A stretch of 64,000 nt of DNA from Ignavibacteria bacterium (lineage in GTDB: Bacteria; Bacteroidota; Ignavibacteria; Ignavibacteriales; Ignavibacteriaceae), in the NCBI GenBank assembly GCA_017302895.1, contig JAFLBV010000001.1, positions 1,116,001-1,180,000 on the forward strand. The letters run 5' to 3'. Under the pieces are notes generated by a model. It made no database searches. It was not told the origin of the DNA and saw only the letters and a list, made by a program, of their open reading frames with translations. Shown in pieces: positions 1 through 64,000 of this stretch. The stretch's first letter is position 1, and every line of letters begins with the position of its first letter. The position numbers and the translations under genes were made by a program.

Positions 1-1
1 T

Positions 2-466
2 TCTGATCTGCTGAAAAAGGAATTTATAATTCCTGAACTCTCAGGTAACACAAAAGAAGAAGTTATTAACCAAATGGTGGATCTTTTTGCTGAAGATCCT
101 CGTGTAAACGATCTCGAAAAAGTAAGAACTTCAGTTTTTGAGAGAGAGAAAATAATATCAACGGGAATTGGCAAAAACTTTGCACTTCCTCACGGCAAGA
201 CAGACGCAATAACGGAGATTCTCTGTGCATTTGGCAAGGCTTCGCACCCTGTGGAGTATAATGCGCACGATGGTCAGCCCGTTCACCTTGTTTTTCTTCT
301 CGTGGGGAAGGAAAATCTCGTCAGCCTTCACATCAAACTTCTTAGCAGGATATCAAGGATGATGACCAAGGATGAGTTCCGTCGTAAACTGATGGAAGCC
401 AAAACTTCTGACGAAATAATGAACATCTTCAATACCGAAGAAGAAACCTACTACGAAAACCTGTAA
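2..466 (+). CDS. PTS EIIA (fructose/nitrogen type) domain protein, 5' end outside window
   Basis: The reading frame is open from base 2, so the true start lies left of the window; an internal ATG at 74 is probably not the start. The visible 154 residues contain the EIIA type-2 signature GIGKNFALPHGKTD, whose His is the phosphorylated residue in this family, followed by the typical 'HLVFLLVG' strand and a helical C-terminus. EIIA proteins of this type accept phosphate from HPr-like partners and act either in sugar uptake or as regulators (PtsN-like). No EIIB or EIIC gene is adjacent and the next gene starts 15 bases downstream, so a regulatory role is more likely than sugar transport. That role is inference; the family call is firm. 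Confidence 0.85.
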   Translation, partial: SDLLKKEFIIPELSGNTKEEVINQMVDLFAEDPRVNDLEKVRTSVFEREKIISTGIGKNFALPHGKTDAITEILCAFGKASHPVEYNAHDGQPVHLVFLLVGKENLVSLHIKLLSRISRMMTKDEFRRKLMEAKTSDEIMNIFNTEEETYYENL

Positions 467-481
467 TCTGACAGAAAACTG

Positions 482-1003
482 ATGCCTTTACGCAAGCAAG
501 AGGGTGTCCCCAAGATACCCAAAACAAGAAAAAAGACCATCGACAAGATGATGAATACCACCCCTGTGAAAACAGAGGATTCCATCGAGTACAAAGCGAT
601 GGTATATTACTTCTTCGACAAAGTTCAGAAAAAACAGTTCTATGTACTGACAATCATGACGGTAAAAGAGTTTGTTTATCTGAACTATGAGATATCGGTG
701 GATGTCAGGAAGGTCAGAAACACTATTGATGTCAGCCTGCTTGGTCTTAACACCCGGCAGGCTTATCATGTTCAGGCGGGTCCCGCTCGCGTAGACCTCT
801 TTTTTGAAGACCTTTTCGGTAAACACACATTCAATGTTATCAAACAGGACGGCAGTATAAACTCCATTTCGGTTGATTTTAATATCTACAAAAAGGAAAT
901 GCTGCTGGTTGAAGAGTCGATGCCTGACAAGAAAAACAACAGACTTTTCTGCGGGTTCCGGCTTGCTCCCGAGTTAAACACTTTTGAAGAGGTTGACAGA
1001 TAG
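482..1003 (+). CDS. conserved-looking hypothetical protein between EIIA and lgt
   Basis: This is a 173-residue soluble protein with no signal peptide or membrane segment. I do not recognise the family. The N-terminus is Lys/Arg-rich (about residues 4-24) and the rest alternates short hydrophobic strands, suggesting a small beta-rich domain (residues 35-165). It begins 15 bases after the EIIA stop, and its TAG at 1001-1003 directly abuts the lgt ATG at 1004, so it is almost certainly translated in the same operon. The tight packing supports a real gene despite the lack of a recognisable motif. Its position suggests a link with cell-envelope or regulatory functions, but nothing in the sequence proves that. 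Confidence 0.7.
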   Translation: MPLRKQEGVPKIPKTRKKTIDKMMNTTPVKTEDSIEYKAMVYYFFDKVQKKQFYVLTIMTVKEFVYLNYEISVDVRKVRNTIDVSLLGLNTRQAYHVQAGPARVDLFFEDLFGKHTFNVIKQDGSINSISVDFNIYKKEMLLVEESMPDKKNNRLFCGFRLAPELNTFEEVDR

Positions 1004-1888
1004 ATGTATCCTGAAATATTGACAATCGGACCCTTTACAGTCCACAGTTACGGCTTGATGCTCGGAATTTCCTTCATTGTCGCAAGCTGGATGCTCTCGA
1101 AGGAATTTGAAAGAAGGGGAGTTGATACCAATTTTGCAACTGAAATTACACTTCTCGCCATCGTCTTTGGTGTGGCAGGAAGCAAGCTTTTTCACCTCCT
1201 GGCTAATCCCGGTGAATTCAGAACTGACCCGGTAGCTGCGATTTTTTCCCCCGGCGGACTCACATTCCACGGTGGCCTCCTTCTTGCAATGCTTGCAATA
1301 TTTCTCAGGATGAAACAAAAGAAAATCCCCTTCCTTTTTGTGGCTGATGCAGTTGCCCCGGCACTCGCTCTCGCATACGGAATCGGAAGAATCGGCTGTC
1401 ACCTCGCAGGTGACGGTGACTACGGTCTGCCAACCGACCTGCCTTGGGGTACCAACTATGAAAACGGTATTGTAAAACCTTCATTGATGTTCCTCGGAAC
1501 AGAGGTGGGTAAAGCCTTCCCCGGTGGAATGGTGCCCGATAATACCCCTCTGCACCCGACCCCGATCTATGAATTTCTTTTGATGTGTGTTTTGTCATTC
1601 GGTTTGTGGAAACTAAGAACAAAAGACTGGCCGACAGGTAAGCTTTTTTCAATCTATCTCATTTTTGCCGGTCTCGAAAGATTCATGATTGAGTTTATCA
1701 GACTGAATCCAAGATTGTTTCTCGGACTCAGTGAAGCTCAACTCGTGGCTCTTGGTCTCTTTTTTGCCGGTGCATGGGGCTTCTACTATTACACCTGGCA
1801 GAATCCGGATAAACCAAGGTTTGTTCCGCCCGATTCTCTAAAACCGAAAAAAGAAGAAAAACAAGCGGCAAAGAAAACCAAAAAGTGA
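1004..1888 (+). CDS. lgt: prolipoprotein diacylglyceryl transferase Lgt
   Basis: Lgt transfers diacylglycerol from phosphatidylglycerol to the lipobox Cys of prolipoproteins in the inner membrane. The 294-residue protein has the family layout: a short N-terminal segment with the HSYG motif (His14), about seven hydrophobic segments, GGLTFHGGL with the catalytic-type His89, and the GRIGC motif with Arg129 in the Lgt signature region. Near the C-terminus it has ERFMIEFIR, then a Lys-rich cytoplasmic tail. The start abuts the preceding stop and the end overlaps the next gene by four bases (GTGA), indicating translational coupling. A second, divergent Lgt-like gene lies at 35746-36483; this one keeps the catalytic His and is the likely functional enzyme. 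Confidence 0.95.
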   Translation: MYPEILTIGPFTVHSYGLMLGISFIVASWMLSKEFERRGVDTNFATEITLLAIVFGVAGSKLFHLLANPGEFRTDPVAAIFSPGGLTFHGGLLLAMLAIFLRMKQKKIPFLFVADAVAPALALAYGIGRIGCHLAGDGDYGLPTDLPWGTNYENGIVKPSLMFLGTEVGKAFPGGMVPDNTPLHPTPIYEFLLMCVLSFGLWKLRTKDWPTGKLFSIYLIFAGLERFMIEFIRLNPRLFLGLSEAQLVALGLFFAGAWGFYYYTWQNPDKPRFVPPDSLKPKKEEKQAAKKTKK

Positions 1889-2625
1889 GCGAGTCGATCG
1901 TAATAGCGGGCAGAAAACCCGTTTTGGAAGCTCTTAAAGCGACTGCCAAAGTTGATATTGTCTTTTTTCAAAGGGGTATCAAAGGCGAACTCTTAAAGGA
2001 AATCTCTGAACTCGCAGGTAAAAAACGGATTCAGGTCTCGGAAATAGACCCCAAGAAATTCGCCGATCTTACCCGCGGACATGAAACCACCCAGGGAGTC
2101 GCTGCAAAGGTTCAGGCATTTCAGACAGTTGCACTTCAGGAACTGATTTCGTTCTCCCTAAAAAGAAACAAACTCCTTCTCGCACTCGATTCCGTGCAGG
2201 ATCCCCACAATCTCGGTGCCATCATCCGGTCTGCAGAGTGTGCTGGTGTTGACGGAATCATAGTCACAAAACATGGAAGTGCCCCCTTAAACATCACCGC
2301 ATTCAAAACCTCGGCAGGTGCAGCCGCACATATGAAAATTGCAGAAGTGAACAACCTCGTGACTGCCATCGAAGAGTGTCAGAAAGCAGGCTTTTGGTCT
2401 GTCGGACTCGCCCTCGAAGACACTCCGCACAAACCCAAAATTGACTACACATCCCCCCTCCTCATAATCTCCGGAAATGAAGAAAAAGGCATCCGCCGCC
2501 TCGTAAAAGACAAATGCGACTTCATCGTAACCATCCCCATGCTTGGAAAAATTCAATCCCTCAATGTATCCGTCGCTACAGGCGTCACCCTCTTCAATAT
2601 CCTCAGAGAAAGAGGAATTTGGTAG
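1885..2625 (+). CDS. rlmB: TrmH/SpoU-family 2'-O-ribose RNA methyltransferase (RlmB-like)
   Basis: This is a 246-residue SPOUT methyltransferase. It has an N-terminal RNA-substrate-binding domain (about residues 5-80, beginning with the typical 'AGRKPVLEAL') and a C-terminal trefoil-knot SAM-binding domain. Family motifs are visible: motif 1 NLGAIIRSAE (residues 109-118), motif 2 SGNEEKGI, and motif 3 IPMLGKIQSLNVSVATGV. RlmB methylates the 2'-O of a conserved guanosine in 23S rRNA; other members of the family modify tRNA, so the exact target is inferred. The GTG start at 1885 overlaps the lgt stop, which fixes the start. It is the last gene of the left-hand operon; downstream is the large repeat block. 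Confidence 0.88.
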   Translation: MSESIVIAGRKPVLEALKATAKVDIVFFQRGIKGELLKEISELAGKKRIQVSEIDPKKFADLTRGHETTQGVAAKVQAFQTVALQELISFSLKRNKLLLALDSVQDPHNLGAIIRSAECAGVDGIIVTKHGSAPLNITAFKTSAGAAAHMKIAEVNNLVTAIEECQKAGFWSVGLALEDTPHKPKIDYTSPLLIISGNEEKGIRRLVKDKCDFIVTIPMLGKIQSLNVSVATGVTLFNILRERGIW

Positions 2626-3925
2626 AAGGCTGAATAACGAGGGCTGAATATTTGAAGGCTGACGGCTGAAATTTTGAAGGATGAATAACGAGGGCTGAAT
2701 ATTTGAAGGCTGACGGCTGAAAAATCAATAGCCTGGGAATTCATTCCCAGGAAACTTGACGATATCCACAACCTTAGGCTACAGAAAAGGAGCGACAATC
2801 GTCTCGATTGTCCTACCGACAAAATTGAGCCCTTTGGGCGACATATTTTGAACACGATAATCATGATAAGAAAGAATTCTAAGAATAAAGCCCTTGTGGC
2901 GACATGTGGAAACAGCTATGATCTATGAACTACTAGCTATGAACTGGAGCAGATGAGCCCTTTGGGCGACATATGGGGAAAGCTATGATCTATGAACTAT
3001 TAGCTATGAACTGAAGCAGATTAGCCCTTTGGGCGACATGTGGGTAGAACTCCCGCGACTAATATCAAAAGAGCCCTTTGGGCGACATGTGGATAGAATC
3101 AAAAAAATAATACCTTATACCTAATCCCTAATACCTGAATAAAGCCCTTTGGGCGACATATGGATAGAATAAATTCCTGCCGACAAATTTAACGCCTCTT
3201 ACACCCCCTCCATCTCGCAGAATCGGCAATATTCCGAAAAACTTATAATAATTTCGGAATAGAATCCGAAAAACTTATAATAATTTCGGAATAAAATCCG
3301 AAAAACACATAATAATTTCGGAATAGAATCCGAAAAACACAATTTAACTGCCGATGGAGAATAAAACAGACTTCAATCTGATGATTATTTGATCCCTGTG
3401 GCGAAATGATTTGAACACGATATTCATGATGAGAAAGAATTCTAAGAATAAGGCCCTCTGGGCGGCATGTGGAAACAGCTATGATCTATGAACAATTAGC
3501 TATGAGTTGGAGCAGATGAGCCCTCTGGGCGGCATGTGGATAGAATCAAAAAATAATACCTTATACCTAATCCCTAATACCTGAAAAAGCCCTTTTGGCG
3601 AAATATGGGTAGAAGATCCCGGCATTTTCGGCAGGACAAAAGTGAGTTATTAGTTTTGAGTTATGACTTATGAATTATTCCTGGCATTTTCGGCAGGACA
3701 ATCGAGACGATTGTCGCTCCTTTTCTGAAGTTTAAGTTGTGGATAGTGTCGAGTTCCCCGGGAATGAATTCCCAAGCTATTGGTTTTCATACCTCCAAAT
3801 TCATCCGTCGATTTTCAGCCTTCAAAAATTCATCCCTCTGCCTTCAAATTTTTAGCTTTCAAAAATTCATCCCTCAGCCTTCAAAAATTCATCCTTCAAA
3901 AATCCATCCTTCTGCCTTCAAATTT
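2626..3925. repeat. 1.3 kb non-coding block of nested inverted and direct repeats
   Basis: I see no credible gene here. From outside to inside, layers on the left recur inverted on the right. 'gaaggctgaa' words at 2626-2720 answer 'ttcagccttcaaa' words at 3815-3925. A segment around 2730-2775 (hairpin ending in ttcattcccagg) answers 3730-3785. 'aaaaggagcgacaatcg' at 2787 answers 'cgattgtcgctccttttc' near 3708-3726. Nine copies of a 'gcccTTTGGGCGACATATGG' word start near 2829, 2890, 2957, 3024, 3073, 3144, 3453, 3520 and 3589. A further longer direct repeat carries 'gagaaagaattctaagaata' (2852-2893 and 3413-3455). The short open frames here are made of repeat words. Confidence 0.85.
3233..3340. 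repeat. 32-bp tandem repeat, each unit an inverted repeat
   Basis: Units begin at 3233, 3265, 3297 and 3329, an exact 32-base period with three full copies and one partial. Each unit holds TCCGAAAaac...TTTCGGA, a 7-bp inverted repeat able to form a hairpin. The array is itself bracketed by the inverted words ATCGGCA (about 3221) and TGCCGAT (about 3349). It sits at the centre of the larger nested palindrome. There are no spacers and no cas genes, so it is not a CRISPR. Confidence 0.85.
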
Positions 3926-5404
3926 TCATCCTTCGTTTTCCAGTTTTTCCACGAGGAGTTTCACATATCTGAAGTCGTCGAGGGCATTCCAGTGTTTCAT
4001 GAAGACGGAACGGAGTGCTGAGAAGTTTTCGTTGTCGGGATTTATCAGTCCGGGGATGGCACGGGCAGCAATCTCGGCGGATGTGACGAATTTTGAGATG
4101 ATGAACTCTGCTTCGGGGTTTTCGACGGAGAGTTTTTGATAAATTGCGAGATTAGCGTTGTTGATCTCTTTTGCTGAAGTGGCTTTATTGGCGTAGAAGG
4201 TACAGATATCGAGGTCGGGTCTGTTGAAATTTTTGAATTTGTCCGATTCTTCGATGAGGGAATGAAATTTGTTTGCCGATGCTATCGAGAGATTGAGGAG
4301 TTGTCCCAGTCCGGAGGCAACGGGAGGCATCACCTTATATGTCAGGTAACAGGCTGCGGCCATTGATCCGGGCCTGCTTCCTTCAAGAGAAAACATTCCA
4401 ATGTTTGGTTTGTCGGTTTTATGATATGTGTAGGGAGCCGTGTTTGAGAGGGTACCTCTCAGAGCCTCATCCTTGTAGATAACGGCACCGGCGCCATATT
4501 GCATAAAACCCTGTTTGTGCGGGTCGATGGTAATTGAATCAGCTTCTGCAAAATGCTTCATTTGGGTGTATGAATGGAGCGAAATGTCTCCTTCAGGATT
4601 GAACGGCAGAAGATTGAAGTCATCATCGAGGATGCACGATCTGAAAAATCCACCATAGGCTGCGTCGATGTGGAGATGGAAATTGTATTTCTTTTTCAGT
4701 TCGAGAATGCCTTCGATGTCGTCAGCGGTTCCTGCGCCTGTGGAGCCAAAATTGGCGATAACCATCAGTGGTTTGCTGCACTTCTTCAGGGCGTCTTCGA
4801 GGGAGTTGAGGTTCATTCTAAAATTTCCGTCAACCGCCACTTCCTCATAGGAGTCGATGCTCAAGATTTTACAGATTCTTTTCCATGAGTAGTGTGACAC
4901 TTCCGAAAAGAAGACCCTTCCGTTTCCGTAATGATCGCGGGCAGCCCAAAGGGCTTCGGTATTTGCAAGTGAGCCGCCGCTAGCGAGATGCCCCCAACCG
5001 GTTTTGAATCCGCACATTTTCAGAAGTGTATCCGTTACTTCCAGTTCCATCTCCGTGGTTACGGGACCTCCCTCCCAGGCATGATTATTCGGATTTGAGA
5101 GGATAAACGCCAGATACCCAAGAACAGAGGGGATTGTAGGGTCTTTCAGCATCTGAGCTGAATAGCGGGGATGGAAATAAGGGAGATTTTTCTTCTGAAG
5201 TTCGAGAAATTTATTCAGTTCTGAAATCAATGACTGCGATGCCTGTGACTCCGTAAAAAGGGATGTGTCTTCAGGGAAGGCGGATTTTCTTATCGCATCG
5301 TGACTGTCCACCACTTTGAGGAGGAGCTCCTTGAAAAGGGGTGTGTTTTCGCCTTTCGGTCCAAGAAACATTCCGAGCAGATCATTGATTTCGTTTTTCA
5401 TCAT
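3926..5404 (-). CDS. PLP-dependent group II amino-acid decarboxylase
   Basis: This 492-residue protein belongs to the pyridoxal-5'-phosphate group II decarboxylase family (glutamate, aromatic amino acid, diaminobutyrate or tyrosine decarboxylases). Visible landmarks are ASGGSLAN (phosphate/cofactor region, residues 141-148), His171 in EVSHYSW (ring-stacking position), Asp247 in HIDAAYGG (pyridine-N contact) and Lys297 in DPHKQGF (Schiff-base lysine). The substrate cannot be read from sequence. No signal peptide is present, so it should be cytoplasmic. The ATG at 5402-5404 overlaps the stop of the upstream nuclease gene (ATGA), so the pair is co-translated; the second ATG is an alternative start. 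The gene ends at the edge of the repeat block, whose last words run right up to the stop codon. Confidence 0.9.
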   Translation of the reverse strand: MMKNEINDLLGMFLGPKGENTPLFKELLLKVVDSHDAIRKSAFPEDTSLFTESQASQSLISELNKFLELQKKNLPYFHPRYSAQMLKDPTIPSVLGYLAFILSNPNNHAWEGGPVTTEMELEVTDTLLKMCGFKTGWGHLASGGSLANTEALWAARDHYGNGRVFFSEVSHYSWKRICKILSIDSYEEVAVDGNFRMNLNSLEDALKKCSKPLMVIANFGSTGAGTADDIEGILELKKKYNFHLHIDAAYGGFFRSCILDDDFNLLPFNPEGDISLHSYTQMKHFAEADSITIDPHKQGFMQYGAGAVIYKDEALRGTLSNTAPYTYHKTDKPNIGMFSLEGSRPGSMAAACYLTYKVMPPVASGLGQLLNLSIASANKFHSLIEESDKFKNFNRPDLDICTFYANKATSAKEINNANLAIYQKLSVENPEAEFIISKFVTSAEIAARAIPGLINPDNENFSALRSVFMKHWNALDDFRYVKLLVEKLENEG

Positions 5405-6420
5405 TTCGCCAGTTTGAATTTTGCATAGATTGCGAAATGGTCGCTGTAACCGCCGAAATATTTTTTCCCGCCGAAAGTGGGGAGTGAAGAACCCTCGTAC
5501 TTTCCCCCTTTTTGCTGAATAAATTCGGGGTTAAAAATGGTATATGAGTCGCAGATATATCCGTTATTTGCAAGATTTCCCGAGATGATCATCTGGTCAA
5601 TCATGTTCCACTGCCCCTGATATTTGTAGGAGCCTTCACCCTTGCTTTTCTTTGTGGCAGCGATATTGTATAGCTGATCGCCTTTTACGGGTGACTCGAC
5701 GGGGCATTTGAGTTCGGGTGCCTGCAGGTTTTCAACGATTGATTTGTCGGCTGGCTCGTCATTAAAATCGCCCATTATGATAATATTTGCCGACGGATCA
5801 TCTTTCAGAACTTTATCCGTTTCCGTTTTAAGGCGAAGAGCGGCTGCAATTCTGTTCACTTCCGACTCATCAGAACCGCCTCTTCTTGAGGGCCAGTGGT
5901 TCACAAAAAAGTGGATCGTTTTTCCGTTTTCTGCGAGAAGTGCAGCATGGAGTATGGAGCGGGTTGGCCATTTGTTCGGCAGAGTTACCACAGCCGTATC
6001 TGATTTCACCGTAGTGAAGAGGGCCCTGTTGTAGACGAGCGCCACATCGATACCCCTTCCGTCAGGAGATTCATAATGAATTATCTCGTAATTCTTGCCG
6101 GATTTAAGATTGGAGAGGAGATCACGAATCACCCCAAGGTTTTCGACTTCGACGAGTCCGAGTACATCGGGACCTTTGCCGTCGTTCATAGCATCGATAA
6201 CGCGGGCGAGATTTTTCAGTTTGGTTGTATATTTTTCAGTATCCCACTTTGATTCCCCTGTCGGAAGGAACTGTGCATCATCAATTGCAGGATCATCAAT
6301 TGTGTCGAAGAGATTTTCCACATTGTATGATGCCACAAAAATTGATTTTTCACCACTTTGGCTTGCAGCGGAAAAGTGAACCAAAAACAGGAGAGCAAAG
6401 AATATTTTGAGAGTTTTCAT
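5401..6420 (-). CDS. secreted endonuclease/exonuclease/phosphatase (EEP) family protein
   Basis: The 339-residue protein has a clear signal peptide (residues 1-20, 'KIFFALLFLVHFSAASQ'), so it acts outside the cytoplasm. The rest is a DNase I-like EEP domain. It has ASYNVENLFD near the N-terminus (Asn/Glu metal site), LGLVEVENL (the Glu metal ligand), FFVNHWPSRRGG, IIIMGDFNDEP (Asp/Asn pair) and a C-terminal GGYSDHFAIY carrying the catalytic Asp-His. The family hydrolyses phosphodiester or phosphomonoester bonds in nucleic acids, inositol phosphates or sphingolipids; the substrate is not evident. It is upstream of, and overlaps, the PLP decarboxylase gene, a pairing without an obvious biochemical link. 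Confidence 0.88.
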   Translation of the reverse strand: MKTLKIFFALLFLVHFSAASQSGEKSIFVASYNVENLFDTIDDPAIDDAQFLPTGESKWDTEKYTTKLKNLARVIDAMNDGKGPDVLGLVEVENLGVIRDLLSNLKSGKNYEIIHYESPDGRGIDVALVYNRALFTTVKSDTAVVTLPNKWPTRSILHAALLAENGKTIHFFVNHWPSRRGGSDESEVNRIAAALRLKTETDKVLKDDPSANIIIMGDFNDEPADKSIVENLQAPELKCPVESPVKGDQLYNIAATKKSKGEGSYKYQGQWNMIDQMIISGNLANNGYICDSYTIFNPEFIQQKGGKYEGSSLPTFGGKKYFGGYSDHFAIYAKFKLAK

Positions 6421-6565
6421 TTTTCTTAAAATTTATTGAATAAAGTGTTTAAATATAATCTTTTCCAAAATTCCCGATTTGGTTAAAATTGTTACAGTTG
6501 AATGTAATACAAGGAATCAAGGGAAGTTGTTTCATATATTTGAGAACAAAAATTTAAAGAAGTTT
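6421..6565. promoter_or_regulatory. divergent promoter region between EEP gene and exonuclease gene
   Basis: This 145-base AT-rich gap separates oppositely oriented genes, so it must hold promoters for both operons. I do not see a repressor palindrome. An open frame with a TTG at 6481 runs through it into the exonuclease gene, but the ATG at 6566 fits the family's normal N-terminus, so the gap is treated as non-coding. Confidence 0.45.
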
Positions 6566-7582
6566 ATGGCAAGAAGTTTACTGGTAACCACTCCCATGGG
6601 GCTTTACTCTCCTCAGGGGGATTTTTATGTTGACCCCCACGGTTATGTTGACAAAGCTATAATATCACATGGTCACAGCGATCATGCGAGAAAGGTGGTC
6701 AGGAATTTCCTTGCTCATAAAGATTCGCGACAGATTCTAAGAACCAGACTCGGCAGTGACATTTCGCTTGAAACACTCGAATACGGGGAAGAAATCAAGA
6801 TAAATGGAGTAACCGTTTCTCTTCATCCGGCGGGTCACCTCCTGGGATCATCCCAGATCAGACTTGAATACAAGGGAAATGTAACTGTGTTCACTGGGGA
6901 TTTTGGCACCACGGAAAATCCAACCTGTGCCCCGTTTGAACCCGTGAAATGTGATACTTTTATTACCGAATCGACTTTTGCCCTGCCGATTTACGACTGG
7001 GACGATCCAAAAAACATCTCGAGTCAGATTAATGAGTGGTGGGTGAGGAACAAAAGAGATAGAATAACCTCCCTCCTTTTGGGTTACTCACTCGGTAAGG
7101 CACAGCGGTTACTGGCATCGCTAAACCCCGAAATTGGAAAAATTTATGTCTCCAGTCCTGTAGAGGAGATGAATCGGTGCTACCGTGAGGCGGGTATAAA
7201 TCTGCCCGATACGCTTCCTGTTGAGAAACTGATTGGTAACCGGATTGAACCCGGAGGCATCATGGTTGCACCTCAGGCAAACGGTTCAGAAGAATGGCTT
7301 GCCGCAACCGGAGAATATACCACTGCTTTTGCTTCAGGTTGGATGATGGTTCGGGGAAGACGACGGATGGGGAACATCGGGCGGGGGTTTGTTCTTTCAG
7401 ATCATGCCGACTGGAAAGGGCTTCTTCGGGCTGTGGAAGCAACTGATGCTGAAAAGATATTGGCAACTCACGGATTTTCGCAGCAGTTCACCCGCTACCT
7501 CAGAGAGAAGGGATATGACGCTGAGCCGTTGGAGACAGCCTTTGCCGGTGACACGGGGTATGTAAGGGAGGTGATGGAATGA
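6566..7582 (+). CDS. ligase-associated DNA exonuclease (metallo-beta-lactamase/beta-CASP)
   Basis: The 338-residue protein belongs to the beta-CASP metallo-beta-lactamase group genetically linked to bacterial ATP-dependent DNA ligases. The metal-binding motif HGHSDHA is at residues 35-41, HPAGHLLGSSQI follows, then FTGDFG, and FVLSDHADWKGL near the C-terminus. The ATG at 6566 is chosen because the protein then begins with the family pattern '..GLYSPQGDFYVDP'; the in-frame upstream extension is probably untranslated. The next gene, the ligase, overlaps by four bases (ATGA at 7579), so the two are coupled. Likely role: processing DNA ends before sealing. Confidence 0.9.
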   Translation: MARSLLVTTPMGLYSPQGDFYVDPHGYVDKAIISHGHSDHARKVVRNFLAHKDSRQILRTRLGSDISLETLEYGEEIKINGVTVSLHPAGHLLGSSQIRLEYKGNVTVFTGDFGTTENPTCAPFEPVKCDTFITESTFALPIYDWDDPKNISSQINEWWVRNKRDRITSLLLGYSLGKAQRLLASLNPEIGKIYVSSPVEEMNRCYREAGINLPDTLPVEKLIGNRIEPGGIMVAPQANGSEEWLAATGEYTTAFASGWMMVRGRRRMGNIGRGFVLSDHADWKGLLRAVEATDAEKILATHGFSQQFTRYLREKGYDAEPLETAFAGDTGYVREVME

Positions 7583-9174
7583 GAGAGTTTGCAGAACTTT
7601 TCAGAGACCTCGAAGAGACCACAAGCAGCAACGGAAAGCAGGAAGCCCTTTTAAAATTTTTTTCCACAGCTCCCGAAAAAGATCAGATTTATGTAATTGC
7701 CTTCCTTTCAGGGAACAGGCCCAAAAGAGCAGTTAAAGTTACTGACATGAGAGCCTGGGGAGCGGAGGCGGCCGCAATTCCCCTTTGGTTGTTCGAGGAG
7801 TGCTATGAAAATGTCGGCGATCTGGCAGAAACCATTTCACTGCTGGTAAAAGGAAGCGGGACGGGGAGCAGGAAAAGTCTATCGGATTGGGTGGAGGAGG
7901 TGATACTTCCATTGGGCAAAATGACACTTGAGGAGCAAAAGGAAGTCCTTCTTACAGCATGGGAGTCGCTTGGGAGTGACGAGAGATTTGTTTTTACAAA
8001 GCTGATATCCGGCGGATTTCGGATCGGTGTCTCCACACAAACCATCGTGAAGGCTCTTTCGGCTCATACAGGGATCGACCAAAATGTCCTGACACACCGC
8101 CTGATGGGGAAGTGGCAGCCAACTCTTGAGTTTTACAGATATCTTGTTTCAAAAAATGAAGAGACTGAGGATATCAGCAAACCATATCCTTTCTGTCTGG
8201 CAAATCCTCTTGATGTTCCTCGCGAAAGCCTGGGAGACTCCGGACTTTGGCTTGCAGAATGGAAATATGACGGAATCAGGGCTCAACTAATAAAAAGGAG
8301 GGGTGAAATCTTCATCTGGTCCAGGGGAGAGGAGATAATTAATGATCAGCTCCCTGAGATAGTTGAATCGGCGAAATCACTCCCTGACGGGGTTGTTCTC
8401 GACGGTGAATTACTGATATGGGAAGACAATTCTCCGCAGTCCTTTGCCAAAATGCAAAAAAGGATCGGGAGGAAAACCGTCTCGCAGAAAATGATGAAGG
8501 AATATCCCGTAACATTTCTTGTTTTTGATATTCTTGAGCTGTCAGGTCAGGATATAAGAAGCATAAAACTCGCAGAAAGAAGAGAAAAACTTGAGGTACT
8601 TCTTAAGGGGGGTGGTTCAGGCAGGCTTATTCTTTCACCGTCGATTCAATTTTCTGATTTTGAAGAACTGGAGGAAATTCGTTCCCGTTCCCGTGAAAGA
8701 TCGTTTGAAGGGGTGATGTTGAAACGGTTAGATTCCGTTTATCAGACAGGCAGAAAAAGAGGTGACTGGTGGAAATGGAAAGTTGATCCCTGGACTGTAG
8801 ATGCCGTCTTGCTCTATGCCCAGGCGGGTCACGGAAGGCGGGCAGGGCTTTTTACCGACTACACCTTTGCAGTTTGGGATCACGGGAGGCTGGTTCCGTT
8901 TGCAAAAGCATATTCGGGACTCACAGATGAGGAAATTGTTGAAGTTGACAGATTTGTGAAGCAAAATACTATCGAAAAATTTGGTCCTGTCAGGTCAGTC
9001 ACTCCAAAACTTGTTTTTGAGATAGCATTTGAAGGGATTCAACTTTCGAGCCGTCACAAATGTGGGGTAGCTGTCAGGTTTCCCAGAATAAAAAGGTGGA
9101 GGAAGGATCTCTCGATAAAAGATGCGGATTCCCTTGATCAATTAAAAAAAATTGTAACTCCGGGAACTATGTAG
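7579..9174 (+). CDS. ATP-dependent DNA ligase
   Basis: This 531-residue ligase seals nicked DNA using ATP. It has an N-terminal helical DNA-binding domain (about 1-205) with the 'LISGGFRIGVS' element, and a nucleotidyltransferase domain (about 210-415) with motif I KYDGIR (Lys229 is adenylated). Motif III includes VVLDGEL, motif IV SFEGVMLK and motif V WWKWK; an OB-fold follows (about 420-531). Length and layout match the exonuclease-linked bacterial ligases. The family's usual cluster also has a DEXH helicase and a phosphoesterase; neither follows here. Bacteria also carry an essential NAD+-dependent LigA, so this enzyme is probably for repair (inference). Confidence 0.94.
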   Translation: MREFAELFRDLEETTSSNGKQEALLKFFSTAPEKDQIYVIAFLSGNRPKRAVKVTDMRAWGAEAAAIPLWLFEECYENVGDLAETISLLVKGSGTGSRKSLSDWVEEVILPLGKMTLEEQKEVLLTAWESLGSDERFVFTKLISGGFRIGVSTQTIVKALSAHTGIDQNVLTHRLMGKWQPTLEFYRYLVSKNEETEDISKPYPFCLANPLDVPRESLGDSGLWLAEWKYDGIRAQLIKRRGEIFIWSRGEEIINDQLPEIVESAKSLPDGVVLDGELLIWEDNSPQSFAKMQKRIGRKTVSQKMMKEYPVTFLVFDILELSGQDIRSIKLAERREKLEVLLKGGGSGRLILSPSIQFSDFEELEEIRSRSRERSFEGVMLKRLDSVYQTGRKRGDWWKWKVDPWTVDAVLLYAQAGHGRRAGLFTDYTFAVWDHGRLVPFAKAYSGLTDEEIVEVDRFVKQNTIEKFGPVRSVTPKLVFEIAFEGIQLSSRHKCGVAVRFPRIKRWRKDLSIKDADSLDQLKKIVTPGTM

Positions 9175-9255
9175 TAACATTATATGTTTTAACATATATT
9201 ACACAATTACAAAATGTTAATTACTCACACACCCATCAAAAATGGAGATACAAAA

Positions 9256-9840
9256 ATGAGAAGAACACTTCTTTCATTGGCACTGGCAGTAATGCTTACA
9301 GGTGCATCATTTGCTCAGTCATCATGGTCATTTGATAAAACACACTCAAAAATCGGTTTCAGCGTTGAATACATGTTAATCACGGATGTTGACGGATATT
9401 TCAAAAAATTTGACGGATCGGTCACAACCGCAAAAGATGATTTTGTGGGTGCTTTGGTCAGTTTTACCGTTGATGCAAGCAGCGTTGATACAGATGAACC
9501 CAAAAGAGATGAGCATTTAAGAAGCGAAGACTTTTTTTACACACAAAAATTTCCTAATTTTACATTTAAAAGTACTTCGATGACGAAAGTAAGTGGAAAC
9601 AACTACAAACTCATTGGAAATCTTACGATGAGAGGTGTAACAAAATCAGTTACTCTTACCGGTACTTTCGGCGGTGTGAAAAAAGATCCATGGGGAAACA
9701 CAAAAGCCGGATTTAAGCTCACCGGTACGGTAAACAGAAAAGATTTTGGCATTAACTGGAGCAAAGCCCTCGATGGTGGCGGTTTTGTTGTCGGTGATGA
9801 TGTAACATTAAACATAAATGTAACACTCATTAAAAAATAA
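9256..9840 (+). CDS. secreted YceI-family lipocalin-like protein
   Basis: The 194-residue protein starts at the ATG preceded by GGAG with 8-base spacing (9244-9247). This gives a clean signal peptide (MRRTLLSLALAVMLTGASFA) and rules out the ATG at 9214. The mature part is a YceI domain: it opens with 'SWSFDKTHSKIGFSVEYM', has the central 'HLRSEDFF' and ends with 'GGGFVVGDDVTLNINV'. YceI proteins are periplasmic or secreted beta-barrels that bind long isoprenoid or lipid chains; some are stress-induced. It is followed three bases later by a MarR regulator, so the two form an operon and MarR may control it. Confidence 0.9.
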   Translation: MRRTLLSLALAVMLTGASFAQSSWSFDKTHSKIGFSVEYMLITDVDGYFKKFDGSVTTAKDDFVGALVSFTVDASSVDTDEPKRDEHLRSEDFFYTQKFPNFTFKSTSMTKVSGNNYKLIGNLTMRGVTKSVTLTGTFGGVKKDPWGNTKAGFKLTGTVNRKDFGINWSKALDGGGFVVGDDVTLNINVTLIKK

Positions 9841-9843
9841 ATT

Positions 9844-10293
9844 ATGCGCTTAGAAGAAGAGATCAAACAGAAAAAATTCAAAGACGAATACCAGAAAGCG
9901 GTTGTAAATCTGATTTACACCAACAACTGGCTCGTGGCGAAACATTCTCCCATAATGCGGAAATTCGGGCTTACTGTGCAACAGTATAACATCCTTCGCA
10001 TTCTGAGGGGGCAGTACCCGAATCCGGCAACAGTAAATCTGTTGAAAGAAAGAATGCTCGACAAGATGTCTGATGCTTCCAGACTTGTAGACAGGCTACT
10101 GGAGAAGGGATTGCTCATGAGAAAGTCTTGTGAAATCGACAGACGAAGGGTGGACATAACCATAACTCAGGAAGGTCTGGACATACTTTCGAAGATTGAT
10201 GTAGCAGAGGAACAGATGTATAAACATCTGAAAAATATCACTCTGGAGGAAGCCACAATTCTTAATGATCTCCTCGATAAGCTAAGAGGCTAA
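9844..10293 (+). CDS. MarR-family transcriptional regulator
   Basis: The 149-residue protein has the MarR winged-helix fold: dimerisation helices at both ends and a DNA-binding region at about 45-110. The pattern 'LTVQQYNILRILRG' opens the helix-turn-helix and 'DKMSDASRLVDRLLEKGLL' gives the recognition helix, followed by a wing with 'EIDRRRVDITITQEG'. It lies three bases after yceI, so it probably regulates its own operon and perhaps other envelope-stress genes in response to a small ligand. A weak terminator-like hairpin follows. Confidence 0.9.
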   Translation: MRLEEEIKQKKFKDEYQKAVVNLIYTNNWLVAKHSPIMRKFGLTVQQYNILRILRGQYPNPATVNLLKERMLDKMSDASRLVDRLLEKGLLMRKSCEIDRRRVDITITQEGLDILSKIDVAEEQMYKHLKNITLEEATILNDLLDKLRG

Positions 10294-10305
10294 TAACCAT
10301 TCTGC

Positions 10306-10336
10306 AAGGCTGTTTTCACAAGTTGAGAGCAGCCTT
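10306..10336 (+). terminator. hairpin after yceI-marR operon
   Basis: AAGGCTG (10306-10312) pairs with CAGCCTT (10330-10336) around a 17-base loop, followed by TTCAATTTC. The stem is short and the U-run weak, so termination is plausible but not certain. Confidence 0.5.
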
Positions 10337-10384
10337 TTCAATTTCAACCCGCCCTTTCCCCGTTTCATCGTAAAAATTATCTTT

Positions 10385-10401
10385 TTTAACGAATCGTTAA
10401 A
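10385..10401. promoter_or_regulatory. 17-bp palindrome upstream of T9SS cargo gene (possible operator)
   Basis: TTTAACG-AAT-CGTTAAA is a perfect 7-bp inverted repeat with a 3-base centre, about 110 bases upstream of the ATG at 10509. A similar sequence, ATTAAA-CGA-TTTAAT, lies upstream of the LacI gene (about 41714-41728). It looks like a dimeric regulator site, but which protein binds is unknown. Confidence 0.4.
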
Positions 10402-10508
10402 TAATACGAATAACAATTTTATTATGTTTATTTAAGAAATTTGACATTTTATAGATCCTCAAGAACAGTTGTTCTTTAGTCTTGCATAAAAAAAATGGAG
10501 ATCAGGTC

Positions 10509-13500
10509 ATGAAAAACCTTGTAACACTTTTAATCGCAATACTGTTGGTGGTTCCGGCCGGAGCACAGACAATAGTATACAAGACGCTCGGTACATGGAA
10601 CAGCGATGGCGTTCCCAACTATCTTGAGCCGATAGGTGATGTGATCCCACAATCGCTTCTTAACAGAATAAACGCGACACTTCCGGAGTCTGTGAGACTC
10701 CCTTCGAGTCACCCTGAATTTTTGAACGACACAATACAAACCAATCTTTACATTCTTCAGGAATCAGATGTCTGGGTTACTTTCGTATCTGAAGGAGCAG
10801 GATATAAAAACGCTCTCGGATTTTACACTTATAATGTAAACACTCCTCCCCAGACCGTGAATGATATCATGAATACCATGACACTAATTTTCCCGAACTC
10901 CTCTGCCAAAAATTCGGGTGGTGGACTTGTAGCCGGAAATAAAGTGAAAATCGGTAGATTCCAGCCCGGAACGGTTATAGGATGGTTTGTCGTTGCAGAC
11001 GGCTTCAGATCACCGAATGTGACTCAGGGAAACTGGATAAACTATTCGAACAGAAATTTAAACTGGGCACCAACTCCCGACCTTCGTCAGCACAATGTTC
11101 TGCTGAACGACTTGAATTCAGGCAGAATCGTACTGGCATTTGAGGATATTTCCCGTTACCGTGGTGGTGATCAGGATTTCAATGATGTGGTTTTCTATGC
11201 AACAGCCAATCCGCCAAGTGGAGTAAGCTACACAAACATCCCTTTGATCAGCAACCCCACAGGCGCAACAGTTGCCAATCTTAAACTGACGAAAACTGTT
11301 GATAAGGCTAATCCGTCAGACAACGAGATTGTTAATTTCACAATTACGGCAACAAATCTTGGTACCGATGGTGCCACGAATGTTGTGTTAAAAGATGTGT
11401 TGCCAAAAGGTATCAAGTATCAGGGCCACTCTGTTAGCACAGGAGCATATGACACAGCAACCGGACTTTGGAGGATTGCATCACTCGCGATAAATGCCAC
11501 TGCAACCCTTACACTTCAGGGCAAGGTATCGATAAAATCGATCAGCCAGGCGGCATTTGATCTCGGTCCCGCAAAAGATTTTAACATCTTCACGCTTGGT
11601 GATCTTACACAGCCTTCCGCAGATTCAGAGGGGAAAGTAGCCGTCGGGAAAAACGCATATTTTGCAAGTTATTCACTCGGTGATCTTCTTCCTGCTTCGG
11701 GTGGAACTGCTGATGTACTGATAGTAGGAAACAATCTGATGTTCATCAGCGGCAATGTTACAGGCGGTAATGTGGTTTACGGTGGCACTTCCAACCTTCC
11801 GATAAGTCAGGTCTCAATTATCGATGGTACTGTAAGAAAAGACAGTGTAATAAATTTCCTCGCAGCCGGGGCATATCTCAATTCCCTGTCAGCTTCGTTG
11901 TCGGCATATCACACAACCGGAACGATTACATACAACAGCAGTGGAATTCAGCTTTACGGCTATAATCCTTTCCTTAATGTCTTCAACATTTCGGGAAAAA
12001 CCCTTTCAAACTGCACGAACTTTACAATTAATGCTCCGAATGGTGCAGTAGTACTGGTGAATGTTGACTCATCCGATGTCAAGTGGTCGGGCGATGTCAT
12101 CGTAAACGGTACCGCACACAGCAATGTACTCTACAATTTCCACGATGCCTTGAATCTCAAGATCAGTTTCATCGATGTCAGAGGTTCCATTCTTGCTCCA
12201 AAAGCTCACCTTGATTTCCCTTCAGGTGTGATTAACGGACAGGTGATTGTTAGAGAGATGTACGGTTCGGGACAGTTCAACTCAGCCGCAAATCAGACAA
12301 ATTATTTTAACGGCACACTTCCTGTTACCCGTGACATTCTCAATTCTGCAGAAGTGGTGTCGATGGATCAGACTGATCTGGACACAACAAACAATTACGC
12401 TTCGGCAATGATTACCCTTGCAGGTTATGGCGACCCGGGACAGACCGGAAGTGTTAACTGGCAGCCCGCACAGCCATCTGGCCTTACTGACATGGTCTGG
12501 GTTTCGACCTGGGACAATTCAGGCAACATTCTTGCCGGTACTTGGGGTGGAAAAATATTGAAATCGACCGATAACGGTGTTACATGGGAGCGCATCAACC
12601 CAACAATGAATGTTGGCTACCTTTGGGATATCGATGTTGTCGGGTCAACGATTTATGCATCCACAGAACTTGGAGTGTTCAAATCGACTGATAACGGTGC
12701 AACCTGGAATATCACCGGAATGGTTAACAAAGATGTAAGATCGCTCACCATTAAGAACAGTGTTCTCTATGCCGGAACCTGGGGTGAAGGAGTCTTCAAA
12801 TCGACTAACGGAGGAACAACCTGGTCGCAGACCAATGCAGGACTTCAGTCGACTGCAGTTACTGCAATGCTGACCGCTTCCAACGGCACAATTTATGCCG
12901 GTACCTTCAACGGTGGTTTGTATAAATCGGACGATAATGGCGCTTCATGGTCGAAAACAACACTCAACTATCAGTTTATCTGGTCGCTTGGTCAGAGTGC
13001 AAACGGCAGAATTTATGCCGGAACATATGGTGGCGGAGTTTACAGATCGATTGACAACGGAACCACATGGTATGCGATCAACAACAACCTGACCGCTACA
13101 CATATTTATTCCATAGTCACCGACCCACAGAATCATGTTTTCGTAAGCGGATGGGGAGCAGGTGTTTTCACTCTTAACACCGGCTCCATGGATGCCATGA
13201 CAGATGATTGGAACTACATGGGTATGGGCGGACTTGAAGTATCCTCGATTATAATAAATCCAACTTCAGGTTCACTTCTTGCATTTACCTCTGCCGGTGG
13301 ATTGTATATCAACAATTCACCAACCACTTCAATCGGTACGGAGAAGGAAATTCTAAATCCTGAGGTCTTCTCACTTTCACAGAATTATCCGAATCCTTTC
13401 AATCCTTCGACAACTATCGGGTTTAACCTCCCTGAGGCATCGGAAGTTACACTGAAAGTTTACGATGTAACGGGAAGGGAAGTTGCTCTAATTGCCGAAG

Positions 13501-13625
13501 GAAGTTTTGCAAAGGGAAGCCACAAAGTCTCCTTCGATGCACGAAGCCTCACCAGTGGAATTTACTTCTACAGAATTCAGGCAGGCTCGTTTGTCGAGAC
13601 AAAGAGAGCCGTATTACTCAAGTAG
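10509..13625 (+). CDS. large modular secreted protein with T9SS C-terminal sorting domain
   Basis: The 1038-residue protein starts at the ATG 8 bases after GGAG and has a signal peptide ('NLVTLLIAILLVVPAGAQ'). Domains in order: a DUF4114-like region ending 'GGDQDFNDVVFYA' (about 80-240), a DUF11-type repeat ('LTKTVDKANPSDNEIVNFT', about 255-345), and a choice-of-anchor A-like domain beginning 'AFDLGPAKDFNIFTLGDL' (about 345-610). After these come five or so sialidase/BNR-like repeats ('KSTDNGVTWERI' pattern, about 660-890) and a C-terminal sorting domain starting 'LSQNYPNPFNPSTT'. The last domain directs export through the type IX system and anchoring or release at the cell surface. It is preceded by a palindrome and followed by a strong terminator, so it is monocistronic. 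Adhesion or polymer binding is plausible but unproven. Confidence 0.88.
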   Translation: MKNLVTLLIAILLVVPAGAQTIVYKTLGTWNSDGVPNYLEPIGDVIPQSLLNRINATLPESVRLPSSHPEFLNDTIQTNLYILQESDVWVTFVSEGAGYKNALGFYTYNVNTPPQTVNDIMNTMTLIFPNSSAKNSGGGLVAGNKVKIGRFQPGTVIGWFVVADGFRSPNVTQGNWINYSNRNLNWAPTPDLRQHNVLLNDLNSGRIVLAFEDISRYRGGDQDFNDVVFYATANPPSGVSYTNIPLISNPTGATVANLKLTKTVDKANPSDNEIVNFTITATNLGTDGATNVVLKDVLPKGIKYQGHSVSTGAYDTATGLWRIASLAINATATLTLQGKVSIKSISQAAFDLGPAKDFNIFTLGDLTQPSADSEGKVAVGKNAYFASYSLGDLLPASGGTADVLIVGNNLMFISGNVTGGNVVYGGTSNLPISQVSIIDGTVRKDSVINFLAAGAYLNSLSASLSAYHTTGTITYNSSGIQLYGYNPFLNVFNISGKTLSNCTNFTINAPNGAVVLVNVDSSDVKWSGDVIVNGTAHSNVLYNFHDALNLKISFIDVRGSILAPKAHLDFPSGVINGQVIVREMYGSGQFNSAANQTNYFNGTLPVTRDILNSAEVVSMDQTDLDTTNNYASAMITLAGYGDPGQTGSVNWQPAQPSGLTDMVWVSTWDNSGNILAGTWGGKILKSTDNGVTWERINPTMNVGYLWDIDVVGSTIYASTELGVFKSTDNGATWNITGMVNKDVRSLTIKNSVLYAGTWGEGVFKSTNGGTTWSQTNAGLQSTAVTAMLTASNGTIYAGTFNGGLYKSDDNGASWSKTTLNYQFIWSLGQSANGRIYAGTYGGGVYRSIDNGTTWYAINNNLTATHIYSIVTDPQNHVFVSGWGAGVFTLNTGSMDAMTDDWNYMGMGGLEVSSIIINPTSGSLLAFTSAGGLYINNSPTTSIGTEKEILNPEVFSLSQNYPNPFNPSTTIGFNLPEASEVTLKVYDVTGREVALIAEGSFAKGSHKVSFDARSLTSGIYFYRIQAGSFVETKRAVLLK

Positions 13626-13666
13626 TTTTGACTTATGAGTTATTAATTTAATTGATGATGTTGAGG

Positions 13667-13700
13667 AAGCTGCCCCTTTAAAAAGGGCAGCTTTTTTTTT
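13667..13700 (+). terminator. strong intrinsic terminator after T9SS cargo gene
   Basis: AAGCTGCCC (13667-13675) pairs with GGGCAGCTT (13685-13693), extended by a TTT/AAA inner stem, and is followed by an unbroken run of Ts to 13700. This is a textbook rho-independent terminator. Confidence 0.92.
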
Positions 13701-13782
13701 GCCATCAGGTGAAAAAGATTTGTTAAATTCGAACATTTTTACGATGTTTTATAACCTGATTTATTATATTTTGGACAGAAAA

Positions 13783-14193
13783 ATGAATCTAACACACATA
13801 GAACATATCGGGATTGCTGTTGAAAACATGGAAGCAGCAATCGCTTATTATGAAAATATACTGGGTTTGAAATGCTACAAAATTGAAGAAGTGGCAGATC
13901 AAAAAGTAAAAACCGCCTTTTTCCAGATAGGGCAGACCAAAATAGAACTCCTCGAATCAACCGCACCCGACGGACCCGTCGCCAAGTTCATAGAAAAAAA
14001 AGGACCCGGAATTCATCACATCGCTTTTGCAGCCAAAGGATTGCAGGAGTCGCTGGATGATGCTGCGGCTAAAGGAGTTTCACTAATTGATAAACAACCA
14101 AGAAAAGGTGCCGAGGGATTGAATATCGCTTTTCTGCACCCAAAATCAACTCTGGGCGTTCTCACTGAACTGTGCGAACATCCGGAAAATTAA
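13783..14193 (+). CDS. mce: methylmalonyl-CoA epimerase
   Basis: The 136-residue protein is a vicinal-oxygen-chelate (glyoxalase fold) enzyme interconverting (R)- and (S)-methylmalonyl-CoA. It starts 'MNLTHIEHIGIAV' with metal ligand His8. It then has 'AAIAYYENILGL', the central metal-site motif GPGIHHIAF and the C-terminal 'GVLTELCEH' with a Glu ligand, all typical of the epimerase rather than other VOC proteins. ATG 13783 is preferred over the upstream ATG at 13741 because it matches the family N-terminus and has GGACAG just upstream. It stands 24 bases before the carboxyltransferase gene, fitting a methylmalonyl-CoA decarboxylase operon. Confidence 0.92.
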   Translation: MNLTHIEHIGIAVENMEAAIAYYENILGLKCYKIEEVADQKVKTAFFQIGQTKIELLESTAPDGPVAKFIEKKGPGIHHIAFAAKGLQESLDDAAAKGVSLIDKQPRKGAEGLNIAFLHPKSTLGVLTELCEHPEN

Positions 14194-14217
14194 TTTCGGT
14201 TTCCGAGGTATACATAT

Positions 14218-15771
14218 ATGGAACAAAAAATAAAAGAATTGATGGATCTCCGCAAACAAGCCCGTATGGGTGGCGGTGAAAAAAGAATAGAAGCACAGCA
14301 TAAAAAAGGTAAAATGACGGCGAGGGAGAGGATTGACCTTCTTCTCGATCCCGGGAGTTTCGAAGAGTTTGACATGTTTGTATCGCACCGTTGCATCGAT
14401 TTCGGTCTCGATCAGCAACAATACCTCTCTGATGGTGTTGTTACCGGTTATGGCACGATCGATGGAAGACTTGTATATATCTTTTCGCAGGATTTTACCG
14501 TTTTTGGCGGTTCATTGTCAGAAATGTATGCTGAAAAGATTTGCAAGGTAATGGATAAAGCCCTGAAAGTTGGCGCTCCTGTAATCGGTATCAACGATTC
14601 AGGTGGTGCCCGTATTCAGGAAGGTGTTAAATCACTCGGTGGCTATGCCGAAATATTTGAGAGAAACATTCTCGCTTCCGGTGTAATTCCACAAATCTCA
14701 GCAATATTCGGACCTTGTGCAGGAGGAGCAGTTTATTCACCGGCTCTAACTGATTTTATCCTTATGTCCAGAGATACCAGTTACATGTTCGTCACCGGAC
14801 CAAAGGTTGTAAAAACCGTAACAGGTGAAGATGTAACAGATGAAGAGCTTGGTGGTGCTTATGTTCATGGTTCCAAATCGGGTGTTTCCCACTTCATCGC
14901 TGAAGATGAGGAAGAAGGAATACTTCTCATAAGAAAACTTTTAAGTTTCCTTCCACAGAACAATCTTGAAGATCCCCCGCTGGCACACTGTGATGATCCC
15001 ATTGACAGACTGGAAGACCAGCTCAACTCAATAATTCCTGATAATCCGTCAGTCCCTTACGATGTAAGAGATGTAATTCACGCAGTAGTAGATTATAACG
15101 AATTTGTGGAAGTTCAGCGGCACTATGCACCGAACATCGTAATTGGTTTTGCAAGATTCAACGGAATGCCCGTTGGAATTGTAGCAAATCAACCTAACTA
15201 CATTGCCGGTGTTTTGGACATCAATTCATCCAGAAAAGCAGCCCGGTTTGTAAGGTTCTGCGATGCATTCAACATTCCTGTTGTTACCTTTGTTGATGTT
15301 CCCGGATTCCTTCCCGGCACAGCACAGGAATATGGCGGTATCATCATCCACGGTGCAAAACTTCTTTTCGCATACGGTGAAGCAACAGTTCCAAAAGTTA
15401 CCATTGTACTAAGAAAAGCCTATGGTGGAGCCTATGATGTTATGGGTTCGAAACACCTTAGAGGCGACATTAACTACGCTTGGCCTACAGCCGAGATAGC
15501 AGTTATGGGTCCTAAAGGTGCGATAGAGATACTTCACAACAAGGAAATCAGCGCCATTACCGATGACAAGGAAAGAGTGGAATTCATCAAGCACAAAGAG
15601 GAAGAGTACAAAAACAAATTTGCCTCTCCCTATGTTGCTGCAAAATATGGCTACCTTGATGATGTAATCGAGCCAAGAAATACCCGTTTCAGAGTGATCA
15701 GGGCATTGCAGTCGCTTGCTACAAAGAAAGATACACTTCCGCCCAAGAAACACGCTAACATACCGCTTTAA
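14218..15771 (+). CDS. mmdA: methylmalonyl-CoA decarboxylase / acyl-CoA carboxylase carboxyltransferase subunit
   Basis: The 517-residue protein is a biotin-dependent carboxyltransferase of the PccB/MmdA type. It has two crotonase-like halves, with '[14 protein letters not shown]' and '[12 protein letters not shown]' in the N-half, and '[19 protein letters not shown]' and '[13 protein letters not shown]' in the C-half. These form the acyl-CoA and biotin pockets and oxyanion holes. The downstream genes for a small membrane protein, a biotin carrier and a Na+-translocating beta subunit identify the complex as a sodium-pumping methylmalonyl-CoA decarboxylase, in which this subunit moves CO2 from (S)-methylmalonyl-CoA to biotin. 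No biotin carboxylase gene is nearby, which argues against a classic propionyl-CoA carboxylase. Confidence 0.9.
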
Positions 15772-15781
15772 GGGAGAAGCC

Positions 15782-16312
15782 ATGAAACAAACAAAATTTC
15801 TGCTGATCTTTCTTCTCTTGCTAATGGTGTCTGTTGCTTTGCCACAGAATAATGCACCGGCAAAAGTTGATACAGCGAAAGTTCAGGCGGCTGATTCTCT
15901 TAAAAAGCCTGCTAAGGATGAGAATGTGAGTGATCTAATACACTTCAACCCTTCTAACACGATGGATGACATCAAAGGAAATGGCAACAGCTTTGTCCTG
16001 ACGGTTATCGGAATGGGTGTTGTATTTTTTGCACTCGCTGCCCTTTATCTTTCCTTCGCTTTGGCGAGTAATCTGATTAAAAAATCAGTTGCAAAAAAGC
16101 ATGCGAAAGAAAGTCCCGAAAAGGAAGGAAGCCAACCGAAGGAAGAGATGAGTGCTGAAGTGAATGCCGCTATAGCAATGGCTTTGTACTCATTTTTTAA
16201 TGCAAATCATGACCAAGAGAATACGATTCTGACAATTAACAGAGTCTCCAGAATGTATACTCCATGGAGCTCAAAGATTTATAACCTTCGCCACCACCCC
16301 AGAAACTGGTAA
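15782..16312 (+). CDS. OadG/MmdD-type small membrane subunit of Na+ decarboxylase
   Basis: The 176-residue protein starts at the ATG at 15782 preceded by 'gggagaa'. It carries an N-terminal signal-like segment ('FLLIFLLLLMVSVALPQ') and a second membrane helix at about residues 70-95 ('FVLTVIGMGVVFFALAALYL'), which matches the single-helix OadG/MmdD family. A charged linker follows, then a C-terminal segment (about 120-176) with 'INAAIAMAL'-like helix and an Arg/His-rich end. The family assembles and stabilises the decarboxylase complex at the membrane. The extra N-terminal signal segment makes it longer than the usual gamma subunit. The position between alpha and biotin carrier genes supports the call. 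Confidence 0.78.
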   Translation: MKQTKFLLIFLLLLMVSVALPQNNAPAKVDTAKVQAADSLKKPAKDENVSDLIHFNPSNTMDDIKGNGNSFVLTVIGMGVVFFALAALYLSFALASNLIKKSVAKKHAKESPEKEGSQPKEEMSAEVNAAIAMALYSFFNANHDQENTILTINRVSRMYTPWSSKIYNLRHHPRNW

Positions 16313-16326
16313 TTAATGAGGAAACA

Positions 16327-16767
16327 ATGAAAAAATTTAACTTTAAAATAAACGGCAACGATTACCATGTACAGGTTAAGAACATCGAGGGTGATACCGC
16401 CGAAATAGAAGTAAACGGAACTACATATGAAGTTGAGATCGAGAAAAAACTCGCTCAGCCGATTACTCCCAAACTCGTAAGAGAAAGAGCGATTCCATCG
16501 ACAGATGTTGATAAATCCACTGTGAAGACAACGAAACCTGCGCCAAAAGCCAGTGGTGGAATTAAAAGTCCGTTACCGGGTACAATTCTGGAAGTTTTCG
16601 TCAAAGTTGGTGATAAAGTCAAGATGGGAGATAAGCTCCTGATACTTGAAGCGATGAAGATGGAAAACAAGATAGATGCCGACAAATCGGGTACCGTAAA
16701 GGAACTGGTTGTAAAGCAAGGTGATACAGTTATGGAAGGTGATCTCCTGTTAGTAATAGGAGATTAA
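16327..16767 (+). CDS. mmdC: biotin carboxyl carrier subunit of Na+ decarboxylase
   Basis: The 146-residue protein has an N-terminal beta segment, a Pro/Lys/Thr-rich flexible linker (about residues 45-75, 'TVKTTKPAPKASGG') and a C-terminal biotinyl domain. That domain starts 'IKSPLPGTILEVFVKVGD' and contains the biotinylation motif EAMKME, whose Lys carries biotin. It shuttles CO2-biotin from the carboxyltransferase to the membrane beta subunit. It starts 14 bases after the small membrane subunit and ends one base before the GTG of the beta subunit, so the operon is tightly coupled. Confidence 0.93.
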   Translation: MKKFNFKINGNDYHVQVKNIEGDTAEIEVNGTTYEVEIEKKLAQPITPKLVRERAIPSTDVDKSTVKTTKPAPKASGGIKSPLPGTILEVFVKVGDKVKMGDKLLILEAMKMENKIDADKSGTVKELVVKQGDTVMEGDLLLVIGD

Positions 16768-16768
16768 A

Positions 16769-17908
16769 GTGGAGAGTATAACCAAGTTTATCGAATACAC
16801 TTCCTTCGCTAACATAACGATTGGACATGTCGTTATGATTTTGGTGGGGTTGATATTTATTTATCTAGCCATCACGAAAGAATATGAACCATTACTGCTG
16901 GTTCCCATAGGATTTGGGATAATTGTAGGGAATATACCTTTTTTGGAGAATGCCGGTCTTGGTATAGGCATATATGAAAAAGGGAGCACACTTAATTATC
17001 TCTATTTTGGTGTACTTAATGGTATATATCCGCCACTAATTTTTCTGGGAATTGGTGCGATGACCGACTTTTCCACGCTCCTGTCGAATCCCAAGTTGAT
17101 TCTGATAGGAGCAGCGGCCCAAATCGGAATCTTTGCCACATTTATTGGCGCAATCATGCTTGGTTTCACACCAAACGAGGCGGCATCAATTGGTATTATC
17201 GGTGGAGCTGACGGTCCGACTGCGATATTTCTCGCGTCGAAACTTGCGCCTCATCTGATAGGTGCAATCGCAATTTCAGCTTACTCATATATGGCATTGG
17301 TTCCTTTGATCCAACCGCCGGTTATGAGACTCTTTACCAATCAAAAGGAACGCCTCATCAGAATGAAGCCCCCGAGAGTGGTTTCGAGAACGGAGAAAAT
17401 TCTTTTCCCGATTCTTGGTCTGCTCCTGACCACCTTCATTTCACCAAGTGCCCTCCCTCTTTTGGGAACCCTCTTTTTTGGTAACATCCTGAAAGAGAGC
17501 GGAGTAACAAAAAGACTTGCAGATACCGCAGCCAGACCCATGATCGATGTTGTAACGATTATTCTCGGGCTTACGGTGGGTGCCTCCACACAGGCGACTA
17601 CATTTCTTACCCCGAAGTCGATACTGATCTTTGTTCTTGGTGCAGTATCCTTCATTGTTGCCACTGCCGGAGGTGTTCTGTTTGTGAAGGTGATGAATCT
17701 CTTTTTAAAACCGGGTGACAAGATAAATCCGCTTATCGGAAATGCGGGTGTTTCGGCAGTTCCCGATAGTGCGAGAGTTTCACAGATTATCGGTCTGGAA
17801 TATGACAAAACCAATCACCTTCTGATGCACGCAATGGCACCAAATGTCGCCGGTGTCATCGGAAGCGCAGTAGCTGCAGGTATCCTGCTCAGCTTTATGA
17901 CAGGGTAA
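16769..17908 (+). CDS. mmdB: sodium-translocating decarboxylase beta subunit
   Basis: The 379-residue integral membrane protein has about nine to eleven hydrophobic segments. It carries the OadB/MmdB signatures: 'FLGIGAMTDFSTLLSNP' (conserved Asp region), 'IGIIGGADGPTAIFLASKL' (re-entrant loop with the key Asp) and 'NPLIGNAGVSAVPDSARV' near the C-terminus. It decarboxylates carboxybiotin and couples this to export of Na+. The GTG start at 16769 has a TAGGAGAT ribosome site just upstream. The N-terminus begins with a hydrophobic helix preceded by a short polar stretch, as in the family. It ends the methylmalonyl-CoA decarboxylase operon proper; repeat-filled DNA of 139 bases separates it from the dehydrogenase gene. 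Confidence 0.94.
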   Translation: MESITKFIEYTSFANITIGHVVMILVGLIFIYLAITKEYEPLLLVPIGFGIIVGNIPFLENAGLGIGIYEKGSTLNYLYFGVLNGIYPPLIFLGIGAMTDFSTLLSNPKLILIGAAAQIGIFATFIGAIMLGFTPNEAASIGIIGGADGPTAIFLASKLAPHLIGAIAISAYSYMALVPLIQPPVMRLFTNQKERLIRMKPPRVVSRTEKILFPILGLLLTTFISPSALPLLGTLFFGNILKESGVTKRLADTAARPMIDVVTIILGLTVGASTQATTFLTPKSILIFVLGAVSFIVATAGGVLFVKVMNLFLKPGDKINPLIGNAGVSAVPDSARVSQIIGLEYDKTNHLLMHAMAPNVAGVIGSAVAAGILLSFMTG

Positions 17909-18047
17909 TCAGGTATTAGTTTTTAGTTATGAGTTATGAATTTCGACAACCTTAAGTGGTCGGTTCAACTAATAACTCATAATTCATAACTAATAATTCA
18001 GAACTCATAGTTCATAGTTTTATATAAGTAAATACGGAGAGAAAAGA
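17909..18047. repeat. intergenic 'taactcataattcat' inverted repeat
   Basis: The left part (about 17911-17942, 'tattagtttttagttatg', 'gagttatgaattt') recurs inverted on the right (about 17967-18020, 'aactaataactcataattc' and relatives). The space can fold into an imperfect hairpin. The last bases, TACGGAGAGAAAAGA, provide the ribosome site for the next gene. Confidence 0.75.
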
Positions 18048-19166
18048 ATGGCAAAATATAAAATAGCCTGGTTGCCGGGCGATGGCATAGGCATTGAGGT
18101 GCTGGAAGCCGCAAAAATAGTGCTCGATAAAACGGGCCTGGATGCTGAATATATTCACGGAGACATCGGCTGGGAATTCTGGAGAACAGAAGGAGATGCC
18201 TTCCCTGAAAGGACAATTGAACTGCTTAAAAATGTTGATGCCGCCATGTTTGGTGCCATCACTTCAAAACCTAAAAAAGATTCGGAAGCCGAACTGATTC
18301 CAGAGCTTCAGGGCAAAGGACTTGTTTACAGGTCACCGATTGTAAGAATGCGTCAGATGTTCGACCTCTACAATTGCCTCAGACCCGCTAAAGGATACAA
18401 AGGAAACGCTCTCAACTATAAAGACAACATCGATCTCGTGGTTTTCAGAGAGAATACCGAAGATCTCTATTGTGGTGTTGAGTTTGCTCCTGTTCCTGAA
18501 GAAGTGGCTCAGGTTCTTGCAAAACACTCGAAACCTTTCTCGGTTTTTACCGGACTTGGTGCCGATGATTATGCAATCAACTGCAAGATTAATACCAAAA
18601 AGGGTTCTGAGAAAATCATCAGAGCCGCCTTTGAATATGCCCGCAAAAACAACCGCAAAAAAGTAACCATTGTGCACAAAGCCAATGTCGTTAGAGCCAC
18701 TGACGGACTTTTCTTTGACATCGCAAAAGAGGTCAGAAAAGATTATCCCGAAATTCAGATGGATGATGCAAACATTGATGCAATCACCATGTGGCTGCTT
18801 AAAAATCCTCATAACTATGATGTACTCGTAGCCACAAATCTCTTTGGCGACATCATTTCCGATCTCTGTGCCCAGATGGTTGGCGGACTTGGTTTCGGCT
18901 GCTCCGGTAATATCGGTGAAAAACTCGCCGTATTTGAACCGACACACGGCTCAGCTCCAAAATATTTCGGTCAGTACAAAGTGAATCCGATAGCTACAAT
19001 TCTCGCAGCTAAAATGATGCTTGAATGGCTTGGTGAAACAAAACTTGCCGAAAAAGTTGAGAGTGCCGTTGCCCGTGTTATCGAAGAAGGTAAATTCAAA
19101 ACCTATGATATGGGTGGCGATACCAAAACCCTCGAGATGGCAGAAGCGATAGCAGCGTATATTTAA
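18048..19166 (+). CDS. isocitrate/homoisocitrate-type NAD(P)-dependent dehydrogenase
   Basis: The 372-residue protein belongs to the beta-decarboxylating dehydrogenase family (isocitrate, isopropylmalate, homoisocitrate, tartrate). It opens 'WLPGDGIGIEVLEAA'. It has the substrate-helix motif 'SPIVRMRQMFDLYNCLRP', 'FRENTEDLYCGVE' with the catalytic-type Tyr, 'VTIVHKANVVRATDG' (catalytic Lys), 'LVATNLFGDIISDL' (metal Asp) and 'FEPTHGSAPKY' with cofactor loop. The SPIV start of the substrate helix resembles what I recall of fungal homoisocitrate dehydrogenase more than the SxN motif of standard isocitrate dehydrogenase, so the substrate is uncertain. A homoaconitase-like gene lies two genes downstream, so the two probably act in sequence. 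Confidence 0.85.
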   Translation: MAKYKIAWLPGDGIGIEVLEAAKIVLDKTGLDAEYIHGDIGWEFWRTEGDAFPERTIELLKNVDAAMFGAITSKPKKDSEAELIPELQGKGLVYRSPIVRMRQMFDLYNCLRPAKGYKGNALNYKDNIDLVVFRENTEDLYCGVEFAPVPEEVAQVLAKHSKPFSVFTGLGADDYAINCKINTKKGSEKIIRAAFEYARKNNRKKVTIVHKANVVRATDGLFFDIAKEVRKDYPEIQMDDANIDAITMWLLKNPHNYDVLVATNLFGDIISDLCAQMVGGLGFGCSGNIGEKLAVFEPTHGSAPKYFGQYKVNPIATILAAKMMLEWLGETKLAEKVESAVARVIEEGKFKTYDMGGDTKTLEMAEAIAAYI

Positions 19167-19380
19167 TTATTTATTAACCGCGAAGAGCGCAAAATTAGGT
19201 ATTAGGTATTAGGTATTAGGTATTAGGTATTAGGTATTAATTATTGAGACTATCTCTGCGTTAATCTGTCTAATCCGCGTGCATCTGCGTCCTGTTATAA
19301 TACCTTATTTATTCTGCGTTCTTTAGATTTCCTTTGCGATCTTGGCGCTCTTTGCGGTTTCACAATTCAACGGATACACT
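19167..19380. repeat. repeat-filled nested hairpin spacer with ATTAGGT tandem repeat
   Basis: AACCGCGAAGAGCGC (from 19175) is answered by GCGCTCTTTGCGGTT (19345-19359), 14 of 15 bases pairing. Inside is a 7-base tandem repeat ATTAGGT, six units at 19194-19235, answered by 'ataatacctt' near 19296, and a central 'atctctgcgttaatctg' / 'atccgcgtgcatctgcg' word group. No gene is visible. The right arm ends about 20 bases before the HD gene's ATG, so transcript folding could affect its expression. Confidence 0.8.
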
Positions 19381-19914
19381 ATGAGAGAAAAAGTTTTAAA
19401 GATATGGCCTGAAATCGACTGGATTCAGGACCCCGAATTAAAAGAAAAGACACTTAAATGCTGGATTTATGCAATCGAAAACAGTGTTTTGTCACCCGAA
19501 GACCTTGATGTAATTCCCTTCTCACTTTTGATAAAAGACTGCAATGTCTCCTTTATGAATCATAAAAGGACTGCGGTTCAACTTTCGGTCGAAATTGCCA
19601 AAATAATGAAGAACAACTTTGGCGATTCGATCAATTTCAACATGGACTATGTAATTTCAGGTGCGATATTGATAGATGTCGGAAAACTGATTGAATACGA
19701 CATGAAAGACGGTAAGCTTATCACCTCACCTGCCGGAAAACTTGTAAGACATCCATTCAGCGGACTTGCAATAGCCGACAGATTTGGTCTGCCTGCTGAA
19801 GTTCAGCATATCATTGCAACACATTCAAAAGAGGGTGATCTCGGCTACAGAAGTGTAGAGTCACTCATTGTTCACCATGCTGATTTTGTAAGTTTCGAAC
19901 CATTTAAAGCCTGA
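19381..19914 (+). CDS. HD-domain protein with degenerate HD dyad, coupled to aconitase
   Basis: The 177-residue protein starts at the ATG at 19381. It has the HD phosphohydrolase fold: an early His in 'MNHKRTAVQLSVEIAK' (about residue 62), the core 'GAILIDVGKLIEY' (about 95-107), a later 'HPFSGLAIADRFGLP' and 'VQHIIATHSKEGD'. In active members the core reads L-H-D-x-G-K; here the His is replaced by Ile, while the other His residues remain. Metal binding is therefore probably weakened, and it may be a sensor or an assembly protein rather than a hydrolase (inference). Its stop is four bases from the aconitase ATG, so the two are translationally linked. Confidence 0.78.
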   Translation: MREKVLKIWPEIDWIQDPELKEKTLKCWIYAIENSVLSPEDLDVIPFSLLIKDCNVSFMNHKRTAVQLSVEIAKIMKNNFGDSINFNMDYVISGAILIDVGKLIEYDMKDGKLITSPAGKLVRHPFSGLAIADRFGLPAEVQHIIATHSKEGDLGYRSVESLIVHHADFVSFEPFKA

Positions 19915-19918
19915 GGTA

Positions 19919-21922
19919 ATGATGGCACAGAATTTAGTTGAAAAGATTGTTCAGCGGTACTCCTCCGGTTATCCCGAGGGGTATAAGGTCAAGTCGGGCG
20001 ACTATGTTATGATTCATCCAAAGCATGTTATGACCCATGACAACACGGGTGCTGTGATCCCGAAATTCAAGGAAACGGGTGCCACAAAGCTCGCCAATCC
20101 AAGACAGGTAGTGAATACACTCGATCACAACATCCAGGACACTTCCGAAAAAAACCTCGAAAAATACCGTAAAATCGAAGAATTTTCCCGCGGAATGGGT
20201 GCCGATTTTTATCCGGCAGGAAGAGGAATCGGACATCAGATTATGATCGAAGAGGGATATGCCTTCCCCGGTGCTCTTGCAGTTGCTTCAGACAGTCACT
20301 CAAACATGTACGGTGGAATGGGATGTCTCGGAACCCCCGTCGTGCGTACCGATGCTGCGGCTATCTGGGCAACGGGTAAAACATGGTGGCAGATTCCCCC
20401 AGTTGCAAAAGTTGTTCTTAACGGCAGACTTCCACACGGAGTTACCGGTAAAGACCTGATCATCACGCTTTGCGGATATTTCTCCAAGGATGAAGTGTTG
20501 AATCACGCTGTGGAATTTTCCGGTGACGGAGTTCAATATCTTACAATCGATCAGAGACTCGCCATCGCAAACATGACCACAGAATGGGGTGCCCTTGTTG
20601 GACTTTTCCCTGTGGACGATGAGACTATTGACTGGCTTACTGAGCGGGCTGAATTTGTAAAAAACCGCGGTTTACAAGGCGTAAATTCCGATGCTGATGC
20701 AATTGATGGAGTCCATCCAAGAATCAATGAGAAAACCATCGACGCCTTAAGAGCGAGGATGCACGATCTCAAACCTGATGAAGACGCGTTTTATGCAAAA
20801 ATAATCACCATCAATCTTGATGCAATTGAACCTGCAGTTTCGGGTCCGAATGGTGTAAAAGTGTGGAACAAGGTGTCAGACCTTAAAGAAAGAAAGATTA
20901 AAATCGACAAGGCATATCTCGTTTCGTGTGTGAACAGCCGTGTAGAGGATATTGCAGAGGCTGCCGCCGTTCTTAAAGGGAACAAGATAGCAGAAGGTGT
21001 AAAGTTTTTCGTAGCTGCAGCATCGAGTGAAGTGCAGGCAGAGTCCGAAAAACGCGGTGACTGGCAGATACTTCTGGATGCCGGTGCGGTACCACTTCCT
21101 CCGGGATGCGGTCCTTGTATCGGACTTGGAACGGGTCTTCTCGAAGCAGGTGAAACAGGAATTTCCGCTACCAACCGTAACTTCAAAGGAAGAATGGGAA
21201 GTCCCGATTCTTTCGCCTATCTCGCTTCTCCTGCGGTTGTTGCACAGTCGGCGATTTCGGGATACATAAACTTCGAAGGAATGAAGGATGAAGGATATGA
21301 TTCAGCCCTCAGCCCTCAGCCCTCAGCCTTCACTATTCAAACTTCAAAAATCAAACCTCAAACTTCTTCCCAAATCTCCATTATTGAAGGTTTTCCGGGT
21401 GTTATTGAAGGAGAGATTATTTTCTGCCATCAGGATAACCTGAATACGGATGGAATTTATCCCGGTAAATACACATATCAGGATGATATTACACCGGAGG
21501 GACAGGCTGCGGTTGCGATGGAAAATTATGACCCCGAATTCCAGAACATTGCCAAAGATGGTGATGTGATGGTTGGCGGATTCAATTTCGGAACGGGAAG
21601 TTCTCGCGAGCAGGCTGCAACAGCTTTGAAATATCGCGGTATTTCGGTGCTGATTGCCGGTTCATTTAGCGAAACTTACAAGAGAAATGCGATCAACAAC
21701 GGGTTTCTCACCATTGAAGTGCCTGAACTGGTGAATGACCTGAAAGCAAAGTTCGGAGTTGAAAAAGCATCGGTTAAACCCGGATTGAGAATAAAAGTTG
21801 ATTTTCAGACTTCAACCGCTACTGTTGGTGACAAGGTTTATCCCTTCGGTGCCGTCGGTCAGGCAGCTCAGGAACTTATCGTTGCCGGCGGACTTGAGAA
21901 CTGGGTTAAAAATAATTTATGA
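19919..21922 (+). CDS. aconitase-superfamily enzyme, fungal homoaconitase (LYS4)-like
   Basis: The 667-residue protein is a single-chain [4Fe-4S] hydro-lyase. Domains 1-3 span about residues 1-450 with 'HPKHVMTHDNTGAVIP', 'SDSHSNMYGGMGCLG', 'YLVSCVNSR' and 'PPGCGPCIGLGTG', giving the three cluster cysteines. A linker (about 455-490) and a swivel domain follow ('NTDGIYPGKYTYQDD', 'NFGTGSSREQAATALKYRG'). The motif string, above all 'GRGIGHQIMIEEGYAFPG' and 'TGKTWWQIPPVAKV', resembles fungal homoaconitase as I remember it, more than AcnA, AcnB or LeuC. The substrate could be citrate, homocitrate or a methylated relative. The linker contains repeat-derived sequence (see 21280-21385). ATG at 19919 or 19922. 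Confidence 0.87.
   Translation: MMAQNLVEKIVQRYSSGYPEGYKVKSGDYVMIHPKHVMTHDNTGAVIPKFKETGATKLANPRQVVNTLDHNIQDTSEKNLEKYRKIEEFSRGMGADFYPAGRGIGHQIMIEEGYAFPGALAVASDSHSNMYGGMGCLGTPVVRTDAAAIWATGKTWWQIPPVAKVVLNGRLPHGVTGKDLIITLCGYFSKDEVLNHAVEFSGDGVQYLTIDQRLAIANMTTEWGALVGLFPVDDETIDWLTERAEFVKNRGLQGVNSDADAIDGVHPRINEKTIDALRARMHDLKPDEDAFYAKIITINLDAIEPAVSGPNGVKVWNKVSDLKERKIKIDKAYLVSCVNSRVEDIAEAAAVLKGNKIAEGVKFFVAAASSEVQAESEKRGDWQILLDAGAVPLPPGCGPCIGLGTGLLEAGETGISATNRNFKGRMGSPDSFAYLASPAVVAQSAISGYINFEGMKDEGYDSALSPQPSAFTIQTSKIKPQTSSQISIIEGFPGVIEGEIIFCHQDNLNTDGIYPGKYTYQDDITPEGQAAVAMENYDPEFQNIAKDGDVMVGGFNFGTGSSREQAATALKYRGISVLIAGSFSETYKRNAINNGFLTIEVPELVNDLKAKFGVEKASVKPGLRIKVDFQTSTATVGDKVYPFGAVGQAAQELIVAGGLENWVKNNL
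21280..21385 (+). repeat. intergenic-type repeat words inserted in frame in the aconitase gene
   Basis: Within the aconitase linker the DNA reads 'atgaaggatgaaggat', then three 'cagccct' words (ttcagccctcagccctcagc), 'cttcactattc', then 'aacttcaaaaatcaaacc'. These are the same words as in the non-coding block at 2626-2720 and 3815-3925. They are translated as a Ser/Gln/Thr/Pro-rich stretch without breaking the frame. Confidence 0.8.
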
Positions 21923-22119
21923 TTATATAAACCGCAAAGAACGCAGAGAACGCAAAGGGAAGTTTTAGGGGATGCTGATCAACGCGGATTACACAGAGAC
22001 TCGCAGAGGAGTTTAAATATTATCTCTGCGTTAATTCGTTTAATCTGCATGTATCTGCATCCTTATAAAAATCTTTGCGCTCTTTGCGCTCTTTGCGGTG
22101 AACAAACAAGGATACAAAA
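21923..22119. repeat. repeat-filled nested hairpin spacer before the PrpD gene
   Basis: The left arm AACCGCAAAGAACGC (from 21929) is answered by CTTTGCGCTCTTTGCGGT (about 22081-22098). An inner pair 'ggatgctgatcaacgcgg' / 'aatctgcatgtatctgca' flanks a central 'tctctgcgttaattcg' word. The architecture is the same as in 19167-19380, with different copies of the words. No gene is visible; GGATACAAAA just before the ATG at 22120 is the ribosome site. Confidence 0.8.
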
Positions 22120-23487
22120 ATGGACAAATCAATATCAAGAATTATATCAGAATTTGCAGTAAATCTGAAATATGAAGATCTGCCAAAAGAAGTAATACAC
22201 GAAGTAAAGAGATATCTTTACGATTCTATCGGCTGTGCATATGGTGCGATGAACACCAAAGATGTACGGATTATGCGCGAGATATACGAAGAAATGGGCG
22301 GCAAAGGTGAATCGACCCTTATTGGCTTTGGGACGAAACTCCCTGCCGTAAGCACTTCACTTGTAAACTCATTAATGATTCGTGCACTCGACTTTAACGA
22401 TATCTACTGGAAAGAAGATCCTTCACATCCATCGGATATTATTCCTGCAGCCCTTTCTGCAGGTGAACTTGCCGGTGCATCGATGAAGGATGTTATCGTT
22501 GCAATTGTACTCGCATATGAATTTGAACAGCGACTTTGTGAGTTTGCAGTGCCGGGTGTCCGTGAAAGGAAATGGCATCATGCAACACTTACACAGTTTG
22601 TGTCTCCAATAGTTGCGGGCAAGGTTTTAGGTTTGACAGTGGATCAGATGGTAAATGCAATCGGAATTAATGGATGCCACAACCACACCATTGGTTGTCC
22701 GACTGCCGGGAAACTCACGATGATGAAGAATACCGTCGATCCAATGGCGGTTCAGACAGGTGTTTTCGCTGCTTTGATGGCGAAAAAGGGTTATTCAGGG
22801 ACAGAACTTGTTTTTGAAGGCAAAGAAGGATTTATGCAGTGCTTCGGCGACGGTTGGGCACTTGAAAAGCTCACCGGGAATCTCGGGAAAAATTTCAAAA
22901 TTCTCGAGTGCAGCATGAAGGCATTCCCAACAGAGGCTCTTACTCACACTCACATTACCGCCGTTTTGAAAGTGATGACCAAAAACGATCTCACTTATAA
23001 TGATATTGATGAAGTCATCATCACCACCATTGCACGAGCATGTGACATCCTTTTCGATCCGCATAAATACCGTCCTGAATCGAGAGAAACTGCTGATCAT
23101 TCACTTCCATATTGCATTGCGGCAGCGATAGTTGATAAGAAAATCACAACCAATTCCTTCTCCGATGAAAAGATGAAGGATCCGCACATTTGGGAAGTGA
23201 TCGACAAAATAAAAGGTGAAGCATCACTCGAATTCGAGAAAATGTTCCCTGCAAAACAGCCTTCCAAAGCCGTGGTACACACAAAAGACGGAAGAGAATT
23301 TTCGGAATATCTCGAGTATCCAAAAGGTGATCCGAGAGAACCGATGACTCAGGAAGACCTCGACAACAAGTTCGAAGCTCTGTCAGGAGACAAACTTGAT
23401 AAGGCAAGAAGAGATGCGGTTAAAGAACTGATCTTCAATTGCGATGATCTTTCAGCGGCTGAATTTATGGATAAACTGGTAGTTTAA
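22120..23487 (+). CDS. MmgE/PrpD-family dehydratase or decarboxylase
   Basis: The 455-residue protein belongs to the MmgE/PrpD family, which includes 2-methylcitrate dehydratase and cis-aconitate decarboxylase. It has the all-helical domain at the N-terminus ('VIHEVKRYLYDSIGCAYG'), 'RALDFNDIYWKEDPSHPSD' (the conserved Asp/His region), 'CHNHTIGCPTAG', 'FPTEALTHTHITAVL' and a lid domain in the second half with 'HSLPYCIAAAIVD'. Lying between an aconitase-type gene and citrate-lyase genes, its substrate is probably a tricarboxylate, but neither the dehydratase nor the decarboxylase reaction can be chosen from sequence alone. It is one base from the next gene (stop 23487, ATG 23489). Confidence 0.88.
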   Translation: MDKSISRIISEFAVNLKYEDLPKEVIHEVKRYLYDSIGCAYGAMNTKDVRIMREIYEEMGGKGESTLIGFGTKLPAVSTSLVNSLMIRALDFNDIYWKEDPSHPSDIIPAALSAGELAGASMKDVIVAIVLAYEFEQRLCEFAVPGVRERKWHHATLTQFVSPIVAGKVLGLTVDQMVNAIGINGCHNHTIGCPTAGKLTMMKNTVDPMAVQTGVFAALMAKKGYSGTELVFEGKEGFMQCFGDGWALEKLTGNLGKNFKILECSMKAFPTEALTHTHITAVLKVMTKNDLTYNDIDEVIITTIARACDILFDPHKYRPESRETADHSLPYCIAAAIVDKKITTNSFSDEKMKDPHIWEVIDKIKGEASLEFEKMFPAKQPSKAVVHTKDGREFSEYLEYPKGDPREPMTQEDLDNKFEALSGDKLDKARRDAVKELIFNCDDLSAAEFMDKLVV

Positions 23488-23488
23488 A

Positions 23489-24763
23489 ATGGAAAGTAAC
23501 AAGTCACAGAGTCACACAGTCACGGAGTCACAGAGTAACTCTTTTTCGGCGGGGAAGAGAGGCACTTCGGTTCGATCTGACTGCTGGATTCAGATATCTA
23601 AAAATTTGGAGGATGGGGCCGCTTCCCCGTCCTTCAATATCAAATCCAAGGTCGGAAATCTTTACGGCAATGCTATAAGACAGCAACTCGATGAATTGGC
23701 TACATTTTTTGATCTCAAGAATGTGGAGATTACTATCGAGGATGCAGGTGCACTTCCTTTTGTAATTGCTGCACGGTTTGAAGCTGCGGTGAAGAGGATG
23801 AATTCTGAAGTCACCTCCGAATATCTGATGCCTTTTTTGCACGAGGACATTAAACCAACCGCCAAAAACCGGCTCAGAAGAAGCAGACTTTACCTTCCCG
23901 GAAATGAACCTAAATTTTTTGTGAATGCCGGACTTCACGGACCCGATGGAATCATTCTCGATCTTGAAGACAGCGTTGCTCCCGATGAAAAAGATGCTGC
24001 GAGGTATCTTGTAAGGAACGCACTCAGAAGTGTCGATTTTTACGGTTGTGAACGGATGGTAAGAATCAATCAACTTCCAATGGGGCTCGAGGATTTGAAA
24101 TATATTATTCCCGCCAAAGTAAATCTGATATTGATTCCGAAAGTCGAGGAAGCTTCGCAGGTTCTCGAAGTTGAGAAGGAAGTGGAGGCGATAAAGAAAC
24201 TTCACGGAATTACAGATGACATCTGGTTTATGCCGATAATCGAGAGTGCAAGGGGTGCCATAAATGCTTATGAAATCGCAAAAGCCTCCCCGCTCGTTTG
24301 TTCCCTTGCCATCGGGCTAGAGGACTACACAGCTGACATTGGTGCTGAGAGGACTCTCGAAGGAACCGAAAGCTTTTGGGCGCGGATGCAGGTGGTTAAT
24401 GCCGCCAAAGCAGCCGGAGTTCAGGCGATCGATTCCGTATTCTCGGATGTGGGTGACATGGACGGACTTGTAAAATCAACTCTCGAGTCAAAATCTTTCG
24501 GTTTTGAAGGGAAGGGTTGCATTCATCCAAGGCAGATTCAACCGATTCATACCGCTTTTGCCCCCACCTCAAAAGAGATTGAAAAGGCTATGAAAATTGT
24601 TTTGGCATTCGAGGATGCTCTCTCAAAAGGGCTCGCTGCGGTCTCCATTGGTACAAAAATGATCGATCCACCGGTTGTTAAAAGAGCTCAAAGAGTTATT
24701 GAACTTGCACTTCTAAACGGATTGATTGAAAAAGACTGGATGGTGAACCATGGAAATGATTAA
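23489..24763 (+). CDS. fused citrate lyase gamma (CitD, acyl carrier) and beta (CitE) subunits
   Basis: The 424-residue protein joins two citrate-lyase subunits normally made separately. Residues about 23-115 resemble CitD: 'SVRSDCWIQI', whose Ser aligns with the attachment Ser of the phosphoribosyl-dephospho-CoA group, and 'VEITIEDAGALPFVIAARF'. Residues about 125-424 are CitE: 'RRSRLYLPGNEPKF', 'GIILDLEDSVAPDEK', 'MPIIESARGAINA' and 'GFEGKGCIHPRQI'; this subunit cleaves citryl-carrier to oxaloacetate and acetyl-carrier. The first 20 or so residues come from a 'gtcacagagtcacacagtc' repeat. The downstream CitF gene overlaps by 14 bases. No citC, citX or citG, needed to make and load the prosthetic group, is in the window. 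Confidence 0.86.
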   Translation: MESNKSQSHTVTESQSNSFSAGKRGTSVRSDCWIQISKNLEDGAASPSFNIKSKVGNLYGNAIRQQLDELATFFDLKNVEITIEDAGALPFVIAARFEAAVKRMNSEVTSEYLMPFLHEDIKPTAKNRLRRSRLYLPGNEPKFFVNAGLHGPDGIILDLEDSVAPDEKDAARYLVRNALRSVDFYGCERMVRINQLPMGLEDLKYIIPAKVNLILIPKVEEASQVLEVEKEVEAIKKLHGITDDIWFMPIIESARGAINAYEIAKASPLVCSLAIGLEDYTADIGAERTLEGTESFWARMQVVNAAKAAGVQAIDSVFSDVGDMDGLVKSTLESKSFGFEGKGCIHPRQIQPIHTAFAPTSKEIEKAMKIVLAFEDALSKGLAAVSIGTKMIDPPVVKRAQRVIELALLNGLIEKDWMVNHGND

Positions 24764-26306
24764 AAATGCTGCCGGAAGGCTCGTTCCAACCGAAGTCAAC
24801 GGACAAAAAAGAATCCCTTATAAAGGAATCGGACAGCACAAACCTGATGGTTTCAAAGCAAAACCACCGATCAGAACTTGTGCTGACTATCCTGCCGATG
24901 GCAACAAACTTTTACCGAATCTTCGTATCGCTCTCGAGAAAGCGGGATTAAGGGACGGGATGACAATTTCAACCCACCATCACCTCAGAAACGGTGATGT
25001 GGTTACGAATCTTCTTTTTGATACCATCAAGGAGATGGGTATAAAAAACATTCGCTGGTTCCCCAGTGCCTCGTTCCCGTGTCATGATCATCTTATTCCA
25101 TACCTTGAAGACGGCACCATCAGCCACATCGAAGGAAGCATGAACGGTCCTTTGGGCAGATTCACTTCTTATGGAAAAATGAACGGTGTCGGTGTTCTTC
25201 GCTCACACGGTGGAAGATACCAGGCTGTTCAGGACGGTGAAGTGCATATCGATATTGCAGTAATTGCATCACCAACTGCAGATCCCTTTGGAAATGCGAA
25301 CGGTGTTACGGGGAGGGCAGCATGCGGTTTGCTCGGTTTTGCCCTTGCTGATTCGGAATATGCCGACAGAGTTATCGTGGTTACTGATAATCTTGTGCCG
25401 TTTCCTTGTATCCCATGGCAGATTCAGGGAAATAATGTCGATTTTGTCGTAGAAGTGGAGTCACTTGGCGATGCTTCAAAAATTGTTTCGGGAACCACGG
25501 AAATTACAAAATCACCCGACAGACTCCTCATTGCTGAGTATGTCGCTAAATTCATCGAGCTTTCAGGAATAATGAAAGACGGATTTTCGTTCCAGGCAGG
25601 TGCCGGCGGTACTGCCCTTGCTTTCGCCATGTTCCTGAAAGAACGGATGAAAGAGACCGGGATAAAAGCCCGGTTTATTAGGGGCGGAAGTACAAAATAT
25701 CTTGTACAGATGCTTGAGGAAGGACTCGTGGATTATATCCTCGATGGACAGACTTTCGATCTTGAGGGTGTGCGTTCGATGAGAGAAAATCCGGGTCATG
25801 TGAACACTTCACCATTTACCAGTTACAACTATCACGGGAAGGGTAATTTCGCCTCGATCCTCGATGCCGTTGTTCTTGGTGCTACGGAAGTGGATGTGAA
25901 TTTTAATGCAAATGTGGTATCTCATTCAGATGGTTTGCTGTTGCATGGAATTGGTGGCTGGCAGAATTGTCTCTTTTCGAAATGTTCCATTTTGGCAATT
26001 CCTTCTTTCAGAGACAGAATACCGGTGATTTTGGATGAGGTTACAACCATATGTGCTCCCGGAGAGCTTGTCGATGTGATCGTGACAGAACGCGGAATAG
26101 CGATAAATCCAAGACGGGAAGACCTCCTCAAAGCTGTTGAGGGAAAAGGTCTGCCGATCAGGAAAATCGAAGATATCCGTGATGAGGTTTATCAGATTGT
26201 TGGTGGACCACCCCAGAAGCCCGTCCTCGATAAAGACAAGGTAGTCGCTATCGTCAACTGGGTGGATGGGACAGTGCTCGATTCTGTTTACAAGGTGGTC
26301 GGTTGA
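24750..26306 (+). CDS. citF: citrate lyase alpha subunit (citrate CoA/ACP-transferase)
   Basis: The 518-residue protein matches CitF: 'MEMIKNAAGRLVPTEV' at the start, 'STHHHLRNGDVVTNL', 'GPLGRFTSYGKMNGVGVLRS' in the CoA-transferase fold, 'SPTADPFGNANGVTG' and the second-half 'FQAGAGGTALAFA'. 'VDVNFNANVVSHSDGLLLHG' and 'TERGIAINPRRED' are typical C-terminal motifs. The alpha subunit exchanges acetyl on the carrier for citrate. The start overlaps the CitD-CitE gene and offers two ATGs (24750, 24756). It closes the + strand metabolic island; repeats begin within 25 bases of its stop. Confidence 0.93.
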   Translation: MEMIKNAAGRLVPTEVNGQKRIPYKGIGQHKPDGFKAKPPIRTCADYPADGNKLLPNLRIALEKAGLRDGMTISTHHHLRNGDVVTNLLFDTIKEMGIKNIRWFPSASFPCHDHLIPYLEDGTISHIEGSMNGPLGRFTSYGKMNGVGVLRSHGGRYQAVQDGEVHIDIAVIASPTADPFGNANGVTGRAACGLLGFALADSEYADRVIVVTDNLVPFPCIPWQIQGNNVDFVVEVESLGDASKIVSGTTEITKSPDRLLIAEYVAKFIELSGIMKDGFSFQAGAGGTALAFAMFLKERMKETGIKARFIRGGSTKYLVQMLEEGLVDYILDGQTFDLEGVRSMRENPGHVNTSPFTSYNYHGKGNFASILDAVVLGATEVDVNFNANVVSHSDGLLLHGIGGWQNCLFSKCSILAIPSFRDRIPVILDEVTTICAPGELVDVIVTERGIAINPRREDLLKAVEGKGLPIRKIEDIRDEVYQIVGGPPQKPVLDKDKVVAIVNWVDGTVLDSVYKVVG

Positions 26307-26841
26307 TAGAAGGATTCTAGGACGCAGATACACGCAGATTAGACTGATTTCCGCAGAGGGATTTTAGGACGCAGATGCACGCAGATTAGACGAGCCGAAG
26401 GCATCCCTTTGGGAGATTTCCGCTCAATTTGTAATTGGAACACGGATTAGACGGATTTCCGCAGAAGATTTTTGGGACGCAGATACACGCAGATTAGACG
26501 AGCCGAAGGCAACCCTTTGGGAGATTTCCGCTCAATTTGTAATTGGAACACGGATTAGACGGATTTTACGGATTCGCACCGATGAAGCCCTTTGGGCGAC
26601 ACATGGGTAGAAATCTTGCCGACCAAATTCAAGAGGGCCCTCTGGGCGACATATGGGTAGAAATCGTGGCGACCAAATTCAAGAGAGCCCTTGTGGCGAC
26701 ATATGGGTAGAATCTCTTAGCCAATCACAACACAGAGCACCGGACTTTTGCCCCCGGAAAAGGAGCGGCAATCGTCCTCGATTGCCCAGCCGACCAAACT
26801 TCTTCGTTCAGTAAGATAATGCGAAATCTTCTCGAATTCTT
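26307..26841. repeat. repeat block after citF
   Basis: No credible gene is seen. The block holds 'ggacgcagatacacgcag' words; a direct repeat of about 90 bases at 26367-26458 and 26475-26566 (period 108, containing 'gagccgaaggca' and 'tgtaattggaacacgg'); and a 50-base tandem repeat, three copies at about 26586-26712, of the 'gggcgacatatgggtagaa' family also seen at 2829-3610 and 57170-57240. An 'aaaaggagcggcaatcgtc' word lies at about 26758. The AbiE remnant begins just beyond. Confidence 0.85.
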
Positions 26842-26888
26842 GGTTCTTTTTTACGGTAAAAATCGAATATTCACCTTAAAAAAGAACC
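26842..26888. repeat. 47-bp inverted-repeat element, downstream copy
   Basis: GGTTCTTTTTTACGGT at the left end is answered by ACCTTAAAAAAGAACC at the right. An element of the same length with the same ends lies at 27778-27824, upstream of abiEi, and the two resemble each other best in inverted orientation. The pair brackets the AbiE locus. Confidence 0.8.
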
Positions 26889-26898
26889 AGTTTATTAT

Positions 26899-27182
26899 TT
26901 AATCCTCTTTCCATTCAAACTTTTCCGGGTTCCAAACAGCTCCATAATTATCTATGGTGAGACATGGTTTAAGAAATGCTTCATTTCATAAGTCAGGAAA
27001 AGTAGAGCCCCTTTCAATATAAAGCTGCCCGAATATTTGGATTTTGAAATTCTGTCGATGAACCTTTCCTGAAAGTACAATCTTAACAGGGAATTGTAAT
27101 CGATCTTTCTTTCCCTTGCAATTTCTAACAGTCTCGCTTTAAAAGAAGCTATTTTATTCTTGGGCTCAGTTTTTCTCGTCAT
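26899..27182 (-). pseudogene. remnant of AbiEii-type nucleotidyltransferase toxin gene (internal deletion)
   Basis: The 5' part encodes the start of an AbiEii-family toxin ('SFKARLLEIARERKIDYNSL', 'SGSFILKGALLFLTYEM'; about 67 residues), ending at a TAG at 26952. In another frame the DNA continues as a plausible toxin C-terminus, 'AFLKPCLTIDNYGAVWNPEKF' split here as AFLKPCLT and GAVWNPEKFEW, up to a TAA at 26899. The family normally has roughly 250-300 residues, so most of the nucleotidyltransferase domain has been lost by an internal deletion with frameshift. The ATG overlaps the antitoxin stop (ATGA), the normal AbiE arrangement. The toxin is therefore inactive. Confidence 0.8.
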
Positions 27183-27763
27183 ATTGTAAATGCTTTCATA
27201 TAGTCCTTGATTCTTTTAAGCGCACCGCATTTTTCAGCTACACGCCAGAGCAGTGCGATATCTCTGTTCTTGCTTGACATGTAATTTTTCAGAGATTCGA
27301 GAACAATATCATCTCCGATTTTCTGCTGATATCTAAAAAGGTCGGCGAGTGTCTTTTCAACGGAATAGATGAGAAACTCTCCACTTTTAGAGCTAATCTT
27401 CTCGATACCTGTTTGGTAAACAATATCACGAAAATAATATACCTTTACAGGAGGGTAAAAAATTTTATTCAGGCGGGCATTTTCAGGCAGAGCAATCGAG
27501 ATGCGAGTTGGATTGAAAGTGGTCAGTCCGTAATATTCAATTGCGGAAGTAAGGCAAACAACAGCTTTATTGTTAGACCTGTAAACATCCACAAATGAGG
27601 AGTTCTCGTCCCACGGGAAATCGATAAGTTTGTAAAGTCCCGGTTTTACCTTGTCGATAAGTCCGTCCTCAAGGGCTTTTTTAATCTCCCGAGGATGAAT
27701 TCCTCTTTCTTTCAGGTCCTTCATTCGAGCATAGCCGTTATTGAAAGCCAGATAATCTATCAC
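27179..27763 (-). CDS. AbiEi-family antitoxin / transcriptional regulator
   Basis: The 194-residue protein fits the type IV antitoxin AbiEi family. It has an N-terminal winged-helix domain ('GYARMKDLKERGIHPREIKK', residues 10-29, and a wing with 'VKPGLYKLID') and a C-terminal domain with 'VVCLTSAIEYYGLTTFNP' and 'YSVEKTLADLFRYQQKIG', typical of the effector region. In studied AbiE loci the antitoxin binds inverted repeats in its own promoter; such a repeat lies at 27778-27824. The GTG at 27763 follows a GAGG five bases upstream. The partner toxin gene is broken, so this is an orphan antitoxin. Confidence 0.85.
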   Translation of the reverse strand: MIDYLAFNNGYARMKDLKERGIHPREIKKALEDGLIDKVKPGLYKLIDFPWDENSSFVDVYRSNNKAVVCLTSAIEYYGLTTFNPTRISIALPENARLNKIFYPPVKVYYFRDIVYQTGIEKISSKSGEFLIYSVEKTLADLFRYQQKIGDDIVLESLKNYMSSKNRDIALLWRVAEKCGALKRIKDYMKAFTI

Positions 27764-27777
27764 AGTCGCCTCAATTT

Positions 27778-27824
27778 GGTTCTTTTATAAGGTAAATATA
27801 ACAAAATCCCCGTAAAAAAGAACC
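27778..27824. promoter_or_regulatory. 47-bp inverted repeat upstream of abiEi, probable autoregulatory operator
   Basis: GGTTCTTTTATAAGGT at the left is answered by CGTAAAAAAGAACC at the right, 15 bases upstream of the abiEi start. Position and symmetry fit the operator at which AbiEi represses its own operon. The matching element at 26842-26888 lies on the other side of the locus. Confidence 0.65.
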
Positions 27825-27858
27825 ATCTACATTTCAAATTTTCTCAAAATCCCTCACA

Positions 27859-27917
27859 CATCAAATAAAAAGACAAAATTCCTCATAATTTTGCTTTTTT
27901 CAAAATTTTATTTGATG
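27859..27917. repeat. nested perfect inverted repeat (MITE-like)
   Basis: CATCAAATAAAA (27859-27870) pairs perfectly with TTTTATTTGATG (27906-27917). Inside, CAAAATT pairs with AATTTTG around cctcat. The 59-base unit sits in otherwise featureless AT-rich DNA upstream of a TPR-like remnant. No transposase is adjacent. Confidence 0.7.
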
Positions 27918-27954
27918 CTATCTCTACATCAATCTAATCTTTTCGTAGGTTGGG

Positions 27955-28191
27955 ATGTGGCGGGTAAATGCATTGGTTTTAGTCTTTGCCAATTACGGGA
28001 TTGGCTGCAAGCGCGGAGCTGAAGAGCACATTAAGAATGGGATCGCCAAATGTGAGGATAAGGACCATAAAGGAGCAGTTGAGGAATTTACGAAGGCGAT
28101 TGAATTAAATTCTCAAACTACAGCACCGGACGAAAAAAAATCGCGGAAAAACATCGAGAAATACTGTCTTGAGCGAAGCTGCTTAATGTAA
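27955..28191 (+). pseudogene. possible TPR-protein fragment
   Basis: A 78-residue frame contains one recognisable tetratricopeptide-like repeat, 'GIAKCEDKDHKGAVEEF' then 'TKAIELNSQ' (residues 28-53). No second repeat, clean signal peptide or stable C-terminal domain follows. It is convergent with the esterase gene, three bases away. It may be a decayed piece of a larger TPR protein; a small real gene is the alternative. Confidence 0.35.
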
Positions 28192-28193
28192 AA

Positions 28194-29474
28194 TCATCTT
28201 CCAAAAAAATAGATCAGAATATCATCAGTTCGTTCGCGCCAGTTTGCCCACTGGTGGCCATCGTTGAAAATGGTGAATTTTTGTTCGATTTTTGCTTCTT
28301 TCAGTTTCTTATCGAGTAACCGGTTTGATTCAAGAAAAGACATGTTATCATATGTTCCATTCAGAAGGTCGAATTTTCCAACATCTAGCCAGAACTTCCA
28401 TTTACCCGTTTGATGTTGTGTACTGATAAATGAGTCGACGGTCTCGAAAAAGTATGGTGTCAGAGTTGATGACTGCCCTGCTGCTAGCAAAAATTTGTCG
28501 GGTCTTTTTAACGCAATCAGAAGCGAAATGTGCCCTCCTGCCGAGATTCCTGCAATTCCCCTTTTTTCAGGTGAAGTGGAGGTTTTGTATTTTTTATCGA
28601 TAAACGGCATCAAACTCTCACAGATGAAAGAGGTGTACTCGTCTGTTTTGTTCAGATAAAAATCCTGATCACCCTCTCTGAACTCGATGAAAACCGCGAT
28701 CACGGGAGCAATTTTCCCTTCAGAAATCAGATTATCGAGAATGTTTTTGTAAGAGCAATAATCAAGAGCTTTTATTCCGTCATTTATATAGAGAGAAGGG
28801 AGGTCTTTGAGAGTATCATATCCCGAAGGAATGTAAATTTTTATTGTTCGTTTGTCCGCTGCTGTTTTCCCCTCTCCGAATTTCAAGCTGTCCAGTCTGC
28901 CATGTTTCACATCAGGGCTGAAATTCCTGATCGTGTCAGGCTTGAAAAGAGGCATTGCACATTGGGAGTGGACGCTGAATCCACTGGGTGTAACAACCGG
29001 ATTCCGTGGATCGGTTACTTCAAAACCATCGACAAGAAAGAGATAGTCAACCCGTGCATCAGCAGGAAGAGAGTAAATTTTATAGAAGAGAGTGGAATCT
29101 CCACATTTTATTGGTTTGAGATTAACCTGTGTGCTCCAAGCGAGTTGAATGTCACCTTTGATCATTACTGTATCGGCTTTTCCATACCAGTAGAAACAGG
29201 CGAGAGTAGTGTCCTCAATCACCGGAGATTGTGGATTTGCAGCCAGAAAATCTCTCACGGCTTCCCCCCGTTTTTCTTCGGGAGTATTTTCCAGTTTTTT
29301 CATTAAGGACAAAAAAGAGCTTTTTTCGAGCTGCTCTATCGTCGGGTCAACAGCCACCTGTAAAGAATGTGGTCCAACTTTTTCAGAACAACCCGGCTGT
29401 AGCAAAACAGATATTAAGCAGATCAAAAAACAGGTGTAATATTTCTTTAAAGCGAAGTTTCTCATGAAGATCAT
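28194..29474 (-). CDS. lipoprotein esterase, enterochelin-esterase-like
   Basis: The 426-residue protein has a lipoprotein signal peptide with lipobox 'LLQPGC' (Cys about residue 29). An N-terminal E-set/CBM48-like beta domain (about 75-175, 'TLACFYWYGKADTVMIKGD') precedes an alpha/beta-hydrolase of the esterase D/Fes type. That domain shows 'IYIPSGYDTLKDLPSLYIND', nucleophile motif GISAGG, an acid region 'DVGKFDLLNGTYDN' and the catalytic His in 'FNDGHQWANWRE'. Such enzymes cleave siderophore or carbohydrate esters at the cell surface; the substrate is unknown here. The start may be the first ATG or the one three codons later. Confidence 0.83.
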   Translation of the reverse strand: MIFMRNFALKKYYTCFLICLISVLLQPGCSEKVGPHSLQVAVDPTIEQLEKSSFLSLMKKLENTPEEKRGEAVRDFLAANPQSPVIEDTTLACFYWYGKADTVMIKGDIQLAWSTQVNLKPIKCGDSTLFYKIYSLPADARVDYLFLVDGFEVTDPRNPVVTPSGFSVHSQCAMPLFKPDTIRNFSPDVKHGRLDSLKFGEGKTAADKRTIKIYIPSGYDTLKDLPSLYINDGIKALDYCSYKNILDNLISEGKIAPVIAVFIEFREGDQDFYLNKTDEYTSFICESLMPFIDKKYKTSTSPEKRGIAGISAGGHISLLIALKRPDKFLLAAGQSSTLTPYFFETVDSFISTQHQTGKWKFWLDVGKFDLLNGTYDNMSFLESNRLLDKKLKEAKIEQKFTIFNDGHQWANWRERTDDILIYFFGR

Positions 29475-29530
29475 TGCCGAAAATTAAGAATTATCCGGTT
29501 ATTCGACCGACTTGTTGAAATTAGAGCCGG

Positions 29531-30091
29531 TTATTTTCTCCTGCTGTAGCTCGTTTCCCAGAATAACATCTCCTTGCCGTCTTTGTCGATGTGCATCTGA
29601 ATAGTGAAGTGGTCAATATCACTGCTCTTCAGTACAGATCTGAATTTCACATCCTTTTTTATGAGGGGATCGACGAAAGTGCCAAACATCTCCAGATAAG
29701 GTTTGGTAAAATCCATTTTACCCGATGAACAAGTGAAGCCGGTCCCCATATTGTCGATCCAGAAACCAAGAAATTCCTGTTTTGCATTATCGAAACCTAA
29801 AAGCTGGATAGCATTAAACGGCATTCCCCAGGCAGTTCCATCGTGGGTCATCTGAAAATATCTGCCGCCGAGGATCATTTCGCCTTTTGAAGTACCTTTA
29901 TCAACCGTGGGTTGAGCTGCGGGATCACCCCAGGTTTTCAGGGTGTAATCCCAGTTCCCGACACTTTCAGCTAGGTGTTTGTGCATCGGACCGGGTGTCA
30001 GGTAATCCATGTATGCTTTCATTTCCGCATCGGTTTGAGCGAAAGAAATGAAGGAGAGTACGACGGTAAGAAAAAGAATCGTTTTTTTCAT
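29531..30091 (-). CDS. secreted DUF1579-family protein
   Basis: The 186-residue protein has a signal peptide ('MKKTILFLTVVLSFISFAQ') and one domain matching the DUF1579 pattern: 'HKHLAESVGNWDYTLKTWGD', 'GRYFQMTHDGTAWGMPF' and 'NAIQLLGFDNAKQEFLGFW', a lipocalin-like beta barrel. Its function is not established. It stands alone between the esterase and the metallophosphoesterase pair, with its own 5' gap of about 190 bases, so it probably has its own promoter. Confidence 0.8.
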   Translation of the reverse strand: MKKTILFLTVVLSFISFAQTDAEMKAYMDYLTPGPMHKHLAESVGNWDYTLKTWGDPAAQPTVDKGTSKGEMILGGRYFQMTHDGTAWGMPFNAIQLLGFDNAKQEFLGFWIDNMGTGFTCSSGKMDFTKPYLEMFGTFVDPLIKKDVKFRSVLKSSDIDHFTIQMHIDKDGKEMLFWETSYSRRK

Positions 30092-30239
30092 TGTAAAATC
30101 CGGATTTGATGATGATAGATGTAATTGTCAGTTTCTTTTTGAGGCATCACTCGAGTGAAGCTGTTCAAAAGAATTACAAAAAACAAAAGAAACGGATGGA
30201 TAAAATTAAGATTTTTTGAGATTATAAACATAAAATTTC

Positions 30240-30265
30240 GGGCAGACACTTTTCAGTATCTGCCC
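30240..30265 (-). terminator. hairpin downstream of the first metallophosphoesterase
   Basis: GGGCAGA (30240-30246) pairs with TCTGCCC (30259-30265). On the minus strand it is followed by GAAATTTTATG, so it could end the two-gene metallophosphoesterase transcript. Confidence 0.6.
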
Positions 30266-30280
30266 TAAAGGTAAAATGGA

Positions 30281-31954
30281 TTAGTGAGTGATTGCCTGAG
30301 CTGTTCCCCATTGGGTTACGGATCCGTTGCCGGTGTACTGGTAGAGATTCACGAAAGTAAGGGGTGAATCGTTGCCGCCTTCGGTAACAACCACGAATGT
30401 ACTGTTTGGATAGTTGAGGGAGTGGTCGATCCATGTGCCGGAATTGGCATAAATCGTTTTTTGTCCTTTGAGGTTCTCAAAAGGCACAACCTTTGCTTTA
30501 TGTGTATGTCCAAAAATAACGATTCTTTTGGAGGGGTCTGCATCAAAATATTGAAGTTTTGCCTGAAAATCGGTAAGATCGTCATCGTTTGCACCGAGAA
30601 TTGCATCTGCAGCGGAATTTTTAACTTTCACACCATTCATTTCCTGCCGTTTTTCCCATGAAGTAACGAGTCCGTCATAAACATTAACGGAGAATTTACC
30701 CGTTTTTGCGTTGTACTGAGGGATTACATCACTCATTGCATAAGTGTCATTCATGCCATCGATATTGGTGACGATTACTTTTTCAGTGAATTTTTCCTTG
30801 ACAGGGAGCGTTTCAAGAATCCCTTTCCAGGTCATATAATAGTAATTCAGAAGCAACTGTTCGGGATCATTTTTATCGACATTGTAGAGCGGAAACGAGT
30901 TCTCTGTTTTCGGTTTTCCCTCTACAATCGAGGAAGTTGCGATACGGGTAAAGAAGTATCCCGGAGGCATTATCGATGTGGTGTTCTTTGTGGTTTTTCT
31001 GATTGAAATTTGATCAGGGGCGCAGAAGAAGTTATACTTGTGTCCATGCTCAATCACAATTGAGTTCTTGTCTCCAGTAACATACTCTCCAAGGCCCTGA
31101 ACTGATCCACGGGCTTGATTGATACCCGGGAAAACCCTGGCGATATCTGAATCTTTCACAGTGAGATCATGGTTACCGGGTGCATAGGTAACTTTAATTT
31201 TTCCTTCTTTTATGATTGCAACAATAGCATCAACAAAAGGTTTGTTGTTGGCAGCAATTGCATCCACAAAGGCAGCTTCATCTGCGGGAGTTTTGTAGTT
31301 CATCGGTATGAACCATTGATCCATAAGATCACCACCGATCACCAGCTCCTTCACATCGGGAGAATTTCCAACTTTTGTTACAAGATCAACGAGGTTAGGG
31401 AAGTTTTTGTTTATCTCGGCGAATTTGCTGTCCATTCCGAGGTGAATGTCGCTGATCACGACAATTTTATTTCTCTTCACTTCCTTCTTTGATCCGGAGA
31501 AGGCAGGTTCAACATTGGTTGCGAAATAGAGTGAGGAGCCTCCACCCATAGTCGCTCCCGATTTTGATTTCAGATTCCCGCTTACTTCAATTTTATACTC
31601 CACACCATCGGCAAATTTTTGTACCGGTTTAGTATTTATAGCCAATATTGCCGGATTGTAGTAATCTGTCCGAAGATAACAGGGCACTTCTGATGCTATC
31701 CCTTTTGCGTCTATCCGGAAAAGTTTTACACCTCCCTGAAGTGTAGCCTTGTCAAGTGCTTCGCTGAAGGTAAGTTGCACAACTTCCACCGAATTGTTGA
31801 CAGGCGGATTGGCAATGTTTTCCGACACTTCCACATTGGATTTCACTATAGTCAGTGCCTTGACCGGCTCACCGGGCAGATTATTTGAGAAAGTTGTCGT
31901 CAGCATTGCAGAAAGAACAACAAGTGCTGCCAGATATTTAATTCGATTTTTCAT
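30281..31954 (-). CDS. secreted metallophosphoesterase with N-terminal Ig-like domain (paralogue 1)
   Basis: The 557-residue protein has a signal peptide (1-24), a Big_5-type Ig-like domain (about 40-150; 'VVQLTFSEALDKATLQGGVK') and a calcineurin-like phosphoesterase domain (about 165-500). Metal-site motifs are 'VVISDIHLGMD', 'VIGGDLMDQW', 'YAPGNHDL', 'IVIEHGHKYN' and 'IVIFGHTHKA'. It lacks a T9SS sorting domain. The next gene upstream (31982-33670) is a clear paralogue in the same orientation 27 bases away, so they form an operon. Substrates could be phosphoesters of lipids or nucleotides; none is evident. Confidence 0.87.
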   Translation of the reverse strand: MKNRIKYLAALVVLSAMLTTTFSNNLPGEPVKALTIVKSNVEVSENIANPPVNNSVEVVQLTFSEALDKATLQGGVKLFRIDAKGIASEVPCYLRTDYYNPAILAINTKPVQKFADGVEYKIEVSGNLKSKSGATMGGGSSLYFATNVEPAFSGSKKEVKRNKIVVISDIHLGMDSKFAEINKNFPNLVDLVTKVGNSPDVKELVIGGDLMDQWFIPMNYKTPADEAAFVDAIAANNKPFVDAIVAIIKEGKIKVTYAPGNHDLTVKDSDIARVFPGINQARGSVQGLGEYVTGDKNSIVIEHGHKYNFFCAPDQISIRKTTKNTTSIMPPGYFFTRIATSSIVEGKPKTENSFPLYNVDKNDPEQLLLNYYYMTWKGILETLPVKEKFTEKVIVTNIDGMNDTYAMSDVIPQYNAKTGKFSVNVYDGLVTSWEKRQEMNGVKVKNSAADAILGANDDDLTDFQAKLQYFDADPSKRIVIFGHTHKAKVVPFENLKGQKTIYANSGTWIDHSLNYPNSTFVVVTEGGNDSPLTFVNLYQYTGNGSVTQWGTAQAITH

Positions 31955-31981
31955 GATCGGTCTCCGAAAGTTATTTCATAT

Positions 31982-33670
31982 TTACTTGGTGATTGCCTGT
32001 GCTGTTTCCCATTGGGTTACAGTACCGTTGGCGGAATATTGATAATTGTTAACGATGCTGAGTGGTGAACCGGCACCTGCCTCGTTAACCACGGTGAATA
32101 TCATCCCGGGATGTGCCAGTGAATGATCTATCCATGTGCCCGAATTCGCATAGATGGTCTTTTTACCGTTAAGATTTTTGAAGGTTAAAATCCGTGCTTC
32201 ATGGGTGTGACCAAAAATTACAATTCTTATCGAGCCGTCTGTATCAAAATATTGATATTTCGACTGATTGTCGGTAAGATGACTGTCGTTTGCAAGAATA
32301 ATGGCGTCTTTTACGGGTGTTTTTACTTTGACTCCGTTCATGGTTTGTCTCTGATCCCAGGTTGCAAGCATATTGTCGAAAAGCGCCACTTCCAGCTTCC
32401 CGGTTGTTGGATTAACCTGTGGGAGGATGTCATTGACTGAATAATTGGCTGTAAATCCGTCGATGTTCGTGGTCATTACCTTGTCTGAAAATTTCTGCTT
32501 GATTGGCAGGGTAACAAGAATCGATTTCCATGTCTGATAGTAGAGATAGAGCAACTCCTGCATCGGGTCGTTTTTATCATAGGTGATATCGGGCCAGACA
32601 TTCGGTGATACAGGTTTCCCCTGGACTACCGAGGATGTGGCGATTCGCGTAAAGAAGTATCCCGGAGGGAGAATTGAAGTGGTGTTGCCGGTAATGTTTC
32701 TGTTCGAAATTGGATCGGGGGCGACGAAGAGGTTGTATTTATGACCATGTTCGACGATAATTTCGTTTTGCAGTCCCGTTTTGTACTCGCCTATTCCTTG
32801 AACAGAACCGCGCGCCTGATTGATTCCGGGCAGAATTCTTTCCACATCGGCGGCAGTTACCAGAATATCGTGGTTGCCGGGAGCGTAAGTCAGTTTGATC
32901 TGTCCTTCTGCAATTATTGCCTTAAAGGCATCCATTACTGCCTGATTGTTGGCTGCGATGGCGTCAACAAATGCTGCTTCGGATGTTGGTGGCTGATATT
33001 CCATGGGAACAAACCACTGATCGATCAAGTCACCAGCGATAACAAGTTCCTTCACATTGGGTGAGTTTTTTATTTTTGTCAGGAAACTGACAAGGGCGGC
33101 GCGGTTGGCGTTACACTCCGCGAAACTGTTATCCATTCCGAGATGAATGTCACTTATGACCACCACCTGAGTCCTAAGTGAATTCAGAGTCGGGTCGCCA
33201 AGGAATGTGAATGTGCGGTTTGTTGCGAAGTAGCCATTGTAATTTGCACCGAGAGGAGTGCCTGTTTTAGCTTTCAGAGCACCATCAATTTCAATTTTGT
33301 ACTCCATACCGTCGGGGAATTTTTGTACAGGGGCGGTCTTGATTCTAATGATAGCTTTATTAAACTGATCGAGAGCAATATATGCCGGCAGTTTAACAGG
33401 ATTACCTGTGGAGTCAATTTTGAAAACTTTTACCAGGGAAGTCAAGCCGGCAGTATCAAGTGCCTCGCTAAAGGTTAATTCAACTGTTTCTACAGAATTA
33501 TTTACAGGGGGGTCACCGGCATCTTTCGAGAGGGCGATATTGGAACTTACGAGGGTCGGGTTAACTGCGGGGCCGTTGGGCGAGTCCGATTTACATCCCG
33601 TCAAAACTAAAGCGGGGAGAATTAACAATGAGAAATATAATTTGTATCCTGGTTTCATAACCATCTCCAT
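31982..33670 (-). CDS. lipoprotein metallophosphoesterase with Ig-like domain (paralogue 2)
   Basis: The 562-residue protein closely parallels its downstream neighbour. It has a Big_5-type domain (about 45-155), 'VVISDIHLGMDNSFAE', 'VIAGDLIDQW', 'YAPGNHDI', 'IVEHGHKYN' and 'IVIFGHTHEA', and almost the same C-terminal 'YQY.G.GTVTQW..AQAIT'. It differs in having a lipobox ('LVLTGC', Cys about 26), so this copy is lipid-anchored while the other looks soluble. It is the first gene of the pair; a 5' gap of several hundred bases with hairpins precedes it. Tandem duplication followed by divergence is the simplest origin. Confidence 0.88.
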   Translation of the reverse strand: MEMVMKPGYKLYFSLLILPALVLTGCKSDSPNGPAVNPTLVSSNIALSKDAGDPPVNNSVETVELTFSEALDTAGLTSLVKVFKIDSTGNPVKLPAYIALDQFNKAIIRIKTAPVQKFPDGMEYKIEIDGALKAKTGTPLGANYNGYFATNRTFTFLGDPTLNSLRTQVVVISDIHLGMDNSFAECNANRAALVSFLTKIKNSPNVKELVIAGDLIDQWFVPMEYQPPTSEAAFVDAIAANNQAVMDAFKAIIAEGQIKLTYAPGNHDILVTAADVERILPGINQARGSVQGIGEYKTGLQNEIIVEHGHKYNLFVAPDPISNRNITGNTTSILPPGYFFTRIATSSVVQGKPVSPNVWPDITYDKNDPMQELLYLYYQTWKSILVTLPIKQKFSDKVMTTNIDGFTANYSVNDILPQVNPTTGKLEVALFDNMLATWDQRQTMNGVKVKTPVKDAIILANDSHLTDNQSKYQYFDTDGSIRIVIFGHTHEARILTFKNLNGKKTIYANSGTWIDHSLAHPGMIFTVVNEAGAGSPLSIVNNYQYSANGTVTQWETAQAITK

Positions 33671-34152
33671 ACATTGCTTTTTTTTTGTGCCTTCTTATCA
33701 GCACCTGTATTGAGGCATAAATGCCTGTGAATTTTTTCCGGATGCTTCTCCGATCCCCGAAATGTATCGGGGGAAAAACATCCCTATTAAAGCAATTCTG
33801 TATTAAAGACAGGTTATAAATAAACCGCTCCCGCCTGCCATCGGAAATTTATTTCTCCGATGCGGATTCCCCTTGTTTACTCTTGTTTTGGCGTAACCAA
33901 AAGGTCTAAGATTCCATTAATCACAAATCACGATTAACGGAATTAGTAAAAAAATTATTAACAAGGGATAATATAAACAATTATTTTGAAAAAGGGTGTT
34001 ATTTGGGGGAATTTACAGGGATGAGCTGATTTCATTCTGAGGCATTCTGTCAATTATTAACCGATATTGTGAGCGGTTTTTAATTCCCTCGAATTCGAGG
34101 GAGTTAAGAATGCAGAATTCTTACCTGGCGGTCTATGGCTTTTGTTTCTCAG
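33671..34152. other. 482-base gap with palindromes, no gene seen
   Basis: The gap separates two minus-strand transcription units. It holds CCCCGA-aatgta-TCGGGG (33755-33772), an imperfect CATCGG...CCGATG pair around 33838-33862, and a perfect 18-base palindrome TCCCTCGAATTCGAGGGA (34085-34102). None has a clear U-run. The promoter for the metallophosphoesterase pair should be here. Confidence 0.6.
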
Positions 34153-35688
34153 CTACCCTACCACCATGGTAATCTCTTCCCGGGTAAAACTGACACCGAT
34201 CAAAATCAACCGCTTACCCGAGGTCAGGTATTTCTCATAATATTTCTTTTGTTTGATCTGATTAAGACCATCTTCCGGGGGGAGGTTGTATTTGAATTCG
34301 ATGATGTAGATTTTATCAGGAAATTCTATTACTCCGTCGATTCTTCCGATGTTTGTATTCACTTCCGATTCCATCTGAATACGGGACATATACATGACCA
34401 TAATGAACAGGGAATGGTAAAATTTTTCCTGCGGGATGTGGAGGTTTGATGGAATTTGTGCAAAAAGGGATTTTAAGATGTTTAAAAATGAGTCAAAATC
34501 TTCAGTTATCAGGGCGTTTCTCAGAGTTGAAATGCCGGCGGTCACAGAATCAGAATCGGTGGAAGATGCATCAGCGAAAAGATAGCTGAAAAGGGAGTCC
34601 TTCACTTCGAAATTTGGGAAATCGAGTCTGAAAACCTGCCTGAAATTATCGAGATAGCTCGATTTTATTGTAAGATATCCTGTCTGAAACAGAAGGTTTG
34701 TAAGGGAAACGGGACCCGTTCCGATGTTATCGAATGAAGTCTCGACAGCCAGGGTATTCTGAAAAGAGGAGATGTCGTAGTCTTTGGCAGCTATGAGTTT
34801 TATCAGGAAATTTGGCGAGCCTGATGTAAACCAGAAATTCCTAAAATTTGAATCGGAAAAGAAATTAAGAATTGAGAACGGATTGTAGAGGAAGTTTTTT
34901 CCGTCCCAACTGTAACCGTTGTACCACAATTTCATTTCCTGTAAGAGTAGCTCTTTGGGAACATCAAACTTTTTTGCAGATTGGTCAATATGTTCTTTAA
35001 AGGATGACTCAAGCTCTTCTTGTGTATACCCAAAAAGGGTGGAGAATTTTGAATCCAGGGTAATATCGGAAATCTGGTTTAAGCCGGAGAACAGGGATAA
35101 CTTGGCAAACTTGCTTACCCCGGTAAAAAACATAAATCGAATTTTACTGTCCAGGCCCTTTAGCGGGGAGTACAGATTTCTCAGCACATCTCTGTTGGCA
35201 TCGGCTTTTTCGTGATCAGTAAAGTGATCTGTTATAGGTTTATCATACTCATCGATAAGAATGACCACCCGTTTATTGAATTTTTCATAGAGTGATTCGA
35301 TGAGGTCTGGCAATATCTCAGTTTCAATGGACTCGCTAAGATCGATGCCATTCTCCTCGGCGATTGTATAGAGTCGTTTTGAAAGGGACTTTTGGAATAC
35401 TTCAGCGTTTAAATTGGAAGTTTGCGAAAAATCGATCCGAATGACCGGGTAATTGTCCCACTTATCATATGCATAAATATCCAGGTCTTTGAAAAGTTCT
35501 CTGTTCCCTCTGAAGAATTCTTCCAGAGTTGAAATAAAAAGAGATTTCCCAAATCTTCTCGGACGGGATATGAAGACATAATTGTAGTTTTCAATCAGAG
35601 GGACAATAAAAGCCGTTTTATCAATATAAACAGATTCGTCACCGCGAAGTTTCGCAAAATTCTGTATACCGAGAGGAAGATTTTTCAT
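34153..35688 (-). CDS. AAA-ATPase-like protein with C-terminal PD-(D/E)XK nuclease-like domain
   Basis: The 511-residue protein belongs to the widespread 'AAA-ATPase-like plus PDDEXK_9' family. It begins 'LPLGIQNFAKLRG', 'YIDKTAFI', then a P-loop 'RPRRFGKSLFISTLEEFF' (Walker A region, about 43-60), 'VVILIDEYDKPI' (Walker B) and 'FMFFTGVSKFAKLSLFSGLN'. The C-terminal part holds 'GRIDGVIEFPDKIYIIEFKY', the D...ExK core of a restriction-nuclease fold. The family is often found in many copies in Bacteroidota genomes and is suspected of mobile or defence roles; its function is unproven. It stands alone. Confidence 0.88.
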   Translation of the reverse strand: MKNLPLGIQNFAKLRGDESVYIDKTAFIVPLIENYNYVFISRPRRFGKSLFISTLEEFFRGNRELFKDLDIYAYDKWDNYPVIRIDFSQTSNLNAEVFQKSLSKRLYTIAEENGIDLSESIETEILPDLIESLYEKFNKRVVILIDEYDKPITDHFTDHEKADANRDVLRNLYSPLKGLDSKIRFMFFTGVSKFAKLSLFSGLNQISDITLDSKFSTLFGYTQEELESSFKEHIDQSAKKFDVPKELLLQEMKLWYNGYSWDGKNFLYNPFSILNFFSDSNFRNFWFTSGSPNFLIKLIAAKDYDISSFQNTLAVETSFDNIGTGPVSLTNLLFQTGYLTIKSSYLDNFRQVFRLDFPNFEVKDSLFSYLFADASSTDSDSVTAGISTLRNALITEDFDSFLNILKSLFAQIPSNLHIPQEKFYHSLFIMVMYMSRIQMESEVNTNIGRIDGVIEFPDKIYIIEFKYNLPPEDGLNQIKQKKYYEKYLTSGKRLILIGVSFTREEITMVVG

Positions 35689-35745
35689 TCAATTTCCAAA
35701 AAAGATATCTGCAAATATAAGAAAAGGGGGGAAAGGAATTTTCAA

Positions 35746-36483
35746 TCAAACATTTTTTCTCTTTTTAACCAACATGATGACAGTCCCTGTAAGTATGAGG
35801 GCCATTGAAATGTATTGTGAAGGGGTGAGGGGTTGAAATCCCGGGATAAGTGAGTCCTCACGGAAAAATTCGACTGTAAATCTGAACAGACCGTAACCGA
35901 TTGCAACTGCTGATATCTGATATCCGTCGAACCGGAATTTTTTCCTTGTGAAGGTGATAAAGCCGAAGAGGAGGAAAGCAAATATTGATTCATATAACTG
36001 CGTGGGATGAACTGCACATTTACCTCCGGGAAAGGTGACACCAAAAATGGAATCTGTCGGAAGACCACCGCAGCAGCCACCGAGAAAACATGCAAGTCTG
36101 CCAATTCCGAGTCCAAAAATCCCGCCATACGACATTCCATCCAAAGCGTTAGAGAGTGAAAAGTTGAATAATGCCCTGCCTGTAAAAAGTGCCGCATACC
36201 CCCCAATAAATGCTCCGTAAAACATCCAGCCTGTGTTCAGAAAAGTATCGACGGGGTGTTGCAAAAACCTCTCAGTATCGAAGAAAACAGCATAACTCAA
36301 CTTCGCTCCCAGCATGGCGAAAATTCCAACCAGGAAAAAGAGCCGCCAGTAGGACTCGATCGGGAAAGAAAGCCGCTTTGCCTCCAGGTAGCAAACCACA
36401 GCAAATGCTACAGCTCCGATGGTGGCGAGCAGTGAGTACGAATTGAGCGCGAAACCGCTAAATAGATGTATTACAGGGTGCAT
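35746..36483 (-). CDS. Lgt-family membrane protein lacking the catalytic His
   Basis: The 245-residue protein has the multi-helix layout of prolipoprotein diacylglyceryl transferases, with 'GLGIGRLACFLGGCCGG' (residues 124-140) and 'CAVHPTQLYESIF' in the expected places. In the GGxxFHGG motif of true Lgt the His is replaced by Tyr89 (GWMFYGAFIGG). The window also has a standard lgt (1004-1888). This copy may therefore be a divergent paralogue with another lipid-related role. It begins at an ATG 57 bases downstream of the 36541 gene, separated by a terminator hairpin. Confidence 0.8.
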   Translation of the reverse strand: MHPVIHLFSGFALNSYSLLATIGAVAFAVVCYLEAKRLSFPIESYWRLFFLVGIFAMLGAKLSYAVFFDTERFLQHPVDTFLNTGWMFYGAFIGGYAALFTGRALFNFSLSNALDGMSYGGIFGLGIGRLACFLGGCCGGLPTDSIFGVTFPGGKCAVHPTQLYESIFAFLLFGFITFTRKKFRFDGYQISAVAIGYGLFRFTVEFFREDSLIPGFQPLTPSQYISMALILTGTVIMLVKKRKNV

Positions 36484-36496
36484 TGTCTTATAAAGG

Positions 36497-36518
36497 CCGG
36501 GCAGCGGTGGCTGCCCGG
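36497..36518 (-). terminator. hairpin between secreted protein gene and Lgt-like gene
   Basis: CCGGGCAG (36497-36504) pairs with CTGCCCGG (36511-36518) around a 6-base loop. On the minus strand it is followed by CCTTTATAAG. The GC stem is strong and the U-run short. Confidence 0.65.
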
Positions 36519-36540
36519 ATAAAGTTAAGTATTGTGACAG

Positions 36541-37461
36541 TTATTTACGGAACTGGAAAATAAGCCTTATGGTGGTACCGTTTCCTGCTTTGGCGGGTTT
36601 GGTTGCATAAAGATTTCCATTCAGGGCATCCTCGATAAATTCAAATTCAACCACTCTTGTTTCATCATATTTGATCTTGTAAGACCAAAAGGGTGTTGTT
36701 CCGGAAAGTGCCTTGTTCAGCACCTGATAGGTCTTGTTCAAGTCTCTGATATCATAGTTTGTTTCGAAATCGGGTACTGCTTGAATGTCTGCCGCGGTTG
36801 GTTTCCACTTGAATACCATATCGATCTTGTCATCACCCTTCAGTTCGAAATACTGATTGGCGGGATCGGTGAAAATAACTTGTGTCGCGGAGATTGTTCC
36901 ACCGGAAGCATCTCTGTATTCAGCTAACAGTCTCATAAATGTATATCTCTTTAATGGCAACGGGGCGGTGCCTGTAACAGTTACAGTCATTGTTTTGGTG
37001 TCATACTCACTATAACCGGCATTTCGTTTTATCCTTGCTCTTACGGTTACAGTATATACTCCGGGCGCATTAAAAGATTTGTTTATGAAATAATTACCGC
37101 CACCCCCAATACCAAGCTGTTTACTCCACTCAGTGGCTACAGAGCCGGGAGAGTTGAGTTTTGTGGAATGCTCAATCTCAACATCGGGGACAGGTAACGG
37201 AGTTGTTACATCAACAGGAGTTAAATTCGGAGGATCGCACACAGTTGTGGTGTGTACATCCCCCGGAGCATTGTCTATGACTCTAAATGACAGAACAACA
37301 CCTCGCCCAACATTCAGAGTCACGGCAGAAGTAAGATTAGTTATTGTTGGAGGTGGTACAACTACTGCAGTATTCATAACACCGCCGGTGAAGAGGAAGT
37401 AGCCGGCGATCACGGAGACACTCATAACAGCGAATCCATATTTCTTAAGTATTGATTTCAT
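36541..37461 (-). CDS. secreted/membrane-anchored protein with PKD/Ig-like region, unknown function
   Basis: The 306-residue protein has an N-terminal membrane signal ('YGFAVMSVSVIAGYFLFTGG'). An Ig/PKD-like beta domain (about 40-170; 'NAPGVYTVTVRARI' is a typical strand) precedes a second beta-rich part (about 175-306) that includes 'DKIDMVFKWKPT'. There is no sorting domain or enzyme motif. It is 13 bases downstream of the DUF6588-like outer-membrane protein gene, so both are probably made together and may interact at the envelope. Confidence 0.65.
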   Translation of the reverse strand: MKSILKKYGFAVMSVSVIAGYFLFTGGVMNTAVVVPPPTITNLTSAVTLNVGRGVVLSFRVIDNAPGDVHTTTVCDPPNLTPVDVTTPLPVPDVEIEHSTKLNSPGSVATEWSKQLGIGGGGNYFINKSFNAPGVYTVTVRARIKRNAGYSEYDTKTMTVTVTGTAPLPLKRYTFMRLLAEYRDASGGTISATQVIFTDPANQYFELKGDDKIDMVFKWKPTAADIQAVPDFETNYDIRDLNKTYQVLNKALSGTTPFWSYKIKYDETRVVEFEFIEDALNGNLYATKPAKAGNGTTIRLIFQFRK

Positions 37462-37474
37462 TTTTGTCTCCTTG

Positions 37475-38563
37475 TTAAAATTTAAATGATAAGCCGGCTA
37501 TAAGCGTACTCGCTTTTGCCGCGGCATATTCAATGTTCAGATTAATGATTGCCATTCTGAAACTTGCACCCAGAACAAATCTTGCACTGTTTTCACCTTC
37601 AATGTCAAACGCAATATTTGCACTTTGCAGACCATTGGGTGTGTCGATCTGTTTTGTGATGTTTACTGAGAGTTTTGTGCTCTCGAGCATAAAACCGGTA
37701 TACGGGGTAACATCAAGCCATCCAAGGAGACTGAATTTGAAAGAAACATTCATACCGTAACTGGTTGCGGAGAATGATGCACTCTTGTCAAGTTTTGCAT
37801 TCTGGGTTAAAAAGCCAACAGTAATATCGAGAGGCAATTTACCCGTTAAAGGCTCGAGCCAGTAGGCGACATTGTGTTCAAGACCAAATCCGAAGTAACT
37901 GAATGTTCCAATTGAGTCTCCGAGCTTAATCTCGGGTACCATGCGAATTATGGCACGGGTACCTAAAACCGTTCCGATCTTCAGTTGAGGTGCGGCTCCG
38001 GGGATTCTTTTCATCCCGTTTAACAATCCTCCTACACCAAGATCAACCAGCTTGGGATTGAGAGTAACTGTTACAGGGAATGGCCCGTTAACCTCTACAT
38101 TCTCGGGACCGTTGGCACCAAAGAGGACAAAAATGTTGTCTTTTTCACCGCCGGCAATGTTTGCTCCGGAAATTCTTACAGGCATATCGCGAACGAGTAA
38201 CTGGTTTATAACATCCTCGCGGATAGCCGGATCGCTTACATCCTTTGTTATTTCGAGAAGCTGGGATCTGCTGAAACGGAAAGTTCCATCGACAGAGAAG
38301 CGGTTATCCCCCTGAGAGTTGAAACTGGAATACATTCCAACAACCCCGAATTCAAGGTCGAAACCAAATTTCTTGTTTGCAGGAGCGGTGTTCATCCATC
38401 CACTGTTGAGGTTGACACCAACATTATTAACCAATGGTGAGATATAAGCTTTACCGGCGAGACTGCCAAGTTTGCTTAAATCACTTTCCAGACCCTGAGC
38501 AAAAGACAAGCCAACAGTCAGGGTGCAGAAGAACACAAACAACCGAAGTGTAGATTTTAACAT
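37475..38563 (-). CDS. outer-membrane beta-barrel-like protein (DUF6588-like)
   Basis: The 362-residue protein has a signal peptide ('LFVFFCTLTVGLSFAQ'). The mature part consists of alternating amphipathic strands ending in 'TLIAGLSFKF', a terminal aromatic as in outer-membrane barrels. The order of motifs ('NSGWMNTAPANKKFGFDLEF', 'SYFGFGLEHNVAYWLEPLTG') resembles what I know as DUF6588. A barrel in the outer membrane is the likely structure; function is unknown. It is the first gene of a two-gene operon with the Ig-like protein at 36541. Confidence 0.72.
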   Translation of the reverse strand: MLKSTLRLFVFFCTLTVGLSFAQGLESDLSKLGSLAGKAYISPLVNNVGVNLNSGWMNTAPANKKFGFDLEFGVVGMYSSFNSQGDNRFSVDGTFRFSRSQLLEITKDVSDPAIREDVINQLLVRDMPVRISGANIAGGEKDNIFVLFGANGPENVEVNGPFPVTVTLNPKLVDLGVGGLLNGMKRIPGAAPQLKIGTVLGTRAIIRMVPEIKLGDSIGTFSYFGFGLEHNVAYWLEPLTGKLPLDITVGFLTQNAKLDKSASFSATSYGMNVSFKFSLLGWLDVTPYTGFMLESTKLSVNITKQIDTPNGLQSANIAFDIEGENSARFVLGASFRMAIINLNIEYAAAKASTLIAGLSFKF

Positions 38564-38826
38564 TCGATTATCCTTTCTTTGGGTGATTAAAAACTTAATG
38601 GAGAAGCATTAATAGATTAAAAACTATTACCACAGAGCCGTGTACAGTTATTCGGGACAGGGCAGGTACTTGAATCATCTGAATTGTTTGGCACGGAGAA
38701 CAACAAAATGCGGTGAACCGAATGCAAATATGATCAAAATTGAGGCTGAATGAAATAGGGGCTTTTCCTCATTTTTTCAACAAGGAAGTCACTCCGGCAG
38801 CGGAGTTTGGAGTCGGGAAGGCCCGG

Positions 38827-39456
38827 TTAGCGGTTTTTCGAGAGGGCGTATTTTATGAGAGCTGCTGTGCCGGTGATACCAAGCTTTTTACAGATGTTGC
38901 TTCTGTGATTATCGATCGTCTTTATGCTGACAAAAAGTTCATCAGCGATCATTTTACTCGATTTACCCTCCCCGATCAGGTCCATTATTTTTTTCTCCGA
39001 AGGAGTAAGCACCTGAACAGGCCCGGAGATCAGGTTGCCTTCACTGTTCCTGATTATCTCAGAGACGGTATCGCTCAAGTAGATACCACCGTTATAAACA
39101 ATGTTTATCGAGTCGATTATATCATCTATCGCGTTCTCTTTGAGCACATAACCCTTCACGCCAAGGTCAAGCACTTTTTTAATGATCGATTCCTCTTTGT
39201 ACATGGTAAGGATGATTATTTTTATCGGATTTTGTTCTGCATTTAACAACTCAACCAGTTGCAGTCCGTCCGGCTCAGGCATCTGAACATCGAGAATCGC
39301 CACATCAGGTTTATATTTATGAACCATTGTCAGAGCGGTTCGGCCGTCGGACGCCTGACCTAACACTTCAATGTTTTTTTCCTGCTTTAAGATCGTCATC
39401 AGCCCCTGAATGAAAACGGGGTGATCGTCAGCCATTACAACTCTGATTCTGTTCAA
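38827..39456 (-). CDS. NarL/FixJ-type response regulator
   Basis: The 209-residue protein has a receiver domain (1-120) with the acidic pair 'MADDHPVFIQGL', phospho-acceptor Asp in 'VAILDVQMPEPDG' and the Lys in 'VKGYVLKENA'. A LuxR-type helix-turn-helix follows (about 145-205; 'LTPSEKKIMDLIGEGKSSKM', 'VDNH'-like 'IDNHRSNICKKLGI'). Phosphorylation by the adjacent sensor (gene directly upstream, no gap) should switch on DNA binding. Target genes are not evident. Confidence 0.94.
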   Translation of the reverse strand: MNRIRVVMADDHPVFIQGLMTILKQEKNIEVLGQASDGRTALTMVHKYKPDVAILDVQMPEPDGLQLVELLNAEQNPIKIIILTMYKEESIIKKVLDLGVKGYVLKENAIDDIIDSINIVYNGGIYLSDTVSEIIRNSEGNLISGPVQVLTPSEKKIMDLIGEGKSSKMIADELFVSIKTIDNHRSNICKKLGITGTAALIKYALSKNR

Positions 39457-41712
39457 CTATACCTCCACGGGGATGTTAATAATTATCTCGGTTCCCCCGC
39501 CCTGAAGAGCGGTAAACCGAATATCGCCATTTAAAAGGTTGATTCTGTGAGACATGCTGCTGAGACCAAATCCCTTGTTTTCCCCGCCTTGGAGTGTTAC
39601 CAAGCCGACACCGTCATCTGAAATAATGAGGGAGCAATTATTCTCTTCAATGGCCAATTTTACCGAGGCATTCTCAGCTTTAGAGTGCTTTACGATATTA
39701 TTTACCGCTTCCTGGATCACCCTGTATATCGCGAGTTCTTTGTCAGTGGAAAATTTACCGTCAACCCGGTTGATCTCATGGCTGAACTTTATACTGGTGG
39801 AACCCGATGCCCGGGAGAGCAGCTCGATTACAGTTTCTGATAAACCGATCCGTTCGAGATGCAGCGGTTTAAGATTGCCTGCTATATCCCTCACTGTAGA
39901 AAGCATCGTGTCGATCGATGAATCTATCTCATTTAGATATGAGCCCGCGAGTTTCACGATTTTCTTGTCGCGCATCGCGAGTTTGGTTTTTGTTTTAATG
40001 AAAAGCAGATCCTGTCCAAAGCTGTCATGAAGCTCATATGCGATCCGTTTTCTTTCATCCTCCTGCGACTTGATAAGTTGGCCGGTGAAGGCTCTTTGCG
40101 AAGCCGCTTCAAGTTTGGCTTCCTCCTCCTCCTTCAGGCGTGAAATGTCCTGGACTGTACCGGTAATTTTTATCAGTACACCGTTTTCATCGGTGCGGGT
40201 CGAATATTTTGAGTTGATCCATCTTATTCCTTTAGGGTGACTGATCCTGTACTCCCTTTCATGATACTGCTCACTGTTCCGCCCATGATAAAAGTAGGTA
40301 CTCACTATTTCCCTGTCCTCCGGCACAATTCGTGAGAGGAGCGTGTCGCGGAAGTTTTTCTTCAGTTCATCCGGATGTACACCGAACACTTCCGCCATCT
40401 GATCGGAATACGAGAACCTGTCGCCCTCCAGATCCCACTCCCAGTTGGCCAGACCGGCGATCTCCTGGGCATATTTAAGGTGTCGTTCACTTCTCTTCAG
40501 TTCACCGTGCAAGATATCCAGTTCACTTTTCTGTTCTGACAGTTCGGTGTGCTGCGAGTTCAATTCAGTAAGCAGTGTTTTGAGTTTCTTCCTGCTGGAA
40601 TAGACCAGTGCAATTAAAACCGAAAGAGACACCAACAGGAAACCGAGGAGATAATTAACGAGCTTTTCGTTTCCAAGAATATCAGAAAGCCGGTTTGTTT
40701 CAATCTGGAGATCCCTTATCCTTTCATCTTTCAGTTCATTCTGAAACTTTGCCTGAAATTCCGAGTAGAGATCGTTGTACCTCTCATTGTAGATACTCTC
40801 ATCAAGGATGGAATGCATATACTGAAACTTTGAGGCTTTTTCCCACTCACCCATCCCCCGGTAGAGTTCCGCCATATTAACAATCGTATTCTTCAGAAGC
40901 CCCTTGAGTCTCGCGTTAATCGACAGTCTTAGAGATCTTTGATAGTACTCCATGGCTTCATTATATTTTCTTTCGAGAAATTTCGACATCCCCCTGTTAT
41001 TCAGGAAAATAATGAGCAGCCAGTTGTCATTGATCTTTTCAGCGATCGAGATTGCTTCCTCTTCCCTGTTATTTGCGTACAGATAACGAGCCAGGAACTG
41101 ATTTGCTGAATAATCTCCGGGTTTTGTTGATATCACCTTTAGCTGCAGCCTTAAGGCCTCGGCAAATAAACTTTGCGCAAGTTCTGAACCGTCCTCAAGA
41201 GCCCCTTTGTAGTAGAAAGCCTTTGCCCTTATTTCAATATCCTCACAGTTTTTAAGAACCTCGTAACCCCGGTTTATGTAATCGCTCTGGAGGTTTCTTA
41301 GATCACCAAAATAGTAGGTCCTCCCGATTTTCATATAGAGAAGTGCCGTGTTTATTGAGTCTTTCAGTTGCCGGGCTATTTCCAAAGCGTCGGAGTAATA
41401 TTTCAGAGCCCTTGATGAAAGGGTTGTGTGAATGTAGATATCGCCCAGAGTTGTCAGAATTCTTTGGATATCAGCGGTTCTGTTCATCTTTCTGGCTGTT
41501 TCAAGTTCAATCGAGTATTTTTCAACAAGCTTTTGGTTGTCAACCCCCAAAATCGAGAAGTGAGTGTCAAACAGGTGTTTCAGTGCTTCTCTCTGAGTGA
41601 ACGGGTTAAGAATGTAAAGACTGTCTTCGAGCGAAAGGGCATGGCTTTTGGGGATACACAGTAAAAACAGTGCACAAAATAAAAAAGGTGACCGGAAGAG
41701 ATTTTTTTTCAC
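39457..41712 (-). CDS. TPR-PAS sensor histidine kinase (HisKA_3 type)
   Basis: The 751-residue protein has a signal peptide, TPR-like repeats in the periplasmic part (about 60-330) and one membrane helix (about 352-372, 'LGFLLVSLSVLIALVYSS'). A short coiled coil leads to a PAS domain with PAC (about 405-520; 'WEWDLEGDRFSYSDQMAEVF'), a HisKA_3 dimerisation domain with the phospho-His in 'RIAYELHDSFGQDL', and a HATPase domain ('IYRVIQEAVNNIVKHSK', 'DDGVGL', 'GFGLSSM'). Its stop directly abuts the response regulator ATG, so they form a two-component pair. The TPR repeats suggest protein-protein sensing in the periplasm. Confidence 0.92.
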   Translation of the reverse strand: MKKNLFRSPFLFCALFLLCIPKSHALSLEDSLYILNPFTQREALKHLFDTHFSILGVDNQKLVEKYSIELETARKMNRTADIQRILTTLGDIYIHTTLSSRALKYYSDALEIARQLKDSINTALLYMKIGRTYYFGDLRNLQSDYINRGYEVLKNCEDIEIRAKAFYYKGALEDGSELAQSLFAEALRLQLKVISTKPGDYSANQFLARYLYANNREEEAISIAEKINDNWLLIIFLNNRGMSKFLERKYNEAMEYYQRSLRLSINARLKGLLKNTIVNMAELYRGMGEWEKASKFQYMHSILDESIYNERYNDLYSEFQAKFQNELKDERIRDLQIETNRLSDILGNEKLVNYLLGFLLVSLSVLIALVYSSRKKLKTLLTELNSQHTELSEQKSELDILHGELKRSERHLKYAQEIAGLANWEWDLEGDRFSYSDQMAEVFGVHPDELKKNFRDTLLSRIVPEDREIVSTYFYHGRNSEQYHEREYRISHPKGIRWINSKYSTRTDENGVLIKITGTVQDISRLKEEEEAKLEAASQRAFTGQLIKSQEDERKRIAYELHDSFGQDLLFIKTKTKLAMRDKKIVKLAGSYLNEIDSSIDTMLSTVRDIAGNLKPLHLERIGLSETVIELLSRASGSTSIKFSHEINRVDGKFSTDKELAIYRVIQEAVNNIVKHSKAENASVKLAIEENNCSLIISDDGVGLVTLQGGENKGFGLSSMSHRINLLNGDIRFTALQGGGTEIIINIPVEV

Positions 41713-41906
41713 GATTAAACGATTTAATTAAGAGCGCAAACTAACCATTTAATTTTTTATATCATATAGGGGCTTTCACTTATAATGATCCATGAAAAAA
41801 GTGCCCGGTCTGGCTGTTAATTGTCTATTGAGGTATTCTCTAGAAATTGTCTTTGCACCGGAAGTTGAATTTGAGGATACATATTTCATTAAAAAAATCG
41901 TTAAAT

Positions 41907-41920
41907 TGAAAGCGCTTTCA
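41907..41920. promoter_or_regulatory. LacI-type operator upstream of the LacI-family gene
   Basis: TGAAAGCGCTTTCA is a perfect 14-bp palindrome with the central GCGC typical of LacI/CcpA-like operators. It ends 16 bases before the ATG at 41937, so autoregulation is expected. The same core recurs twice at 46579-46620. Confidence 0.8.
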
Positions 41921-41936
41921 GAAAAAATCCTAAAGA

Positions 41937-42962
41937 ATGAAAAAAGAAAAAGAATCAACTATCTATGATGTTGCCCGGGTTGCAGGAATGTCGATCGCCA
42001 CGGTCTCACGCGTTTTTAACAAAAGCCCGCTGGTAACGGAGAAGACAGTAAAACATGTAATGGAAGTGGCACAAAAGCTAAACTTCTCACCGAGTGCCTC
42101 TGCCCGTGGACTCAGTGGAGGCAGGCAGGAGACTATTGGTATAGTGCTACCTATTCTTTACGGCAATTTTTTCTCCGATCTGATTTATTCGATGCAGGCT
42201 CTCGCGGAGGGGAAAGGTTATGATATTGTGGTAGCAGGGCAGAAGGGGTCACCCGAGGACCTGTTTGCTACTGTAAAAAAACTGAGCACCAAAATAGACG
42301 GTTTGATACTGATGTATCACAAGGAGGGTGTAAAGGGGGAAATGGCTAGACGCTTCCCGAAGCTGCCGGTTGTGATGTTAAGCAGATTTGTAAAATTCAA
42401 AGAGCATGTGGACATGGTTCTCGACAATTTTGCCGGAGCGAAAATGGCAACAGAACATCTCATCGAACGGGGACACAGAAAAATTGCACTGATTAAAGGA
42501 GAAGATGGCAACACAGATGCCATAGAGAGAACTGAAGGATTTCTTTTTGCAACTGATTCCGCAGGAATTCCCCGGGAGAATGTTGAATTGTTGAGTGGCA
42601 ATTTCAGGCAAATATCGGGATATAACGCCGTAAAAGATTTGTTCGCCCGAAGAAACGATATCACCGCAATATTCTCTTCCAACGATGCAATGGCACTCGG
42701 AGCGCTTAACTGGATGCACCAGAATGGTGTAAGCATTCCAGAGGATGTGGCTCTTTGCGGTTTCGATGATATCGAGTTCGCTCAGATGATTCGACCTTCA
42801 CTTAGTTCTGTCTACCTGAACACACAGCTTTTTGGAGAATCAGCTTTTTGCATGCTGATGGAGCAGATTGAGCAGAGGAAAATTTGCGATATTCCGTTCG
42901 GAAGAGTGATAGAACCCGTTTTACGGATTAGAGAATCCTCCTCGCAGCTAAAAGTGATTTAA
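41937..42962 (+). CDS. LacI-family transcriptional regulator
   Basis: The 341-residue protein has the LacI helix-turn-helix and hinge ('TIYDVARVAGMSIATVSRVF', 'NKSPLVTEKT', 'LNFSPSASARGLSGG', residues 7-60) and a periplasmic-binding-protein-like effector domain ('TIGIVLPILYGNFFSDLI', 'HRKIALIKGEDGN', 'FSSNDAMALGALNWM', 'CGFDDIEFAQMIRPSLSSV'). Sugars are the usual ligands. GCGC-centred palindromes lie 16 bases upstream of its own ATG and upstream of the 46543-43023 operon. It converges with that operon and shares a bidirectional hairpin (42969-42999). Confidence 0.94.
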   Translation: MKKEKESTIYDVARVAGMSIATVSRVFNKSPLVTEKTVKHVMEVAQKLNFSPSASARGLSGGRQETIGIVLPILYGNFFSDLIYSMQALAEGKGYDIVVAGQKGSPEDLFATVKKLSTKIDGLILMYHKEGVKGEMARRFPKLPVVMLSRFVKFKEHVDMVLDNFAGAKMATEHLIERGHRKIALIKGEDGNTDAIERTEGFLFATDSAGIPRENVELLSGNFRQISGYNAVKDLFARRNDITAIFSSNDAMALGALNWMHQNGVSIPEDVALCGFDDIEFAQMIRPSLSSVYLNTQLFGESAFCMLMEQIEQRKICDIPFGRVIEPVLRIRESSSQLKVI

Positions 42963-42968
42963 AATTAA

Positions 42969-42999
42969 AAGAGACCGGTGGCAGGAATCCCGGTCTCTT
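42969..42999. terminator. terminator between LacI gene and the convergent operon
   Basis: AAGAGACCGG (42969-42978) pairs perfectly with CCGGTCTCTT (42990-42999). On the minus strand it is followed by TTAATTTTAAAT, a good terminator for the SGNH operon; on plus the tail is less T-rich. Confidence 0.82.
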
Positions 43000-43022
43000 G
43001 GTAACTCTTTTGTAACCGTTTA

Positions 43023-44801
43023 TTACTTCAAGAGAGTCAGTTTAATTGTTGATGTAAATTCACCCGCCACCAGTCTGCATGTGTAAATTCCCGAAGCAAG
43101 GACTGATCCGTCAATATTCATTTTGTGATATCCCTGTGAAAGATCACCCGAGAATATTTCGGCAACCTCTTTCCCTGTTATATCGTATAATCTAAGGTTT
43201 ACCGTCATCGCTTTGGGGAGTGAGAAGGCAACCGTGGTTGTCGGATTGAATGGATTGGGATAATTCTGAAAAAGAAAAAACCCAACGGGTAACTCTCCCT
43301 CCACTTCTGCAAGACCGGAGAATGAAGATGTGCCGTCAAAATCGATTTGCTTAAGACGGTAGTAATATTTTACATCCTCCTGAACAGCACCATCGGTGTA
43401 GCTGTAACTCGATGGTGATGCTGTTGATCCCGATCCCTCGACGAATCCAATTGCTTCAAAGTCTTTCCCGTTAATGCTTCTTTGCACTTCGAAGCCATAG
43501 TTGTTCGTCTCAGTGCCGGTGATCCACTGGAGGATGACATCATTCCCTGAACGGGTGCCTGTGAAACTGATCAGCTCGACAGGAACGAGTATGGGGAGAA
43601 TCACCTCGATAGCCCGCTGATAGAGGAGACGATGCCCTGCATTATTCAGATGGATTCCATCTCCCGAGTTGAACTCCGGTGCTATAAATCCATTTGGCTG
43701 GGCAAGAGTGGTCCAGAAATCTACTGCATATGGGGCGTACCGGGTAAAAACCGAATCTCTCATACCGGTCAACAGGTCAAGTTGCGACTGGCTGGAAAAA
43801 TTTCTCGGTTGAGTGGTGGTAATCCAGAGCCTGATGTTGTTTCTGTTTGCAATTGCCACAAGAGTATCATAATTGGCGATTTGTTCCGACATCGGGTAGC
43901 TGCTTGCAGCATCATTCGAGGGGAGATTTATAAATATCGCTTTTGGATTATACTCAAGGGCATACGAGATATTGTTGGTTGCTCTGGGGGTCGGCCTTCC
44001 GCCGGGTGGAACAAAACCTGTGGGCATCACATGGTAGGAAGTGAAGCCTCCTACAGCAAGGTTGAGGATTTTGTATGTGGTGTCCACACCTGCGATATGC
44101 CTTCTGAGCCTGTTCACATAAGCACTGTCGGGAGGATTTGCTCCGGTACCCGCAGAAGTGGATGAACCGAGCACAACTATATAATTGTAATCGTAGATCG
44201 AGGCACCACCCGTCATCTTTATGTTGTCGAGGAACAAGGTTCTGGTGACACCATCAGCTATTGACTGACCAAAGAAGATTGTCTTGATTCTGGTAAGGTC
44301 ACAACTGCCCGGGTTCCTTTTCAAAGTATCGAGAGGTGCCCAAAGCATTGTCCATGCACCTGCAGGGATGCCAAGCGGATTGTACTTTGAGAGGGGAATT
44401 TTCGTTGAGCGCTGGTTTGAAAGGTCTTCCACAAAGATTACAGGAAGGTCGGAAGCAGCAACGGGAAATTGAGAATAGACCATGAAGACTATGGAATCTT
44501 TCAGGGTCGCATCCCTTCCGGGCCAACCGGGTGCAGCTACGGCAGCAACCCAGTCGCCACCTGTAACAGATTTGTAGCGAAGTTTCAGACCGTTGGTGCC
44601 TGAGTAAAATGTATCGGAGACCACCGGGAACTTGACGCCATTTACGGACAGAAGTTCACTCGGCGAAGTGACCTGAAGGTAACTCGGATCGTAATAGTTG
44701 GGGATATCACTGTCAGTAAAGAACAGGTAATCCTGTGCCCGCACTTCAGAAATGCAGGCAAACAGGAAGATTAACAGGAGCAGTTTTGAAAATCTAAGCA
44801 T
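43023..44801 (-). CDS. secreted SGNH/GDSL hydrolase with T9SS sorting domain
   Basis: The 592-residue protein has a signal peptide (1-22). A carbohydrate-binding-like beta domain follows (about 25-195; 'GTNGLKLRYKSVTGGDWVAA'). The SGNH esterase domain (about 205-400) has block I 'VVLGSSTSAGTG' (nucleophile Ser), 'LNLAVGGFTSYH', 'NLPSNDAA' and block V 'DGIHLNNAGH' (Asp-His). A linker and a T9SS C-terminal domain starting 'LFQNYPNPFNPTTT' end the protein. Such proteins deacetylate polysaccharides. It is eight bases after the propeller-protein gene, so both are transcribed from the promoter with LacI operators. Confidence 0.9.
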   Translation of the reverse strand: MLRFSKLLLLIFLFACISEVRAQDYLFFTDSDIPNYYDPSYLQVTSPSELLSVNGVKFPVVSDTFYSGTNGLKLRYKSVTGGDWVAAVAAPGWPGRDATLKDSIVFMVYSQFPVAASDLPVIFVEDLSNQRSTKIPLSKYNPLGIPAGAWTMLWAPLDTLKRNPGSCDLTRIKTIFFGQSIADGVTRTLFLDNIKMTGGASIYDYNYIVVLGSSTSAGTGANPPDSAYVNRLRRHIAGVDTTYKILNLAVGGFTSYHVMPTGFVPPGGRPTPRATNNISYALEYNPKAIFINLPSNDAASSYPMSEQIANYDTLVAIANRNNIRLWITTTQPRNFSSQSQLDLLTGMRDSVFTRYAPYAVDFWTTLAQPNGFIAPEFNSGDGIHLNNAGHRLLYQRAIEVILPILVPVELISFTGTRSGNDVILQWITGTETNNYGFEVQRSINGKDFEAIGFVEGSGSTASPSSYSYTDGAVQEDVKYYYRLKQIDFDGTSSFSGLAEVEGELPVGFFLFQNYPNPFNPTTTVAFSLPKAMTVNLRLYDITGKEVAEIFSGDLSQGYHKMNIDGSVLASGIYTCRLVAGEFTSTIKLTLLK

Positions 44802-44809
44802 GGCGATAC

Positions 44810-46543
44810 CTATTTATTCAGGATCATTTTGCCGGAAAAGAGGTTGTTGTTTACTTCGATGGTATAGAAGTAAACTCCCGAGTTAACGGTTTCGCCGGCC
44901 GAATTTGTCCCGTTCCAAAGAATTCTGTTGATTCCGGGGGATGCCACTCCATTGAATATTTCAGCCACTTCACTCCCCAGGATATCGCGAATAATCACTC
45001 TTACATTCTCTTTTTCAGAGAGGCTAAAGGAGATTGAGGTGGAAGGATTAAACGGATTTGGATAGTTCCCGAGGAGTCTGAACCCGTCGATCATTCCGGA
45101 ATTGTCCACCATGATCTCATTGGAGTAGTTGACGGAGCCGTCGAGGTCGATCTGTTTCAGTCGATAATAAACGGTACCTTCAAGTGGTTTGCTGTCGATG
45201 AAGGAGTATTGGTTTATGAGTGTTGAAGTACCGTGACCTTTTATGAATCCAATTTCGGTAAATTCTGTACCGGCATTTCTTTTTTCGATGGCAAAACCAA
45301 AGTTGTTGGTTTCAGTAGCGGTTGTCCATTTAAGTTCAACGCCATTTGTGACAACCGATGCCGAGAAGGAAGCGAGTTCCACCGGGACGAGGGTGGAGAT
45401 ATCGTATCTTAGCACACGGTTGTCTGCCCAGTCGGCTACCCAAAGTTTCTTGCCGGTATTGTCAACCGAGGCACCACGCGGGGTTCTGAGTGAATTTTGT
45501 GTTGGAGGATTAAGTCCGGTACCTGTGACAAAATCGGGTTGACCGATCACATAATCAGCGTCTGCACCATTGGCAAGGGTTGCGGCTTGCAGGAACACGG
45601 AGATCCGGTTGTTTGATTCCTGAACCACATAAAGATTCCCCAGGATGTCACCGGTTACCCATCTAACATTCCCTGAACCGTTCCGTGTGGTGTTTGCAGT
45701 GTTGGTCAGAAAGTCGGGTTGACCCAGCACACCATCGGCGGTATCTCCATTTACGAGAGTGGCAGCATTATTGAACCTGAGAACGCGTCTGTTAGTAAAC
45801 TCACTTACCCAAAGATTTCCAAGGACATCAACATAAACGCCATTTGCATTGTTTGTTTTAGTTGCGGAAAGTCCTGCAGTACCTGTGACAAAATCAGGTT
45901 GACCGATTACAAGATCTGCATTCGCACCATTTGCAAGGGTTGCGGCGTTTTGAAAGCGGAGGACTCTGTGGATGTTGAAATTACTTACCCAGAGGGTTCC
46001 GTTTGCCTCAACAAAAATGCCCGCAGGTCCGCTGAATTTGTTCTGAGTTGTAGCTGCACCGTTTGTAGTGAAATCGGGTTGACCGAGGACTCCGTCGGCA
46101 GTGTCTCCATTTACAAGATTATCTGCATTGTCCCACCTTGTTACACGGTTGTTGCCGTACTCGCTTACCCAAAGTGTGCCGTTACCATCCACAACTGCGC
46201 AGATGGGGTTGTTCATTTTGGAGGCAGTAAGACCGGAAGTGTTGGTGGTGAAGTCAGGCTGACCGATTACGAGTTCTGCATCAGATCCGTTTATGTAGGC
46301 ATTGGCTGATGAGAATCTGAGAACTCTGTGGTTCCCTCTGTCAGCAACCCAGATTTTTCCGGTTCTGTTGTCGAAGAATACTCCATTAGGTCCGTTAAAT
46401 TTGTTTATTGCGGTACCGCTTGTAAGAGTGATGTAGTCAAGCTGTCCGAGTACCCCTTCGGCTGCAGGACCATTCACGAACTGTGCGAATGTTGTTCCCG
46501 CCAAAAAGGAAAGAAAAAGTACCAGAAATGTAGATTTTTTCAT
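44810..46543 (-). CDS. secreted NHL-repeat propeller protein with T9SS sorting domain
   Basis: The 577-residue protein begins at the ATG at 46543, preceded by GGAG and giving a good signal peptide ('STFLVLFLSFLAGTTFAQF'); an upstream in-frame ATG would place the operators inside the gene. It has six or seven NHL-like repeats (about 30-375) with recurring 'GNNRVTRWDNADNLVNGD' and 'VIGQPDF', which build a six-bladed propeller, and a T9SS C-terminal domain ('LLGNYPNPFNPSTS'). It may bind a polysaccharide or protein at the cell surface. It is the first gene of the LacI-controlled operon. Confidence 0.9.
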   Translation of the reverse strand: MKKSTFLVLFLSFLAGTTFAQFVNGPAAEGVLGQLDYITLTSGTAINKFNGPNGVFFDNRTGKIWVADRGNHRVLRFSSANAYINGSDAELVIGQPDFTTNTSGLTASKMNNPICAVVDGNGTLWVSEYGNNRVTRWDNADNLVNGDTADGVLGQPDFTTNGAATTQNKFSGPAGIFVEANGTLWVSNFNIHRVLRFQNAATLANGANADLVIGQPDFVTGTAGLSATKTNNANGVYVDVLGNLWVSEFTNRRVLRFNNAATLVNGDTADGVLGQPDFLTNTANTTRNGSGNVRWVTGDILGNLYVVQESNNRISVFLQAATLANGADADYVIGQPDFVTGTGLNPPTQNSLRTPRGASVDNTGKKLWVADWADNRVLRYDISTLVPVELASFSASVVTNGVELKWTTATETNNFGFAIEKRNAGTEFTEIGFIKGHGTSTLINQYSFIDSKPLEGTVYYRLKQIDLDGSVNYSNEIMVDNSGMIDGFRLLGNYPNPFNPSTSISFSLSEKENVRVIIRDILGSEVAEIFNGVASPGINRILWNGTNSAGETVNSGVYFYTIEVNNNLFSGKMILNK

Positions 46544-46578
46544 GGGTTCTCCAGTATGTTGAATTGATGTTAAAAGCG

Positions 46579-46620
46579 AATGTAAGCGCTTACATTTTCT
46601 AAAATGAAAGCGCTTACATT
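46579..46620. promoter_or_regulatory. two tandem LacI-type operators upstream of the secreted-protein operon
   Basis: AATGTAAGCGCTTACATT (46579-46596) is a perfect 18-bp palindrome. AATGAAAGCGCTTACATT (46603-46620) differs from it at one half-site base. Their centres are 24 bp apart. Both share the AAGCGCTT core with the site in front of the LacI gene (41907-41920), so that regulator is the likely binder, by context. Confidence 0.85.
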
Positions 46621-46692
46621 TAAAGTGCAAATATATGATTTTTTTTTATTCATGTCAAGAGGGAAGTTTTGAAAGGGAATTCGTTTAGTGGC

Positions 46693-48363
46693 TTAGCCCA
46701 GTCTGATAACCCTGTCAAATCTCTCAGAAACCTCAGGAGAGTGGGTAACACAAATAATTGTCTGAGATTTGAATATTCGAAGTACCATTGTGAGAATTTC
46801 AGACTCTGTTTTCTTGTCGAGGGCGGAAGTAAATTCATCGAGGATAAGCACTGCCGGATCCCGGATTATTGCTCTTGCAAGTGCCACTCTCTGCTTTTGT
46901 CCGCCTGACATTTCCACTCCTTTTTCACCGTAGACCGTTTTATAGCCATCGGGCATTTTACCGATCAACTCATCCAGTTGCACGAGCTTCGCTACCTCTT
47001 CCACCTGATTCAATGGCACATCGTACCAGCCGAAGGCTATGTTTTCAGCCATTCCGATTCTGAAAAGATGAGTTTCCTGTCTCACATAACCGAGATTGGA
47101 ACGATAAAATTGTACCGGGTATCTGTCAACCGGAACACCACCAAAAAGGATCTCTCCCTGAGTTGGCTTTTGGAACCGCAACAAAAGGGAAAGCAGAGTC
47201 GATTTGCCGCTGCCGCTCCCTCCCATAATAGCCACTTTTTCACCCGGTTCCACCACTAAGGAGAAATTCTTAATAATCTCCTTCCCGCCGGGGTAGCTAA
47301 AACTGACATTTCTGAACTCGACTGACTCATCTTTTGGCAAGGGATGCCCTGCATTTTCACCTTCGGTTTGTTCCTCTTCCCAGCTCAGAACCTGATCGAT
47401 CCTCTCGAGAACGGGTCGTGCATTTGTGAATCTTGTTATCCCTTCAACCCCGTCATAGAGAGTCACCATCATATTTACCACATAAGTGTAATAGGCGAAC
47501 AGAACACCCGTGGTGAGAGACGGATCGTAATTAAGACAAATCAACCAGCCTCCAAAAAGAAAGGGAATTATTCCGATAAAGAGACCTGTGGATTCGGTAA
47601 TATTCAGGGTGATCCAGGTGAATTTGAGCAATTTTGTGTTCACTTTTCTGTAATTATCTGCATTTTTGCCAAAAAGTCCAACCATCTCTTTCTGCTGACG
47701 AAAAAAACGGATCTCTTTTTCTCCGTCTATAAGGTCTATGGCCGATGTGTTGAGTTTTGATAGAGCATTGCGAACTGCAGATGAGAGTTTTCCCAGGGGG
47801 GAATTCAATTTGTTGACAAGGAGGGCATATCCGAATATTGAAATGATGCTGACCAGGCCCAGTTGCCAGTACCAGACCATTATGGTTACTGCAATCACAA
47901 AAGCGATTAGAAACTGAAGAGTGGCGTTCAGTCCCTTTTCAAAAAATGTTGTCGCCATCAATTCAACATCGGACGATATGCGGGTCATCAGGTCGCCTTC
48001 CGAGTGTGAATTGAAAAAAATGTGATTTTTATGAAGCACTGAATTCATTAAACGGCAACGCAATCTGTAGAAAACCCTCTCTACAGCCCCAGCAAGGCGG
48101 GAAATGTGTAATCCCCAAAGAAAACTCCTGATGATCAGAGCTAAGGCAATAAATCCGCCATACATGATTACGCGGGAGATATCGCGGGCAGGCAGAACTT
48201 CATCTATCATCTGCTGCAGAAGCCACGGCACACCCATAAGACAGAGAGTCGACAGGATATTCAACAACGCAGCGAAAAGGAATGAATATTTTTCGACAAT
48301 CAGATCCTCGCCAAGTATTTTCCTGGTCAACTGAATCAGTGAAACTTCTTTATTCTTATCCAT
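46693..48363 (-). CDS. ABC transporter, fused permease and ATP-binding subunit (exporter type)
   Basis: The 556-residue half-transporter has six membrane helices in residues about 25-310 and a nucleotide-binding domain in 335-556. Motifs are Walker A GGSGSGKST, Q-loop 'YVRQETHLF', signature 'EMSGGQKQRVALARA', Walker B 'VLILDEFTSALD' and a late His switch 'VTHSPE'. It would work as a homodimer to export a lipid, peptide or small molecule. The C45-type Ntn hydrolase gene lies 21 bases upstream, so the pair is probably one operon. There is no N-terminal peptidase C39 domain. Confidence 0.92.
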   Translation of the reverse strand: MDKNKEVSLIQLTRKILGEDLIVEKYSFLFAALLNILSTLCLMGVPWLLQQMIDEVLPARDISRVIMYGGFIALALIIRSFLWGLHISRLAGAVERVFYRLRCRLMNSVLHKNHIFFNSHSEGDLMTRISSDVELMATTFFEKGLNATLQFLIAFVIAVTIMVWYWQLGLVSIISIFGYALLVNKLNSPLGKLSSAVRNALSKLNTSAIDLIDGEKEIRFFRQQKEMVGLFGKNADNYRKVNTKLLKFTWITLNITESTGLFIGIIPFLFGGWLICLNYDPSLTTGVLFAYYTYVVNMMVTLYDGVEGITRFTNARPVLERIDQVLSWEEEQTEGENAGHPLPKDESVEFRNVSFSYPGGKEIIKNFSLVVEPGEKVAIMGGSGSGKSTLLSLLLRFQKPTQGEILFGGVPVDRYPVQFYRSNLGYVRQETHLFRIGMAENIAFGWYDVPLNQVEEVAKLVQLDELIGKMPDGYKTVYGEKGVEMSGGQKQRVALARAIIRDPAVLILDEFTSALDKKTESEILTMVLRIFKSQTIICVTHSPEVSERFDRVIRLG

Positions 48364-48384
48364 TTCGGCAACACTTCCCGGGTG

Positions 48385-49344
48385 TCAAGGGAGAATCTCC
48401 TGATACCAGTCTCCCGATGCAATATTTATAAACCGCTTTCTTTCTGTCAGGCATTTCACTACATCGATCATGCGGATTTGCTGGTTGTCGTATGTTCGGA
48501 AGTAAATTTTAAGATTGACATGATCTGTCACGGTACTCCAAAGATTCGAAACCTTTCCGAAATTTTTGTAATCCATATCATTTTCATGGTATGTAATGTC
48601 AAGTCTCCCCAATATTCTGAAACAGTTGGCGACAGCTTCTTTAAGTGATTTTGACTCTTCAACCATTTCATTTAGCCAACAGAGCATCAAAAATCTTTCA
48701 TCGTTGTAGGAGTCATCGAGAACATTCGCAATTCCGCGGATGCCGGCAAGTGCGGGATCTTTACTAACGACTTCCTGATATTCTTTCAGCTTTTTGTGTT
48801 GAATCTCGAATGGAGGGTTGTTGGTCATAACAGGGAAGTCATGGAAATGAGTTTTGCCGTTAAGAAATTCAACCAGGAGAGATCTTTTTTCTCTGTCATG
48901 GAAAATCAGATGAAGCGGGAATTTTCGCCCCATTCCTTTCACATTCATGAGATAAAATGTATGGCTGTTTAGCAATTCCTTTACTTCGAGAGTATTGCGA
49001 CAACTCCCCAGGGCAAAAACTATCAGATAGACATAGGGAATTGGTTTTTTGTGGGGGTAGTCTTCAGCCTTCTCATAGACAGTTTCCTCCATCCATTGAG
49101 CAGAAACTGAAAGACCTTCACTGTTCAGAGCATCTTTGTAAAACGGTTTTCCGGCGATGTTTAACCCTACAAAACCGTATTTAGTGACATAATTCCAAAG
49201 CGTGATACCTTTTTCGTCATTAATCTTTATCTCCGTACCTGCAACCACAGGTACGAATCTGCTTTGGATTCTGCTGTCGTGGTCGAGAATTGTTCCGGAC
49301 AGCACAAATTCGCCTGATTTACCAAGGAGGAAATTTACGCACAT
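48385..49344 (-). CDS. Ntn-hydrolase of the choloylglycine hydrolase / C45 type
   Basis: The 319-residue protein begins Met-Cys (MCVNFLLGKSGEFVL), so Cys2 becomes the N-terminal nucleophile after Met removal, as in bile-salt hydrolases, penicillin V acylases and C45 acyltransferases. The motifs 'ALNSEGLSVSAQW' and 'VMTNNPPFEIQ' fit the family. There is no signal peptide, so it is cytoplasmic. Substrates in the family are amides of fatty acids, bile acids or beta-lactams. The gene lies directly upstream of an ABC exporter, so processing of an exported amide compound or of a precursor is one possibility (inference). Confidence 0.85.
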   Translation of the reverse strand: MCVNFLLGKSGEFVLSGTILDHDSRIQSRFVPVVAGTEIKINDEKGITLWNYVTKYGFVGLNIAGKPFYKDALNSEGLSVSAQWMEETVYEKAEDYPHKKPIPYVYLIVFALGSCRNTLEVKELLNSHTFYLMNVKGMGRKFPLHLIFHDREKRSLLVEFLNGKTHFHDFPVMTNNPPFEIQHKKLKEYQEVVSKDPALAGIRGIANVLDDSYNDERFLMLCWLNEMVEESKSLKEAVANCFRILGRLDITYHENDMDYKNFGKVSNLWSTVTDHVNLKIYFRTYDNQQIRMIDVVKCLTERKRFINIASGDWYQEILP

Positions 49345-49537
49345 AATGACCTTGTTTCAATCGAAAAATGTTTGATCAGTTTGGAGGTCCCTGAAAAATA
49401 TTTTGCCGGATTCCAAAATGTCCAATAGAGAAACACTATGATTCAACAGATTAAAAATAATGAAATATTGAATCCATACCAGATTTTGGATTGATAACAG
49501 CTGCAAATGCACGAAAGCAGGGGAATTCGTCAAACAG

Positions 49538-52500
49538 CTATTTTATTCCCAAATCCTCACACAGTTTTTTGCTCATCTCTAATGCGCTGTCAAAATCGTA
49601 TGACTTAATACTTTTCGTAAGTTCATCGAGAGCAGCCCTGATATTCCCTGCTCCGGGGACTTGATTAATTTCAACGATTTTAGCGGTGGAATCGATATCG
49701 TTGTCCTCCAAAAGTGGAATCAGCTCATTCATCAGCCTGCTTACAGTATCAATATCCAGCTCTGAAAAATCATCTTCTGCGGCGGGAGTTTCAGTACTCT
49801 TTTTCCATTCACCGATTTCTTTTAAGACTTGATGCAGTTTTTGATCAAATTCAGAAATCACAGCTTCGTATTCCTCGGGTGAATCCTCTTTTAGCAGAGC
49901 CTCGAGCTTTGCAGCCACAAGTTGAAGTTCGACGGCACCAATATTTCCGGCAACTCCTTTCACCGTATGAGCCAACCGGACAGAAAGCTCCTTGTCGTCA
50001 TTCCGGACTGCAGTTTTTATGTTTTCGACCGTATTGATATTGTTTTCGAAGAATTTCCGGATCAGGTCGGTATAGAGTCTCTTATTACCGCCAACCCGAT
50101 AAAGGCCGTTTGTTGTGTCAATCGTCGCGAATTGTGGTAATTCGATATCTACAGAGCTTTTAGTTTCCTGTTTCTGAATCTCAACGGTCTGACGCTCTCC
50201 CGGCTTAATCCAGGTAACCAAAGCACCAAACATTTCATCGGGGTCGATAGGCTTCGTCACAAAATCCATCATCCCTACCTGAATACATTTCTCTTTTATT
50301 CCCATCATCGCATCTGCTGTCATTGCCACTATCGGGAGATGGTTGTATCGTTCATCTTTTCTGATTGTCATAGTTGCTGTATATCCGTCCATCACCGGCA
50401 TTTGTAAATCCATCAGAACAATGTCGTACTTCGACGGAATGCCGGAGGAAAGCACTTTTTCGACCGATTCCTTTCCGTTATTGGCGATTTCAACTATAAA
50501 TCCGGCACTCTCGAGCAACTCAGATGCCACCTGCTGATTAATCTCATTATCTTCTGTGAGAAGAATGCGGGCGCCCTTTATGCGGGATATCGCCTCAGAA
50601 TGTTTCATCCCCTTGTCGAGCCGTTTCCGTTCAGTCCGAATTTCCTTGCCGCATACCTCCATAATTGTGTCAAAGAGGTGGGAGTATGAAACCGGTTTCC
50701 TGAGAAATGCCGTGATACCAATTGAAGCGGCTTCCTCGACTATATCTTCCTTCCCGAAGGCAGAGAGCATAATTATTTCGGGCGCTGCTTCAGTAAATTC
50801 GCTTAGGATTGTTTTTGCTGTCTGAATACCGTCCATTTCGGGCATCTGCCAGTCCATGAAAACGAGAGCGAAAGGATTTTCTTTGTTGGCGCGTATGGTT
50901 TCGATTGCCTCTCGTCCCGAAGCTGCAGTTGTTACCATAAACGAAAATGATTCCAGTGCCTCCCTTAATATCAACCGCGCCGTTTCGTTATCATCGACAA
51001 CAAGGACATTCATCCCCCGGAGGTCAATTGTAAGCTGGTATGCATCCTGTTTCTGGTCTTTCTGAATATCAAGGAGAGTGGTGAAGAAGAAGGTACTCCC
51101 TTTCCCAAATTCACTCTCAACCCATACTTCGCCGCCCATAAGTTTTGCGAGTGACTTGGAAATTGCCAGCCCCAGACCTGTTCCGCCATATTTCCGGGTG
51201 GTAGAGCTGTCAGCCTGACTGAACGACTGGAACATTTTTGCCTGCTGCTCCGGCGTCAGACCGATTCCGGTGTCTTTGACAGAAAAACAAAGCAGCACTT
51301 TATCACCAATTTTTTCAGCTATGGTGGCAGATATAATTATCTCACCTTTTTCGGTAAATTTGACAGCATTACTGCAAAAATTTGTGATTATTTGTCCGAT
51401 TCGTAAAGGATCACCAATAAGGTCGGTTGGCACCTCTCTGGAAATTCGTATGCTGAATTCCAGTCCTTTTTCCTGGGCTTTTTGGGAGATCAGACTTGAG
51501 ACACTGTCCATAACAGTTTCAAGATCGAACTCGATGGTCTCAATATTTAGTTTTCCGGCTTCAATTTTCGAGAAGTCGAGAATATCGTTTATGATACCGA
51601 GGAGGGCCTGTGCGGATCGTTCGATCTTGACAAGATAATCGAGTTGTTTTTTGTCAAGCTCTGTTTTGAGTGCGAGATGTGAGAGCCCTATAATGGCATT
51701 CATCGGAGTACGGATTTCGTGACTCATGGTTGCCAAAAACTGACTTTTTGCTACGGTGGCAGCCTCGGCCAGCTCCTTTGCTTCCGCAAGTTCCGCCTCA
51801 AATTTTTTCATTTCCGTGATGTCAAACCGGATCGACAGGTATTCGACAGGCTCACCGTTTTCATTGAGTATAGGCGCAATAACGGCATCAACCCAGTAAA
51901 AAGATCCGTCTTTTGCTTTGTTTCTCACCTGCCCGCGCCACACCTTCCCTGCCTTGATCGTATCCCACAATTCCTTAAAGAATTCTTTTGGGTGCAATCC
52001 GGAGTTGATAATCCGGTGGTTTTTACCGATTACTTCGTCCCTGCTGAATTTGGAGATTCTGCAAAACTCATCGTTTGCCTCGGTAATTATTCCGCTCGAA
52101 TCCGTGAGTGATACAATGGCCGATTTGTTAAGAGCAAGGTTCTGAGACGACAATCGTGAGTTAATCAGTTCGATCTCGGCGGTTCTTTGTCTGACTATCT
52201 CTTCGAGGTGAGTTTTTTGTCTCTGCAATCGTCTTGTGTAATATTTTACGCCCAACCCGGAAACAGAAATCACAAGGAAGAAATAAATGAGATATGCCCA
52301 CCATGTTGCGTACCAGGGAGGGTGGACTCTGAACGAATACTCGGCAACCGTACTTTCGACACCGTAAACATTTCTTGCAACCACTTTAAAGGTGTAATCA
52401 CCACCGGGAAGGTTTGTAAAAACAGCTCTGTTTTCTTTGCTCCAGTTGCTCCACTCGTCTGAAAAGCCTTCAAGAAAATATTTGTATTCGATCTGCTCAG

Positions 52501-54772
52501 GTTCCTCATAGAAAATACCCGAGAAGTGAACGGTAACTGAATTATACTTCGCATCGAGAACGGGAATAAAGTCATCCGTTTGTTCCGGAGAAATAATACG
52601 AAGTGTATCAAAGGCTTTAGAGAAGGCACCATTGAAGACAAGAGAGTCTTTCCCGAAAACAACTTTCCGGATGATTACGGGGAACGATTTTTTGAAATCT
52701 CTGGCTGTTGAATAATTAAATGAAGAGTAGCCTTCCGGAGTTGTAATGCCGATACTTTTATCACTGTGCAGGAAGACTAAATCAGTCGCAAAAGATGTCA
52801 GTAGCCGGTTAAATCCGAAGGAATTTTTTTCGACAATTCCATTGCTCACATTCGCAAAGAAGATTAAATCCCCGAAAATAAGATATTTCCCGGTATCAAC
52901 TTTTAAAATCTGAGTTACAGGGCTCTTAATTTTATCGCCAAAAATGGAAGTATAGCTAAACTGAACCGGAGAAGCGGGATCATTTTTCTTTGTGAACTCC
53001 GGTTTCAAAACTCCATTTTTGGTTGCAATAAATATCTCATTATCGATTTGACAGACATAGTTCTTATTAAGTGCAGGTAAACGGCTGTTTAAACCAAGGT
53101 GTGTGACATAATAATTCTTCACATCACCGTTTCTAAACCTGATATAATATATTCCATTGTATCTGGTTGAAACCCAGATATCACCATTCTTGTCAGCGAC
53201 AAGGGCTGTGAGTCCTTCCTTTATTTCAGGAATGACAAAATCTTCAACCAGTTTAAAATTCTGTGCAGTTGGTTTATCAATAATTCTTGCACAATGGAAC
53301 TGGTTGCCGGTATTGAAGAAAATCCAATCCGGATATTTTTTGTTTCCGGTGATAAATTGAACACTTTCGCCAGATTTTACATTGTAAACATTTCTTGCAA
53401 AAGTGTCCTGAATAGTCCAGATTCCCCCTGAACCGGCACTGACCAGAATACCGTTAGAGTTCAAAAAAGTCCAGCAATTTCCTTTATATGTGCTTAGATT
53501 GCTAAAAGAGTGATTGTCTGTCTTGGAATTGTGTTTGTATTTTGGCAGATATGAAACCCCGTCAAGACTGCCGATATAAATCCTGCCCTCAAACTCAATC
53601 AAGGAGTAAATGGTTTTGGGTGCATTCTGATCGCTTCCGTAGAATCGAAGCGGGTAATTTATGTCAACTTTAATCAATCCGTTTCCTGTGGATGTCCACA
53701 AATTCCCGAATGACTCAGCGAAGAGGAAGAGGGGCATGCCTTCGGGGAATCCTCGTTCGTGATTAATTATTTCAATAAGATCACCCGAGTTGGAAAGGAT
53801 AACTATACCGCCTGTTTTTGTTGCAACGGCAAACTTTGTTTCATCAATTTTTTTAATGAAGTATATGGTGTGAAGGTTCAGGTATTTTTGGGCGGTTGTG
53901 GAAAAGTTTTCAATTTTTTGCGTAACGCTGTTAAACAGTTGCCAATCCGCTTTGGAATTACAAACAAGTATTCTGTTGCCGGGCAAACCGGTCAGGTATC
54001 GGAATGCCTTGGTTGAATCGTTGAGACCGGGTAATGGTTGAAAACTGTTTCCCTTCAGCAAACATATACCTTTGGTGCGGTGAATAAGATAGATCTCGTT
54101 GTTTGCTTCCGACGCTAAAAATTGAACCAGATCAACATTGATTGTTGTAATTGTGTTCTTGTAGTACCTGAAAATACGCTTTGGAGAGATAAAATAGACA
54201 CCATTGGGACCGGAGATGGTAGCCCAGACATTTGTAAAATGCCTCTCCTTTTCAGGCAGGCGTTGCGAGAGAGATACATATTCAAGATCACCGCGCAAAT
54301 TTGGTTTAAGGTAACCAAATTCATCTACACCGCCTGCATAGATTGTTCCCAAACTGTCGATTGCCAAAGAACGGACGACAGAATTGTTGCTGTTATAATG
54401 CTGCTTCCAGTTTATTCCATCCAACTCAAGGATACCAGAATTGTTCGCGAAGAACATGACTCCCCGTTTATCCTGAACAGCGGCCCACAATTGTGTACTC
54501 CCCAGACTCTCTTTTGGAGAGTATAGTCTCATCAATGGTGCACCGTTCCCCGCAATCCATTGTGGAAAGATATCGATAGTGAAGAAACAATAAAGGAGGA
54601 ACAAAAGGAGAGTTCTTGAAAACGGATCAAATGACTTGCACGATGAATCCCGTTTCAGACTTCGCAGGGAATCATCGATGGTGGAAATAAATATCTCAGG
54701 TTTGGTGTCTGCCATAGTCCGGTATTCTCTATGCTGCCAACTGAATAAATTCGTAATTTTCAGGTAAGGCAT
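49538..54772 (-). CDS. giant hybrid two-component sensor: propeller-Y_Y_Y-PAS-HisKA-HATPase-REC-REC-HPt
   Basis: The 1744-residue protein combines sensor, kinase and phosphorelay modules. In order: a hydrophobic segment near residues 50-68; two-component-regulator propeller repeats (about 75-745, '[12 protein letters not shown]', '[12 protein letters not shown]'); a Y_Y_Y domain (about 760-840); a membrane helix (about 850); PAS/PAC (about 890-1010); HisKA with '[16 protein letters not shown]'; HATPase ('DTGIGLTP', '[12 protein letters not shown]'); REC1 ('VVDDNETAR', '[12 protein letters not shown]'); REC2 ('[11 protein letters not shown]', '[12 protein letters not shown]'); and an HPt domain with '[14 protein letters not shown]'. 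There is no DNA-binding output domain, so a partner regulator must be elsewhere. A second ATG 19 codons in is an alternative start. Confidence 0.93.
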
Positions 54773-54881
54773 CTGTCACATTAACAGTGATATTTCCATT
54801 AAAAAGAATGATTCACCATTTTCTGGAAATCTGCGATACACTATCCAAATATAATAAAATTCCCTTGCTTTAAATAGCAAA

Positions 54882-54930
54882 ACCCGCCGGTTTCAGCATG
54901 ACTGAATTATCAATCTGAGCCCCGGCGGGT
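54882..54930 (-). terminator. terminator downstream of the lipoprotein phosphatase gene
   Basis: ACCCGCCGG (54882-54890) pairs with CCGGCGGGT (54922-54930). On the minus strand the stem ends in TTTTGCTATTT. The loop is long (31 bases), but the GC stem is strong. Confidence 0.7.
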
Positions 54931-55037
54931 ATTTTATTGTAAAAGTACAACACTCTCCTGCTTTCAGCAATCTGTCACACAATAGCCATACAGTCATTTC
55001 GCAAGATGGTTATTGAGAGGAGTGGACTATAAAATCT

Positions 55038-55943
55038 TCAGTTCTTAAGGTATAATTTCCGCATGGCTGTCTGCTGTTCAACGGTTATTCCGAGGCCTTC
55101 GGAAAAATATTTTTCGATACTGCCGTATTTTGTCTGCACTTCGTCAAATGCTGCATTGAGGTACTCTTCTCTTACACCAAAAATGGCTAAAGGAATCGAT
55201 TTCGATCCACCTGCTGCGACAAACTTTTGGATTAGAGTGTCGTACATTGGGAGAATATATTCATTACTGCGAAGATAATCCTGCATAACCACTTCCCTCG
55301 GCACGCCAAGAAGAGTCAGCAGGGCTGCAGCTGCCCATCCGGTACGGTCTTTCCCGGTTGCACAATGAAAAAGTGCGGGTAACTGATTTGTGTCTGCGAG
55401 CGAGAGGAATAATTTCCTGAAATTTGTTTTTGCACTCGGAAGGGAAATGCAATCGCGGTAAGCCTGTTTGAAAAGGGCTTCGACCTTGCCATCACCAAGT
55501 TCGATATTCGCTTTTTTTGGGTCAGTTAAAAGGGAAGTCAGATTTGCAGGTCCCGAAGAGGGAACATCAGCAAGTACATCCAGCCAGACATTCTTCACGC
55601 CGGCAGGAAGCTCATCCGGGGCGGGATTTTTCTCTGCAGCAGTCCGTAAATCAAAGACATTTTTGAGATTCAGTTTCTCAATTTTAAGCATATCGCCGGC
55701 ACTGACATTGAAAAGCTGGTTCGCCCGAAATACCAGCCCATTAGCAATGGTGGCTCCGCTTGTGGTTTTGTAGCCCCCCAAGTCCCGCAGGTTTGGGACG
55801 GAAGCGATGCCCAGACTGCGTCCCGGTTCAGGTTGTTTCGCTTGCTTGTCTGCCACTTTTGAGCAGGAAATAAAAATAATACTTGTCAGTACGATAAGTG
55901 AAATAAGTGTGAAATTTGTGTAAAGTTTACTAATGTAATTCAT
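55038..55943 (-). CDS. lipoprotein protein-tyrosine phosphatase-like (Tyr phosphatase 3 family)
   Basis: The 301-residue protein has a lipobox signal ('IIFISCS', Cys about 27) and a phosphatase domain with 'PNLRDLGGYKTTSGATI', 'VFDLRTAAEK' (general-acid region) and the P-loop 'FHCATGKDRTG' containing CX5R. This matches the bacterial dual-specificity/PTP family that acts on phospholipids or phosphotyrosine. Anchored outside the cytoplasm, it probably acts on an envelope or environmental phosphoester. It is a single-gene unit, ended by the GC-rich hairpin at 54882-54930. Confidence 0.85.
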   Translation of the reverse strand: MNYISKLYTNFTLISLIVLTSIIFISCSKVADKQAKQPEPGRSLGIASVPNLRDLGGYKTTSGATIANGLVFRANQLFNVSAGDMLKIEKLNLKNVFDLRTAAEKNPAPDELPAGVKNVWLDVLADVPSSGPANLTSLLTDPKKANIELGDGKVEALFKQAYRDCISLPSAKTNFRKLFLSLADTNQLPALFHCATGKDRTGWAAAALLTLLGVPREVVMQDYLRSNEYILPMYDTLIQKFVAAGGSKSIPLAIFGVREEYLNAAFDEVQTKYGSIEKYFSEGLGITVEQQTAMRKLYLKN

Positions 55944-56305
55944 GGTGTATATTCAATCTCTGTTGAAAAATAAAAAAAAGCTTACAAAAATTATTAACTT
56001 TAATTGATGAATCAAAGAATAGATAAATTAATGTACCTTCGATGCAAAATACAAAAAATATTGATCATCAGAACAAAATAAACTCAGGAGTTGCAGGCGT
56101 CATTTCTGTTCTGCTTTAACATCTGATGCGATGAAGATATTGCGGTATCCGCTCTTCGAAGGTGATGTCTGACCCGTTTTTTTTATATTTGGGAGGTTAA
56201 TAGATCAGTTATTTTTCAGAGCCCGGGAAAACTTATGAGATCCGGCCGGAATGATACAAAAAAGAGAGCACTTAAGTATTAAAACTAAAAATGAAACAAA
56301 GAGAG
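55944..56305. other. divergent intergenic region, AT-rich, nothing specific seen
   Basis: About 360 bases separate the phosphatase gene (-) and the methyltransferase gene (+). It must hold both promoters. I see no operator palindrome and none of the repeat words found elsewhere. Confidence 0.5.
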
Positions 56306-57106
56306 ATGAAAAACGAAAACAATTATTTAGCAATTAACCGGCAATCGTGGAACAACAGAGTAGCTACACATCTAAAATCTGAATTCTACGATCTTGATAA
56401 TTTTATTAAAGGGAAAACTTCCCTGAACAGTATTGAGCTCGATTTACTTGCAGATGTAAAAGGGAAAACGATTTTGCATCTGCAATGTCATTTTGGACAG
56501 GACACAATTTCACTCTCCAGACTCGGTGCGGAGGTCACTGGAGTAGACCTGTCGGACAAGGCTATTGAAAGCGCAAAACAGATTGCATCTGATACAAACT
56601 CAAATGCCAATTTCATCTGCTGTGACATTTACGATTTACCAAATCATTTGGACAAGCAATTTGATATTGTCTTTACAAGTTACGGAACAATTGGCTGGTT
56701 ACCCGATCTGGATAAGTGGGCTAAAATCGTTTCCCGATATCTGAAACAAAACGGAAAATTTGTGTTTGTAGAGTTCCATCCTGTAGTTTGGATGTTCGAT
56801 GACAATTTTGAAAAGATTGGATATAATTATTTTAAATCGGATGCGATCATAGAAACTGAAAAAGGGACCTATGCCGATAAAACCGCGGACATTGTCGTGG
56901 AATCTGTTTCGTGGAATCACAGTCTAAGTGAGGTAATCACCAGTCTGATACAAAACGGACTCGAAATAAATTCTTTTGAGGAATATGATTATTCTCCTTA
57001 CAACTGCTTTAACAAAACAATTGAGTTTGAACCCGGAAAATTTCGCATCGAGCATTTAAGCAACAAAATTCCGATGGTATATTCCGTAGTGGCAAGGAAG
57101 AAATAA
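56306..57106 (+). CDS. class I SAM-dependent methyltransferase
   Basis: The protein is 266 residues from the ATG at 56306, which is preceded by AGAGAG; an ATG five codons earlier is possible. It has motif I 'KTILHLQCHFGQDTISLSRL' (SAM-binding loop), the acidic residue in 'VTGVDLSDKAI', 'CCDIYDLPN' and motif IV 'DIVFTSYGTIGWLPD'. The overall pattern matches small-molecule methyltransferases of the UbiE/COQ5-like superfamily. The substrate is unknown. No enzyme pathway is adjacent; repeats follow directly. Confidence 0.87.
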   Translation: MKNENNYLAINRQSWNNRVATHLKSEFYDLDNFIKGKTSLNSIELDLLADVKGKTILHLQCHFGQDTISLSRLGAEVTGVDLSDKAIESAKQIASDTNSNANFICCDIYDLPNHLDKQFDIVFTSYGTIGWLPDLDKWAKIVSRYLKQNGKFVFVEFHPVVWMFDDNFEKIGYNYFKSDAIIETEKGTYADKTADIVVESVSWNHSLSEVITSLIQNGLEINSFEEYDYSPYNCFNKTIEFEPGKFRIEHLSNKIPMVYSVVARKK

Positions 57107-57478
57107 AAAGAGGCTTTCTCACTAGTGGCGTCCTTTTTTTCAGCCATTCAGATTTGATTTTAATACCAGCCCTCGGGGCGAAATGTGGGTAGAATCGTGT
57201 AACAAGTAGCAAAGAAGCCCTGGGGGCGACATGTGGATAGAATGTATTAGAAGGGCACTCGGCCAAAAACTTAGAAAAGGAGTGACAATCGTCCTCGATT
57301 GTCCAACCACTTAGTTTTGGTACTGGGATGGTTTTTGCTTATTTCGGCAAGTGAGTTTTGGCCTCGCACCTGATAAAATCAGTAGAGCGCAAGGAATAAT
57401 TAATGCAAAGAGAATGGAACTTCTATACGAGAAATATTCAGGGAGCAAGTTTCACAAGAAGAAGAGAAAAAGAACAGT
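57107..57478. repeat. repeat-bearing gap with 'gggcgacatgtgg' words
   Basis: Two copies of the 'ccc..gggcgaaatgtgggtag' family lie near 57172-57195 and 57213-57242, and an 'aaaaggagtgacaatcgtcc' word at about 57276. These are the same families as at 2626-3925 and 26586-26790. A short frame at about 57320-57496 ('KFHKKKRKRT' on plus) looks somewhat protein-like, but I cannot place it. No confident gene. Confidence 0.7.
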
Positions 57479-57595
57479 TCAATTACTGCATGTTGATGAA
57501 CTGATATGACTCCTCAGCCGACCATCTAGATCGGAAGTCTGACCAATGTAGTAGTGATTGATGGATTTCGAGTAGAGGATGTAGAGATAAAACAT
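57479..57595 (-). pseudogene. truncated GIY-YIG nuclease copy
   Basis: The frame starts 'MFYLYILYSKSIN', has 'HYYIGQTSDLDGRLRSH' and stops after 38 residues. It duplicates the first part of the intact GIY-YIG gene at 57671-57931 nearly base for base (57510-57595 against 57846-57931) and then diverges. The catalytic C-terminal part is missing, so it is a dead partial copy. Confidence 0.85.
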
Positions 57596-57620
57596 TGAAG
57601 AAATCGGAATATTTAAAATG

Positions 57621-57646
57621 AAAAAGCCCGGAAAACCGGGCTTTTT
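57621..57646. terminator. terminator, duplicated copy downstream of broken tRNA-Asp
   Basis: AAAAAGCCCGG-aaaa-CCGGGCTTTTT forms a perfect stem with A/T runs on both sides. It works on either strand and is a copy of the terminator at 57957-57983. Confidence 0.9.
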
Positions 57647-57696
57647 GGCGGGACCGACGAGACTTCCCGATCACTCGGGACGACCTCCTGCGTGAC
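57646..57696 (-). pseudogene. 3' part of a tRNA-Asp copy, T-arm replaced by a palindrome
   Basis: The minus strand matches the intact tRNA-Asp from the anticodon-loop side ('GTCACGCAGGAGGTCG') and at the acceptor end ('AGTCTCGTCGGTCCCGCCA'). Between them the T-arm is replaced by a TCCCGA-gtga-TCGGGA palindrome (57665-57680). The 5' half is absent. It cannot fold as a tRNA. Confidence 0.85.
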
Positions 57697-57931
57697 CTGT
57701 CAGTTCCATAATAAAACTTCGACTTTTCATTTTTTTGATGAAGGATTCTCTTTTCGCAGCTTCAGAGCGGGTAGGGTATTCTTCGAAATAAATGATTTGC
57801 CAGTCGGTGGCTCTTGATGTGAAACGGGAAGATGAATTGTTATGTCTCCTCAGCCGACCATCTAGATCGGAAGTCTGACCAATGTAGTAGTGGTCTATGG
57901 ATTTAGAGTAGAGGATGTAGAGATAAAACAT
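57671..57931 (-). CDS. small GIY-YIG nuclease-domain protein next to tRNA-Asp
   Basis: The 86-residue protein starts at the ATG at 57931; a longer frame upstream is only the tRNA read as protein. It has 'MFYLYILYSKSIDHYYIGQT', the GIY-YIG equivalents YIL and YYIG, 'GRLRRHNNSSSRFTSRAT' with the conserved Arg/His, and 'SEAAKRESFIKKMKSRSF', whose Glu is the metal ligand. Its last codons and stop lie inside the broken tRNA-Asp copy and its palindrome (57665-57680). Single-domain GIY-YIG proteins have no proven role; homing or repair are guesses. The tRNA terminator (57957-57983) lies just upstream of it. Confidence 0.82.
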   Translation of the reverse strand: MFYLYILYSKSIDHYYIGQTSDLDGRLRRHNNSSSRFTSRATDWQIIYFEEYPTRSEAAKRESFIKKMKSRSFIMELTGHAGGRPE

Positions 57932-57956
57932 TGATAAAATCGGAATATTTAAAATG

Positions 57957-57983
57957 AAAAAGCCCGGAAAACCGGGCTTTTTT
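57957..57983. terminator. terminator directly after tRNA-Asp
   Basis: AGCCCGG-aaaa-CCGGGCT with A/T runs on both sides lies just past the encoded CCA on the minus strand. It ends the tRNA transcript and separates it from the GIY-YIG gene. Confidence 0.9.
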
Positions 57984-58060
57984 TGGCGGGACCGACGAGA
58001 CTCGAACTCGCGACCTCCTGCGTGACAGGCAGGCGTTCTAACCAACTGAACTACAATCCC
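57984..58060 (-). tRNA. tRNA-Asp (anticodon GTC)
   Basis: The minus strand gives a complete 77-base cloverleaf including an encoded CCA. The acceptor 5' GGGATTG pairs with 3' CGGTCCC. The D-arm has 'TAGTTCAGTTGGTTAGA'. The anticodon stem-loop CCTGC-CTGTCAC-GCAGG carries the anticodon GTC. The T-arm has GTTCGAGTC. The discriminator base is G. It is the only intact tRNA seen in the window, and partial copies of it flank it on both sides. Confidence 0.96.
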
Positions 58061-58106
58061 AAAAAACTTTGTTCGAAGGAGCGACCTTCCCGATGAATCG
58101 GGACGA

Positions 58107-58129
58107 CTAACCAACTGAACTACAATCCC
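58107..58129 (-). pseudogene. 5' fragment of a tRNA-Asp copy
   Basis: On the minus strand these 23 bases equal the first 23 of the intact tRNA-Asp (GGGATTGTAGTTCAGTTGGT...). After that the copy is interrupted by TCCCGAT-tc-ATCGGGA (58088-58103), the same type of palindrome that breaks the copy at 57646-57696. It is a tRNA fragment only. Confidence 0.85.
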
Positions 58130-58253
58130 ATTTCCTAAATCAGAATGATTTGGACTTCAAATATACAACGGGGAGAAATATTTTGCAAGTGTCTTTGTAA
58201 AATTTCTTAAAATATTTTAATTTTTTGTTTGAAACCACCCGAAAAGCGTGATT

Positions 58254-58646
58254 CTACTCGTCTCCGGTACCGAAAATTTCTTCCATTAAGCCGATGAGAT
58301 CTTTCAGGTGGAAGGGTTTCGAGAGATAGTGAGTAAATCCTCTTGCTCTAAATTCTTCTTCATCGGAATGGGCAGCATATGCTGTTATTGCAACGAGGGG
58401 TTTGTCTTTATAATGGTCGGTGACTTTGATTCTCTCCATCAATTGGGCACCATCAATTCCGTGACCAAGGTTTATGTCAATAAGCATTCCGTCATAGTCG
58501 TCTGTTGCCAGTTTTTGAAATGCTGCTGCTGCATCAGGAACCATATCCAATTGAAACCTGCCACCGAGGACTCTAAAAACCAGATTCTGACAGTAAATGT
58601 CATCTTCCACATACAGAAGTTTTTTAGCCTTTTTACCGTTTTCCAT
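58254..58646 (-). CDS. stand-alone receiver-domain protein
   Basis: The 130-residue protein is a single REC domain: 'LLYVEDDIYCQNLVFRV' (acidic pair), 'GMLIDINLGHGIDG' with phospho-acceptor Asp, 'VAITAYAAH' (Thr switch) and 'LSKPF' (Lys). It is strikingly similar to the C-terminal REC of the hybrid kinase at 60346-62913 ('KLLYVEDD', 'FTHYLSKPF' in both), so it is probably a duplicate of that domain and may share its phosphorelay. There is no output domain. Confidence 0.92.
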   Translation of the reverse strand: MENGKKAKKLLYVEDDIYCQNLVFRVLGGRFQLDMVPDAAAAFQKLATDDYDGMLIDINLGHGIDGAQLMERIKVTDHYKDKPLVAITAYAAHSDEEEFRARGFTHYLSKPFHLKDLIGLMEEIFGTGDE

Positions 58647-58880
58647 CGCTATTCTCCGGTTTCAAGATATTGTTTCGAGCTCGCAACAATTCCTTGGTAT
58701 TAAAGTTGAACAATACCAAAACGATCCGGGAATTTCCCGCCGTTTGGATTTGCAATTGTAAAAATAATGATAATCGGGAACATATCAGGTGTTTTGCGTC
58801 ATTTTTCTTGTAGAGTCTGGGAAATGAATTTATAATCCTTAAAAATTGTTATTATATATACCAAAACACCATGGAATTAA

Positions 58881-60326
58881 ATGAAAATTCTGCTGACCGG
58901 AGTAACCGGTTATATCGGAAAACGGCTTTTACCACTTCTTCTTGAACAGGGGCATGAAATTGTCTGCTGCGTTCGTGACAAAAAAAGGATTCCAACTGAA
59001 GGCATTTACGCTGACAAGAGGTTAACTTATTTTGAAGTGGATTTCCTCAAAGAAATTGTCATACCTCCGGGAGTCAGAAGTGTGGATGCTGCTTACTATT
59101 TGATTCACTCCATGACCTCTGATATCCGGAATTTTGAGCGACTTGAGGAGACATCCGCAAATAATTTCATGAACCTGGTTACCGCTCTCGATACCAAAAG
59201 GATCATCTATCTGGGTGGAATCACCAATTCTTCCGATCTCTCAAAGCATCTTGCATCGCGGAAAAAAGTTGAAGAAATTTTGGGCAGCACCTCAATTCCA
59301 CTGACTTCAATTCGTGCGGGGATAATTGTCGGATCGGGAAGTGCCTCCTTTGAAATTATTCGCGACCTGGTGGAAAAGCTCCCCGTAATGGTTACACCTA
59401 AGTGGCTGAACACAAAAAACCAGCCCATCGCCATAAGGAACATACTTGAATGTCTGACAGGAGTTTTGGATCACCCCGAGACGGAAAACAAATCGTATGA
59501 TGTCGGAGGTCCCGATATTTTGACCTACAAGCAGATGCTGCTGAAGTTTGCAGAAGTCAGGGGCTTGCGAAGATATATCTACACTGTCCCGGTGATGACT
59601 CCCCGGATATCGTCCTACTGGTTGTATTTTGTAACCGCCACTTCATATAAACTTGCGGTGAACCTTGTAAACAGTATGAAAATTGAAGTGATTGCGAGGA
59701 ATAACGATCTCATCGAACTTCTGGGGATAAAACCGATAGAATATAAAGAGGCTGTCGAGCTCGCTTTTCAGAAGATAGAGCAGAACAATGTTCTCTCAAG
59801 CTGGAAGGATTCGCTTGTGTCGAGTTCGGAAGACAGCTCCCTCTTTGATCACATCAATGTACCTGAAAACGGCGTTTTTAAAGATATCCGTGAGAAAGTG
59901 ATTGAAAAAGATCCCGACAGGGTTTTGCGGAACATCTGGTCGATTGGTGGAGAAAGAGGGTGGTATTATGCGGATTTTTTGTGGGGAATCAGAGGATTTC
60001 TCGATAAACTGGTCGGAGGTGTAGGCTTGCGGAGGGGAAGAACCAATCTCAACACGATTAATACCGGTGACACTCTCGATTTTTGGCGGGTGCTGGCGGC
60101 AGACATAGCCAAAAAGAGGCTCCTCTTGTATGCTGAGATGAAGTTACCGGGAGAAGCGTGGCTTGAGTTCAGGATTCTCAGAAAAGACGGTAAGGATATA
60201 CTACTCCAGACGGCGACATACAGACCAAAAGGGATATTTGGCAGACTGTACTGGTATTCAGTCCTTCCCTTCCACTATTTTGTATTCGATGGAATGGCGA
60301 AAAACATAGTCAGCTATGATCTATGA
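58881..60326 (+). CDS. SDR-family NAD(P)-binding protein with DUF2867-like C-terminus
   Basis: The 481-residue protein starts with the Rossmann motif 'LLTGVTGYIGKRLLPLL' (TGxxGxxG) and continues with the atypical SDR pattern 'AAYYLIHSM', 'RIIYLGGI' and 'LTSIRAGIIVGSGSASFEII' (about 1-290). The C-terminal third (about 330-481; 'IWSIGGERGWYYADFLWGIR', 'LYAEMKLPGEAWLEFRI') matches the DUF2867-type domain often fused to this SDR group. The substrate is unknown. It is flanked by minus-strand two-component genes, with its own promoter region in the 230-base gap upstream. Confidence 0.88.
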   Translation: MKILLTGVTGYIGKRLLPLLLEQGHEIVCCVRDKKRIPTEGIYADKRLTYFEVDFLKEIVIPPGVRSVDAAYYLIHSMTSDIRNFERLEETSANNFMNLVTALDTKRIIYLGGITNSSDLSKHLASRKKVEEILGSTSIPLTSIRAGIIVGSGSASFEIIRDLVEKLPVMVTPKWLNTKNQPIAIRNILECLTGVLDHPETENKSYDVGGPDILTYKQMLLKFAEVRGLRRYIYTVPVMTPRISSYWLYFVTATSYKLAVNLVNSMKIEVIARNNDLIELLGIKPIEYKEAVELAFQKIEQNNVLSSWKDSLVSSSEDSSLFDHINVPENGVFKDIREKVIEKDPDRVLRNIWSIGGERGWYYADFLWGIRGFLDKLVGGVGLRRGRTNLNTINTGDTLDFWRVLAADIAKKRLLLYAEMKLPGEAWLEFRILRKDGKDILLQTATYRPKGIFGRLYWYSVLPFHYFVFDGMAKNIVSYDL

Positions 60327-60345
60327 ACTATTAGCTGATTTGCAG

Positions 60346-62913
60346 TTAATTTTCCTGGAAAATTGCGTCTATCAGTTCGCTAAGGTCTTTCAGGAAAAAC
60401 GGTTTTGAAAGATAGTGGGTAAATCCTTTTTCCAGAAATTCAGCCCTGTCGGAGAATGCAGCGTAAGCGGTGATGGCCACAAACGGTTTGCCTTTGTTTT
60501 CTTCCATCGATTTGACTTTTTGCATAAGTTGCACACCATCCAGGCCATGTCTAAGATTGATATCGATCAGAAATCCGTCGTAAACATTCGTTTTCAATCG
60601 TTGCTGAGCTTCCTCGGCATCGATCACAAAATCGAGATAATATTTATCTGAAAGTACTCTTGATACAATATTCTGGCAAAACTGATCATCTTCCACATAG
60701 AGCAGTTTTTTTTCAGAGTGGCGAATTTCTTTTCCCATTAGTGTTTCCTCTTCGATAATAAGTTCTTCATTAGATTTATTAATAACTTCGTCGACGGGCA
60801 GAACAACCTTGAAAACTGTGCCGTTTTTGGGTTCACTCTCAAGTGAAATGGTGCCACCGAGCAATTCGACATATTTTTTGGTAATGGAGAGTCCGAGACC
60901 CGTTCCTTCGAAGGTTCTGCCCCTTCCTTCACTGGCTTGTCTGAAGGGAGCCCAAATAATTTCCTGTTTGTCATGCGGAATGCCGATACCTGTATCGGTA
61001 ACAGTAACAGTCAAAAGATTTTTACTCTTCGAGTTGATAAGATTAACCGATAATTCAACTTTACCCGCTTCTGTATATTTTACAGCATTGCTGACGAGAT
61101 TATTCAGGATAGAGCGGAGGATTCTCGGATCTGAAACGATGAAAATACCTTTTTTTTGTTCGTTCACAATAAAATCGATTTTCTTCGACTCAGCAGCCTC
61201 CTTATAAGTGAAATAAATTTCATTAATGAAATCTGCCAGGCTTACCGTTTCAACAACACATTTTACTTCAGAGAACTCAGCCTGAGAGAGCGAGAGAATT
61301 TTGTTGAGTGTATCAGTCAGCCTCTCCGCACTTTTCATGATGTTTGCAACCATCTGTTTTTCACCGGGTTCTTTTACATTTTCTGAAAGAAGCTGAGCAT
61401 AACCCCAAATTCCCACAAAAGGTGTCCTGAGTTCGTGGCTCATGTTTGCGAAGAAATAAGACTTTATCATATTCATTTCTTCTGCTTTTTCTTTTGCAGC
61501 TGTCAGTTCAGCCAGGGTTCGTTCCTGTTCTGTAACATCCCTGCCGACGAGTAACAGATTCTTTATCTTCCCGTTTTCCAGAATAGGAGAAGACCTCACT
61601 TCCACAGGAACCCTTGCTCCATTCTTTTTCAGTAACACAGTTCTGTAGGTAAGCACTCTGTTGTCACCTGAGAACCGGAGGTTCTTCCTTTTTTCCATTT
61701 CGGGGAGGAGTTCAGGAGGAACGAGACGCGAGAGATGCATGCCGGTGAGTTCTTCCTTTGTGTATCCTGAAACTTGAATTCCTGCGCTGTTAATATAAAC
61801 AATCTTCTGGTGCAGGTCATGCAGAACCACGAGGTCGGGCATGGTTTCGGTAAGGAGTCTGTACTTTTCTTCCGATTTTCTCAGAGTATTCTCGGTTTCC
61901 TTCATTTCAGATACATCCTGAATGTTGGCAAGAACAAAATCCTTGTCGCCGAGTGTAATCATTTTCGCTGAAAGGAGAGCAGTAAAAACCTCACCTGATT
62001 TTCGAATAAATCTTGTTTCACGGTCTGTACAAAATCCATTCACCCTGATATCATCAACTATCCTGTCTCTTTCTTCGATGTCTTCCCAGAGTCCAATATC
62101 CAGAGTCGATTTACCAATCGCTTCTTCCCGGGGAATTCCTGAGATGAAATTAAATGCTGTATTACAGTCGGCTATTTCATCCTTTGATCTGTCAATAAGG
62201 AGTACAGCAACAGGTGAAGACTCAAAAATGAGCTTGAGGTGTTCATTCGAAACAGTAACATCATAGTTTAATCTCTGGTTAAGCAGCAGGACAAATCCAA
62301 ATGTCCAGATCGAGCCGACAATAATGGAATCCAACATCGGGATGTAGTTTAACGGGTGGGGGTCAAGAAATTCAACAGGCCCGGGGCTTATGAACATTTG
62401 CCAGGAACGGTAAATCAGTACAAGCGAGTGAATTACAAAAGTGACCGCCAAAAAATGGAATATGTTGTCAGTATTTTTTTGATGCTTCTTAAACATTTCA
62501 AAAGCGATCAAACCGGAAATCACACAAACGGTTATATTCAAAATTATTCCGCGGGCGGTAATATCATTGATAACAAAAAGGAAATAAAGGAAGGTGGCAA
62601 GTGCCAATAAACCAATACTGCTTGAGAGTTTCGTCTTCAGCTTTTTATCCTGAAAAGCCAATAAACCATTATAAATAAAGATGGTCCCTGTTATGATAGC
62701 CGAGTTTTGAAGGATGACGACGATCTCGAAGATTCCGGGGATATCTCGAAAAAGCATGAGCCCGAAGCCGAATACCTCCATGGCATTCCATGCCAACCAC
62801 CAGCCTGTTCCTTTGTATTGCCTGTTGGTCCTGTAGAGGATAAGGAAGACTGAAAACTGAATCAAGTGGAGAACACCTGTAACAAGCGCAAGTGTTCGCA
62901 TATCTAATAGCAT
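60346..62913 (-). CDS. membrane hybrid histidine kinase: 7TM-PAS-PAS-HisKA-HATPase-REC
   Basis: The 855-residue protein has about seven N-terminal membrane helices (residues 5-215). Two PAS domains follow (about 225-340, 'VLLIDRSKDEIADCNTAF'; about 350-470, 'KIVYINSAGIQVSGY'). The kinase has HisKA with 'YFFANMSHELRTPFVGI' (phospho-His) and HATPase ('SNAVKYTEAG', 'DTGIGIPHDK', 'GTGLGLSITKKYV'). The C-terminal REC (about 738-855) has 'YVEDDQFCQN' and 'LIDINLRHGLDG'. The REC domain is a close paralogue of the stand-alone REC at 58254-58646. Output is likely through phosphotransfer to a regulator elsewhere. Confidence 0.93.
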   Translation of the reverse strand: MLLDMRTLALVTGVLHLIQFSVFLILYRTNRQYKGTGWWLAWNAMEVFGFGLMLFRDIPGIFEIVVILQNSAIITGTIFIYNGLLAFQDKKLKTKLSSSIGLLALATFLYFLFVINDITARGIILNITVCVISGLIAFEMFKKHQKNTDNIFHFLAVTFVIHSLVLIYRSWQMFISPGPVEFLDPHPLNYIPMLDSIIVGSIWTFGFVLLLNQRLNYDVTVSNEHLKLIFESSPVAVLLIDRSKDEIADCNTAFNFISGIPREEAIGKSTLDIGLWEDIEERDRIVDDIRVNGFCTDRETRFIRKSGEVFTALLSAKMITLGDKDFVLANIQDVSEMKETENTLRKSEEKYRLLTETMPDLVVLHDLHQKIVYINSAGIQVSGYTKEELTGMHLSRLVPPELLPEMEKRKNLRFSGDNRVLTYRTVLLKKNGARVPVEVRSSPILENGKIKNLLLVGRDVTEQERTLAELTAAKEKAEEMNMIKSYFFANMSHELRTPFVGIWGYAQLLSENVKEPGEKQMVANIMKSAERLTDTLNKILSLSQAEFSEVKCVVETVSLADFINEIYFTYKEAAESKKIDFIVNEQKKGIFIVSDPRILRSILNNLVSNAVKYTEAGKVELSVNLINSKSKNLLTVTVTDTGIGIPHDKQEIIWAPFRQASEGRGRTFEGTGLGLSITKKYVELLGGTISLESEPKNGTVFKVVLPVDEVINKSNEELIIEEETLMGKEIRHSEKKLLYVEDDQFCQNIVSRVLSDKYYLDFVIDAEEAQQRLKTNVYDGFLIDINLRHGLDGVQLMQKVKSMEENKGKPFVAITAYAAFSDRAEFLEKGFTHYLSKPFFLKDLSELIDAIFQEN

Positions 62914-63067
62914 CTAAAAATTTCGCTTAGATTATCTCTGAAAAGTCAGAAATCTCTCCTCGGAAAGGAAAGGTAAACTACATGTTCAAATTAATAAAAA
63001 AACTAATTCCATTTAAATAAAAAGTGAAAATTTGAAAAGGATTTTCAGAGAGGGGTGTCGGATATTT

Positions 63068-63099
63068 AAAAAAAAGGACCCCCGCACGAGGCGAGGGTC
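63068..63099 (-). terminator. terminator downstream of T9SS cargo gene at right edge
   Basis: On the minus strand GACCCTCG pairs with CGGGGGTC around CCTCGTG, followed by CC and a run of eight Ts. Strong rho-independent terminator. Confidence 0.9.
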
Positions 63100-63202
63100 A
63101 CAGGGAGTAATGTATCACTAATCAGCAGCAGGGAATACTGAAGAGTGACATCTCAAAATTAATAAAAATACTAATTCTGTGCAAGAGTAAAATGCAACTT
63201 TT

Positions 63203-64000
63203 TTACTTCATAACAACAAATTTTCTTGTTTCAGTGAATTTTCCCGAAGTCAGACGGTAAAAATAGACACCACTGGAATAATTTGAGCAATCGAGAACGG
63301 CTCTGTGGATACCGGCTTCCTTATCTCCATCTACCAAAGTTGCAACCTCATTGCCGAGAGCATCGAATATTTTAAGCTGAACATTGGAGAGAGATGCTCC
63401 GCTAACCTGTGGCACAGCGTATGCGATCGTGGTGACGGGGTTAAACGGATTTGGATAATTTTGATAGAGAGCAAAATTTTCCGGGAGCCCCACTTCAATT
63501 TTTACCACATCGCTGAATGAAACTGCGCCGTTGAAGTCAGTCTGCCTGATACGGTATTCATAGCTGCCGGGTTTTACATTCCTTTCTCTGAAAGAGTATT
63601 CGGAGATGGTGGAAGTGGTGCCCTTCCCTTTTACGAATGTAACCGGGTTCCATGCAGCTTTGGTGTTGTCTTTTCTTTCGACCGTGAATCCCATGTTGTT
63701 GGTTTCTGTAGCGGTCACCCACTTCAAAACAACTTCATCACGGATGGTTTCCGCATCCAGTGAAACAAGTTCAACAGGAATAACCGAAAGTGTCATGGAA
63801 ACAGGGACAGTAAGCACAGGGTGCTGACCGCAATTGCTTCTTACGATCATATCCATCGAGTAGTTACCGAAATTGAAATCCTCGGTTCTTATTTTTATCA
63901 CGATTCCGGTTCGGTTTCCCTGATTAAGAGTACCAGCCATATTTCCCGAAGTGATAATCCATTCGGGTTCTGCAGCAAGTTTCACAGCAAGATTGTTTTT
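63203..64000 (-). CDS. C-terminal part of a secreted T9SS cargo protein, 5' end outside window
   Basis: The frame stays open to the right edge, so the start is beyond 64000; an internal GTG at 63985 is not the start. The visible 265 residues contain an Ig-like/abnormal-spindle-type segment ending 'PVSMTLSVIPVELVSLDAET' and a fibronectin-like stretch with 'WVTATETNNMGFTVERKD' (the same arrangement as in the 43023 and 44810 proteins). A T9SS sorting domain starts at 'LYQNYPNPFNPVTT' and ends 'ETRKFVVMK'. It is followed by a strong terminator, so this is the last gene of its unit. Confidence 0.87.
   Translation of the reverse strand, partial: KNNLAVKLAAEPEWIITSGNMAGTLNQGNRTGIVIKIRTEDFNFGNYSMDMIVRSNCGQHPVLTVPVSMTLSVIPVELVSLDAETIRDEVVLKWVTATETNNMGFTVERKDNTKAAWNPVTFVKGKGTTSTISEYSFRERNVKPGSYEYRIRQTDFNGAVSFSDVVKIEVGLPENFALYQNYPNPFNPVTTIAYAVPQVSGASLSNVQLKIFDALGNEVATLVDGDKEAGIHRAVLDCSNYSSGVYFYRLTSGKFTETRKFVVMK

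Follow-up and report, generated by a model that had tools for sequence, protein, structure and literature searches.

A mirrored repeat island between convergent genes of an Ignavibacteria bacterium, probably formed mainly by facing gene-end repeat stacks

The gap between two convergent genes in a 64,000-nucleotide stretch of an Ignavibacteria bacterium genome (hereafter, the window) is a composite repeat island, the mirror symmetry of which, in what we consider the probable explanation as a whole, stems mainly from stacks of repeats that face each other at the two gene ends. The onion-like arrangement consists of three inverted layers and a direct block; its parts are of known kinds, and the locus represents an intricate case of a familiar type of repeat island, with no new mobile element. 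The genome that holds the window (G000) comprises 3.98 Mb in six contigs, C1, C3 and C4 among them.

Positions 2626-3925, the limits given in the initial annotation, are exactly the entire intergenic gap between the convergent stops at 2625 and 3926 in the list of open reading frames. Tandem units of 7 nt are called heptads here; the layers are named A, B, C and D from gene to centre, and primes mark the inverted right arm. The features are as follows.

1885-2625, + strand: rlmB (23S rRNA 2'-O-methyltransferase), the left convergent gene (TIGR00186, 222.1 bits, cut-off 160.15), whose stop is the left island edge
2625-2722, + strand: layer A, degenerate heptads (GGCTGAA/GGATGAA/TTTGAAG type) that begin at the rlmB stop codon, with two 47-nt copies 51 nt apart
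2732-2751, + strand: layer B, hairpin CCTGGGAATTCATTCCCAGG with an 8-bp stem, inside the repeated block 2721-2772
2789-2813, + strand: layer C, REP-like palindrome GGAGC-GACAATCG-TCT-CGATTGTC-C, inside the repeated block 2773-2822
2825-3180, + strand: left D block, six D copies starting at 2822, 2883, 2950, 3017, 3066 and 3137, with heptad arrays in the spacers (2916-2945, 2983-3012, 3108-3141)
3186-3400, no strand: centre, single-locus in the genome (the part in common with the relative G003 spans 3175-3407)
3233-3338, no strand: array of 3.3 copies of the 32-bp hairpin unit TATTCCGAAAAACTTATAATAATTTCGGAATA, within the centre
3389-3621, + strand: right D block, three D copies starting at 3446, 3513 and 3582, repeating the left D block in direct orientation, with a heptad array at 3554-3582
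3643-3678, no strand: heptad array of the TGAGTTA type inside C', flanked by 23-bp direct repeats (3617-3639 and 3679-3701)
3696-3720, - strand: layer C', inverted C, inside block 3687-3736
3757-3776, - strand: layer B', inverted B hairpin, inside block 3736-3787
3799-3943, - strand: layer A', inverted heptads that overrun the decarboxylase stop codon, which sits within the first heptad
3926-5404, - strand: PLP-dependent decarboxylase-like gene, the right convergent gene (PF00282, 102.7 bits, cut-off 27)

Among named organisms, those with the closest decarboxylases are members of the Ignavibacteria line, the best being Chlorobiota bacterium CHB2 (77%). Past the homologous gene of CHB2 (L137, 5975-6420), oppositely oriented A-type heptads flank, as judged by eye, a possible small-protein stretch.

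The inverted symmetry of layers A, B and C is far above chance. The A+B+C arms yield a local alignment score of 104.5, compared with 17.0 for the best of 200 dinucleotide shuffles; B (2721-2772) and B' (3736-3787) are 87% complementary over 52 nt, and C (2773-2822) and C' (3687-3736) are 90% complementary over 50 nt. The initial annotation had described four mirrored families around a 32-bp tandem palindrome array. The array is present mid-region, and A, B and C are inverted in mirror order, whereas D (AGCCCTTTGGGCGACATATGGGTAG), the commonest family in the island, breaks the mirror: 9 of its 9 island copies have the same orientation, and the left D block scores 124.0 against the right D block in direct orientation but only 9.0 in inverted orientation (shuffle mean 10.0), so that D was rejected as an inverted layer. 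Our guess is that the core of D, being a small palindrome, gave rise to the earlier reading. The heptad arrays within the D blocks and C' are additional to what the initial annotation described. The layer C hairpin, folded as DNA, has a free energy of -7.7 kcal/mol (z = -4.3). The only Rfam match in the region, Acido-Lenti-1 at layer B, is weak and falls under the gathering score, and a structured RNA was rejected on that account.

A query composed of B and C produced 53 matches in the genome, namely, the two arms, one B-only match and 50 matches to the C part; thus, beyond the arms, layer B matches a single place, over 33 nt. The layer A query produced 37 matches, self included, the D query 92 (this query includes an ATTAGGT-type heptad array, and matches to the heptad part are counted), and the centre query only one. 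When 20 relatives were searched with a C-D query, 44 matches were found in the same-genus relative G003 and none in the other 19. In a 1.2-Mb sample of G000, all 20 scored C copies were intergenic, 54 of the 76 C and D copies lay in convergent gaps, which account for 14.4% of gap bases, and 100 of the 124 heptad arrays were intergenic. Among 19 named loci from the Ignavibacteria line and its neighbours (L138-L156, CHB2 excluded), a period-7 array (TRF score of at least 45) was detected in only 4, which does not establish such arrays as a general trait of this line.

Repeats of these kinds also occur elsewhere in the window and beyond it. A second island (26337-26798) consists of 108-bp tandem repeats of the family CGCAGAT...GATTAGACGGATTT (hereafter, K), followed by a D array with a 50-bp period and then by a C copy, and the segment 57168-57308 contains one D copy and one C copy of the same families as the 2626-3925 island. 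Further heptad arrays in the window are located at 17967-18016 (AACTCAT), 19194-19245 (ATTAGGT, 6.6 perfect copies) and 21302-21332 (TCAGCCC). Outside the window, five C copies with 53-bp spacing and a single orientation are found at C1:1377725-1377977 (L237, 17725-17977).

Repeat orientation relative to gene ends was scored in the 1.2 Mb of G000, with genes predicted by a simple codon-usage ORF caller, across 845 gaps (113 convergent, 110 divergent and 622 tandem); each family was scored once per gap half, ties were omitted, and the window locus was included. At 3' ends, 86 votes were for repeats that point into the gap and 14 for the opposite direction; at 5' ends, the corresponding votes were 31 and 14, those from families sharing a gap being non-independent. 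The 5' ends split by family: heptads and K together gave 27 votes in and 5 out (heptads alone, 23 and 5), whereas C and D gave 4 in and 9 out (C, 3 and 6; D, 1 and 3). In 400 kb of G003, the votes were 30 in and 2 out at 3' ends and 15 and 6 at 5' ends, although most of this stretch is syntenic with a section of G000, so that the test of orientation is not fully independent. An orientation purely linked to transcription was rejected, given that heptads and K point inward at 5' ends too; a single transcription-linked rule fails for all layers together because C and D are inward at 3' ends only, and heptads at both.

The order of the layers is similarly regular. Among 3' sides that hold both kinds of repeats, the heptad was nearer to the gene than C, D or K in 16 of 16 cases in the 1.2-Mb sample and in 3 of 3 in the 400 kb of G003, and the median distance from the gene end was 24 nt for heptads compared with 185 nt for C and D. 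With a distance limit of 12 nt, 37 of 85 heptad arrays adjoined a stop, compared with 8.5 expected, and 8 of 71 adjoined a start, compared with 8.0 expected. Given the inward orientation and the outermost position of heptads at 3' ends, convergent gaps tend towards the order heptad, REP, centre, REP, heptad. Further mirrored gaps are C1:1337324-1338161, C3:211897-212627, C3:177465-178110 and C1:1221482-1222093. The polarity of C alone, counted per gap, was not significant (10 to 4, p = 0.18), and some heptads within the 2626-3925 island are oriented opposite to the rule. The reading that we prefer is that each gene 3' end would bear the same stack outward, namely, stop codon, heptad array, hairpin and REP-type palindromes, and that between convergent genes two such stacks would meet face to face and give the appearance of an onion.

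Alternatively, one arm could have been copied onto the other, by inverted duplication or by template-switch (quasipalindrome) correction, in which case the orientation of gene ends would be irrelevant. Apart from the 33-nt match, no place in the genome other than the two arms holds B with its spacer, and the arms are 87-90% alike; this confinement of B' to the arms is not explained by simple independent insertion. Furthermore, the arms are more alike within genomes (166 of 228 columns identical, score 106.5, in G000; 84 of 95, score 69.0, in G003) than between them (55.5 for the left arms and 39.0 for the right arms), and in the gap at C1:1221482 the scores are 29 and 23 within genomes compared with 15 and 15 between genomes. 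However, among 99 orthologous gaps compared, 10 had similar arms in one genome or both, and only in 2 of these 10, the 2626-3925 island (right side) and C1:1221482, was the similarity within genomes clearly greater than between them; in the other 8, the orthologous ends were equally or more alike on at least one side. Concerted evolution of arms was accordingly rejected as a general rule. The K-C composite of G003 is also found at four other places in that genome (C1:346010, 346421, 252154 and, less alike, 369426), so that shared arms can arise from a mobile composite, and arm copying leaves the genome-wide inward bias unexplained. As the origin of the symmetry, arm copying thus appears possible but, on balance, doubtful. 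Under the preferred reading of facing gene-end stacks, the additional likeness of the arms (B-C in G000, K-C in G003) would probably reflect either arm-to-arm copying or reuse of a composite unit. A more far-reaching proposal is a layered gene-end rule whereby heptads, many with stop codons, would lie at the stop and Y1 palindromes only beyond them. Facing arms would then form hairpins in which template switching lets each strand correct the other, and both sides of a gap would co-evolve and change type together between species; we regard this proposal as improbable.

In G003, the same two genes, about 90% identical to those of G000, flank a gap of about 830 bp that shares the left A, B and C layers and the centre, with about 2 copies of the 32-bp unit compared with 3.3 in G000. 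The left D block has an empty site in this relative: G000 reads CCGACAAAATT, the D block and then TGCCGACAAATTT, whereas G003 has a single TGTCGACAAAATT. The right arms are built differently, with three [D' C' K'] units and AAACCTC heptads in G003 and a direct D block, C', B' and A-type heptads in G000; the C' copies of G003 are without the internal heptad array, and B' is absent at the corresponding place. The initial annotation had called for a comparison of empty sites in strains; G003 provides one for the left D block, but for the island as a whole its gap is filled. As a single-copy centre and this differently built gap both indicate, the island is not one 1.3-kb mobile unit (MITE or transposon), a candidate that was rejected. 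In two further relatives, G001 has another gene after rlmB and, by eye, no comparable island, and in G002 the contig stops at the gene, so that the orthologous gap is not comparable.

The direct repeats around the heptad array in C' are identical in 22 of 23 positions and are a candidate target-site duplication, so that this array, which the G003 copies of C' lack, looks like an insertion with target duplication; together with the heptads in the D spacers, it is the kind of structure expected if, as initially proposed, one palindromic element after another had inserted into its predecessor, leaving the most recent in the centre. The gap C1:1221482-1222093 also fits such nesting: in G000, a D block lies between inverted heptads, where G003 has just 60 bp between heptad arrays, so that the outer heptad layer is the older one, being present in G003 without the D block. 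The 2626-3925 island itself departs from this geometry. Because its centre is common to G003 and the insertions lie between the centre and the genes, the island grew laterally, and other parts are younger than the centre; the D block, moreover, is direct. The conserved centre disfavours nesting here, and we consider it very unlikely, although the elements are indeed palindromic, dispersed and linked to transposase genes, and insertions were found. Heptads as mobile elements with target duplications were rejected as a weak candidate with one good case (3617-3701): in a systematic empty-site search, 50 arrays were mapped (27 in G000 and 23 in G003), of which 29 were unresolved, 18 were occupied in both genomes and 3 were counted as empty, and of these 3, two adjoin at one site and the third is a change in copy number.

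Contigs C1 (L001, C1:1893195-1895574) and C4 (L022, C4:325223-326902) stop in or beside arrays of D and C, and the assembly is therefore probably interrupted by REP arrays. An assembly artefact or chimaera, which this coincidence might suggest, is nevertheless essentially refuted because the centre and left arm recur in G003, where the gap exists in an independent version, and the probability of such an artefact is negligible.

The initial annotation had proposed to look for a transposase that could move the elements; candidates are Y1 genes that reside elsewhere in the genome, some of them flanked by C or D copies. Five Y1_Tnp genes were identified in G000, three in G003 and two in G002, and none was found in G001 in the same search of relatives. 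Ahead of the G000 gene L005 (C3:504275), which encodes a RAYT, lie the stop of a gene, A-type heptads and, on this side only, five C copies, and its G003 homologue L283 lies between two C copies and two inverted ones; with the NCBIfam RAYT model, the two proteins score 88.4 and 87.6 bits, respectively, both above the cut-off of 80. The L001 and L003 genes each lie between inverted D arrays, and L002 and L004 each between inverted arrays of a hairpin family of their own, ending in ATGGGTAG or TTCGTAG, so that four of the five Y1 loci share a common plan of a hairpin, about 10 nt and GTAG. The L001 protein, which reads HLH, scores 88.3 bits with the IS200 model, above the cut-off of 55, and 30.9 bits with the RAYT model, under the cut-off of 80, so that no RAYT was identified as the cognate enzyme of D. 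The ends of IS200/IS605 elements carry subterminal hairpins on the same strand, not inverted; D copies are inverted across the L001 gene, and D with L001 was not classified as an insertion sequence of this type.

The closest known systems are REPs and BIMEs with RAYTs (TnpA-REP), as described in PMC2817692 (Nunvar 2010), PMC3733652 (Di Nocera 2013) and PMC6006769 (Quentin 2018). Shared with these systems are short, extragenic, multi-copy, clustered palindromes that are inverted around a Y1 gene recognised by the RAYT model, clusters in which several REP families are mixed, and a preference for convergent and co-directional gaps. Layer C is a short, hairpin-forming extragenic palindrome, with copies inverted around the RAYT gene in G003, and is multi-copy, with 50 places outside the arms, although this is fewer than the more than 100 usual for REPs (PMC2817692). 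We call it REP-like because the strict GT(A/G)G head of REPs is missing: GGAGC or GAGC is preceded by AAAA, ACAG, ATAG or AAAG, which are near-matches only. In layer D, GTAG occurs about 10 nt past the hairpin, and the family is tied to IS200-model proteins, not to RAYTs. The alternating REPs in regular modules that characterise BIMEs were not found in the island, where C and C' are inverted but distant and the nine D copies have one orientation. Qualifying RAYTs were reported in gammaproteobacteria only (Nunvar, PMC2817692), whereas those described here come from the Ignavibacteria line. The D-type repeats, which are dispersed and also stand in inverted arrays on either side of IS200-like Y1 genes, resemble the TIR-associated Y1 transposases (TIRYT) of PMC3733652 and the Y1 subclass 2.6 of Bacteroidetes, with its 'atypical secondary structures' (PMC6006769); they differ in the HLH of protein L001 and in its match to the IS200 model. 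Because the association of RAYTs with REPs is known (PMC2817692, PMC3733652), C and D may be presumed to have been moved by these Y1 enzymes.

The heptads of this genome, which are 7-nt tandem, intergenic and near gene ends, qualify as SSR arrays, and resemble the intergenic 7-nt arrays near stop codons described in PMC4692102 and PMC4679880. GGGAATC arrays of Xanthomonas lie close to the ORF that is found on the 5' side of the array, whichever strand that ORF occupies, and form 70 and 75 inverted pairs (Rehm 2015, PMC4692102), with the same inward polarity and inverted pairing as the heptads of this genome, whereas TAACTGA heptads are known from Beggiatoaceae and some Bacteroidetes (MacGregor 2015, PMC4679880). 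The present lineage differs in having several heptad types, many with a stop codon, that are outermost in islands holding REPs. Neither REPs of Ignavibacteria nor such layered heptad/REP islands were found in the open literature, most subscription journals being outside its coverage; what was not found in print is the combination of known parts and the Ignavibacteria setting.

Selection could also maintain the symmetry, through a bidirectional stop to transcription or protection of mRNA 3' ends, its origin being secondary. By pattern matching, the region contains six terminator-like patterns compared with 1.2 expected; those of C on the - strand (2812-2794) and of C' on the + strand (3697-3715) both leave the centre toward the opposing gene, and antisense read-through from the partner gene would therefore stop there, so that we suggest, from the sequence pattern, that C and C' may act as a block to such read-through. 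The concentration of C and D copies in convergent gaps points the same way. The tails, however, are weak (CTCCTTTTC, with no clean T run), the terminator-like patterns of B and of the centre are on one strand only, and the arms turn over fast between relatives. We therefore view selection as an unlikely explanation of the mirror, and under the preferred explanation, facing gene-end stacks, a two-way block to antisense transcription would be a likely side effect. In the course of events that we propose, the centre and the left A-B-C layers would be the older parts; C and probably D would be non-autonomous palindromes dispersed by single-strand (HUH/Y1) transposases whose genes lie elsewhere in the genome, a RAYT acting on C and IS200-like Y1 enzymes on D, as their observed dispersal and association with these genes suggest; and the D blocks would have entered after the split from G003, where absence was demonstrated for the left block, and grown by tandem duplication.

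Thus, the eye-catching onion is accounted for mostly by the gene-end polarity of known repeat types, with no new mobile element needed. For the Ignavibacteria line, the findings tie REP-like families to RAYT and IS200-like Y1 genes and establish heptads as a regular outer layer that adjoins stop codons. The related pair of genomes, with a site filled in one and empty in the other, offers a usable system for studying the choice of gene ends by heptads and REPs and for testing whether facing arms evolve in concert.

Follow-up and report, generated by a model that had tools for sequence, protein, structure and literature searches.

A probable family of minimal mobile elements formed by a small GIY-YIG nuclease gene and a palindrome-broken tRNA copy at bacterial tRNA genes

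Here we describe a compact unit, composed of a terminator, a GIY-YIG nuclease gene of 80-100 residues and a pseudo-tRNA, that adjoins the tRNA-Asp gene in the stretch of Ignavibacteria bacterium DNA analysed (64,000 nucleotides, hereafter the window) and recurs at tRNA genes of other genomes. Taken together, the evidence indicates that these units are probably a family of minimal mobile elements that invade tRNA genes, in which a free-standing, single-domain gene of the homing type uses the tRNA both as landing pad and as homology arms, in the manner of the phage nuclease SegB.

Read on the minus strand, the locus runs from tRNA-Asp nt 1-23 through a palindrome and a short tail to the intact tRNA-Asp, a terminator and the GIY-YIG ORF, and from there through tRNA nt 35-50, a further palindrome, tRNA nt 59-77 and a second terminator to a truncated GIY-YIG copy (Table 1). 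This order, together with a tandem duplication, had been proposed for positions 57479-58129 in the first-pass annotation, and we could confirm both; the duplication spans 152 nt (94% identity) together with 23 nt that match exactly, at a spacing of 336-338. Also borne out was the proposal that the nuclease takes its stop codon from the palindrome, the end of the ORF overlapping the tRNA fragment before it. The palindrome pattern matches four times in the window against 0.06 expected. Beyond what the first-pass annotation noted, each palindrome takes the place of a particular tRNA segment, which is the anticodon arm in the upstream copy and, in the downstream copy, exactly nt 51-58 (T arm). The intact tRNA-Asp, which is the only tRNA that ARAGORN calls in the window, is uninterrupted, and the nuclease gene lies within neither an intron nor an intein. 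There is no other gene in the unit, and in the window genome the nuclease is found at this locus only. An Rfam scan returned no RNA family above threshold except the intact tRNA, with no match for the pseudo-tRNAs and no intron family. A role for the pseudo-tRNAs as folded RNA was considered and rejected: the fold of the 5' copy is no more stable than that of shuffled sequences (z -1.0), and the low energy of the 3' copy comes mostly from the terminator. Elsewhere in the window, positions 58254-58646 encode a stand-alone response-regulator receiver that is a close paralogue of the receiver domain ending a nearby hybrid histidine kinase (60346-62913).

Table 1. Features of the tRNA-Asp locus in the window, tandem arrays in complete genomes, and short non-coding units
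Feature	Location	Position or size	Strand	Detail
5' pseudo-tRNA, tRNA-Asp nt 1-23	window	58107..58129	-	exact 23-nt match to intact tRNA
Palindrome TCCCGATTCATCGGGA	window	58088..58103	-	in place of anticodon arm of 5' pseudo-tRNA
Rest of 5' unit	window	58061..58087	-	AGGTCGC..., with TTTTTT at end
Intact tRNA-Asp(GTC)	window	57984..58060	-	ARAGORN; Rfam tRNA 69.2 bits
Element-side terminator GCCCGG..CCGGGC	window	57957..57982	-	after intact tRNA; unlike the native terminator of G003
GIY-YIG nuclease gene, 86 aa	window	57671..57931	-	ATG 57931; TGA 57673-57671 inside palindrome 57665-57680; Pfam PF01541 E=1.1e-17
3' pseudo-tRNA, tRNA nt 35-50	window	57681..57696	-	overlaps end of nuclease gene
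Palindrome TCCCGAGTGATCGGGA	window	57665..57680	-	in place of tRNA nt 51-58 (T arm)
3' pseudo-tRNA, tRNA nt 59-77	window	57646..57664	-	
Terminator, second copy	window	57621..57646	-	
Second GIY-YIG copy, truncated	window	57483..57595	-	37 codons
Tandem array	G004	315 bp x5		
Tandem array	G252	381 bp x6 or more		
Tandem array	G021	450 bp x5		
Tandem array	G161	323 bp x3		
Short non-coding units	L038	2627-2839		
Short non-coding units	L030	2007-2394		
Short non-coding units	L188			
Short non-coding units	L165	2501-2650		
Short non-coding units	window	58061-58129		

Relatives of the nuclease were sought with the window protein as the sole query, no tRNA information being used. This search of genome contigs yielded 46 loci, 36 of which have an intact tRNA on the same strand within 0.5 kb, and most of the remainder have a tRNA fragment or lie at a contig edge; a tRNA or tRNA fragment stands beside the gene in approximately 43 of the 46. 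The clear exceptions are one locus from Nomurabacteria and two cases of a GIY-YIG domain joined to a restriction-enzyme-like protein; at L050 and L054 a GIY-YIG domain lies within a long reading frame resembling a type I restriction R subunit. A larger set comprises 141 loci, and 108 of its nuclease matches fall within 300 bp of a tRNA gene. All 108 are on the strand of the tRNA, they are spread over 15 isotypes in unrelated neighbourhoods, and the tRNA is upstream of the nuclease in 91 and downstream in 17. By rough arithmetic (about 45 tRNA genes in 4 Mb), a random gene would lie this near a same-strand tRNA in about 1% of cases. The association of small GIY-YIG genes with tRNAs that the first-pass annotation proposed to look for in related genomes is seen among relatives found by protein alone. 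The opposite outcome, a gene mostly away from tRNAs, does not describe the close family, but it does describe a more distant, weaker-scoring group of small GIY-YIG genes, of which 23 of 29 are solitary (not within 300 bp of a tRNA). We looked for a clean score cut-off between tRNA-linked and solitary genes and found none, since 6 of these 29 full-length matches below 66 bits also lie within 300 bp of a tRNA. A profile match occurs in 198 of 297 sampled Bacteroidota genomes, the weaker matches including solitary relatives. Carriage by phages or plasmids was rejected: the phage, plasmid and viral collections INPHARED, PLSDB and IMG/VR hold no close relative.

The proteins of this family consist of the catalytic domain only and have no separate C-terminal DNA-recognition domain such as that of I-TevI and the Seg proteins. 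Across 32 proteins Y5, Y16, G18, R26 and H30 are invariant and E62 is nearly so. A structure model of the window nuclease (pLDDT 86) finds its best PDB matches in UPF0213/YhbQ-like proteins of the same size and fold (1zg2 and 1ywl, both deposited as hypothetical proteins; sequence E=2.5e-15, structure E=3.5e-4), and structures of SLX1 are also near in sequence and fold. Between the window and G002, a genome that carries the unit, the nuclease has a dN of 0.127 and a dS of 0.707, and the resulting dN/dS of 0.18 points to purifying selection. Mapped on a tree of 95 nucleases, the isotype requires 29 changes, against 63 after shuffling. When each combination of isotype and host family is represented once, the counts are 31 for isotype and 41 for host family, a comparison that is indicative only because the labels differ in their number of states. 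Few branches of this tree are well supported, the protein being short. As judged from the tree, nuclease lineages appear to follow tRNA isotype across host families. These properties bear on the possibility that the loci are passive tandem duplications, produced by slippage or unequal crossing-over at tRNA repeats, in which the small GIY-YIG gene is a bystander. Tandem duplications are indeed frequent at the locus, and the second unit in the window is itself a truncated duplicate. However, a gene that recurs at so many isotypes and in unrelated surroundings, always in the orientation of the tRNA and with such a low dN/dS, does not behave as a bystander, and this explanation is strongly disfavoured and in our estimate very improbable.

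Under a loose hairpin criterion (stem of at least 5), 94 of 95 tRNA-linked loci contain a pseudo-tRNA, in which a second copy of the tRNA is broken by a palindrome. The segment replaced is usually one arm, the palindrome is mostly of the form TCCCGn..nCGGGA, and it is usually flush with tRNA sequence on both sides. Which segment is replaced is set by the isotype: nt 26-35 in Asn, nt 51-58 in Asp, nt 39-56 in Cys, the whole anticodon arm in Ala, Met, Val and Pro, and the D loop in many Ser. The junctions are common to distant genera, with 25|36 seen 27 times in Asn and 50|59 or 51|60 seen 13 times in Asp. A perfect stem of at least 5 bp reaching the very ends is present in 48 of 92 distinct inserts compared with 0.16% of shuffled inserts. 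In a set of 27 distinct 16-nt inserts, chosen irrespective of pairing, 95.8% of cells are paired and 31 show double compensatory changes against 10.4 in shuffles; the paired positions thus co-vary, and the inverted-repeat form is kept while its sequence changes. Moreover, the parts of the tRNA retained differ by type. Of 114 nuclease-linked pseudo-tRNAs of the 3' type, 94 extend to the 3' end of the tRNA and 7 retain its 5' end, whereas all 22 of the 5' type begin at nt 1 and a single one extends to the 3' end. Two homology arms, one supplied by the intact tRNA and the other by the far end of the pseudo-tRNA, would leave such a pattern. At several loci (Table 1) we also observed non-coding units of approximately 70-110 bp, each made of a tRNA 5' end, a palindrome and an A/T-rich tail, in tandem between the promoter and the intact tRNA; these look like non-autonomous relatives or attenuators.

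The palindromes are not exclusive to the nuclease element, as they also occur away from tRNAs. In the 297 Bacteroidota genomes the pattern TCCCGA..TCGGGA has 2669 matches against 259 for a control pattern, an excess of about tenfold. The control pattern, AGGGCT..AGCCCT, is itself abundant in G165 (39 copies) and G052 (28), which points to an unrelated palindromic repeat in these two genomes. In G004 most TCCCG palindromes lie away from tRNAs, and some (L266, L267, L270, L272) are nested in other palindromic repeats, for example ATTCCG[TCCCGA..TCGGGA]CGGAAT, as if one hairpin had replaced the tip of another. In the window genome a variable hairpin of a 23S rRNA gene has a TCCCG palindrome as its tip (L008 1501-1516, G000:C1:1532444). 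The tRNA-Met (L009 1350-1800, G000:C1 near 1846013) and tRNA-Asn (L010, G000:C3 near 224271) genes of the same genome are flanked by pseudo-tRNAs with palindromes and no nuclease ORF, the tRNA-Met locus having in addition a second palindrome type, AATTCGCC..GGCGAATT.

Such observations would suit a different order of causes, in which the TCCCG palindrome is an independent REP-like repeat that replaces the tips of DNA hairpins, tRNA duplications are common and the duplicates alone tolerate the insertion, and a structure-specific, SLX1-like GIY-YIG nuclease moves the palindromes as RAYTs move REPs. The tenfold excess, the nested and ribosomal hairpins, the gene-less pseudo-tRNAs at tRNA-Met and tRNA-Asn and the resemblance of the nuclease to SLX1 all fit this account. 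Palindromes are also commoner in genomes with strong nuclease matches (median 11 vs 2) and, within family f24, in genomes with the nuclease (16.5 vs 1.5, p=1.5e-5). However, f24 is the only one of the larger families in which the excess is significant, and within f28 and f30 the number of palindromes is independent of the nuclease. Free insertion would not produce isotype-specific junctions common to distant genera, and the homology-arm pattern and the displaced native terminators described below are left unexplained. We regard a palindrome-driven origin as unlikely.

Comparison of occupied and empty loci, which the first-pass annotation had suggested as a check, revealed insertion at the tRNA both in the genus of the window and at tRNA-Ala. 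G003 belongs to the same genus, is 90% identical in the upstream flank and carries no family member. Its tRNA-Asp is plain and followed by its own terminator, CCCTTGTA..TACAAGGG, with neither the nuclease nor the upstream unit, which in the window measures 69 bp. In G002, where the unit is present, the same GCCCGG terminator follows the intact tRNA and a native-like CCTTGTA..TACAGGG terminator stands behind the pseudo-tRNA. In another, single genus, 17 of 73 tRNA-Ala(GGC) loci are occupied. At seven of these (L194, L195, L196, L197, L218, L239, L249) the native terminator of empty relatives is recognisable in the DNA after the last pseudo-tRNA, with local scores of 64-106, whereas the DNA after the intact tRNA scores 22-28 in six and 78 in L196. 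The high score of L196 arises because the gene-less loci that it resembles, L210 and L262, carry the same terminator; these may be old, emptied sites. At L210 the terminator, identical to that after the tRNA in occupied L196, is a possible scar of a lost element. Most tRNA-Ala elements have a terminator of the ACCCAAA..GTTTGGGT type in common, and in several testable Ala loci the native terminator is not recognisable behind the pseudo-tRNA. A clean occupied/empty pair is given by L218 and L188, with 89% flank identity. These sequences show that the unit is an insertion, through which the working tRNA gains the terminator of the element and the native terminator is displaced behind the pseudo-tRNA.

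The 17 occupied loci among the 73 entail 13 gains or losses, at least 11 of them on well-supported branches, and presence is patchy even within one genus. At four loci (L215, L239, L248, L249) the working tRNA and the pseudo-tRNA carry different tRNA alleles, a mismatch that points to recombination between alleles rather than simple local duplication. Differing anticodon stems at the tRNA-Ala locus, CTACG vs CTTGC, prompted us to consider a recoded, cleavage-resistant tRNA. Across 78 loci the nuclease is present in 6 of 21 vs about 13 of 57, showing no association with a recoded tRNA, and the idea was rejected as a general mechanism.

Exact tandem arrays with units of 315-450 bp exist in complete genomes (Table 1). 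The arrays and pseudo-tRNAs in complete genomes, and the orthologous loci of several species, rule out an assembly artefact. Chance is likewise excluded, since many independent genomes, some of them complete and in a single contig, show this arrangement. In the arrays that we traced, pseudo-tRNAs and nuclease genes are multiplied and a single intact tRNA remains at one end. This observation bears on whether the unit might instead be a module useful to its host, in which nuclease and pseudo-tRNA regulate or amplify the tRNA, for example against anticodon-nuclease defence or attack, and which spreads by that usefulness. The existence of arrays agrees with such a role, as does the amplification of tRNA genes by SegB under defence pressure (PMC13096335). 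However, the arrays traced leave the working tRNA single, the distribution is very patchy even in one genus, and comparison with characterised defence families gave weak partial matches only, with no clear match. We consider a host-useful module quite improbable.

Under the homing-type reading, which we favour, the nuclease would cut one tRNA gene at a fixed arm in an element-free genome, as the position of the palindrome suggests. Repair from the element-bearing copy, with the intact tRNA and the end of the pseudo-tRNA as presumed homology arms, would then keep the working tRNA and place the unit after it (3' type) or before it (5' type), pushing the native flank behind the pseudo-tRNA. The palindrome, exactly at the arm position in the pseudo copy, plausibly destroys the cut site and limits deletion by recombination. 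Since the intact tRNA is regenerated, further rounds or unequal crossing-over could generate exact tandem arrays. That same intact tRNA also keeps the presumed cut site, so the host itself should be cut, which counts against the reading. Also weighing against it are a protein reduced to the catalytic domain, the lack of any vehicle in the phage, plasmid and viral collections, the Ala loci with no recognisable native terminator behind the pseudo-tRNA, and the TCCCG palindromes away from tRNAs. The terminator between tRNA and nuclease suggests low read-through expression, and it is possibly by this means that the host tolerates the nuclease. The first-pass annotation's idea that a minimal unit, mobile or homing, is attached to the tRNA it targets thus gains support from both the tRNA linkage of relatives and the occupied/empty comparisons.

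SegB of phages T4 and T6 is a free-standing GIY-YIG homing endonuclease of the phage tRNA region (PMC2988022; PMC13096335). It cuts inside tRNA genes and drives tandem amplification of tRNA and segB, for which nuclease activity and recombination are needed (PMC13096335), and in this system the 3' end of the nuclease is homologous to the 5' end of the tRNA (PMC2988022; PMC13096335). By analogy, SegB offers the strongest outside support for a homing-type element. Both are free-standing GIY-YIG nucleases beside tRNA genes. Unlike SegB, the element described here resides in bacterial chromosomes, encodes a single catalytic domain of 80-100 residues, is inserted directly at the tRNA and has a predicted cleavage; it also carries a pseudo-tRNA with a palindrome in place of an arm and occurs at about 15 isotypes with specialised lineages. 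With seg-type homing genes in general it agrees in its catalytic residues, the absence of an intron or intein and an occupied/empty polymorphism, and it differs in lacking the C-terminal DNA-recognition domain. UPF0213/YhbQ-like proteins share its fold and size, whereas only the present group has the tRNA linkage, the pseudo-tRNA and the palindrome. REP/RAYT systems (PMC3733652; PMC6006769) resemble it in combining multi-copy short palindromes, some dispersed elsewhere in the genome, with one linked nuclease-type gene; here, however, the nuclease is GIY-YIG, with no HUH/Y1 transposase, and the palindromes have another sequence and lie in tRNA arms. A group I intron in a tRNA differs in that the tRNA here is intact and the Rfam scan recovered no intron. 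Integrative elements that restore the tRNA 3' end insert at a tRNA gene, keep a working tRNA and leave a tRNA fragment at the far side. All three features are seen here, but in units of 315-450 bp with no tyrosine or serine integrase and with a palindrome at the second junction.

We found no published description of this element in a search confined to open-access literature, which is not proof of novelty. Free-standing GIY-YIG homing genes at tRNAs are already known from phages; a single-domain bacterial form that swaps in palindromes and spans multiple isotypes is new to us, and there is a fair chance that it deserves a class of its own. More tentatively, the element may represent an undescribed class of chromosomal mobile elements, among the smallest autonomous ones (about 315-450 bp), that live on essential tRNA genes: the tRNA would serve as target, homology arms and part of the nuclease frame, a palindrome conserved in structure would stand in for the cut arm, and the palindromes scattered through the genome would be non-autonomous offspring.

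As tRNA genes are essential and conserved, an element that cuts one and yet leaves it working would find somewhere to land in almost any genome. The family is common in Bacteroidota, where it would explain many odd tRNA pseudogenes and tandem arrays, and the element would be a natural bacterial counterpart to phage SegB. Moreover, it makes two questions testable, namely by what means a host withstands a nuclease directed against one of its own tRNA genes, and where the arm-replacing palindromes come from.
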